Part shown: positions 1 to 34,871 of the stretch, piece by piece | How the letters are laid out: each line of letters begins with the position of its first letter | How positions within the stretch are numbered: position 1 is the first letter of the stretch | DNA from: an uncultured Actinomycetes bacterium | Lineage (GTDB): Bacteria > Actinomycetota > Acidimicrobiia > Acidimicrobiales > Microtrichaceae | Assembly (NCBI GenBank): GCA_903873135.1 | Contig: CAIQNH010000016.1 | Coordinates: forward strand, 1-34,871 | Length of the DNA: 34,871 nucleotides | Direction of reading: 5' to 3' | Made by a program: the position numbers and the translations under genes | Notes under the pieces: model-generated | The model's database searches: none | Told to the model about the DNA's origin: nothing | The model's input: the letters and a program-made list of their open reading frames with translations, nothing else

Positions 1-290
1 AGCTCCCAGTCGGCCTCGAACGACACGAGCAGGTTCCGGCACCGGACGCCGTCGGCGGTGAGCTCGGCCCGCTGGGTCGCGGCCCGCCACGACACCACAC
101 CGGCGGCCACGAGCGTCACCACCGCCAGCACCCACGGGGGGACGACGTCGGCCGCCGTCCGGTCGAGCCCGCCCCGGGACGCGCTCCACAGCACCAGTCC
201 CAGCGCGATCAGCGGCGCCGCAGCGGCGAGCGCCCGCGCCGGCGGTCCGGCCCGCACCACCACGGCCTCCGGCCCGACCGCATCGTCCAC
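1..290 (-). CDS. PH-domain (bPH6-like) membrane protein, 3' end missing
   Basis: The minus strand carries an open frame with no stop from about position 335 to the left edge. Read from GTG at 290 it begins VDDAVGPEAVVVRAGPP, followed by two hydrophobic segments (about residues 21-38 and 50-68) and then TADGVRCRNLL, which resembles the start of the bacterial PH domain found in small actinobacterial membrane proteins (low molecular weight antigen 6 type). Two TM helices followed by this PH start is the usual layout of that family. I chose GTG 290 because TACCGT lies 8 nt upstream of it. GTG 335 is a possible in-frame alternative, but it nearly touches the divergent start at 338. The function of the family is poorly known. 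The C-terminal part of the PH domain lies outside the window. Confidence 0.6.
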   Translation of the reverse strand, partial: MDDAVGPEAVVVRAGPPARALAAAAPLIALGLVLWSASRGGLDRTAADVVPPWVLAVVTLVAAGVVSWRAATQRAELTADGVRCRNLLVSFEADWE

Positions 291-298
291 GGGCACCG

Positions 299-308
299 AC
301 GGTACCGT
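299..308. promoter_or_regulatory. back-to-back -10 boxes in a 10-bp palindrome (ACGGTACCGT)
   Basis: The perfect palindrome ACGGTACCGT contains TACCGT on the plus strand (303-308) and TACCGT on the minus strand (304-299), sharing the central TA. The minus box is 8 nt upstream of the GTG at 290. The plus box is 7 nt upstream of a GTG at 316 and 29 nt upstream of the ligase start at 338. This predicts one symmetric promoter serving both genes. It is inferred from the recurring TANNNT pattern in this window. Confidence 0.45.
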
Positions 309-315
309 GACCCCC

Positions 316-345
316 GTGGGTGACTCGGTGACCACCGGTGCCTGA
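316..345 (+). CDS. possible 9-codon leader ORF overlapping the ligase start
   Basis: A GTG lies 7 nt after the plus-strand TACCGT box and opens a nine-codon frame (MGDSVTTGA) that stops at 343-345. The stop lies just past the ligase start at 338, in another frame. If transcription begins at this GTG, the mini-ORF would be translated leaderlessly and could feed ribosomes to the ligase, which has no clear Shine-Dalgarno. The support is positional only, and the ORF could be chance. Confidence 0.2.
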   Translation: MGDSVTTGA

Positions 346-1540
346 GCTCGTCGGACTGGCGCTGCCCGGAGGCCCGGCCTTCCTGGACGAACTGCGACGC
401 GTGTGGGACCGAGGCGACGTCGCCGCTCCCCTCCCCGTCGACGCGCCCACCGCACACCTGGAGCGGCTGGTCGAGGTGGTCCGGCCCGCCCGGATCGTCA
501 CACCCGACGGCGAGCGCCGGTTGCCCGGGTCGGAGACCCCGGAGGACCACGCGGGCGGGCTCCGTCCGGGCGACGCCCTGGTCGTCGCCACCTCGGGCAC
601 CACGGGCCGACCCCGGGCGGCGATCCACACGCACGCCGGCGTGGAGGCTGCCGCCTTCGCCACCGCCACGGCCCTCGGCGTGGCGCCCGACGTGCGGTGG
701 CTCGCCTGTCTGCCGCTGCACCACGTCGGCGGGCTCTCGGTGGTCACCAGGGCGCTCCTCACCGGCGCCGGACTGGAGGTCGTCCCCCGCGCCGAGCCGG
801 CCGTGCTCGCCGACGCCGCCCGACGAGGCTGCACCCACGTGTCGCTGGTGCCGACCCTCCTCCGGCGGATCGACCCGACACCGTGGCGGACGATCCTCCT
901 CGGGGGCTCGGCCCCTCCGGTGGACCGCCCCCGGAACACGGTGACCACCTACGGCTGCACCGAGACCTTCGGCGGGGTCGTCTACGACGGTCTGGCGCTC
1001 AACGGCGTGTCCGTCCGGACGGCCACCCCGCCGGGCACCCACTGGAGCGTGCCGGCGCCGATCGAGCTCCGGACCCCGTCGCTCGCCCGGGCCCTCCGGG
1101 ACGGCACCGTCCTCGGTGGCGACGACGGGTGGTTCCGCACCGACGACCTGGGCGTGCTCGACCCCGACACCGGTCGGCTGACCGTGACCGGACGGGCCGA
1201 CGACGTCGTGGTCACCGGCGGCGAGAACGTCTGGCCGGAGCCCGTCGAGCGGATCCTGGCCACCGTCCCCGGAGTGGACGAGGTCGCCGTGGTCGGGCGC
1301 GAGGACCGGGAGTGGGGCCAGCGGGTCGTCGCCGTCGTCGTGCCCTCCCCCGGGGTCGAGCCACCGGCGCTGGAGGACCTCCGCGCAGCGGTCCGCTCCG
1401 AGCTGCCGGCGGCGTGCGCACCCCGCGAGCTGGAGCTGCGCGATTCGCTCCCACGGACCGCGCTCGGCAAGATCGAGCGGTACCGACTCCGTGCGCCGGC
1501 CGACGGACCGACGCCTCCCCCAGGATCCCCCCGGACGTGA
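338..1540 (+). CDS. menE: MenE-like AMP-binding acyl-CoA ligase
   Basis: This is a 400-residue ANL-superfamily adenylate-forming enzyme that would activate a carboxylic acid to acyl-AMP and then acyl-CoA in the cytosol. It has the phosphate-binding motif TSGTTGRPR (residues 85-93), YGCTE (205-209), GWFRTDD (264-270, with the ribose-binding Asp), GGENVWP (294-300), and the C-terminal catalytic lysine in ALGKIE (K378). It is shorter than general acyl-CoA ligases (about 500-550) and resembles the compact actinobacterial o-succinylbenzoate-CoA ligases. An in-frame stop at 329-331 makes GTG 338 the first possible start. No menB, C, D or F is visible nearby, so the menaquinone role is inferred from size and motifs. 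Its stop overlaps the next gene's start (GTGA), so the two are probably translationally coupled. Confidence 0.7.
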   Translation: MPELVGLALPGGPAFLDELRRVWDRGDVAAPLPVDAPTAHLERLVEVVRPARIVTPDGERRLPGSETPEDHAGGLRPGDALVVATSGTTGRPRAAIHTHAGVEAAAFATATALGVAPDVRWLACLPLHHVGGLSVVTRALLTGAGLEVVPRAEPAVLADAARRGCTHVSLVPTLLRRIDPTPWRTILLGGSAPPVDRPRNTVTTYGCTETFGGVVYDGLALNGVSVRTATPPGTHWSVPAPIELRTPSLARALRDGTVLGGDDGWFRTDDLGVLDPDTGRLTVTGRADDVVVTGGENVWPEPVERILATVPGVDEVAVVGREDREWGQRVVAVVVPSPGVEPPALEDLRAAVRSELPAACAPRELELRDSLPRTALGKIERYRLRAPADGPTPPPGSPRT

Positions 1541-2361
1541 GCGACACCACCGACGACACCGCAGCGGCGACCAGCTTCGAGCACGTGGCGATCGCCGTGG
1601 AGCAGATCACCGACCCGTGGCCCGTGTTCGCCGACGCCCTGGGTGGCCGGTACCTCGACCGAGGCGTGAGCGACGGGTTCGGCTGGACCCAGCTGAGGTT
1701 CGCCAACGGCTTCGTCGTCGAGGGCATCCACCCGGAGTCCGGGCGTGGGTTCCTGCGCACCTTCCTGGACCGGTCCGGTCCCGGCCCGCACCACCTCACC
1801 TTCACCGTGGACCGGCTCGAGCGGGTCACCGACGCGCTCCGGGCGACCGGGATCGAACCCGTCGACGAGGACCGCCACGACCCGGTGTGGCGCGAGGCGT
1901 TCATCCACCCCCGGGACGCCCACGGGATCGTGGTGCAGGTGGCCGAGTCCCGGGTGGGCGTCCGTCGGGAGCAGGACCCGCCCGAGGGCTTCCCGGACCT
2001 GCCGTTCGACCACCCCGTCGCGTCGCTCGGGCGCGTGGTCCACGCCGTCGCCGACCTCCCGGGGGCGACCGCCCTGTTCCGGGACGTCCTCGACGGTCGG
2101 GTCACCGCCCGGGGCGCAGCCGTCGACGGCAACCACTGGGTCGAGCTCGGCTGGGGCGGTGCCGGCCGCCTGCGCCTCCTCGAGGCCACCCACGGCGAGC
2201 TCGCCGGGTGGCTCGGAGGCCGGCCCGGCCGGCTGCGGCACCTCTACTTCAGCTTCGACGAGCCGGCCACCGTGCCCGGCGCCGTCGAGGTGGCCGAGGG
2301 TCGGTGGGCGATCGACGCCGTCTGCGGCACGAGGATCGTGATCAACAGCACCGTCCGCTGA
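1537..2361 (+). CDS. double VOC-domain (glyoxalase/epimerase-fold) protein
   Basis: This 274-residue protein is made of two vicinal-oxygen-chelate modules, about residues 12-135 and 155-270. The first begins FEHVAIAVEQITD and contains GPHHLTFTVD and HGIVVQVAE, the usual strand pattern of methylmalonyl-CoA epimerase and glyoxalase-like proteins with metal-ligand His/Glu-type positions. The second module (GRVVHAVADLPGATALF, RHLYFSF) looks less conserved at metal positions. The GTG start at 1537 overlaps the ligase stop (GTGA), so the pair is probably one operon. Substrate is unknown. A CoA-thioester epimerase or lyase acting with the neighbouring ligase is possible, but a dioxygenase or binding role cannot be excluded. 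Confidence 0.65.
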   Translation: MSDTTDDTAAATSFEHVAIAVEQITDPWPVFADALGGRYLDRGVSDGFGWTQLRFANGFVVEGIHPESGRGFLRTFLDRSGPGPHHLTFTVDRLERVTDALRATGIEPVDEDRHDPVWREAFIHPRDAHGIVVQVAESRVGVRREQDPPEGFPDLPFDHPVASLGRVVHAVADLPGATALFRDVLDGRVTARGAAVDGNHWVELGWGGAGRLRLLEATHGELAGWLGGRPGRLRHLYFSFDEPATVPGAVEVAEGRWAIDAVCGTRIVINSTVR

Positions 2362-2386
2362 GTCCGGACGGACCCGGAGGACTCAG
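2358..2386. terminator. inverted repeat spanning two convergent stop codons
   Basis: CTGAGTCC (2358-2365) and GGACTCAG (2379-2386) are perfect 8-bp complements around a 13-nt loop. The left arm contains the stop TGA of the VOC gene and the right arm contains the stop (TCA on the plus strand) of the SDR gene. It would act in both directions. There is no T-run. Confidence 0.5.
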
Positions 2387-3132
2387 AGGAGCATCCCGCC
2401 GTCGACGACCAGCGTCGTCCCCGTGATCCACGAGGCGGCGTCGCTGGCCAGGAACACGGCGGCCTCGGCGATGTCCTCCGGCTCCCCGAGCCGCTGGAGC
2501 GGCACCATCCTGCCGACCGCCTCCTCGTTGGACTCCCACAGCGCCCGGGCCATGTCGGTCTTGACGAGCCCGGGGCAGATCGCCACGACCCGCACCCCGG
2601 GAGCCAGGTCCGCTGCGAGCGACTTGGTGAGGTGGATCAACGCCGCCTTGGTGACGTTGTAGTGACCGATCGACGTCTCGACCGACAGCCCACCGATCGA
2701 CGAGATGTTCACGACCACACCGCCGTGGGTCTGCATGGACCGGCGCCAGGCCTCCTGGGTCCACACGAACGCGCCCCGGAGGTTCACGTCGTAGGTCTTG
2801 TCGAGTCGGGGCAGGTCGATGTCGATCATGGGACCCATGTACGGGCTCGTCGCAGCGTTGTTGACGAGCACGTCGACGCGGCCGAAGCGCTCCACCGTGG
2901 CGGCCACGCACGCGGCGGCGGCCTCCGGGTCACCGGCGTTGGCCGCGAAGGTGGCCAGCTCGGCACCCGCGGCCGGCTGGATGCCCGCGACCGCCTCCTC
3001 GAGGGCGTCGGCCTTCCGCGACGAGAGCATCACCGATGCCCCCGCCTCGGCGTAGGCCGCCGCGATCGCGCGCCCGATACCCCGCGACGCCCCGGTCACG
3101 AGGGCCACCTTGCCGTCCAGTCTGCACTCCAC
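2383..3132 (-). CDS. SDR-family (FabG-like) NAD(P)-dependent oxidoreductase
   Basis: This 249-residue classical short-chain dehydrogenase/reductase has the cofactor motif TGASRGIG (residues 13-20), NNAA (91-94), the catalytic serine in NISSIGG (142-148), YNVTK (Y158, K162) and the CPGLVKTDMA segment (186-194). The C-terminus TTLVVDGGMLL is typical of FabG-like enzymes. It would reduce a ketone or oxidise an alcohol in the cytosol; the substrate is not predictable. GTG 3132 is chosen because the protein then begins VECRLDGKVALVTGASRGIG, the normal SDR spacing, and a TAGCGT box lies 7 nt upstream. It is divergent from the DUF255 gene and convergent with the VOC gene. Confidence 0.85.
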   Translation of the reverse strand: MECRLDGKVALVTGASRGIGRAIAAAYAEAGASVMLSSRKADALEEAVAGIQPAAGAELATFAANAGDPEAAAACVAATVERFGRVDVLVNNAATSPYMGPMIDIDLPRLDKTYDVNLRGAFVWTQEAWRRSMQTHGGVVVNISSIGGLSVETSIGHYNVTKAALIHLTKSLAADLAPGVRVVAICPGLVKTDMARALWESNEEAVGRMVPLQRLGEPEDIAEAAVFLASDAASWITGTTLVVDGGMLL

Positions 3133-3139
3133 GGCGCCG

Positions 3140-3145
3140 ACGCTA
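3140..3145 (-). promoter_or_regulatory. -10 box TAGCGT, 7 nt before the SDR start
   Basis: Minus-strand TAGCGT is followed by 7 nt and then the GTG at 3132, so transcription would start at or next to the start codon. No Shine-Dalgarno is present between them. Confidence 0.5.
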
Positions 3146-3177
3146 CCGCCCGGGGCGGCCACCGACCGCAGCGGCGT

Positions 3178-3183
3178 TAGCGT
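3178..3183 (+). promoter_or_regulatory. -10 box TAGCGT, 6 nt before the DUF255 start
   Basis: Plus-strand TAGCGT lies 6 nt before the ATG at 3190. It mirrors the TAGCGT of the divergent SDR gene 32 bp away. This predicts a leaderless mRNA. Confidence 0.5.
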
Positions 3184-3189
3184 GCCCGC

Positions 3190-5220
3190 ATGCCCAACCG
3201 CCTCGCCGACGAGACCAGCCCCTACCTGCAGCAGCACGCGGACAACCCGGTCGACTGGCGGCCCTGGGGGGCCGAGGCGTTCGAGGAGGCCCGCAGCAGC
3301 GACCGGCCCGTCCTGATCTCGGTGGGCTACTCGTCGTGCCACTGGTGCCACGTCATGGCCCACGAGTCCTTCGAGGACGAGGCGACCGCCGAGGTGATGA
3401 ACGAGTGGTTCGTCAACGTCAAGGTCGACCGCGAGGAGCGTCCCGACGTGGACCGCGTGTACATGGAGGCCACGCAGGCCATGACCGGTCACGGGGGCTG
3501 GCCGATGACCGTGTTCGCCACGCCGGACGGCGAGCCCTTCTTCTGCGGCACGTACTTCCCGGACCAGCCCCGCGGCGGCCAGGCGTCGTTCACGCAGGTG
3601 CTCACCGCCGTGCACGAGGCGTGGGTCGAGCGGCGCGGCGAGCTGCTCGAGCAGGCGGGCCAGTTGGCCGACGCCGTCCGCCGGCACGTCGTCCCGACCG
3701 GCACCGATCTCCCCGGCGTCGAGGTGCTCGACGAGGCGACCCACGGCGCCCTGGCTGCGTTCGACCCGGCCTGGGGCGGGTTCGGACAGGCCCCGAAGTT
3801 CCCCCAGACCATGACGATCGACCACCTGCTGCGCACCCACGTGCGCACCGGTTCCGCCGCGGCGCTCGAGGCCGCCGTCACGTCCGTCGACGCCATGAGC
3901 GCCGGGGGGATCTGCGACCACCTGGGCGGTGGGTTCTCCCGCTACTCCGTGGACCGCCAGTGGCTCGTCCCCCACTTCGAGAAGATGCTCTACGACAACG
4001 CGCTGTTGATCCGGCTCCTCACCCACACGTGGCAGATCACGGGGGCGGACCGCCACCTCCAGACGCTCCGAGAAGCCGTCACCTACGTGCTGCGCGACCT
4101 GTCGCACCCCGACGGGGGCCGCTTCTCGGCCGAGGACGCCGACAGCCTCCCGCCCTCAGGCGGTGACCACGCCGAGGAGGGTGCGTTCTACGTCTGGACG
4201 CCCGCCCAGGTGGCCGAGGTCCTCGAGGCGGCCGGGCTCGGGGACGTCGCCGCGGAGGCCTGCGCGTTCTACGACGTGACCGAGGGCGGGAACTTCGAGG
4301 GCGCGTCGATCCCGAACCGCATCCGGCACCGGACGGAGCTGGGCCGCCCCCCGACCGTCGAGCAGGCCCGGGAGGCGCTCCGTCGGGCCCGGGAGCAGCG
4401 TCCCCGGCCGGGACTGGACGACAAGGTCCTGACCGAGTGGAACGCTCTCCTGGTGGGCGCGCTCGCCGAGGCCGCAGCCGCCACCGGCGACGCCGACTGG
4501 TTGCGGGAGGCCGAGCGGACGGCCGAGTTCCTGTGCCTGCGGCTCCGCCGCGAGGACGGTCGCTGGCTGCGCTCGTGGCAGGACGGTCCCGACGGTGGTC
4601 GCGCCCAGCACCTCGCCTACGCCTCCGACCACGGCGCCCTGCTCGACGCCTTCGTGGAGCTCCACCAGGCGACCGGCCGTCTGCGCTGGCTCGACGAGGC
4701 CGTCGCGGTGGCCGAACTCCTCGCCCGCCACCACTGGGATCCGGAGGGCGGGGTGTTCACCACCGCCGACGACGCCGAGGAGCTCATCACCCGGCCCCGC
4801 GAGCTCGCCGACGAGGCCACGCCCTCGGGGGTGAGCCAGGCCGCCGTCGGATTCCTCCGACTCGAGGCGCTCACCGGCGAGACGCGGTGGGGCGAGATGG
4901 CGCGCTCGATCCTGCGCAACCTCGGGTCGCTCGCCGCCCGCCACCCGACGGGGTTCGGCATGCTGCTGTGGGCGGTCGAACTGCAGGCGGTCGGTGTCAC
5001 CGAGGTCGTGGTCACCGGCGACCGCACCGACCTCGCCGACGCCGTGCGCCGTCGCTTCACCCCGGGGGTCGTGCTGGCCGCCGGCGAACGGGGCACCGGG
5101 CCCCTGTGGGAGGGGCGGGACGAGACCGGGTCGGACGGTCGGGCCTACGTCTGCAGGGACCACGCGTGCCGCGCGCCGGTCGGCACCGTCGAGGATCTCC
5201 TGGCCGAGCTCGGCCGCTGA
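3190..5220 (+). CDS. YyaL/DUF255 thioredoxin-domain protein (SSP411/spermatogenesis-associated 20 family)
   Basis: This 676-residue protein has an N-terminal thioredoxin-like DUF255 domain with the hallmark [16 protein letters not shown] (C50-x-x-C53) and GGWPMTVF. A long C-terminal alpha-helical region resembles a six-hairpin glycosidase-like barrel and includes FAQAPKFPQ-type (here FGQAPKFPQ), [14 protein letters not shown] and [15 protein letters not shown] segments. The length matches the family (about 650-700). The biochemical activity of the family is not established; a role in redox or cellobiose 2-epimerase-like chemistry has been suggested from structure only. It is a single-gene unit, divergent from the SDR gene and convergent with the exporter. 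The ATG start gives the normal [21 protein letters not shown]-terminus. Confidence 0.9.
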
Positions 5221-5232
5221 GCGCGACCCCGG

Positions 5233-7731
5233 TCACTCCACCGCACCGACGGTGGGCGCGTGGTCGGGCACCTCGATGAACGGCGCCTCGCGGACGTCCA
5301 GCATCCCGCGCGAGACCCAGTTGCGCCGATCCGCCCAGATCACGAGCGGCGGGAGCACGACCAGTGCGGCCAGGAGCGCGATGGCCACCTTGATCGCCAC
5401 GAACAACCCGAAGTTCCGCAGCAGCGGCAGCGACGAGGACGCGATGACCGCCACACCGGCGATGGCCGTCATGGCCGACACGATGAACGCCCGACCCGTG
5501 CGGGCCGCCGTGACGTCGATCGCCGCCCGGGGCTCGAGCCCTCGCCGCCGCTCCTCGATGTAGCGGAGCAGGATCAACGACGTGAACTCGGTGCAGGTCG
5601 CCACCACGAGCGGTCCACCCACGGCCGTCATGGGACTGAGCTCGATCCCGAGCGCCCAGATGGCGATGGTGGCCACGCCGGAGGACACCAGCACCGGGAC
5701 CATCGACAGCAGGGCCCGGATGAGCGAGCGCAGCCGCACCAGGAGGAACAGGAACACCAGTCCCACGGCGACCCAGGTGAGCTCGACCAGGTTGGCCTCG
5801 AGGTTGGCCAGCAACCCCGTCCCCACCACCGCCAGGCCCGAGGGCACGACCGTCGTGCCGGCGGGCGGGTCGGCGTCGGCCCGGATGCCCTCCACCACGG
5901 CCGAGCGCTCCTCGAGCGGCCCCGGCTTGGTGAGGTAGATGACGTTGAGCGCCGTTCCGTCGGTCGTGGCGGTCGAGCGCTGGATGTCCGGCGGGGCGGC
6001 GTCCCAGGCCGCCCGGACGGTCGCAGCGTCCGGGGTCTCGGGCGCGGCGCCGGGGACGTCGGTCAGGTCCGAGATCGTCGCCACGATGCTCGTCGCCCCG
6101 TTGAGGACCTGCGGGTGCGCCTCGAGCTCGGCACTGGTGAACTCGTCCACGTAGTCGACGACGGGCTGGGTGAACAGGGACTGTCCGTCGGTCGAGCGGA
6201 CGAACACCCCGAGCTCGGCGTCGCCGCCCACCTGACGGGCGACGGACCGGAGGTCGGAGATGACCTCGTTGTCCTGGTCCACCCAGTTGGTGGGGTCGGT
6301 CTCGAGTTTGATGCTCGGCTCGACGACGCTGCCCACCACGAACACCACGACCGAGACCACGGCGAGCGGGATGGCGGCGGCGGCGGGGAGGCTGCCCAGC
6401 CAGACCACCAGACGACCGAGGCGGCCCTCGCTGAAGTTCCGACCGCGGGTCGGGCTGCGGTACTCACGGATACCGAGCGCTGCGAGCGGGTTGACGATCG
6501 ACGAGAGGCAGATGGCGACGATGCCCACCGTCAGGAGCCAGCCGAAGTCACGGACCATGGGCACCTGCGAGAGCTGGATCGCCGCGAACGCGAACACCGC
6601 GTCGAACGTCACGACCAGCAGCGCCGGTCCCAGCCCGCGAGCGGCCTCCTGGATCGGGTGCGGCGAGCGGTCGATCACGACCTCCTCCTCGATCCGGGAG
6701 TGCATCTGGATCGCGTAGTCGATCCCGATGCCCAGCATGACCGGCAGCCCGGCGATGGTCACGAGCGTGAGGGGGATCCCCAGGTAGCCGGCGAGACCGA
6801 ACGCCCAGACCACGCCGACGAGCACCACCGCGAGCGGCAGGAGCCGCCAGCGGACGTTGAAGAACAACAGCAGGATCACCGCCATGACGGCCACGGCGAT
6901 GCCGCCGAGGGTCAGCATCCCGCCCTGGAGGTAGTCGTTGATGTCGAGCAGCAGGAGCGACGCCCCGGTCGTCTGGACGGCCGGGTCCCCCGGGAGACGG
7001 AGCTCGCCGATGGTCCGCACGACCTCCTCCGCCGCCGCACCCTCGGCCTCGATCGACAGGTTGCCCGCCAACCTGGTGATCAACAGCGCGTGCCGGTCGT
7101 CGGGGAAGAACGTGCGCAGGGCCTGCCGCACCCCGCCCTCGTTGTCGTAGACGAGGAACCGGACCCAGTCCGGGTCGGTGAGCACCTGGCGCTCCGGTGG
7201 GATCGACAGCAGACGTTCGGCGGTCACGGTGGTGTCGGCGGCCCGGGCGTCGGCGCTCGCCGTGTCACCGGCGGCGGTGGCGGCCTCCTGGGCCTGGAGG
7301 AGCGCCTTGGTGGCGATCGCGTCGAACACGGTGCCGCCGGCCGGCGCCTGGATCAGCGAGTTGGAGAACTCGAGCGCGGTGAGCGGCGAGATGACCCCGT
7401 CGACGTCGGGGATGGCCCGCACGCGCTCGGCAGTGGCCGAGAACGCTGCCACACCCTCGGGGGTGAACAACGAGTCGACGGTGGACCCCTCCGGGACCTC
7501 GATCGCCGTGAGCAGCGCCTGTCCGCCGAACAACTCCTGGTACTCGACGTTGTCGATCGCCACCTGGTCGTCGGCGTTGAGGTAGCTGTCCTGGCCGGTG
7601 GCGAACTCGAGCCGGGTGATCCCCAGCCCGATCACGACGGTGAACACCAGGCCGATCACGGCCACCAGACCGGCGTGCCGGCCCAGGTTCACCGCCAACC
7701 AGGACCAGAAACGTTGGCTGCGCTCGTGCAC
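5233..7731 (-). CDS. RND/MMPL-family membrane exporter
   Basis: This protein of about 832 residues has the two-repeat RND architecture: an N-terminal TM helix (about residues 16-38), a large extracytoplasmic loop, a five- to six-helix bundle containing GIGIDYAIQMHSRIEEE, a second TM helix and loop, and a final bundle ending in LLAALVVLPPLVIWAD. Such proteins use the proton gradient to move lipids or drugs across the inner membrane. GTG 7731 was chosen over the upstream GTG 7791 because it directly precedes HERSQRFWSWLAVNLGR and has GGGGGG four bases upstream. A TAGGTT box about 47 nt upstream would give a leader of about 40 nt. No membrane-fusion partner is seen. It is convergent with the DUF255 gene, 12 bp apart. 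Confidence 0.8.
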   Translation of the reverse strand: MHERSQRFWSWLAVNLGRHAGLVAVIGLVFTVVIGLGITRLEFATGQDSYLNADDQVAIDNVEYQELFGGQALLTAIEVPEGSTVDSLFTPEGVAAFSATAERVRAIPDVDGVISPLTALEFSNSLIQAPAGGTVFDAIATKALLQAQEAATAAGDTASADARAADTTVTAERLLSIPPERQVLTDPDWVRFLVYDNEGGVRQALRTFFPDDRHALLITRLAGNLSIEAEGAAAEEVVRTIGELRLPGDPAVQTTGASLLLLDINDYLQGGMLTLGGIAVAVMAVILLLFFNVRWRLLPLAVVLVGVVWAFGLAGYLGIPLTLVTIAGLPVMLGIGIDYAIQMHSRIEEEVVIDRSPHPIQEAARGLGPALLVVTFDAVFAFAAIQLSQVPMVRDFGWLLTVGIVAICLSSIVNPLAALGIREYRSPTRGRNFSEGRLGRLVVWLGSLPAAAAIPLAVVSVVVFVVGSVVEPSIKLETDPTNWVDQDNEVISDLRSVARQVGGDAELGVFVRSTDGQSLFTQPVVDYVDEFTSAELEAHPQVLNGATSIVATISDLTDVPGAAPETPDAATVRAAWDAAPPDIQRSTATTDGTALNVIYLTKPGPLEERSAVVEGIRADADPPAGTTVVPSGLAVVGTGLLANLEANLVELTWVAVGLVFLFLLVRLRSLIRALLSMVPVLVSSGVATIAIWALGIELSPMTAVGGPLVVATCTEFTSLILLRYIEERRRGLEPRAAIDVTAARTGRAFIVSAMTAIAGVAVIASSSLPLLRNFGLFVAIKVAIALLAALVVLPPLVIWADRRNWVSRGMLDVREAPFIEVPDHAPTVGAVE

Positions 7732-7777
7732 GTGACCCCCCGATCGACGCCGGCCGGCGGCAGCCGGACGGTCGGTC

Positions 7778-7787
7778 AACCTAGCGT
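7778..7787. promoter_or_regulatory. back-to-back -10 boxes (AACCTAGCGT)
   Basis: Minus-strand TAGGTT (7783-7778) would serve the exporter with a leader of about 40 nt. Plus-strand TAGCGT (7782-7787) shares the central TA and points rightward into the 3' end of the nitroreductase gene, with no start codon after it. The ANNNTANNNT geometry is the same as at 299-308. Confidence 0.35.
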
Positions 7788-7823
7788 CCACCCGGAGGTC
7801 ACGACGGGTTCAGGTGGGGGCGT

Positions 7824-8432
7824 TCACCATCCGCCGCGGTGGACGTGCACCGCCGGGTCGGGACGGCCCCGCCGGGCCGACCGCGACGGCTCCCCCGCCC
7901 CGGCCGCCGGGTGGCCGAGCGCCAGCGTCCCCGCGGCCCGGAGGCCCTCCGGGACGCCGAGGGCGGCGAGCACCGCCGTCTCGTGGCCGAACAGTCCGAA
8001 CCACAGCGCGCCGAGGCCGGCGGCCTCGGCAGCGAGCAGCACACCCATCGCCGCCGAGCCGGCGTCGACGAACCAGTACGGCACGGACCACGCCGCCTCG
8101 GACTCCCCGAGGCCACTCGCCGCCTTGTCCGCCTCGGCGTAGCGCTCCACGTAGGCCGACGGGTCCACCAGCACCACGGTCAGCACCGGCGCACGCAGGA
8201 GGCCCGGCCACCGGAACGACGACCGTCTCGGTTCGGGGAGCGTCACGTCCCAGTACCGCTGGACCTCCCTGCCCTCGAGGACGACGAGGTGGAGACCGTG
8301 GGTGTTGCCGGCACGGGGGCCGGCGAAGGCGGCGGCCAGCACCGGGTCGAGGACGCCGGCGGGGACGGGGTCTGCGGTGAAGTCCCGGCACATGCGCCGG
8401 GACGCGAGCACGTCCTCCAGACGGGCGGTCAC
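7824..8432 (-). CDS. nitroreductase-family flavoprotein
   Basis: This 202-residue protein has the nitroreductase pattern: N-terminal VLASRRMCRDF, AFAGPRAGNTHGLHLVVL (flavin-phosphate region, about residues 30-50), the central helix AGSAAMGVLLAAEAAGLGALWFG, and a terminal ALGHPAAG loop. It would bind FMN and use NAD(P)H, or possibly F420 as in other actinobacterial members, to reduce an unknown substrate. The GTG start at 8432 overlaps the upstream gene's stop (GTGA), so the pair is coupled. The C-terminal tail is rich in Arg and Gly. Substrate and cofactor preference cannot be read from the sequence. Confidence 0.75.
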   Translation of the reverse strand: MTARLEDVLASRRMCRDFTADPVPAGVLDPVLAAAFAGPRAGNTHGLHLVVLEGREVQRYWDVTLPEPRRSSFRWPGLLRAPVLTVVLVDPSAYVERYAEADKAASGLGESEAAWSVPYWFVDAGSAAMGVLLAAEAAGLGALWFGLFGHETAVLAALGVPEGLRAAGTLALGHPAAGAGEPSRSARRGRPDPAVHVHRGGW

Positions 8433-9103
8433 CCGAACTTGAGCAGGTCCTCGGCCATCACCCAGCCGCACAGGATCAGGTGGTCGCCGCGCGCCGGGTC
8501 CAGGTGCGAGAACTGGGCGGCCACGTCGGAGGGGACCGACGCCGGCTTGGAGGTCTCGTGGTCCACCACCATCGGGATGGAGCCGTCACCGGTCACGGTG
8601 AAGGTCTGCTCGTCGTAGGCCGACGCCGGGACCTCGTAGCGGCGGGCCAGGCGCTTGCCCCACGCCCGCTCCTCTCCCGAGGCCTTGTGTCCGGGCCGCG
8701 GGACGATGTCGACGACCTGCTTGAACGCCTCGGTCGCACCCGCGTCGCTGAAGCGGGCGCCGACCAGCACGTCCTCGTCGGGGAAGGCCGCGAGCGCCCG
8801 CCGGAAGTTCTCCGCGACGATCGCCTTCAGGATGGCGTCGCGACGTGACGACCGCTTGACGACGGCCAGGGCGTAGACGATCGACGGCGTCCCACCGAGA
8901 CGCACCAACGACGACACGGAGAACCCCCGCAGGTGGTTGCCCTCACGGACCCGGCTGACGAGCACCCAGTCCGGGTTGTCCCGGAGCTTCGACAGGGTGC
9001 CGACCTCGTGGGCGTGACCGGCCTCTGCACAGAGATCCGCCAGCTCGGCCAGCTCGGCGTCCCCCAACGCCACGCTGTCCATGGTCGTCACCTCTAGCGC
9101 CAT
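8429..9103 (-). CDS. unassigned protein coupled to nitroreductase
   Basis: This 224-residue cytosolic protein starts MALEVTTMDSVALGDAELAELADL and ends CGWVMAEDLLKFG. It has a GNAT-like feel: a short N-terminal helix, a strand with DNPDWVLVSRVREGNHLRGFSV, then LGGTPSIVYALAVVKRSSRRDAILKAIV, which resembles the central acetyl-CoA-binding stretch, but no clear Q/RxxGxG/A motif is seen. I do not recognise the family with confidence. ATG 9103 is supported by GGAGAG 6 nt upstream. The stop overlaps the nitroreductase start, which suggests a shared task. The dnaE gene ends 114 bp upstream, with a hairpin in between. Confidence 0.55.
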   Translation of the reverse strand: MALEVTTMDSVALGDAELAELADLCAEAGHAHEVGTLSKLRDNPDWVLVSRVREGNHLRGFSVSSLVRLGGTPSIVYALAVVKRSSRRDAILKAIVAENFRRALAAFPDEDVLVGARFSDAGATEAFKQVVDIVPRPGHKASGEERAWGKRLARRYEVPASAYDEQTFTVTGDGSIPMVVDHETSKPASVPSDVAAQFSHLDPARGDHLILCGWVMAEDLLKFG

Positions 9104-9133
9104 GCGTTGCTCTCCTCGACTCGTTCCCGCAGG

Positions 9134-9152
9134 CGTCCGGGAGCCCCGGACG
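9134..9152. terminator. GC-rich hairpin downstream of dnaE
   Basis: CGTCCGGG (9134-9141) and CCCGGACG (9145-9152) form a perfect 8-bp stem with a 3-nt loop. It lies 65 nt past the dnaE stop and about 30 nt before the start of the next minus-strand gene. No T-run follows. It may end dnaE transcription, or sit in the leader of the next gene. Confidence 0.4.
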
Positions 9153-9217
9153 ACGCCCTACAGTCCAGCGTCTCAGCGGCTCGCCCGCAACTCGCGCCAC
9201 GCGGAGCGTTCGTGGGC

Positions 9218-12200
9218 TCAGACGGTCACCGCAGCGTGGCCGAGGAGCGCCCGCAACTCGCCCACGAGGCCACTCCGCGTGCTCACGTGGTACTGGTCCG
9301 GGAGACGGACCAGGGCCTGCTCGTCGAGGACGATCTGGACCTCGGAGTTCCCCGGGAAGTCGTGGAACAACGTCTTGAGCTGGTCCAGGGTGGCGTCGTC
9401 GAGCCGCCTCGAGGACAGGTGGATCCGCAGCGGCGGGGACTCGTCGATCACCGGCTCGAACACCGTCACGTCCGACGGGACGAACTTCAGGCTGTCGTCC
9501 CGGCGGTCGATCCGTCCGCCGGTGATCACGATCACGTCGTCGTCGAGCAGGTGGCCGATCTCAGCCATCATCTTGGGGAACACCATGACCTCGACGCTGG
9601 CCCGGAGGTCCTCGAGGGTGAACGTGGCCATGAGCTCGCCCCGCCGGGTCCAGCGCTTGTTCAGGTTGGTGACGACCCCGCCGATGGTGCGGCGCTCACC
9701 GTCGGGCACCTCCTCGAGGTCGCCGATCCCGCAGTCGGTCCGACGGCCCAGCGCCTGCTCGGCACCGAGCATGGGGTGGTCCGAGACGTACAGCCCGAGC
9801 ATCTCCTTCTCGAAGGTGAGCCGCTGCTTCTTGTCGAACTCCATGTCCGGGACGGCGACCCGCTCGTCGAACACGGGTCCGTCGTCGGAGGCCCCGAACA
9901 AGGACATGACCCCCATGTCGTGCTCCTTGCGGCGGGCCACCGTGGCGTCGGTGATCTGCCCGAACACCGCCAGCAGTCCCTGCCTCGGGTGACCCATGGA
10001 GTCGAAGGCGCCGGCCTTGATGAGCGACTCGATGGTCTTGCGGTTCAGCACCATGGTGTTGACCCGCTCCGCGAAGTCGTGGAAGTCGACGAACGGCCCG
10101 TTGGCCTCACGCTCGCTGACGATGAGCTCGACCAGGGCCGTGCCGACGTTGCGGACGGCGGAGAGCCCGAAGAGGATCTGGTCCCGCTCGGTGCCGTCCT
10201 CGTCGACGGACGTCACCGGGGTGAAGTCGGACTCCGAACGGTTCACGTCGGGCACGAGGACCTCGATGCCGGCCGTGCGGCACTCCGCCAGGTAGATGGC
10301 CGCCTTCTCGAGCTTGTCCTTGACGCTGGTCAGCAGCGCCGAGAGGTACTCGGCCGGGAAGTTGGCCTTCAGGTACGCCGTCTGGAACGCCACGTAGCCG
10401 TAGCCGTAGCTGTGGGACTTGTTGAACGCGTAGTCGGCGAAGGGCTCGATGATGTCGAACCACTGCTCCCCCAGGTCACGGCCGTACCCGGTCGTCTCGC
10501 ACCCCTCGACGAACTTCTGGCGCTCGGCGGCGATCTTGGCCCGGTCCTTCTTGCCGCAGGCCTTGCGGAGGTTGTCGGCATCCGCGAGCGAGTAGGAGGC
10601 GAACCGCTGGGCGATCCGCATGATGCCCTCCTGGTAGATGCACAGCCCGTAGGTCTCCCCCAGGATGTCCTCGGCGTCCGGGTGCAGGAAGGTGACGTCC
10701 TGGCGGCCGTTCTTGCGGTCCGCGTAGTCGGTGTGCATGTTCGCCGCCATGGGACCGGGCCGGTAGAGCGCCACGAGCGCTGCCACGTCCTCGAACGTGG
10801 TGGGAGCGAGCGACTTGATGAGGGCCCGCATGGCGGTGCCCTCGAGCTGGAACACACCGATGGTCTCGGCGCGGCGGAGCAGCTCGAAGGTCGGCTCGTC
10901 GTCGAGCGGCACCGCGTCGATGTCCACCTCGACGCCCCGACGCTCCCGGATCAGCCGGAGGGTGTCGGTGATGACGTCGAGGTTCCGCAGGCCGAGGAAG
11001 TCCATCTTGAGCAGCCCGAGGTCCTCGACCCCGTGCATCTCGTACTGGGTGACGACGGGCGCCTCCTCCGGGTCCTGGCCGGACTCGGGCTTGCGCTGGA
11101 TCGGCAGGTACTCGGTGAGCGGTTCCCGGGTGATCACCACGGCTGCGGCGTGGATCCCGTCGCCGCGACGCAGCCCCTCGAGGCCACGGGCGACGTCGAT
11201 GACCTCCTTGGCGTCGGGGTCGGCCGCGTACATGGACCGCAGCTCGGCGGCCATGGCGTAGCCCTCGGTGTACTTCTCGTCCTGCTCCAGGCACGCGTGC
11301 AGCGGCGTGTCGCGGCCCATGACCAGCGGCGGCATGGCCTTGGCCACCCGGTCGCCCACGGCGTAGGGGAAGCCCAGGACCCGGGCGGCGTCCCGGACCG
11401 CAGCTCGCGCCTTGATGGTCGAGAAGGTGATGATCTGCGCCACGTGGTCGCGGCCGTAGCGCTCGGCCGCGTAACGGATCATCTCGTCCCGGTAGCGGGA
11501 GTCGAAGTCCATGTCGATGTCGGGCATGGAGATGCGGCTCGGGTTGAGGAACCGCTCGAACAGCAGGTCGTAGCGGATCGGGTCGAGGTCGGTGATGCGC
11601 AGGCAGTAGGCCACGGCGCACCCGGCCGCCGAGCCACGACCGGGCCCGACCCGGATGGCCGAGTCCCGGGCGTGGCGGATCAGGTCCCAGACGATCAGGA
11701 AGTAGGCGCTGAACCCCATGTCGGCGATCACCCGCAGCTCGTAGGCGAGCCGTTCCACGACGTCGTCGGGGAGCTCGTCGCCCCACCGCTCACGGGCGCC
11801 GGCGAAGGTCAGGTGCTCCAGGTAGGCCGCGTCGTCGGCGAAGCCGTCCGGGAGCGGGAACGCGGGGAGCTGGGGCTTGCCGAACTCGATCTCGAGTTCG
11901 CAGCGCTCGGCGACCCACAGCGTGTTGTCGCACGCCGAGGGCAGCTCGCCGAACACCGAGCGCATCTCGGCGGCGGACTTCAGGTAGTGCTGGTCGCCGT
12001 GGAACCGGAAGCGGTCCGGGTCGCTGCGCAGCGAGCCCGTCTGGACGCAGAGCAGTGCGTCGTGGGACACGGCGTCGTGCTGGTGGACGTAGTGGCTGTC
12101 GTTGGTGGCGAGCAGCGGGAGCCGGAGCCGGTTGGCGAGCCGGACGAGCAGCGGGTTGGTCTCCTGCTGCTCGGGGATGCCGTGGTCCTGGAGCTCGACG

Positions 12201-12760
12201 AACAGGTGGTCACGGCCGAAGATGTCGAGCAGCCGTCCGGCCCGGTCGCACGCGGCGTCGAACCCCTCGTTCATCATCGCCTGGAGCACGTGACCCCCGA
12301 GGCAGCCGGTGGTCACGATCAGCCCCTCGGAGTGCTCGGCGAGCAGGTCCCAGTCGACCTTGGGCTTGCGGTAGTACCCCTCGAGGAACGCACGCGACGA
12401 GAGCTGGATCAGGTTGCGGTAGCCGGCCTGGTTCTCCACCAGCGTGGTCAGGTGGTAGTAGGCCTTCCGGCCGCCCTCGACCGACCCGCCCGAGTCGTCG
12501 ACCCGACTCCCCCGCTGCTGGAAGCGCTCGGTGCGGTCCTCGTAGGCCATGTAGAGCTCGCTGCCGATGATCGGCTTGACGCCCTGGGACTGGCACTCCC
12601 GGTAGAAGTCCAGGACCCCGTACATGTTGCCGTGGTCCGTGATGCCCATCGCCGGTTGGCCGTCGCGGACGGCTGCGGCGACCACGTCCCCGATGCGCGA
12701 CGCGCCGTCGAGCATCGAGTACTCGGTGTGCTGGTGCAGGTGGACGAACGAACTCGGCAA
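9218..12760 (-). CDS. dnaE: DNA polymerase III alpha subunit
   Basis: This 1180-residue replicative polymerase has the normal length for actinobacterial DnaE1. The N-terminal PHP domain starts FVHLHQHTEYSMLDGASRIG (residues 5-24) and includes GITDHGNMYG. The polymerase core contains VGPGRGSAAG and the catalytic-aspartate motif PDIDMDFD (413-420). A fingers region (YAFNKSHSYGYGYVAFQTAY) follows, then helix-hairpin-helix segments and a C-terminal OB fold (TIGGVVTNLNKRWTRRGELM). I chose TTG 12760 because the PHP motif begins immediately after it and AGGAG lies 8 nt upstream; the open frame extends further upstream but without homology-like sequence. It follows cinA after 104 bp. Confidence 0.95.
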   Translation of the reverse strand: MPSSFVHLHQHTEYSMLDGASRIGDVVAAAVRDGQPAMGITDHGNMYGVLDFYRECQSQGVKPIIGSELYMAYEDRTERFQQRGSRVDDSGGSVEGGRKAYYHLTTLVENQAGYRNLIQLSSRAFLEGYYRKPKVDWDLLAEHSEGLIVTTGCLGGHVLQAMMNEGFDAACDRAGRLLDIFGRDHLFVELQDHGIPEQQETNPLLVRLANRLRLPLLATNDSHYVHQHDAVSHDALLCVQTGSLRSDPDRFRFHGDQHYLKSAAEMRSVFGELPSACDNTLWVAERCELEIEFGKPQLPAFPLPDGFADDAAYLEHLTFAGARERWGDELPDDVVERLAYELRVIADMGFSAYFLIVWDLIRHARDSAIRVGPGRGSAAGCAVAYCLRITDLDPIRYDLLFERFLNPSRISMPDIDMDFDSRYRDEMIRYAAERYGRDHVAQIITFSTIKARAAVRDAARVLGFPYAVGDRVAKAMPPLVMGRDTPLHACLEQDEKYTEGYAMAAELRSMYAADPDAKEVIDVARGLEGLRRGDGIHAAAVVITREPLTEYLPIQRKPESGQDPEEAPVVTQYEMHGVEDLGLLKMDFLGLRNLDVITDTLRLIRERRGVEVDIDAVPLDDEPTFELLRRAETIGVFQLEGTAMRALIKSLAPTTFEDVAALVALYRPGPMAANMHTDYADRKNGRQDVTFLHPDAEDILGETYGLCIYQEGIMRIAQRFASYSLADADNLRKACGKKDRAKIAAERQKFVEGCETTGYGRDLGEQWFDIIEPFADYAFNKSHSYGYGYVAFQTAYLKANFPAEYLSALLTSVKDKLEKAAIYLAECRTAGIEVLVPDVNRSESDFTPVTSVDEDGTERDQILFGLSAVRNVGTALVELIVSEREANGPFVDFHDFAERVNTMVLNRKTIESLIKAGAFDSMGHPRQGLLAVFGQITDATVARRKEHDMGVMSLFGASDDGPVFDERVAVPDMEFDKKQRLTFEKEMLGLYVSDHPMLGAEQALGRRTDCGIGDLEEVPDGERRTIGGVVTNLNKRWTRRGELMATFTLEDLRASVEVMVFPKMMAEIGHLLDDDVIVITGGRIDRRDDSLKFVPSDVTVFEPVIDESPPLRIHLSSRRLDDATLDQLKTLFHDFPGNSEVQIVLDEQALVRLPDQYHVSTRSGLVGELRALLGHAAVTV

Positions 12761-12864
12761 CCTCGGTGCTCCTGGTCTCGTACGGGGCTCCCGCCGGGGC
12801 GGCGAACGACAACCGTGTGATTCGGTCCCGAGTATCGCGCGGGACGGGCGGCCCGCGCACCGGA

Positions 12865-14151
12865 TCAGGACGAGCGGGCCAGCAGGTGTCGCCGGAGGAG
12901 CCCCAGGAGCGAGATGACCGTGAACTCCCGGACCTGACGGCGTCCGCCGGGGAGTCGGGTCTCGACGGTGTCGACCACCGGCCCGTCGCCCCCCGGCGGG
13001 TCCGAGACCACCGCCAGGCACACCGTGCCGACGGGCCGACCCTCCTGCTCCTCCGGCCCGGCCACCCCGGTGGCAGCGATCCCGACGTCCGCCCCGAGCA
13101 GTCGGCGCACGCCGAGCGCCATGGCCGCAGCGGCGTCGGTGGTGACCACCGGACCGTCGGGCACCTCGAGCACCTCGTGCTTGACCGCGGATGCGTAGGA
13201 GACCACCCCGCCCCGGAAGACGTCGCTGGCGCCGGGCACGTCGCAGAGCCGCGAGCCGACCATCCCGCCGGTGAGCGACTCGGCCGCCGCCAGGGTGAGT
13301 CCGGAGGACCGGAGCAGGTCGAGCACGACCGACTCCATGGTGTCGTCGTCGACGCCGAAGACGAGCTCGCCGAGCAGGGCGCGCACCTCGGCCTCCTCCG
13401 CCGCGAGCAGCGCGTCCGCCTCGACCTCGGTCGGCGCCTTGGCCGTCAGCCGGACCTTGAGCCCCTCGATGCCCGAGGCGAGGAAGGCGATCGTGGGGTT
13501 GCCCTGGCCGTCGAGGTGGTCGATCCGACCGGCGAGCCGCTCCGCCAGACCCGACTCGGACTCCCCCCACGTGCGCAGGGTGCGGCTCCGGATCACGGAG
13601 GTGATCCCCGCCCGGCGCTGCAGGTCGGGGATCACGGTGCCGAGCACCATCTCACGCATCTCCCACGGGACCCCCGGCACGGCGTAGAGCACGAGCTCCC
13701 GCGTCCCGCCGTCAGCACCGGGCCGACGGAGCGGGCAGACCAGTCCCGGCGCCGTCCCCGGCATCTGCTCGATGAACGCCGCCCCCTCGGGGCGCTCGGC
13801 CTGACGGAGGTTGTTGGCCGGCATCGGTCGCCCGCGGCCCGAGAAGAGCCCGATGATGTGCTCCTCCATGGCCTCGTCGGCGACCAGCGGCGCGCCCGTG
13901 ACCACCGCCAGCGCCTCCCGGGTCAGGTCGTCCTGGGTCGGACCGAGCCCGCCGCAGCAGACGACGGCGTCGCTGCGGGACAGCGCCAGCTCGAGGGTCT
14001 CGACGATCCGGTCCAGGTTGTCGCCGACCTTGGTCTGGTACAGCGAGTCGATCCCCGCGAGCGCCAGCTGCTCGCCGATCCACGACGAGTTGGTGTCCGT
14101 GATCTGTCCGAGCAGGAGCTCGGTCCCGATGGCCACCACCTCGCAACGCAC
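12865..14151 (-). CDS. cinA: CinA-family protein / nicotinamide-nucleotide amidase
   Basis: This 428-residue two-domain protein has an N-terminal molybdopterin-binding-like COG1058 domain (EVVAIGTELLLGQITDTNS, residues 4-22; CCGGLGPTQDDLTREAL), which in relatives hydrolyses ADP-ribose-type compounds. Its C-terminal PncC amidase domain (AAAESLTGGMVGSRLCDVPG; GGVVSYASAVKHEVL; GIAATGVAGP) recycles nicotinamide mononucleotide to nicotinic acid mononucleotide. Length is typical. GTG 14151 gives the normal N-terminus and has TAGCGT 6 nt upstream with no Shine-Dalgarno, so it can be transcribed on its own within the pgsA-cinA gap (40 nt). In many actinobacteria cinA is followed by recA; here dnaE follows instead. 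Confidence 0.93.
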   Translation of the reverse strand: MRCEVVAIGTELLLGQITDTNSSWIGEQLALAGIDSLYQTKVGDNLDRIVETLELALSRSDAVVCCGGLGPTQDDLTREALAVVTGAPLVADEAMEEHIIGLFSGRGRPMPANNLRQAERPEGAAFIEQMPGTAPGLVCPLRRPGADGGTRELVLYAVPGVPWEMREMVLGTVIPDLQRRAGITSVIRSRTLRTWGESESGLAERLAGRIDHLDGQGNPTIAFLASGIEGLKVRLTAKAPTEVEADALLAAEEAEVRALLGELVFGVDDDTMESVVLDLLRSSGLTLAAAESLTGGMVGSRLCDVPGASDVFRGGVVSYASAVKHEVLEVPDGPVVTTDAAAAMALGVRRLLGADVGIAATGVAGPEEQEGRPVGTVCLAVVSDPPGGDGPVVDTVETRLPGGRRQVREFTVISLLGLLRRHLLARSS

Positions 14152-14157
14152 GACGGG

Positions 14158-14163
14158 ACGCTA
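14158..14163 (-). promoter_or_regulatory. -10 box TAGCGT before cinA
   Basis: Minus-strand TAGCGT is 6 nt from the cinA GTG. It predicts an internal promoter giving a leaderless cinA transcript. Confidence 0.5.
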
Positions 14164-14191
14164 CCCCTCGTCCCGGGGCCCCGACGCCGGC

Positions 14192-14767
14192 TCAGGCCGA
14201 GCCGGTGGCCGAGGTGGCCCGGGAGCCGGCCCGGACGTACTGGACGGCGCTGATCCACGCCACGGCCACCGCCAGCCACAGCACGACGTCGGCCATCCAG
14301 GTCACGCCGGTGGTCCACGGCCAGACCACGAGGGACACGGCGCTGAACTGCAGGAACGTCTTGAACTTCGCCACCCGGGACGCCGGGACGGCGAGGCCCC
14401 GCCGCCCCCAGTAGCTCCGGAAGGCACTGATGAGCACCTCCCGCAGGGTCACCAGGGCGACCGGGAGCCACCAGAACCGCCCGGCGAGCACCACGGCCCA
14501 CAGTCCGCCGAGGGCCAGCACCTTGTCGGCGAGCGGGTCCAGGAACGCCCCCGAGCGGGTGGTGCCCTGGCGGCGGGCCAGCCAGCCGTCGAGGCTGTCC
14601 GAGGCGGTGACGGCCACCCAGAGGGCGAACAGGAGCCACCCCGACTCCCGGTCGGCGATCAACCAGAACACCCACGGCGCCACGAGGAGGCGCACGACGG
14701 TGATGGCGTTGGCGGGCGTGAGCAGGGCCGAGGGCCCGAAGGTCGACGAGGGGTCGGAGGCCGTCAC
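14192..14767 (-). CDS. pgsA: CDP-alcohol phosphatidyltransferase (PgsA-like)
   Basis: This 191-residue integral membrane enzyme probably condenses CDP-diacylglycerol with glycerol-3-phosphate to form phosphatidylglycerol phosphate. It has four to six hydrophobic helices and the CDP-AP signature D57-x2-DG-x2-AR, then G73, D77 and D81 (within TRSGAFLDPLADK). Seven residues separate AR from the G, where the textbook motif has eight. The start GTG 14767 overlaps the rimO stop (GTGA), the same rimO-pgsA order seen in actinobacteria. PgsA is the best guess from context, though other CDP-alcohol transferases share the motif. Confidence 0.85.
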   Translation of the reverse strand: MTASDPSSTFGPSALLTPANAITVVRLLVAPWVFWLIADRESGWLLFALWVAVTASDSLDGWLARRQGTTRSGAFLDPLADKVLALGGLWAVVLAGRFWWLPVALVTLREVLISAFRSYWGRRGLAVPASRVAKFKTFLQFSAVSLVVWPWTTGVTWMADVVLWLAVAVAWISAVQYVRAGSRATSATGSA

Positions 14768-16062
14768 GGCTCGGCGACCAGGTCGGTCCCGACGGCGTCG
14801 ACCACCTGCACCCGGTGGAACTCCCCCACCGCCAACGACGCCGGTACGTGCACGACGCCGTCGATGGCGGGCGCCTCACGGTGGCTGCGGGCCACGCCCG
14901 GCTCGTCCACGAGGACCTCGATGGTGCTGCCCACCAGGTCGTCACGGCGACGCGCCGTCACCGCGTCCTGGAGCTCCCCGAGCTCTCGCAGCCGGAGCTG
15001 CACCACCTCCGGGTCCACCCGGTCGCCGAGGCCCGCCGCGTGCGTCCCCTCCTCGGGCGACCACTCGAAGAAGCCGCACCAGTCGAGCTCGGCCGCCTCG
15101 ACGAACTCGAGCAGCTCGTCGTGGTCGCGCTCCCGCTCGCCCGGGTAGCCGACGATGAAATTCGACCGGAACGCTGCGTCCGGGCGGAGCTCCCGGATGG
15201 CGTGGATCCGCTCGAGGAACCGCTGGCCGTCCCCCCACCGGCGCATCCCCCGCAGGAGCGGCGCCGCCACGTGCTGGAGCGACAGGTCGAAGTACGGCAC
15301 CGGCCCCGTGGCGATCAACTCCACCAGCTCGTCGGTCAGCTCCGACGGGTACAGGTAGAGCAGCCGGACCCACGGCACGCGCTCGGCGACGGCGGTCACG
15401 AGCTCCACGATCCGACGCTCACCCGGCTCGGCGGCGGTGCGGTCCCGGCCGTAGGCCGCCAGGTCCTGGGCGACGAGCACCACCTCCCGGACCTCCAGCC
15501 GGTCGACCTCGGCGAGCACCTCCTCGACCGGTCGGGACCGCTGCGGACCCCGGAACGTGGGGATGGCGCAGAAGCCACAGGACTTGTCGCAGCCCTCGGC
15601 GACCTTCACGTAGGCCCACGGACGCACCGACGCCGGTCGCAGGACGTGCGCCAGGTCGAGCGCCGGAGCGGACCGTCGACGGACGGGCGCGTCCACCGGC
15701 GTCGCCGCCTCTCGGGCGTCGGCCAGGCCCACCCGCGCGGCCAGGTCGGCCTGTCCGGCGAACCCGACCACGGCGTCGGCCTCGGGGAGCAGCTCGGCGA
15801 GCTCGTCGGCGTAGCGCTCGGCCATGCAGCCGGTCAGCACGAGCGAGGCGCCGTCCCGACGGAGGCCGGCCAGCTCGAGCGTGACCGCCACGCTCTCCTC
15901 ACGGGCGGCCTCGATGAAGGCACAGGTGTTGACGACCACCAGGTCCGCGCTCGACGGGTCCTCGGCGCGGACCAGCCCGTCGGCGCGGAGCGACCCCTCG
16001 ATCACGTCGGAGTCCACCTCGTTCTTGGGGCAACCGAGGGTCTCGACCCAGTAGGACGGCAC
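14764..16062 (-). CDS. rimO: Ribosomal protein S12 methylthiotransferase RimO
   Basis: This 432-residue radical-SAM methylthiotransferase is predicted to add a methylthio group to the conserved Asp of ribosomal protein S12. The N-terminal UPF0004 domain carries cysteines C11, C47 and C79 for the auxiliary 4Fe-4S cluster (TLGCPKNEVDSD, VVNTCAF, LTGCMAERY). The radical-SAM cluster motif CDKSCGFC is at residues 158-165, and a TRAM domain is at about 365-432. NEVDSD and EGCDKSCGFCAIP favour RimO over MiaB. GTG 16062 has TAACCT 6 nt upstream and no Shine-Dalgarno. It lies 46 nt after an iron-sulfur protein gene, which may help with cluster supply. Confidence 0.93.
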   Translation of the reverse strand: MPSYWVETLGCPKNEVDSDVIEGSLRADGLVRAEDPSSADLVVVNTCAFIEAAREESVAVTLELAGLRRDGASLVLTGCMAERYADELAELLPEADAVVGFAGQADLAARVGLADAREAATPVDAPVRRRSAPALDLAHVLRPASVRPWAYVKVAEGCDKSCGFCAIPTFRGPQRSRPVEEVLAEVDRLEVREVVLVAQDLAAYGRDRTAAEPGERRIVELVTAVAERVPWVRLLYLYPSELTDELVELIATGPVPYFDLSLQHVAAPLLRGMRRWGDGQRFLERIHAIRELRPDAAFRSNFIVGYPGERERDHDELLEFVEAAELDWCGFFEWSPEEGTHAAGLGDRVDPEVVQLRLRELGELQDAVTARRRDDLVGSTIEVLVDEPGVARSHREAPAIDGVVHVPASLAVGEFHRVQVVDAVGTDLVAEP

Positions 16063-16068
16063 GGCCAG

Positions 16069-16074
16069 AGGTTA
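16069..16074 (-). promoter_or_regulatory. -10 box TAACCT before rimO
   Basis: Minus-strand TAACCT lies 6 nt before the rimO GTG, inside the 46-nt gap after the CDGSH gene. Confidence 0.5.
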
Positions 16075-16108
16075 CGGGGCCGCGGGGCCCCGGGGGCAGA
16101 GCGGCCCC

Positions 16109-16567
16109 TCAGCCCTCGAACCCGACGCGCTTGTGGGAGCCGTCGCAGGTGGGTTTGCGACGTGACTGGCCGCAGCGACAGAGGAAGACCCGGTCCCCGG
16201 CCGCCAGCTCGGTCCCCTCGGCGTCGACCACGCGCACCGACCCCACCACGGCCAGCGGTCCGGCGTCCTTCACGTGGATCGTCACCGCTGACTCGTCGGC
16301 CGCAGCGGTGTCGGCTCGGTCAGCGGGTGCCCGGGCACCGGGGCCGTCCGCACCGCCGTCGGTGCGGGTGTAGGTCAGCGCCCGGCTCGGACAGGTGTCG
16401 ACGGCAGCCGCCAGATCGTCGGCAGGCGTGTCGCCCGGCTGGATCCAGGGACGGGCCTCCGTGTCGAACACCGTCGGGAGCGCCCGCAGGCAGTTGGCGG
16501 AGTGGATGCAGAGGTCGCTCGACCAGTGGATCGTGATGCCCTCGGCCCGGTAGTCGCGTTCGGGCAC
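16109..16567 (-). CDS. fused 4Fe-4S mono-cluster / CDGSH iron-sulfur protein
   Basis: This 152-residue protein is made of two small metal-binding modules. Residues 8-66 resemble the divergent 4Fe-4S mono-cluster domain (YjdI type), with C20-x5-C26 and C59-P60. Residues 95-150 carry a CDGSH motif, CRCGQSRRKPTCDGSH (C130, C132, C141, H145), which holds a 2Fe-2S cluster with three Cys and one His. The modules are joined by an Ala/Asp-rich linker (70-92). Both cluster types are redox-active or transferable. The start is 5 nt after the ftsK stop and rimO follows, so it lies between ftsK and a two-cluster enzyme. A cluster-transfer or electron-donor role for RimO is inference. Confidence 0.85.
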   Translation of the reverse strand: MPERDYRAEGITIHWSSDLCIHSANCLRALPTVFDTEARPWIQPGDTPADDLAAAVDTCPSRALTYTRTDGGADGPGARAPADRADTAAADESAVTIHVKDAGPLAVVGSVRVVDAEGTELAAGDRVFLCRCGQSRRKPTCDGSHKRVGFEG

Positions 16568-16572
16568 GGCGC

Positions 16573-19233
16573 TCAGTCCACCGTCGGGCCGACGGGACCC
16601 GACGGTTCCGCCGTCGGGTCGCCGACGACCGGGTCGCCGGTCAGCGGGTCCACCGCCGCCGGTGCGCCCCCGCCCGCGCCGCCGGCACGCGACGCCGCGA
16701 GGTCCTCCGGGGTGAGCAGCACCACGCGAGCCTTCGACCCCTCGGAGGGGCCCACCACACCCCGCTCCTCGAGCAGGTCCATCAGGCGACCGGCGCGGGC
16801 GAACCCGACCTTGAGCCGACGCTGGAGCATGGAGGTGGAACCGAGCTGCTCGCCGACCACCAGCTCGATCGCCTGCTCGAGCAGGGCGTCGTCGTCGCTC
16901 CCACCGCCGGCCGAACCGCCACCGGCAGGTGCGTGCTGGTCACCCTGCACGTCGTCGACGACGACAGCGGCGGCCGCAGGAGTGGCCGGGTTCTGGCGAC
17001 GCCAGAAGGCCGCGATGTTGGCGACCTCCTTCTCGTCGACCCAGGCACCCTGGATCCGGTGGGGCACCGTCGTCCCCGACGTCAGGAGCAGCATGTCGCC
17101 CTTGCCGACCAGGCGTTCGGCGCCCGGCTGGTCGAGCACGACCTTGGAGTCGACCGCCGAGGCCACGGCGAAGGCCAGACGGGCCGGGACGTTCGCCTTG
17201 ATGGTGCCGGTGATGACGTTCACCGAGGGTCGCTGGGTGGCGATCACCAGGTGGATGCCCACGGCGCGAGCCTTCTGGGCGATGCGGCAGATGGCGTCGT
17301 CCACATCCCGGGGCGCCGTCATCATGAGGTCGTTCAGCTCGTCGACGACGATGAGGATGTACGGGAGTCGCTCGAACTCCAGGTCCTCGCCGGGCTCGGG
17401 CTCGAGCTCGCCCGCGTCGTAGGCAGCGTTGTAGAGACCGATGTCCCGGGTGTTGACCCGGACGAGCAGGTCGTAGCGGCGCTCCATCTCCTTGATCGCC
17501 CAGTTGAGGGCGTTGGAGGCCTTGCGTGGGTCGGTCACGACCTGGGTGAGCAGGTGGGGGATGCGGTTGTACTGGGTGAGCTCGACACGCTTGGGGTCCA
17601 CCAGGATCATGCGGACCTCGTCGGGGGTGGTGCGCATCATGATCGAGGTGATGATCGAGTTGATGCAGCTCGACTTGCCCGCACCGGTCTGGCCGGCGAT
17701 GAGCAGGTGGGGCATCTCGGAGAGGTCCATCATCACCGCCGAGCCGGTGATGTCCCGACCCACGCCGACCTGCAACGGGTGGGTGGCGGCACGAGCCTCG
17801 GGCGAGGCCAGGATGTCGCCCAGGTTGACCACCTGACGCTGGGCGTTGGGCACCTCGATCCCGATCGCCTGACGGCCGGGGATCGGCGCCAGGATCCGCA
17901 CGTCCGAGGCGGCGAGCGCGTAGGCGATGTCCTTGTTGAGCGACGTCACCCGGGCGACCTTCACGCCGACGCCGAGCTCCAGCTCGTAGCGGGTCACCGT
18001 GGGTCCGACGACCATGCCGACGAGCCGGGTCTCCACGCCGTGCTCCGCCAGCGCCGCCTCGAGCTGCTGGCCCCGCACCTCCACGGCACGGGTGTCGACC
18101 TCGGCGCGCTCGGACAGCGAGAGCGAGTTGGACGGCGGCAGCTTCCAGCTGGACCCGGCCGCGCCGGGCGGCAGACCGATCTCGAGCTGCTCGGGCGGTC
18201 CGGTCGGTGCCGGGGCGGGCGGGACGACCGCCGTGGCGGCAGCCGCCGCCGGTGCCGGTGCGGCGGTCGCCGCCGGGGTGGTGTCGGCAGGCTCCTCGGC
18301 CGTCGCCCGCCGGGACGGGGTGCGGCGCCGCGGGCGGGCCACGGTCTCGTCGGACTCGGCGTCCTGGTCGTACAGACGGGCCCGGGGCGAGGCGTCGGAA
18401 CCGGAGCCCACCACGAACAGACCCTGGACCCACGCCACCACGGCCCGGATCGCCGGCCCGACGCCGTGCGCCACGGAGGCCGCGAGCTGGCGGATGGGAC
18501 GGCCGCTGAGGAGCGCGGCGGCGAGCAGGGCGAGGGCCAGCAGCACGGCCCACGCACCCCAGGGGCCGACCAGGCGGAGCAGCGGCCACCCCACGGCCGC
18601 ACCCAGCAGCCCGCCGGCCGCGCCGTAGGCGTCCACACCGTCCTCGCTGATCGAGACGTCGGTCCCGGCGAGCAGGTGGGCGGCGAGCAGGGCCACCACC
18701 ACGGCCAGCACGGCACCGGCGATCCGGGCCGGCAGTCGGTCGGCCGGGAGTTCCATGTGGGCGGTGGCGTCCTCCGCAGGCGGATCGTCCTGTGCGGCGG
18801 CGCCGCGACGGCGGCGGGTGGGCTCGGGCACCGTCGGCCCCTGCGGCCGCCGGCCGCGGATCAACAGGACACCCGTCACGAGCAGTCCGAGGGGAGCCAC
18901 CACGGCCAGCAGGCCGACGAGACCCCGGGTGGCGGTGTCGAGGGCGGAGCCGACCGGACCCGCCGCCCCGAACCACACCCCGAGGGCCACGAGGACCGCC
19001 AGGAGGACGCACACGACGCCGAGCACGTCGTGCCCGTGGCCGTCGAAGAGGAGGCCCCACGGCGTGGAGGAGTTGGTGACGCCCCTCCCCTGCCGGGACC
19101 GGGGCGCCGAGCGCTGGGCAGGCGTCCGGGCACCGCCCGAGGCGGAGCGGGGGGGCTGACGGTTCGACCGCGAGGAGCCGGAGGACGGCGCTCGCTTGGA
19201 CGACCGGGCTGACTGGGGGGTTCTGGTGGCCAC
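16573..19233 (-). CDS. ftsK: DNA translocase FtsK/SpoIIIE
   Basis: This 886-residue septal DNA pump moves chromosome ends through the division site. The basic, Ser/Arg-rich N-terminal tail (residues 1-50) is followed by about four TM helices (roughly 68-90, 100-125, 165-190, 205-245), an Ala/Pro/Thr-rich linker, and the motor domain with Walker A GQTGAGKSS (514-522, K520) and Walker B ILIVVDELNDLM. The C-terminal winged-helix gamma domain (LQRRLKVGFARAGRLMDLLEERG), which reads KOPS-type sequences, is present. The start GTG 19233 has GGAGGGG just upstream and TAGGTT 9 nt away, so both signals overlap. It follows the MmpL-type gene by 60 bp. Confidence 0.95.
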   Translation of the reverse strand: MATRTPQSARSSKRAPSSGSSRSNRQPPRSASGGARTPAQRSAPRSRQGRGVTNSSTPWGLLFDGHGHDVLGVVCVLLAVLVALGVWFGAAGPVGSALDTATRGLVGLLAVVAPLGLLVTGVLLIRGRRPQGPTVPEPTRRRRGAAAQDDPPAEDATAHMELPADRLPARIAGAVLAVVVALLAAHLLAGTDVSISEDGVDAYGAAGGLLGAAVGWPLLRLVGPWGAWAVLLALALLAAALLSGRPIRQLAASVAHGVGPAIRAVVAWVQGLFVVGSGSDASPRARLYDQDAESDETVARPRRRTPSRRATAEEPADTTPAATAAPAPAAAAATAVVPPAPAPTGPPEQLEIGLPPGAAGSSWKLPPSNSLSLSERAEVDTRAVEVRGQQLEAALAEHGVETRLVGMVVGPTVTRYELELGVGVKVARVTSLNKDIAYALAASDVRILAPIPGRQAIGIEVPNAQRQVVNLGDILASPEARAATHPLQVGVGRDITGSAVMMDLSEMPHLLIAGQTGAGKSSCINSIITSIMMRTTPDEVRMILVDPKRVELTQYNRIPHLLTQVVTDPRKASNALNWAIKEMERRYDLLVRVNTRDIGLYNAAYDAGELEPEPGEDLEFERLPYILIVVDELNDLMMTAPRDVDDAICRIAQKARAVGIHLVIATQRPSVNVITGTIKANVPARLAFAVASAVDSKVVLDQPGAERLVGKGDMLLLTSGTTVPHRIQGAWVDEKEVANIAAFWRRQNPATPAAAAVVVDDVQGDQHAPAGGGSAGGGSDDDALLEQAIELVVGEQLGSTSMLQRRLKVGFARAGRLMDLLEERGVVGPSEGSKARVVLLTPEDLAASRAGGAGGGAPAAVDPLTGDPVVGDPTAEPSGPVGPTVD

Positions 19234-19242
19234 GGCCCCTCC

Positions 19243-19248
19243 AACCTA
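19243..19248 (-). promoter_or_regulatory. -10 box TAGGTT before ftsK
   Basis: Minus-strand TAGGTT lies 9 nt before the ftsK GTG. The 9 nt contain a GGAGGGG, so a transcript starting about 2 nt before the GTG would lose most of that ribosome site. Confidence 0.4.
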
Positions 19249-19293
19249 CCGGTCGGGGGTGACGGCGTGGCGGAGCCTCGGCGACCCCGGAGC

Positions 19294-21621
19294 TCAGCCG
19301 ACCGGCTCGAGCTCGCGGTCCGCCGCCCCCGAACCCTCGCCGGTCCCGGCGTTCGGGCCCGGCCCCTCGACGTGGAGCGTCGGCAGGATGCGGTCGAGCC
19401 AGCGGGGGATCCACCAGTTGCGGTCGCCGAGGAGCTCCATGGTGGCCGGCACCAGGAGCAGCCTGACGATCGTGGCGTCCAGCAGGACGGCCACGGCGAG
19501 GCCCAGCCCGAACAGCTTGATCGAACGGTTGTCCTCGAGGACGAAGGACCCGAAGACGAAGACCATGATCGCCGCGGCCGCCGTGATCACCCGGGCCGTC
19601 GCGGCCAGCCCGTCGGCCACGGATCGGCTGCTGTCACCCGAGCGCAGCCACTCCTCCCGGACCCGGGACAACAGGAACACCTCGTAGTCCATGGACAGGC
19701 CGAACACGATCGCGAACAACATCATCGGCACGAACGGCTCCACCGGGGCCGGCTCCACGCCGACCAGCGAGCTCAGCCACCCCCACTGGAACACCGCGAC
19801 CAGCACGCCGTAGGCGGCGCCGATGCTCAGGAGGTTCATGAACACCGCCTTCAGCGGCACGAGCACCGAGCGGAACACGATCAGCAGCAACAGGAACGAC
19901 AGCGCCAGGACGGCGGCGAAGAACACGACCAGTCGGCCGGCGAGGTAGTCGGCGAAGTCGACGGTGACGGCGACGAACCCCGTGACCAGCACCTCGGTGC
20001 CGGCGGGCTCCGCCCCCGGCAGCACCTCGGCCCGGAGTCGCTGGACGAGCTCGGTCGTGGCGGCGTCCTGGGGCGAGGTGGTCGGGAACACCTGCCAGAT
20101 CGCAGCCGTGGGTGCGGCCGGGTCGTCGGTGCTGGCGGGGGTCACGAACGCCACCCCGGGGTCCGCACCGACGGCCTCGGCCACCCGGCCCAGATCCTCG
20201 GCCGCCACGCCCTCGGGCAGCTCGGCCACCAGCGTCAGCGGCCCGTTGAACCCCGGGCCGAACCCCTCGGCGAGGAGGTCGTAGGCCTGCCGGGTCGTCG
20301 AGGTGGGCGGGTCGTTGCCGGCGTCGGCGAATCCGAGCCGCAGGTCCAGCACGGGCAGGGCCAGCAGCAGCAGGGCCAGCGTGGCGCCCCCGGCCATCAG
20401 CACGGGACGACGCTGCACCAGTCGGCTCCACCGGTAGGCGACGGTCGACTCGAGCGGTCGCTCGACCCGGCGGGGCACCTCCCGGCGCAGCGCCGGCACC
20501 ACGCTGCCGGCGACCAGCACGACGAGGGCGAGCGGGAGCGCCACCAGCAGCGGCTGCACCGACAGGCCGGCACCGACCAGCCCGACCGCCACCAGGCAGG
20601 CGGCGACGAGCCCCCGCCAACGGGTGCGGTCCACCCGCTCCCCCACGAACCCCAACAGGGCGGGGAGCAGCGTGAGCGAGGCCACCATCGTGACCGTCAC
20701 CACCACCGCCGCACCGATCCCGAGTCCGGTCACGAACCCGACGCCCATCAACAGCATGCCGAGGAGCGAGATCACCACGGTCAGTCCGGCGAACGCCACG
20801 GCCCGACCCGAGGTGTCGAGCGCGATTGCGACCGACTCGGTCACCCCGTGACCCTCGCGCAGCTGCTCCCGGTACCGGGTGACGATGAACAGCGCGTAGT
20901 CGATCCCCACACCCAGGCCGATCATGACGCCGAGACTGGTGGCGAAGTCGGGCATGGTCGTCACGTTGGACAGGAGGACCAGCAGCATCGAGCCCACGCC
21001 GATGCCGCCGAGCGCCACCCCGATGGGGAGTCCCATGGCGAGCACCGAGCCGAACGCCAGGATCAGGATCACGATGGCGAAGGCCAGTCCGAGGAGCTCG
21101 GACTCCGGCGGCTCGAAGCGGGAGAACATCTGCCCCCCGAACTCGACGCGCAGACCGTCCACCTGTGGCGCGTCCGCCACGACCGCTGCGCCGAAGTCCT
21201 CGATGGCCCCGCGGTCGGGTTCGCCGGCGAGCTCGACCGTGGCGAACGCGATCGTGCCGGCCCGGCCGGGCAGCGGCGAGACCTGCAGCTCCCCACCGGG
21301 GGCGAACGGCGAGACCACCGTGACGTCCGGACGACCGGCGACCCGGTCGAGGAACGCCGAGGCGGCGGCCCGCTCCTCGGCCGAGAACCCGTCCGGGGAC
21401 TCGAACACCACCGTCCCCCGCTCACCGGCACCGAGGCCGGCGAAGGACGACTCGATGACGTCGAACCCGGCCCGGCTCTCGACGTCGGGCAGCGCGAACT
21501 CGCTGCGGAAGTCCGGCCCGACCGCCGAGGTGGCGACGCCGCCGACGATCAGGACCGCCGCCCAGGCGGCGACGACCCACCCGCGCCTGCGGACACACGT
21601 ACGACCGAGTCGAGCGAACAA
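19294..21621 (-). CDS. MmpL-type RND lipid/drug transporter
   Basis: This protein of about 775 residues has duplicated MMPL halves. It starts FARLGRTCVRRRGWVVAAWAA (first TM), then an extracytoplasmic loop with GAGERGTVVFESPDG. The first helix bundle contains GLGVGIDYALFIVTRYRE, and the second contains FGLSMDYEVFLLSRVREEW, both hallmark MMPL segments. Actinobacterial relatives export envelope lipids or drugs using proton motive force. I chose TTG 21621 because GGAGG lies 7 nt upstream and the protein then begins with the usual MFARLGR. ATG 21699 (801 residues) is the alternative but lacks a ribosome site. The gene sits between rnj and ftsK, which are often closer together in actinobacteria, so this may be an insertion. 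Confidence 0.85.
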   Translation of the reverse strand: MFARLGRTCVRRRGWVVAAWAAVLIVGGVATSAVGPDFRSEFALPDVESRAGFDVIESSFAGLGAGERGTVVFESPDGFSAEERAAASAFLDRVAGRPDVTVVSPFAPGGELQVSPLPGRAGTIAFATVELAGEPDRGAIEDFGAAVVADAPQVDGLRVEFGGQMFSRFEPPESELLGLAFAIVILILAFGSVLAMGLPIGVALGGIGVGSMLLVLLSNVTTMPDFATSLGVMIGLGVGIDYALFIVTRYREQLREGHGVTESVAIALDTSGRAVAFAGLTVVISLLGMLLMGVGFVTGLGIGAAVVVTVTMVASLTLLPALLGFVGERVDRTRWRGLVAACLVAVGLVGAGLSVQPLLVALPLALVVLVAGSVVPALRREVPRRVERPLESTVAYRWSRLVQRRPVLMAGGATLALLLLALPVLDLRLGFADAGNDPPTSTTRQAYDLLAEGFGPGFNGPLTLVAELPEGVAAEDLGRVAEAVGADPGVAFVTPASTDDPAAPTAAIWQVFPTTSPQDAATTELVQRLRAEVLPGAEPAGTEVLVTGFVAVTVDFADYLAGRLVVFFAAVLALSFLLLLIVFRSVLVPLKAVFMNLLSIGAAYGVLVAVFQWGWLSSLVGVEPAPVEPFVPMMLFAIVFGLSMDYEVFLLSRVREEWLRSGDSSRSVADGLAATARVITAAAAIMVFVFGSFVLEDNRSIKLFGLGLAVAVLLDATIVRLLLVPATMELLGDRNWWIPRWLDRILPTLHVEGPGPNAGTGEGSGAADRELEPVG

Positions 21622-21648
21622 CCGATGACCTCCGTGGACCGGCTCCGT

Positions 21649-21667
21649 CGGCACCGTCTCGGTGCCG
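21649..21667. repeat. 8-bp perfect inverted repeat (operator or terminator)
   Basis: CGGCACCG (21649-21656) and CGGTGCCG (21660-21667) flank a 3-nt loop, 27 nt upstream of the chosen MmpL start and 100 bp past the RNase J stop. It could be the RNase J terminator, an operator, or an mRNA hairpin covering the MmpL leader. If the ATG at 21699 were the start it would lie inside the coding region. Confidence 0.45.
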
Positions 21668-21766
21668 TCCAACACAACCCCAGCATCACCCACCGACATC
21701 CCGAGGGCGCAGGTCGCCGGGAGTGACATCCGTCGCCCCGGGCGCATCGGGGCGGACTCCTCGCCG

Positions 21767-23434
21767 TCAGTCCCCGGTGAACAGCACCACGGGCACCACC
21801 ATGGGGCGACGACGGGTGCGCTCGGAGACGAACGAGCCGGCGGCCCGACGCACCGCCTTGGCCAGCGCCGCCCGCTCCGTGGTGCCGTCGGCGAGCGCCG
21901 TCCGCACGGTGTCCGCCACCCGCTCGGACAACTCGGCGATGAGCGCGGCGGACTCCTCGGGGTGCACCCACCCACGGGTGGCGACCTCCGGGCCGGCCAC
22001 GAGCCGCCGTGACCCCGGGTCCACGCAGACGATCACCGACACGAGTCCCTCCTGGGCGAGCACCTGCCGGTCGGCGAGCACCCCGGAGCTCACGTCACCC
22101 ACCGTCCCGTGCACGTAGACGTACTCGGCGGGCACCCGGCCGGCCTTGCGCAGGCCCTGGTCGTCGAGCACCAGTCGGTCGCCGTCCTCGGCCACGATCA
22201 CGTGGTCCTCGGGGACCCCCATGTCCTCGGCGATCCGGGCGTGCGCCACGAGGTGGTGGAACTCACCGTGGACCGGCACGAACCACTCCGGCTGCACGAT
22301 CGACTGGTAGAGCTTGAGCTCCTCCCGCTTGGCGTGCCCGGTGGCGTGCACGTCGGAGATGCCCGAGTGCACCACGTCGGCACCGGCCCGCATCAGGTTG
22401 TCGATGACCCGGGTGACGGCGTGCTCGTTGCCCGGGATCGGGTGCGAGCTGAGGATCACGGTGTCGGAGTCGGTGACCCGGAGCCAGCGGTTGTCGCCGG
22501 TCGACAGCTGCGCCAGGGCCGACATGGGCTCGCCCTGGGACCCGGTGCAGATCACCATCACGTCGCCCGGGGCGTGGTCGCCGATGTCCTCGGCCTGGAT
22601 GAGCGCCGAGTCGGGGATGTGCAGGAGCCCGAGCTCCCTGGCCATGGTGACGTTGCGGCGCATGGAGCGGCCGAGCGGCGCCACCACCCGACCGAAGGAC
22701 ACGGCGGCGTCGGCGAGCTGCTGGATCCGGTGGATGTGGCTGGCGAAGCAGGCCACCACGACCCGACGACCCTCCTGGTGGTGCAGGAGGTTGTAGAGGA
22801 CCTCGCCCACGCTGGTCTCGGAGCGGGCGTGGCCGGGTTGGTCGGCGTTGGTGGAGTCGGCGAGCAGCAGCCGGATCCCGTCGGTGTCGGCGAGCGCACC
22901 GATGCGCGCCAGGTCGGTCAGCCGACCGTCGACCGGACTCAGGTCGATCTTGAAGTCGCCGGAGTGGAGGATCGTCCCCTGGGCGGTGTGGTAGGCGGTC
23001 GCGAACGCCTCGGGTACCGAGTGCGTGGTGGGGATGAACTCCACGTCGAACGGGCCGATCTCCCAGACCTCGCCGTCGGCGACCGGGGTCAGCTCGGTCC
23101 GCTTGAGCAGGCCCGCCTCCTCGATGCGGCCCCGGGCCAGGCCCAGGGTGAGCTCGGATCCGAACACCGGGAAGCTCGCCTCCCGCAGGAGGTACGAGAG
23201 CCCGCCGACGTGGTCCTCGTGCCCGTGCGTGGCCACGCAGCCGACGATGTCGTCGGCCCGTTCACGCAGCCAGGTGAAGTCCGGCAGGACCACGTCGACC
23301 CCGAGCATGTCGGTGTCGGGGAACATGATCCCGCAGTCGATGAGGAGGAGCGCGCCCTCCTGCTCGAGGACGGCGCAGTTGCGGCCGATGTCGCCCAGGC
23401 CGCCGAGGAACGTGATGTGGACCGGTGCAGCCAC
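21767..23434 (-). CDS. rnj: Ribonuclease J
   Basis: This 555-residue metallo-beta-lactamase/beta-CASP RNase is predicted to degrade and process RNA by 5'-3' exo- and endonuclease action. The zinc motif is THGHEDHVGG (H70, H72, D74, H75). Further ligand segments are HSGDFKID and LLLADSTNADQPG, and the beta-CASP and C-terminal parts contain CTGSQGEPMSALAQL, HPIPGNE and HATGHAKREELK. Length is typical. GTG 23434 lies 1 nt after the dapA stop, so the two are co-transcribed. dapA-rnj adjacency is widespread in actinobacteria. Confidence 0.95.
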   Translation of the reverse strand: MAAPVHITFLGGLGDIGRNCAVLEQEGALLLIDCGIMFPDTDMLGVDVVLPDFTWLRERADDIVGCVATHGHEDHVGGLSYLLREASFPVFGSELTLGLARGRIEEAGLLKRTELTPVADGEVWEIGPFDVEFIPTTHSVPEAFATAYHTAQGTILHSGDFKIDLSPVDGRLTDLARIGALADTDGIRLLLADSTNADQPGHARSETSVGEVLYNLLHHQEGRRVVVACFASHIHRIQQLADAAVSFGRVVAPLGRSMRRNVTMARELGLLHIPDSALIQAEDIGDHAPGDVMVICTGSQGEPMSALAQLSTGDNRWLRVTDSDTVILSSHPIPGNEHAVTRVIDNLMRAGADVVHSGISDVHATGHAKREELKLYQSIVQPEWFVPVHGEFHHLVAHARIAEDMGVPEDHVIVAEDGDRLVLDDQGLRKAGRVPAEYVYVHGTVGDVSSGVLADRQVLAQEGLVSVIVCVDPGSRRLVAGPEVATRGWVHPEESAALIAELSERVADTVRTALADGTTERAALAKAVRRAAGSFVSERTRRRPMVVPVVLFTGD

Positions 23435-23435
23435 G

Positions 23436-24332
23436 TCAGGCCAACCCGTCCAGAACGGCGCGGGCACGGGAGGCCAGCCCCTCCGGTGGTGGACCCATGG
23501 GTGGCCGGCACCCGCCGACGCGCAACCCGAGGATCTCGAGCAGCGCCTTGGTGGGCACCGGGTTGGGTGCGGCGTCTCCCGACTCGAAGTCGAACGAGGG
23601 GATGAGCCGGTCGTTGATCCGGCGTGCGGCCGCCAGGTCGCCACGCTCGGCGGCGTCGAACATCTCACCGAACTGTCGGGCCACCCAGTGGGAGGCGACC
23701 GAGATCACGCCCACCGCCCCGACGGCGAGCAGGGGGAGCGTCATGGCGTCGTCGCCGCTGTACACCTCGAACTCGGCGGGCGCGCCCGCAGCGACCCTGG
23801 CCGTCTCGCTCGGATCGCCGGCGGCGTCCTTGAGTCCGACGACGTTCGGGACGTCGCGGGCCAGGCGGACGATCGTCTCCGTCGAGATCTTGCGACCGGT
23901 GCGCACGGGGATGTCGTAGAGCACGACGGGGAGGTCCGTCGCTGCGGCCACCGACCGGAAGTGCGCCTCGATGCCCGACTGCGAGGGCCGGTTGTAGTAC
24001 GGCGTCACCGAGAGGATGCCGTCGACACCCTCGCCGGCGGCCTGACGGGTCAGTTCGACCGCGTGCGCCGTGGAGTTGGACCCGGTACCGGCGAGGATCG
24101 GCACGTCCACGACCTCCCGCACCCGGCGGAACAGGGCGAGCGCCTCGGAGTCGCTCAGGGTCGGGCCCTCTCCGGTGGTGCCCGCCAGGACCAGTCCGTC
24201 CGAGCCGGTCGCGACCAGCCAGTCGGCGAGCTCGGCGGCCGCGTCGAGGTCCAGGTCACCTCGCTCGTCGAACGGCGTGACCATGGCGGTCACGACCCGG
24301 CCGAAGCGGGGTCGGTTGGCTGCAGTGCTCAC
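23436..24332 (-). CDS. dapA: 4-hydroxy-tetrahydrodipicolinate synthase
   Basis: This 298-residue class I aldolase condenses pyruvate with aspartate semialdehyde, the first committed step of diaminopimelate and lysine synthesis. It shows GTTGEGPTLS (residues 51-60), PYYNRPSQ (111-118), the tyrosine in VLYDIPVRTG (Y139, R144) and the Schiff-base lysine in VVGLKDAAGD (K168). Length is standard. The start GTG 24332 overlaps the stop of the winged-helix gene (GTGA), and the stop is followed 1 nt later by rnj, so the three genes form one operon. dapB is in the window at 31901, separated by an accessory block. Confidence 0.95.
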   Translation of the reverse strand: MSTAANRPRFGRVVTAMVTPFDERGDLDLDAAAELADWLVATGSDGLVLAGTTGEGPTLSDSEALALFRRVREVVDVPILAGTGSNSTAHAVELTRQAAGEGVDGILSVTPYYNRPSQSGIEAHFRSVAAATDLPVVLYDIPVRTGRKISTETIVRLARDVPNVVGLKDAAGDPSETARVAAGAPAEFEVYSGDDAMTLPLLAVGAVGVISVASHWVARQFGEMFDAAERGDLAAARRINDRLIPSFDFESGDAAPNPVPTKALLEILGLRVGGCRPPMGPPPEGLASRARAVLDGLA

Positions 24333-24958
24333 GTTCGCTCCTGGCTCCGCTCCCGGCCGAGTGTGGCGAGGAGGTCCTCGTGCAGTTCGAACCACACCGT
24401 GTGGTACGAGTCGACGCCGACGGCGGTGATCCACTCGTGCTCACCGGCACCGACGTGCTGGTGGGCAACCGCGAGTCGGGCCGTGTACCCGTCGAAGCGC
24501 CCGAGCGTAGCTGCCAGCGCGTCGGTCACCGGCGTGACGGACCGGTGGATGTGCTCCAGGCGGCCGAGGACCTCGGCGTCCCGGGCCGCGTCGGCGTGGT
24601 CGTTGACCACCGGCCCCTCCGGCCCCTCGACCACCTGCCAGTCGGTGCAGACCGCCAGGAACGGGGCGTTGACGGCCAGGAACCGCTCGTAGGCGTCGAC
24701 CACCCGGTCGCGTGCTCCGGACTCGTCGAGCTCACGGGCGAGCAGCTCCTCGCCGTGGGTCCGACCCGCTCCGGTCAGCCGCCACCCGCTGACACGCCCG
24801 TCCCGGTGGGTCACCAGTCCGGCCGCGTCGAGCTCGGACAGTCGGGCCTCGACCTCCCGCTCCTCCAGCCCGAACCGGGCGGCCACCACGTCGACGGACG
24901 CCAGACTCCGGAGCCTGAGCGCGTGGAGGACCAGCAGTGTGGGGGCGCCGTCGGTCAC
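24329..24958 (-). CDS. winged-helix (MarR-like) regulator candidate upstream of dapA
   Basis: This 209-residue protein starts TDGAPTLLVLHALRLRSLAS and has a predicted winged helix-turn-helix at residues 5-60 (ASVDVVAARFGLEEREVEARLSELDAAGLVTHRDGR fits helix-turn-helix plus wing). The rest is a helical effector-like region with NDHADAARDAEVL and GRFDGYTARLAVAHQHV. I do not recognise the full-length family; MarR-like is based on the N-terminus only. GTG 24958 has TAGCCT 7 nt upstream and no Shine-Dalgarno. The stop overlaps dapA, so it leads the dapA-rnj operon and could regulate it, but no operator was recognised. Confidence 0.6.
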   Translation of the reverse strand: MTDGAPTLLVLHALRLRSLASVDVVAARFGLEEREVEARLSELDAAGLVTHRDGRVSGWRLTGAGRTHGEELLARELDESGARDRVVDAYERFLAVNAPFLAVCTDWQVVEGPEGPVVNDHADAARDAEVLGRLEHIHRSVTPVTDALAATLGRFDGYTARLAVAHQHVGAGEHEWITAVGVDSYHTVWFELHEDLLATLGRERSQERT

Positions 24959-24965
24959 GGCGGCG

Positions 24966-24971
24966 AGGCTA
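24966..24971 (-). promoter_or_regulatory. -10 box TAGCCT before the winged-helix/dapA operon
   Basis: Minus-strand TAGCCT lies 7 nt before the GTG at 24958. It predicts a leaderless operon transcript. Confidence 0.5.
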
Positions 24972-24990
24972 GGCCACGCCGCCGACCGGG

Positions 24991-26121
24991 TCAGCCGACG
25001 GTGGGCTCGAGCTGCTCGCCCAGGGCGAAGCGCTCGTACTCGTCGCTCGTGTCGACCCAGTCCTCGAACTGGATCACCTCGATCTCCTCGAACCGCCGAC
25101 GGAGCCACTGGTCGTTGCGGTCCAGCAGGCCGAGCTTCTTGCAGTTCGGGACGATCTTGGAGAACAGCATCATCTGGAACAGCTGCCGCGTGGGGGTGCG
25201 CATGACCAGCTCGATGGCCTCCTTGACCGGCACGTCCATGCGCTCCCAGACCTCCTGCTGCATGAAGCGGTCCCGCATGCGCACGGCGGCCTCGAAGGCG
25301 AACTCCTGACGCTCGAGCATCTCGGCGTCCGACAGCTGCTCGTAGTACTCCTTGAGGGACAGCACGCCGAAGGCCACGTGGCGGGCCTCGTCGCTCATGA
25401 CGTAGCGGAGCAGCTGCTTGAGGAGCGGCTCGGTCGTCATCTGGTGCATGAAGCCGAAGGCCGCCAGCGCCAGGCCCTCCACCATGATCTGCATGCCCAG
25501 GTAGGTCATGTCCCAACGGCTGTCGGCCACGATGTCGTCGAGCAGCATCTTGAGGTGGGCGTTGACCGGGTAGTAGCCCGACAGCTTGGTGTCGAGGTAC
25601 TTGGCGAAGACCTCGACGTGGCGGGCCTCGTCCATCACCTGCGTCGACGCGTAGTACTTGGCGTCGATCCACGGCACGGTCTCCACGATCTTGGCGGTGC
25701 AGATGAGCGCACCCTGCTCACCGTGCATGAACTGGCTGAGGGTCCAGTTCTGGGACTCGATGCCGAGCTTGATCCACTGCTGCTCGGTCCAGGACTCGAA
25801 CGGCGTCCCGGTCACGTCGAAGTCCGCCAGCCCGAGCCCCTGCGCAGCGTTCTGCTCGGCGTTGACCACCACGAGCTGCTCCTGGTCGACCGGCGTGTCC
25901 CAGGGCAGGTCGGTCTCGCCGTTCCACATGGAGACCTTGGCCTTCTCGTACAGCTTGTCCAGCGCCGGGCGCTCACCCTTGGTGTAGTCCCACGTGAAGA
26001 TCGCCTCCGCGTGCTGGGCGACCGTGGAGATCACGGCGTCCCGGTCCGAGTTGGTCACCGCGAGGATGGCCTCGAGGTCGTTGACGTCGTCCCGGCCGAT
26101 CAGCTCGTCGTAGGTGCTCAT
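24991..26121 (-). CDS. ferritin-like diiron carboxylate protein (oxygenase candidate)
   Basis: This 376-residue, mostly helical protein has a complete diiron ligand set in two half-sites: E135 (FMHGEQGAL) with E165-x-x-H168 (DEARHVEVF), and E215 (MVEGLAL) with E245-x-x-H248 (SDEARHVAFG). The pattern is that of ferritin-like enzymes such as acyl-carrier desaturases, AurF-type N-oxygenases and R2-like oxidases. Which reaction it runs cannot be read from the motifs. The start ATG 26121 overlaps the TetR1 stop (ATGA) and has GGAGGAG 5 nt upstream, so it is co-transcribed with TetR1, the likely controller of its expression. No ferredoxin or reductase lies next to it. Confidence 0.8.
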   Translation of the reverse strand: MSTYDELIGRDDVNDLEAILAVTNSDRDAVISTVAQHAEAIFTWDYTKGERPALDKLYEKAKVSMWNGETDLPWDTPVDQEQLVVVNAEQNAAQGLGLADFDVTGTPFESWTEQQWIKLGIESQNWTLSQFMHGEQGALICTAKIVETVPWIDAKYYASTQVMDEARHVEVFAKYLDTKLSGYYPVNAHLKMLLDDIVADSRWDMTYLGMQIMVEGLALAAFGFMHQMTTEPLLKQLLRYVMSDEARHVAFGVLSLKEYYEQLSDAEMLERQEFAFEAAVRMRDRFMQQEVWERMDVPVKEAIELVMRTPTRQLFQMMLFSKIVPNCKKLGLLDRNDQWLRRRFEEIEVIQFEDWVDTSDEYERFALGEQLEPTVG

Positions 26122-26816
26122 GGTCGCTCCTCCTCCGGCGCGGTGCCCGCCGGTTGGGTGGTTGGGTGGGTGGTTGGCTGGTTGGTACGAACGGCCTGCC
26201 GGTCGAAACCGGGCAGGAGGAACTCGTGGACCAGCGCGCCGGCGACGACCGGGTCGCCCAGGTCGTCCTCGGACGGGTCCACGAGGTGCGAGACGATCAG
26301 ACGGGCCGCCCAGACCGAGGCGGCGGCGCCACGCTCGGCCGAACCGGCGAAGGGGGCCAACGCCGGGCCCATGGCGCCGGCGGCGGCGTCGAGGACCTGC
26401 TCGAACCCGCCCAGGGCGAGCTGGGCCTTGATCGAGGCCGGGTCGTGCTCGAGCACGAGCTGGAGGGCCTCGTCGTCGGACAGGAAGCGTCGGGCCGAGA
26501 CGATCGCCCGGGTCAGGGCGTCGCCCAGGTCGGTGGCGTCGGCCACGTCCTCGGCCAGCGACTCGGCCAGCTGGGTGACCATGCGGTGCGTGCCGGCCTG
26601 GACCATGGCCGACTTCCCGCCGGGGAAGAGCCGGTACAGCGTCGCCCGGGAGATCCCGGCGGCCCGGGCCACGTCGTCCACGGTGGTCTTGGCGAGGCCC
26701 CACCGCAGCACGCACTCCTCGAGGGCGTCGAGCGCCCGGTCGGCCGGGGAGGTGGCGGCCTCGGGCCGCTCCCCCGCCCGTTGGGCGGTGCTCCTCGTCC
26801 CCGCTGCGACTGCCAC
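26118..26816 (-). CDS. TetR-family regulator 1, coupled to the diiron gene
   Basis: This 232-residue repressor-type protein has a helix-turn-helix at about residues 25-70 (CVLRWGLAKTTVDDVARAAG, ISRATLYRLFPGGKSAM), followed by a helical ligand-binding domain. The C-terminal tail is low-complexity, TNQPTTHPTTQPAGTAPEEERP, and is encoded by a G-rich GGTTGG run. GTG 26816 has TATTGT 7 nt upstream, with TTGCCA 18 bp further. Its stop overlaps the diiron gene's start, so it probably autoregulates that pair. It resembles the next upstream TetR, sharing a R-x-F-PGG-K/R segment after the recognition helix. Ligand unknown. Confidence 0.85.
   Translation of the reverse strand: MAVAAGTRSTAQRAGERPEAATSPADRALDALEECVLRWGLAKTTVDDVARAAGISRATLYRLFPGGKSAMVQAGTHRMVTQLAESLAEDVADATDLGDALTRAIVSARRFLSDDEALQLVLEHDPASIKAQLALGGFEQVLDAAAGAMGPALAPFAGSAERGAAASVWAARLIVSHLVDPSEDDLGDPVVAGALVHEFLLPGFDRQAVRTNQPTTHPTTQPAGTAPEEERP
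26152..26185 (+). repeat. GGTTGG-rich run with G-quadruplex potential
   Basis: The plus strand has a 34-nt G/T run made of GGTTGGG, TGGTTGGG, TGGG, TGGTTGG and GGTTGG blocks with one C. It encodes the low-complexity tail of TetR1 on the opposite strand. The spacing allows two- or three-tier G-quadruplexes on the template strand of TetR1 transcription. Confidence 0.6.
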
Positions 26817-26823
26817 GGGTGGA

Positions 26824-26853
26824 ACAATAAGACCGATTCTGTCTCAGTGGCAA
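26824..26853 (-). promoter_or_regulatory. TetR1/diiron promoter, TTGCCA-18-TATTGT
   Basis: Minus-strand TTGCCA (26853-26848), 18 bp, then TATTGT (26829-26824), 7 nt from the GTG. It is the most consensus-like promoter here and lies in an AT-rich patch. The spacer contains GAGAC and GTCTT flanking 7 nt, a weak candidate for a TetR operator. Confidence 0.55.
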
Positions 26854-26906
26854 CGCACCCCCGGTGTGACATCCGCCCGGTCCACGCCCCCGCCGCGGCC
26901 CCGCCC

Positions 26907-26934
26907 CGCCCCCACAGCGCCGCCCCCACAGCGC
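26907..26934. repeat. two tandem 14-bp repeats
   Basis: CGCCCCCACAGCGC occurs twice in direct succession (26907-26920, 26921-26934), in the noncoding gap upstream of TetR1. No function is evident. The gap 26817-27109 (293 bp) holds this repeat, the promoter and the 16-bp array, and no gene. Confidence 0.7.
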
Positions 26935-26995
26935 CGCCCGCCGGCCGAGCACGTTCTCGGTGCACGGGACCATCCCGCCGGTGGGTGGCTGCACC

Positions 26996-27090
26996 GGGAA
27001 CGGTGGGGAGCGGGACCGGTGGGGAGCGGGAACGGTGGGGAGCGGGAACGGTGGGGAGCGGGAACGGTGGGAGCGGGAACGGTGGGGAGC
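26996..27090. repeat. six-copy 16-bp G-rich tandem array
   Basis: The unit GGGAACGGTGGGGAGC repeats six times: 26996, 27012 (one change, ACC for AAC), 27028, 27044, 27060 (15 bp, one G missing) and 27075. It lies 19 bp past the TetR2 stop. G runs of three and four bases allow G-quadruplexes on the plus strand. It is not in a credible reading frame. Confidence 0.9.
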
Positions 27091-27109
27091 GGGTGCGGGA
27101 CCGGGCCGC

Positions 27110-27724
27110 TCAGGCCGGGACGATCCCACCGATGAACTGGGTCCGGACCAGCTCGGTGGTGGCCGCCCGGTCGGTGAGGTCGACCCCGGCCGGACTGGCC
27201 AGGACCGACAGCGTCATCCGGGTCAGGTAGTCCGCCGACCGGTCCAGGTCGACTCCGGGTCGGAGTCGACCGGCGGCGTCCTCGACCTCGAGCAACCGGC
27301 GCAACTCGGCGCGGATCACGCCGTGGACCAGCGGGTCCGACGGCCGCAGGGCGGCGGCGAGCTCCTCGACCTCGGCGTCGTCGACCCCCGCCATGATCCG
27401 GCTGCGGGCGATCATGTCGGCCCCGACGACGAGTCCGGTCACGAGCCGGTCCTCGAGCGTCGCCTCGCCGGCCACCGCCCGACCGACCCGCCGCCAGAAC
27501 CGGGCCACCTCCCAGGTGGCCGCCTCCTGCACGAGCTGATCGCGGCCACCCGGGAACTGCCGGTAGATGGTGGTCCGGGACACCTCGGCCTCGGCGGCGA
27601 CGTCCTCGAGGGAGAACCGGCGCACCCCGCTGCGCTCGGCGCAGCGGACGGCGGCCGCCATGATCCGGTCACGGACGCTCGGCACGGCACCGGTCCGACC
27701 CGAGCGGCGCTCCGACTCAGCCAC
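27110..27724 (-). CDS. TetR-family regulator 2
   Basis: This 204-residue regulator has a helix-turn-helix at about residues 20-60 (CAERSGVRRFSLEDVAAEAE, VSRTTIYRQFPGGRDQL), then a helical sensor domain ending RTQFIGGIVPA. GTG 27724 overlaps the end of the SURF1 gene by 8 bp, so it is co-transcribed with SURF1. GTGs further upstream in the same frame are possible but would lie deeper in SURF1. It looks like a diverged paralogue of TetR1: similar HTH and the same PGG-K/R after Y-R-x-F. The 16-bp tandem array follows its stop. Target and ligand unknown. Confidence 0.8.
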   Translation of the reverse strand: MAESERRSGRTGAVPSVRDRIMAAAVRCAERSGVRRFSLEDVAAEAEVSRTTIYRQFPGGRDQLVQEAATWEVARFWRRVGRAVAGEATLEDRLVTGLVVGADMIARSRIMAGVDDAEVEELAAALRPSDPLVHGVIRAELRRLLEVEDAAGRLRPGVDLDRSADYLTRMTLSVLASPAGVDLTDRAATTELVRTQFIGGIVPA

Positions 27725-28586
27725 CGACCGGTCCCGCTCCCCCACGGCCCGACCCGACCGACCCGGCGTCCGGCCCGACGACGGCCGTCGGCAGGTCCGG
27801 GTGGTCCTCGACCGGCGTCTCACCACCCGCGGCCCGGGTCCGGGCGTGACGGCGGAGCACGAGCACGTAGCCGCCGGCCGCGATCGCAGCGAAGAGCCAC
27901 CACTGGAACATGTACGAGAGGTTCTGCCCGGCGGAGGGCACCTCCACGCCGACCCGGGACGGCAGCGGGGTCGTCTGCTTCGGGTCCTGTGCGTCCAGCA
28001 GCACCCAGCCCGGGAGCAGCGGGTACGGCAGCTGCTCGCCGAGGCGTTCCAGGTCGACCCGGTTCAGGATCTCGAGACGCCCACCCGCCGGGTCGGCGGC
28101 GCCGAGGGAGCTCCTGGTCTGGTTGAGCTGCACCACCCCGGCGATCTCGACGGGGCCACCCGGGGGCTCGGCGCCGGGGAACGGCGGTCCGGGCGGGTCC
28201 GGGTCCACGTTCGGGATCCAACCCCGCACCACGGCGAGCGCGTTCCCGTCCGCCAGCACGAGCGGGGTGAGCACCCACGAGCCCGGCGCACCGTTGTAGG
28301 ACCGGTTCCGCACGTACACCTCGCCCGCCGGGTCCCACGTCCCGGCGGCGCTGACCCGGGTGAACTCGGCCGACGCCGGCAGGTCACCCACCGCCGTCGC
28401 CGGCGGCAGGACCTCCTCCACCGGCACCGGCGGGGACGACGCCCGGGCCTCGATCCGCTCGAGCCGGTCGGTCTCCTCCAGGTAGCGGGCGCGCTGCCAG
28501 AGACCGAGGCCGACCAGCACGCACACGCCCACCACCACCAGCACGTGGCTGACGATCCAGGCAGGCCGACGGGCGAAGTCCCACAC
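27717..28586 (-). CDS. SURF1-family cytochrome oxidase assembly protein
   Basis: This 289-residue membrane protein has an N-terminal TM helix (residues 12-30, WIVSHVLVVVGVCVLVGLGLW) followed by QRARYLEE, an outer domain with VRNRSYNGAPGSWVLTPL and VVRGWIPN, and a C-terminal TM (about 232-250) after SYMFQWWLFAAIA. This two-TM layout and the W-Q-x-x-R and R-G-W motifs define SURF1, which helps haem a insertion into aa3-type cytochrome c oxidase. GTG 28586 has TAGGGT 8 nt upstream. No oxidase subunit gene is in the window. It is divergent from the heliorhodopsin, 63 bp apart. Confidence 0.9.
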   Translation of the reverse strand: MWDFARRPAWIVSHVLVVVGVCVLVGLGLWQRARYLEETDRLERIEARASSPPVPVEEVLPPATAVGDLPASAEFTRVSAAGTWDPAGEVYVRNRSYNGAPGSWVLTPLVLADGNALAVVRGWIPNVDPDPPGPPFPGAEPPGGPVEIAGVVQLNQTRSSLGAADPAGGRLEILNRVDLERLGEQLPYPLLPGWVLLDAQDPKQTTPLPSRVGVEVPSAGQNLSYMFQWWLFAAIAAGGYVLVLRRHARTRAAGGETPVEDHPDLPTAVVGPDAGSVGSGRGGAGPVGG

Positions 28587-28594
28587 GCACGCTC

Positions 28595-28600
28595 ACCCTA
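28595..28600 (-). promoter_or_regulatory. -10 box TAGGGT before SURF1
   Basis: Minus-strand TAGGGT is 8 nt from the SURF1 GTG. It shares the 63-bp divergent region with the heliorhodopsin promoter. Confidence 0.45.
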
Positions 28601-28637
28601 CGTGGAGCGGGTCGCCGTCACGGCGGCACCCCGGGCG

Positions 28638-28643
28638 TAGGTT
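28638..28643 (+). promoter_or_regulatory. -10 box TAGGTT before the heliorhodopsin
   Basis: Plus-strand TAGGTT lies 6 nt before GTG 28650, which predicts a leaderless transcript. Confidence 0.5.
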
Positions 28644-28649
28644 GGCCCC

Positions 28650-29441
28650 GTGGACACCGACACGACACCCGACACACCGGTCCCGGCCGTCGACACCTCC
28701 CCGACCCGTCTGCGCGGGCTGTGGAGGTGGAACGTCGGGCTGACCGTGCTGCACGCGGCCCAGGCGGTGCTCATCCTCGTGCTGAGCGGCGGGTTCGCCA
28801 TCACGATCACCTCGACGTTCCCCACCGGTCCCCCGGGGAGCAGGCTGAGCGCGCCACAGCCGCTGTTCGACCTGCCGATCGGGATCGCCGTCGCAGTGTT
28901 CCTGGCGCTCGCCGCGCTGGACCACCTCCTCACCGCCACGGTCGGGCGAGCCACCTACGAGGCCGACCTCGGCCGAGGGATCAACCGCTTCCGTTGGGTG
29001 GAGTACTCCCTCAGCGCGTCGCTGATGATCGTGCTCATCGCCGCGTACTCGGGCGTCACCGACATCACCGGTGTGGTCACGATCGTCGGGGCGAACGTCG
29101 CCATGATCCTGTTCGGCTGGGTCCAGGAACGGACCAACCCACCGGGCCGCACCTCCACGAGCATGCAGGCGTTCTGGTTCGGCACCATCGCCGGCCTCGC
29201 CCCGTGGGTCGCCATCTGGATCAACGTGGTCGGCGCCGAGACGGTGCCCGGGTTCGTGTACGGGATCGTCGTGACCGAGCAGGTGCTGTTCTTCAGCTTC
29301 GGACTCAACCAGTGGCTGCAGTACCGCCGGGTCGGCCGCTGGTCCGACTACCTCTTCGGCGAGCGGACGTACCTGGTGCTCAGCCTGGTGGCCAAGTCCC
29401 TGCTCGCCTGGCAGATCTACGGCGGGTCGCTCGCCAACTGA
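28650..29441 (+). CDS. heliorhodopsin
   Basis: This 263-residue seven-helix retinal protein has the heliorhodopsin family signatures: [18 protein letters not shown] with the counterion E118, [49 protein letters not shown] with the retinal-binding lysine K249, and LAWQIYGG at the end. H35, H92 and S245, matching the conserved histidines and the serine near the retinal in characterised members, are also present. Heliorhodopsins have an inverted topology (N-terminus inside) and slow photocycles and are not known to be strong pumps; their role is still debated. The GTG start has TAGGTT 6 nt upstream. No retinal synthesis gene (blh, crt) is in the window. It shares a promoter region with SURF1, and its stop lies in a hairpin with the acyl-CoA ligase. 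Confidence 0.95.
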
Positions 29442-29462
29442 GCCGGGGACTCAGTCCCCGGC
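29442..29462. terminator. bidirectional hairpin between heliorhodopsin and acyl-CoA ligase
   Basis: GCCGGGGA (29442-29449) and TCCCCGGC (29455-29462) form a perfect GC-rich 8-bp stem with a 5-nt loop (10 bp if the loop is reduced to one base). The heliorhodopsin stop ends 1 nt upstream, and the ligase stop (TCA, 29451-29453) is inside the loop. Confidence 0.7.
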
Positions 29463-31088
29463 GGTCGGCAGGACGTGGTCGGCGAACCGGTCGCGCAGGT
29501 CCTTCTTGGAGAACTTCCCGACGCTGGTCTTGGGGACCTCGTCGATGAACACCACGTCGTCGGGCAGCCACCACTTGGCGACCCGGCCGTCGAGGAACTC
29601 GAGCAGCTCCTCGGCGCTGAGCTCGGCGTCCGGGGCCACGACCACGCACGCGAGCGGGCGCTCGGACCACTTGGGGTGCGGCACGCCGATCACGGCGGCC
29701 TCGGCCACGGCGGGGTGCGCCATGATCTCGTTCTCGAGCTCGACCGAGCTGATCCACTCCCCGCCGGACTTCACCACGTCCTTGGTGCGGTCGACGATCC
29801 GCACGTAGCCGTCAGGGGTGATGACGGCCACGTCGCCGGTGCGCAGCCACCCGTCGGCGGTGAACGACTCGGGCGATCGGGGGTCGTCGTGGTAGCTCGC
29901 CGTGATCCACGGGCCGGCGGCCTGCAGCTCGCCCCGCTGCTCGCCGTCCCACGGGAGCTCCTCGCCGGTGGCCTGGTCAGCGATCCGCAGCCGCACGCCC
30001 ACGAGCGGCCGGCCCTGTGAGGCCCGCAGGTCGGCGAGCTCGTCCTCGGTGCCGTCGGCCAGCCACGACACCACGTGGGCGACCGAGGCGACCGGACTGG
30101 TCTCGGTCATCCCCCACGCCTGCAGGATCGGCAGTCCGACCTGTTCCCGGTACGCCTCCGACAGCGCCTTCGGCACCGCCGAGCCGCCGCACGGGATCAC
30201 CCGCAGCGACGAGGTGTCGCGTCCGGCGAGCTCCGGGAGGACACCCATCCAGATGGTGGGCACGCCGGCGGCCAGCGTCACCCGCTCCGACTCGATCAAC
30301 CCGGCGAGCGCGGCCGGGACCATGTTCGGTCCGGGCATGACGAGCGTGGACCCCGCGGCCACCCCGGCGTGGGCGAGACCCCAGGCGTTGGCGTGGAACA
30401 TCGGGACCACCGGCAGGATCGTGTCGGACTCCGACACGCCGACCGAGTCGGCGAACATCGCCGCCATCGTGTGCAGGTAGGTGCTGCGGTGGGTGTAGAC
30501 GACGCCCTTCGGGTTGCCGGTGGTGCCCGACGTGTAGCACATCGACGCCGCCCGGAGTTCGTCGTCCACACGGAACTCGGCCGGTTGCTCGGCGGCGACC
30601 AGCGCCTCGTAGTCGAGCAGCTCGACACCGTCGAGGCCCTCCACCTCCACCACGGGTGCGCCGTCCTCCATGACGACGAGGTGACGCACGGTCGAGAACG
30701 TCGGGACGAGCGGACCGAGCAGGCCGAGCAACGACCGGTCCACGAAGATCACCTCGTCCCGGGCGTGCTCCACGATGTAGGTGACCTGCTCCGGGAACAG
30801 CCGGATGTTGAGCGTGTGGAGCACCCTGCCGCTGCACGGCGCTGCGAAGTAGAGCTCCAGGTGCCGGGCGGTGTTCCACGCGAACGTGGCCACGCGTCCG
30901 TCGGCCGAGACGCCGAGGGTGTCGAGCGCGGCGGCCAGCCGCCGGGTCCGGTCGGCCCACTCGCCGTGGGTCACCCGCTCCACCCCGCCGACGGTGGCGG
31001 TGACGATCTCCTTGCGGGGGGAGAGCCGCTCGGCCCGTTCCACGAACCCGTCGAGCGTGAGCGGTCGGTCCTGCATCGTCCCCTGCAC
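29451..31088 (-). CDS. fatty-acyl-CoA ligase
   Basis: This 545-residue ANL enzyme has a medium- or long-chain acyl-CoA synthetase layout. It starts [14 protein letters not shown], the typical N-terminus of actinobacterial fatty-acid CoA ligases. It has [16 protein letters not shown] (P-loop), [23 protein letters not shown] with the ribose-binding Asp, [12 protein letters not shown] and the terminal catalytic lysine in [14 protein letters not shown]. It would form acyl-CoA for lipid synthesis or degradation. GTG 31088 has GGGGGG four bases upstream, as in the exporter at 7731. It ends head-to-head with the heliorhodopsin and starts divergently from the VTT-like gene, with paired boxes in the gap. 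Confidence 0.9.
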
Positions 31089-31134
31089 GTGTCCCCCCGG
31101 TGGACTCGGGGCGGGTCGGACTCGGACCCGCCGG

Positions 31135-31152
31135 TAGCGTGGGCGCAGCGTA
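31135..31152. promoter_or_regulatory. paired boxes TAGCGT (+) and TACGCT (-)
   Basis: Plus TAGCGT (31135-31140) would start a transcript about 52 nt before the VTT-like gene. Minus TACGCT (31152-31147) would give a ligase leader of about 52 nt that includes its GGGGGG ribosome site. The predicted transcripts would overlap at their 5' ends. Weaker than the leaderless boxes. Confidence 0.3.
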
Positions 31153-31198
31153 GGCCCGACCGGACGGTCGACGCCGACCCGAACGACAGCGACCAGCC

Positions 31199-31885
31199 GT
31201 GACCGACGCCGACCCGATCCCCGCCCCAGCCGACCGGCCCTCGTGGTTCCTGCCCGTGGCCGGTGCGGCGATCATCTGCCTGGTCGTCGCCAACAACTTC
31301 GGCAACGTCATCTGGGCGGAGTGGGTGATCGACCAACCGCTCGGACTGCTGGCGCTCAACTCCTCGAACAAGTACCTGCTGGCCACGTCGGTCAACACCG
31401 ACCTGATCCCCGTGCTGGTGATCGCGACGCTCCGGCTGATGGCGCCCGATCCGCTCTTCTACGGGATCGGCTACCTCTACGGCGACCGGGCGCTGCGGTG
31501 GGCGGGCAACGTGTTCCCCGGCATCCAGCCGGTCATCGAGCAGGCCCGTGCCGAGGACGGCTCGTTCCGGTGGCTCATGGCCACGCTCCTGGTGATCATG
31601 CCGAACAACCCGGTCTGCCTGATCGCCGGTGTGGTCCGGGTGCCGTTCAGCCGGTTCCTCACGCTGGCGCTCGTCGGGACCGTCGGACGGATCCTGCTGA
31701 TGCGGGTGATCGGATCGATCTTCGCCGACCAGATCGAGGACCTGCTCGAGGTGGTGGCGCGCTACCAGCGGTGGTTCCTGCTGGCGTCGATCGTGTTCGT
31801 CGTCGGCTACGTGGCGTACCAGGCGACCCGGCGCAAGGGGCTCATCGGCGCCGTCGAGGAGCTCGAGGAGGACCTGGGCGACTGA
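31199..31885 (+). CDS. possible VTT/DedA-like membrane protein
   Basis: This 228-residue protein has about five hydrophobic segments. A segment with YGIGYLYGDRALRW is followed by MPNNPVCLIAGVVRVPF and RFLTLALVGTVGRILLM, which loosely match the VTT (SNARE-associated/DedA) pattern of a G-D/Y-x-x-G motif and a proline-containing re-entrant loop followed by AG-x-x. Such proteins include lipid flippases for undecaprenyl phosphate and phosphatidylethanolamine. The match is weak: the usual R-x-x-P-G-x-R is replaced by MPNNP. GTG 31199 is chosen as the first in frame; no ribosome site is clear. The C-terminus is acidic (EELEEDLGD). Confidence 0.5.
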   Translation: MTDADPIPAPADRPSWFLPVAGAAIICLVVANNFGNVIWAEWVIDQPLGLLALNSSNKYLLATSVNTDLIPVLVIATLRLMAPDPLFYGIGYLYGDRALRWAGNVFPGIQPVIEQARAEDGSFRWLMATLLVIMPNNPVCLIAGVVRVPFSRFLTLALVGTVGRILLMRVIGSIFADQIEDLLEVVARYQRWFLLASIVFVVGYVAYQATRRKGLIGAVEELEEDLGD

Positions 31886-31904
31886 GCGCCGTCGGAGAGC
31901 TCAG
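31882..31904. terminator. inverted repeat around convergent stops
   Basis: CTGAGC (31882-31887) and GCTCAG (31899-31904) flank an 11-nt loop. Each arm holds a stop codon (VTT-like TGA; dapB TCA). It is shorter than the repeats at 2358 and 29442. Confidence 0.35.
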
Positions 31905-32689
31905 AGGCCGAGCAGGGCGTCGAGCCCGACGGTCACACCGGGTCGGTCCGCCACCTGCTTCACCGCCAGCAGGACGCCCGGCATGAAGCTCGTCCGGTCG
32001 ATCGAGTCGTGCCGGATGCTGAGCGTCTGTCCGGTGGTGCCCAACAGCACCTCCTGGTGCGCCACGAGCCCCCGGAGCCGGATCGAGTGGACCCGGATGC
32101 CGGCGGGGCCGTCGCCGCCACGGGCCCCGTCGACGACCTCGGCCGTGGTCGGGTCCGGCGTCCACTCCCCCGACGCCTCGGCCATCCGCTGCACCGTCAG
32201 CATGGCCGTGCCCGACGGGGCGTCGACCTTGTGCTCGTGGTGGAGCTCGATGATCTCGGCGGAGTCGAAGTACGGAGCGGCCAGGGCGGCGAAGTGCATC
32301 ATGAGCACCGCACCGATGGCGAAGTTGGGAGCGATCACGCAGTTGGAACGGGTGAACTCGGCGGTGAAGCGCTCCAGGTCGGCGTCGGTGAACCCGGTGG
32401 TGCCGACCACGGCGTGGATCCCGGAGGCGGCCAGCACCCCGAGGGTCTCGCAGCACGCCGAGCGCTCGGTGAAGTCGACCGCCACGTCCACGCCCGCCTC
32501 GACCATCGCCGCGCCGTCGCGGGAGAACTTCAGCTCCGCGTCCACACCGATCACGGTCCGCAGGTCGAGGCCCGAGTAGTGCGGGTCGACGGCGGCGACG
32601 AGCTCGACCTCCGGGTCGGCGACCACGGCCTCGCACACGGTCGACCCCATGCGGCCACCCGCTCCGAAGACTCCGACCCTGATCGTCAC
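31901..32689 (-). CDS. dapB: 4-hydroxy-tetrahydrodipicolinate reductase
   Basis: This 262-residue NAD(P)H-dependent reductase performs the second step of the lysine/diaminopimelate pathway, using the DapA product. The N-terminal nucleotide-binding motif is VGVFGAGGRMG (residues 5-15). The catalytic and substrate segment ELHHEHKVDAPSGTAM includes the catalytic His and Lys and the substrate-binding SGT. VVGTTGF follows the cofactor site. Length is typical. GTG 32689 has TAGAGT 6 nt upstream and no ribosome site, so its own leaderless promoter is likely. It follows a crotonase gene by 34 nt and converges with the VTT-like gene. Confidence 0.95.
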   Translation of the reverse strand: MTIRVGVFGAGGRMGSTVCEAVVADPEVELVAAVDPHYSGLDLRTVIGVDAELKFSRDGAAMVEAGVDVAVDFTERSACCETLGVLAASGIHAVVGTTGFTDADLERFTAEFTRSNCVIAPNFAIGAVLMMHFAALAAPYFDSAEIIELHHEHKVDAPSGTAMLTVQRMAEASGEWTPDPTTAEVVDGARGGDGPAGIRVHSIRLRGLVAHQEVLLGTTGQTLSIRHDSIDRTSFMPGVLLAVKQVADRPGVTVGLDALLGL

Positions 32690-32695
32690 GACCCC

Positions 32696-32701
32696 ACTCT
32701 A
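32696..32701 (-). promoter_or_regulatory. -10 box TAGAGT before dapB
   Basis: Minus-strand TAGAGT lies 6 nt before the dapB GTG, in the 34-nt gap after the crotonase gene. Confidence 0.5.
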
Positions 32702-32723
32702 CGCAGCCGTGCCGGGTCGCCCC

Positions 32724-33593
32724 TCAGGCGGGTTCGGGACCGTCGTCGTCCGGGCTCGGGGGCACGCCGAACAGGTCCCGGCGGACGTCGTCGAGGTACA
32801 CCGGGTCGCGGCCCTCGTCGAAGGCCCGGATCGCCTCGGGGAGGTTGTCGGTGAACCCCGCCATCAGCTGGTTGCGGTCCTCGAACTCGATCGCTGCGTC
32901 CAGGCTGGCGATCTCCAGCTCCACCCACAGCGCCTGCTTGGTCGCCTCCAGTCCGTGGTGCGAGAAGGCCGACATCGCCTCGGCCATGCCGAGCGCCTCG
33001 TCGAGCAGGTCGTCGTCCGGGACCACCCGGGACACCAGACCGACCCGCAGCGCCTCGTCGGCGTCGATGCGTCGGCCGGTCAGCATCAGGTCGTTGGCGT
33101 AGGCCGAGCCGACCAGACGGGGCAGCAGCCAGCCGGCACCCATCTCGGTCGAGGTCAGCCCGTTGACGATGCCCGTGGCGTTGAACTCGGCCGAGGACGA
33201 GGCGATCCGCAGGTCGCAACCCAACGCCAGACACATGCCACCACCGAACGCCGGGCCGTTCACCGCTGCGACCACGGGCTGCGGGATCGAGCGCAGCCGT
33301 CGGGTCAGCTGCGAGTAGACCCGCATGGACCGGCTGGCGATCCGGTGGACCGACAGCCCGTCGGCGTTGGGGATCACCCCGTAGTCCTTGAGGTCCAACC
33401 CCGAGCAGAACGCCCGGCCCGCACCCGTGAGGACCACCACCCGGGCGTCGTTGTCGGCGCCGACGGCACCCAGCACCTCGTCGAGCTCGACCGCCAGCTC
33501 GATCGAGAGCGCGTTCAGGCGGTCGGGTCGGGCCAGGCGCACCACCCGCACCGAGGGACCGACCGACTCGAGCTCCACCAGACCCACTGCCAC
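32724..33593 (-). CDS. crotonase-family (enoyl-CoA hydratase/isomerase-like) protein
   Basis: This 289-residue crotonase-fold protein would act on an acyl-CoA. It has AGRAFCSGLDLKDYG (first oxyanion-hole region) and NGPAFGGGMCLALGCDLRIAS (second), and the later segments GWLLPRLVG and LTGRRIDADEALRVGLVS. The stretch FNATGIVNGL stands where canonical hydratases have a PE-type catalytic glutamate, while STEMG keeps an acidic residue at the second position. It is therefore probably not a standard crotonase, and hydratase, isomerase or lyase activity cannot be chosen. It is not MenB-like in sequence. GTG 33593 has GGAGGG upstream. It is divergent from serB. Confidence 0.85.
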   Translation of the reverse strand: MAVGLVELESVGPSVRVVRLARPDRLNALSIELAVELDEVLGAVGADNDARVVVLTGAGRAFCSGLDLKDYGVIPNADGLSVHRIASRSMRVYSQLTRRLRSIPQPVVAAVNGPAFGGGMCLALGCDLRIASSSAEFNATGIVNGLTSTEMGAGWLLPRLVGSAYANDLMLTGRRIDADEALRVGLVSRVVPDDDLLDEALGMAEAMSAFSHHGLEATKQALWVELEIASLDAAIEFEDRNQLMAGFTDNLPEAIRAFDEGRDPVYLDDVRRDLFGVPPSPDDDGPEPA

Positions 33594-33625
33594 GACGTCC
33601 CTCCGGCCTCGGCCGGGCCCGGGAG

Positions 33626-33650
33626 GTGGAGGTTCCACGGCGGGCCCGCC
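33626..33650. repeat. two adjacent palindromes between crotonase and serB
   Basis: GTGGA-GGT-TCCAC (33626-33638) is followed directly by GGCGGGCCCGCC (33639-33650), a perfect 12-bp palindrome. Both lie in the 78-bp divergent gap and could be operators. No family of regulator is implied. Confidence 0.4.
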
Positions 33651-33658
33651 GACCGCCG

Positions 33659-33665
33659 TACCGTA
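33659..33665. promoter_or_regulatory. symmetric bidirectional -10 (TACCGTA)
   Basis: Plus TACCGT (33659-33664) is 7 nt before the serB GTG, giving a leaderless start. Minus TACGGT (33665-33660) overlaps it and would give a crotonase leader of about 60 nt containing GGAGGG. TANNNTA reads as a -10 on both strands. Confidence 0.45.
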
Positions 33666-33671
33666 ACCGGG

Positions 33672-34871
33672 GTGAGCGAGCCCGAGGCACCCCGGACACC
33701 CCCGGACGCAGCCGGTCCCGTGGCGCCCGGACCCGGGTGGCTGCTCAGCTTCACCGGCCCCGACCGGCCGGGGATCACGGCGGACCTCATGACCACGCTC
33801 GACCTGCTCGACGTGGTCGTGCAGGACGTCGAGCAGGTCCTCGTCCGCGGCAGTCTCACGCTGGCGGTGGCGGTGGGCGAGCCCGTCGACGTCGAGCAGC
33901 TCGAGTCCGTCGCCCGTCAGGCCGGAGCGATCCACGGTCTCGCCGTGCTCGTCGGGCCCATCCCCGCCGGCGCGCCCACCCGGCCGCGCGAGGACGCGGT
34001 GACGGTGCTCGGCCACGGGTTCCAGACCCCGCTCTCCCCGGCCGAGCTCGCCGCCGTGGCCGGTGGGATCGCGGCGGCCGGGGGCAACATCGACCGGATC
34101 GTCCGGCTCGCCCGCTACCCCGTGTACGCCTACGAGTTCCGCGTCTCCGGGGCCGACCCGCTGGCGCTGCGCACCCGGCTCGGCCAGGCCGCAGCCGCCC
34201 ACCGGCTCGACGTGGCCCTGCAGCCCGCCGGACTCGAGCGTCGGGCCAAGCGACTCGTGGTGCTCGACGTCGACTCGACGCTCATCCAGGACGAGGTGGT
34301 GGAGCTCCTCGCCGACGAGGCCGGCTGCGGCGAGCAGGTGCGCGCGGTGACCGAGCGCGCCATGGCCGGGGAGCTGGACTTCGAGTCGGCGCTGCGGGAA
34401 CGGGTCCGCCGTCTGGCCGGGCTCGACACCGAGGCCCTCGAGCGAGCCCGGTCCCGGGTCCGGCTCACACCGGGCGCCCGCACGTTCGTGCGGACCCTCA
34501 AACGCCTCGGCTACAGCGTGGGCATCGTCTCGGGCGGCTTCACCCACTTCACCGACCCGCTCGCCCGGGAGCTCGACCTCGACCACGCCGTGGCCAACGT
34601 GCTCGAGGTGCGCGACGGGCGGCTGACCGGCGAGGTCCTCGGCGAGGTGGTCGACCGGGCGCGCAAGGCCCAGCTGCTGCAGCAGTTCGCCGACGCCGAG
34701 GGGATCCCCGTCAGCCAGACCGTGGCGGTCGGTGACGGGGCGAACGACCTGGACATGATCGCGGCCGCAGGTCTGGGGGTGGCGTTCAACGCCCGACCGG
34801 TCGTGCAGCAGGCCGCCGACACCACCGTCAACGTGCCGTACCTCGACGCCGTGCTGTTCGTGCTGGGCGTG
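33672..34871 (+). CDS. serB: phosphoserine phosphatase with ACT domains, 3' end missing
   Basis: The open frame (400 codons to the window edge) encodes the last enzyme of serine synthesis, dephosphorylating O-phosphoserine. Residues 20-180 form regulatory ACT-like modules (PGWLLSFTGPDRPGITADLM, and TVLGHGFQTPLSPAELAA). The HAD phosphatase core begins with DVDSTLIQDE (D199, nucleophile; D201) and continues with VSGGFTHF and VAVGDGANDLDM (354-360 region). A phosphorylated-intermediate mechanism is expected. GTG 33672 has TACCGT 7 nt upstream and no ribosome site. The C-terminal end lies outside the window. A two-ACT-plus-HAD layout is common in actinobacterial SerB. Confidence 0.92.
   Translation, partial: MSEPEAPRTPPDAAGPVAPGPGWLLSFTGPDRPGITADLMTTLDLLDVVVQDVEQVLVRGSLTLAVAVGEPVDVEQLESVARQAGAIHGLAVLVGPIPAGAPTRPREDAVTVLGHGFQTPLSPAELAAVAGGIAAAGGNIDRIVRLARYPVYAYEFRVSGADPLALRTRLGQAAAAHRLDVALQPAGLERRAKRLVVLDVDSTLIQDEVVELLADEAGCGEQVRAVTERAMAGELDFESALRERVRRLAGLDTEALERARSRVRLTPGARTFVRTLKRLGYSVGIVSGGFTHFTDPLARELDLDHAVANVLEVRDGRLTGEVLGEVVDRARKAQLLQQFADAEGIPVSQTVAVGDGANDLDMIAAAGLGVAFNARPVVQQAADTTVNVPYLDAVLFVLGV

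Follow-up and report, generated by a model that had tools for sequence, protein, structure and literature searches.

The window analysed here, a stretch of 34,871 nucleotides from an uncultured Actinomycetes bacterium, carries a heliorhodopsin gene (HeR) that diverges from a gene for the cytochrome oxidase assembly protein SURF1 (Table 1). The question raised by this arrangement is whether the two genes belong together in function or only in place. A sequence-only reading of the locus had considered a joint signal for light and respiration possible. Comparison with related genomes points to another origin: an insertion of HeR very probably turned two independent genes into neighbours, their placement being accidental and not the mark of a circuit between light and respiration. 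The HeR-SURF1 pair as such is real, is specific to one genus among the genomes searched, and was not found in the literature searched.

Table 1. Features of the heliorhodopsin locus and its surroundings (positions in the window)
Feature	Position	Strand	Remarks	Basis
Row downstream of SURF1: TetR, TetR, AurF-like	24991..27826	-		ORFs, Pfam, family comparison
SURF1 family protein (cytochrome oxidase assembly)	27717..28586	-	GTG start	ORF and profiles
Divergent HeR/SURF1 spacer, 63 bp	28587..28649		Equal length in 5/5 genus genomes	
TAGGGT, likely leaderless -10 box of SURF1	28595..28600	-	8 nt before GTG	
TAGGTT, likely leaderless -10 box of HeR	28638..28643	+	6 nt before GTG	
Heliorhodopsin (HeR) gene	28650..29441	+	GTG start, 263 aa, complete, 48C12-like	ORF and profile matches
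Hairpin, 9-bp arms, between convergent HeR and ligase	29442..29462		Ligase stop in loop, no T-run	
AMP-binding acyl-CoA ligase	29451..31088	-	Directly upstream of SURF1 in relatives that lack HeR here	
Row, other side: VTT-domain protein (+), dapB (-)	31199..32689			Pfam, family comparison

The protein had been assigned to the heliorhodopsins from its sequence, and profile searches bore this out, with full-length coverage and 326.8 bits against Pfam family PF18761 (cut-off 26.7, E 9e-98) and a score of 273 against the NCBIfam equivalog NF038020 (cut-off 100). By sequence alignment, the 48C12-type chains 9ljj, 6su3 and 6uh3 come closest among solved structures. The residues H35, H92, E118, S245 and K249, which had been singled out as those of characterised heliorhodopsins, all align with the matching residues of the 48C12 chain, namely H23, H80, E107, S237 and K241. 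We take K241 to be the Schiff-base lysine, E107 the counterion glutamate, and H23 and H80 the histidine pair, with S237 as the serine of this set. In the accessible part of PMC9726877, Glu107 of 48C12 HeR is described as an acceptor near the Schiff base. Pairwise dN/dS values of HeR, calculated for ten pairs from five genomes of the genus, range from 0.08 to 0.14 (SURF1, 0.21–0.36); HeR is under purifying selection, and hence has been kept functional. Most likely, it is a functional photoreceptor of the 48C12 type encoded by a single gene, and as such would bind retinal and sense light. Genes of the phytoene synthase family were found in five of six genus genomes and in seven of 13 genomes searched, RPE65-type oxygenases were present in all 13 genomes searched, and supply of the chromophore appears plausible. 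A search for Blh-type retinal synthesis matched none of the 33 family genomes, but matched no control genome either. The window genome (G000), which is 98% complete, contains a single HeR and no match to a type-1 rhodopsin; its congener G028 possesses a type-1 rhodopsin (G028:C33:18248-18922) besides HeR.

Assignment of the divergent neighbour is based on a match of 129.6 bits to SURF1 family PF02104 (cut-off 23.4); the score obtained with the NCBIfam model SURF1_Mycobac, 184.8, is slightly below its cut-off of 190. The longest open reading frame of the adjacent TetR gene (27110-27826) overlaps the end of SURF1. No oxidase gene was present among the eight window proteins scanned by Pfam. Within the row from 24991 to 32689, SURF1, as far as the proteins scanned indicate, stands apart from oxidase genes and is accompanied by TetR regulators and an AurF-like oxygenase. 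At its other end, HeR converges with the acyl-CoA ligase gene, as had been noted from the sequence, with 9 bp between the two stop codons. The hairpin located there has a predicted folding energy of -21.9 kcal/mol (z -3.5) on the plus strand and of -19.6 kcal/mol (z -3.6) on the minus strand and is a possible bidirectional terminator; a terminator scan that required a T-run found none. The HeR-ligase gaps of the other genus members differ from that of the window in length and sequence.

In Actinobacteria, leaderless genes with a TANNNT box before the start codon are known. Each of the divergent genes was found to have such a box of its own, as stated by the sequence-only reading, which had also described the 63-bp divergent spacer correctly. 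A TANNNT box recurs at the identical distance before HeR in the four other genomes of the genus, and all five genomes show a TANNNT box at both starts, whereas of 4382 start codons encountered at random in the loci compared, only 29 (0.7%) are preceded by a box at 5–9 nt. Because the boxes recur at both starts in five genomes against this background, their occurrence, judged from sequence comparison, is beyond chance. They presumably act as promoters, and the transcripts of both genes would be leaderless.

Within the family, HeR was detected in 16 and SURF1 in 28 of 33 genomes. The two genes adjoin each other in divergent orientation in each of the five genus genomes with both genes (G000, G028, G029, G030 and G031); the sixth, G027, which is 66% complete, has neither. 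Two HeR matches were obtained in G030, on contig ends (L046 and L047) that overlap by 588 bp with 567/588 identical positions (96%); rather than as two HeR genes, these overlapping ends are interpreted as coming from two strains binned in a single MAG. Outside the genus, the 11 remaining family genomes with HeR all have SURF1 as well, in every case elsewhere in the genome. For the order, 397 genomes sampled from a larger group were searched; 120 of them gave an HeR match, 110 of these outside the family. Of these 110, 107 entered the SURF1 search, G323, G348 and G378 having been left out with HeR matches below the Pfam cut-off; 84 had SURF1 as well and 23 gave no SURF1 match. Adjacency was found in none of the 84 genomes with both genes. 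In six of them (G034, G038, G119, G163, G236 and G341), both genes share a contig but are separated by at least 70 kb, and in 78 they are on different contigs, which does not strictly rule out adjacency across a contig end. A further set comprised 80 named HeR loci with flanks of up to 10 kb. With five set aside that come from the genus or from G020, 75 loci remain, 57 of which extend at least 1.5 kb on both sides; in these 75, no SURF1 was found at E 0.01 with a profile built from family SURF1 proteins, which could miss remote forms. The expectation that SURF1 would stand beside heliorhodopsin in related genomes, raised by the sequence-only reading, was thus confirmed inside the genus and failed outside it, in the rest of the family as in the sampled order. 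Among the genomes searched, the pair is restricted to the genus, and neither an extension beyond close relatives nor a repeated origin was found.

The neighbours of HeR change between relatives, as judged from chosen neighbours at five of the 12 loci whose HeRs group with those of the genus (see below) and at five family loci. Pfam families next to HeR at the former comprise aminoacyl-tRNA editing, flavin reductase, solute-binding protein, MarR, LysE, PQ-loop, alpha/beta hydrolase and MIP; open reading frames near HeR at the latter code for Lhr helicase, acyltransferase, sulfatase, amine oxidase, PhyH, DUF3152, a metal-sensing repressor and a SpoIIE/PAS protein. By eye, common neighbours are visible in the sister loci L070/L121, L076/L085, L083/L088 and L087/L092. 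In L088 (8619-10049) and L083 (6916-8382), the gene for a protein of about 480 amino acids immediately precedes HeR in the same orientation; the C-terminus of this protein looks cupredoxin-like by eye (TYTYFCRVHP), and the L088 copy has no Pfam match. An 800-aa GAF-PAS-SpoIIE protein (L058, 737-3136), a neighbour of signalling type, adjoins the HeR fragment of G025, and an amine-oxidase-family protein (L054, 10219-11493) adjoins HeR in G007. The amine-oxidase family also includes carotenoid desaturases. An alpha/beta hydrolase gene directly follows HeR in L087 (4258-5145) and belongs to the frequent neighbour groups given in the accessible part of PMC11109279.

The gene row AurF-TetR-TetR-SURF1-ligase-VTT-dapB recurs across the family. 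Outside the genus, 23 family SURF1 loci keep it wholly or partly, genes being missing or contigs ending in the latter case. None of these loci has HeR in the row, the upstream side of SURF1 being visible in 22 of them (the contig of G019 stops at SURF1). The ligase gene precedes SURF1 on the same strand at 19 of the 23 loci, 18 times within 9–289 nt and once, in the broken copy of G022, at 1880 nt; it was not found upstream of SURF1 in G019, G023, G026 and G032. Since the row exists without HeR at these 23 loci, HeR appears to have been inserted between ligase and SURF1. The loci without HeR also have SURF1 boxes: at 18 of the 23, a TANNNT box lies 5–9 nt before a possible start codon, 17 times at the expected start, and in several of them the box is TAGGGT itself. 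No box was found in G003 and G004, where the end of the ligase gene is 9 and 25 nt away, in G015, which has no start codon at the expected place, in G019, where the locus is cut by the contig end, or in the broken locus of G022. The presence of the box at 18 loci without HeR indicates that the SURF1 promoter is probably older than HeR at this site.

The history that best accommodates these data would start from an ancestral row in which SURF1 directly followed the ligase gene and was already driven by a leaderless promoter of its own. In the ancestor of the genus, HeR would have been inserted between the two in reverse orientation, having carried or gained a leaderless promoter of its own. Two promoters would now stand back to back in 63 bp, each driving its own gene, and the position of HeR beside SURF1 would be an accident kept by ordinary synteny. 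We infer that the direction of change was a gain of HeR at this site and that HeR and SURF1 are not co-regulated.

As to the source of the inserted gene, the five HeRs of the genus form one clade in a quick tree (SH-aLRT 100), which sits in a group of 17 rows (SH-aLRT 91) together with 12 HeRs from outside the genus with Actinomycetota, Acidimicrobiaceae and Ilumatobacteraceae titles. Eight other HeRs of the family fall apart from the genus clade; the partial HeRs of G003, G008 and G025 were left out of the tree. The 15 best matches of the C-terminal HeR fragment of G025 do not include the genus. Horizontal transfer into the genus is favoured by this topology, but we do not claim it as demonstrated, as an approximately unbiased (AU) test in which the genus HeRs were held together with those of G013, G020 and G021 gave no rejection (p-AU 0.153). 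That HeR was inherited within the family and merely moved to its present site is a tenable origin, if a rather unlikely one: the result of the AU test and the occurrence of HeR in about half of the family genomes would agree with it, but the tree groups the genus HeRs with the 12 others and away from their family counterparts, and no HeR match was obtained in G005 (one contig, 95% complete) or G006 (83% complete), genomes of genus g5, which is nearest by path in a row-gene tree whose forks do not resolve. Scans for tRNAs and repeats gave no trace of a mobile element: there is no tRNA in the window and, between 28400 and 29700, only one weak direct and three imperfect inverted repeats, none of which flanks the HeR gene. 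A TANNNT box at leaderless distance before possible starts is present in seven of the 12 HeRs that group with the genus (L070, L080, L084, L085, L092, L105 and L107). In all, ten of 86 HeR rows outside the genus, including these seven and with one locus counted twice, have such a box; as so few do, it may be that HeR did not arrive with its box but acquired it at the site.

It remains to weigh the accidental neighbourhood against readings in which the two genes influence each other through their common spacer. An alignment from five genus genomes has 33 of 63 invariant spacer columns, as compared with 56 of 243 fourfold degenerate columns (38/139 in HeR, 18/104 in SURF1; Fisher p 2e-5), and in a block on the SURF1 side 16 of 20 columns are invariant. 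Taken with the length of 63 bp found in all five genomes, these values are in keeping with two tightly packed core promoters, but would also agree with a light or redox regulator that sets HeR and SURF1 together through the spacer as a control region. However, in four genomes the divergent spacer between the ligase and VTT genes of this row, the one control used, is about equally conserved: 64/127 of its columns are invariant without start codons (69/133 with them), as are 35/63 of the HeR/SURF1 spacer columns in those genomes. Conservation of the spacer thus resembles that of another promoter-bearing spacer, and is not counted as special evidence for a joint operator. Further points against such a regulated pair are the SURF1 box in rows without HeR, the lack of any other searched lineage that joins the two genes, the missing oxidase gene among the window proteins scanned, and the spacer alignment itself, in which no conserved palindrome is evident by eye. 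A regulon search with the conserved block returned, among the matches listed, many with two to three mismatches, more than a reversed control; the block resembles common codons, and no second exact match was among those listed for G028. We consider common regulation of the pair very improbable. Its more far-reaching form, a genus-specific rewiring by which the HeR insertion made SURF1, and with it cytochrome oxidase assembly, subject to a 63-bp control region that depends on light or redox state, with the block as the regulator site, is even harder to credit. The joint signal for light and respiration considered by the sequence-only reading finds no evidence in the neighbourhood, box and spacer comparisons; the confinement of the pair to the genus among the genomes searched, the SURF1 boxes without HeR and the changing neighbours of HeR speak against it.

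What is left in favour of coupling or interference is one feature, the fixed length of the spacer. The HeR/SURF1 spacer is 63 bp throughout, whereas the HeR-ligase gap measures 9, 20, 21, 34 and 42 bp in the five genus genomes, and the ligase/VTT control spacer 110, 112, 126 and 126 bp. Such constancy agrees with back-to-back core promoters in close packing, though a shared operator would explain it as well. Interference between the promoters would need no shared regulator: if the core promoters overlap, polymerase at one would hinder the other, and HeR would mildly tune SURF1. With only 37 bp between the boxes, the implied -35 regions would overlap at about 28615-28623, and the invariant length would be in line with such an overlap; on the other hand, a scan of 28500-29500 with the E. 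coli-type sigma-70 consensus found no site, and in Actinobacteria a -35 element is often dispensable. We regard promoter interference as unlikely, and retain the accidental placement of two independently driven genes as the best explanation.

Functions of heliorhodopsins are commonly inferred from their gene neighbours, and the present locus advises caution towards such guilt by association, as the row with and without HeR illustrates that a single insertion can create a new neighbour, with both genes keeping promoters of their own. The row before and after insertion likewise provides a pair on which promoter interference becomes directly testable.

Among known systems, 48C12 HeR (6su3, 6uh3, 9ljj) is closest to the window protein, with a near full-length match over residues 20-261 (E about 1e-66) and a shared set of Schiff-base lysine, glutamate counterion, two histidines and serine; the N-terminus of the window HeR is unlike that of 48C12. 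The TANNNT motifs 6–8 nt before each start codon liken both genes, at the level of DNA, to leaderless genes of Actinobacteria that have such a box. Literature searches, with supplementary tables outside their scope, found no report that joins heliorhodopsin and SURF1, in agreement with the sequence-only reading, to which this linkage was not familiar from the literature; nor did a literature search find one that joins heliorhodopsin and Microthrixaceae. Heliorhodopsin and cytochrome c oxidase are mentioned together in seven of the papers searched. In the accessible part of PMC11109279, ten frequent neighbour groups of HeR are named, and SURF1, as neighbour in the window, lies outside them. Bulzu et al. 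(PMC8612252), in the part accessible, defined operon candidates as genes on the same strand less than 10 bp apart, so that divergent genes fall outside, and tested domains over 20 genes around HeR, those of two-component systems being significant; the main text contains neither ‘cytochrome’ nor ‘respirat’. HeR also occurs in an operon with glutamine synthetase, according to the accessible part of PMC9529153. This operon and the groups of PMC11109279 share with the window an HeR with a gene close by; in the sources as far as accessible, however, the partner belongs to the same operon, whereas SURF1 in the window is divergent, has a box of its own and would owe its place beside HeR to an insertion.
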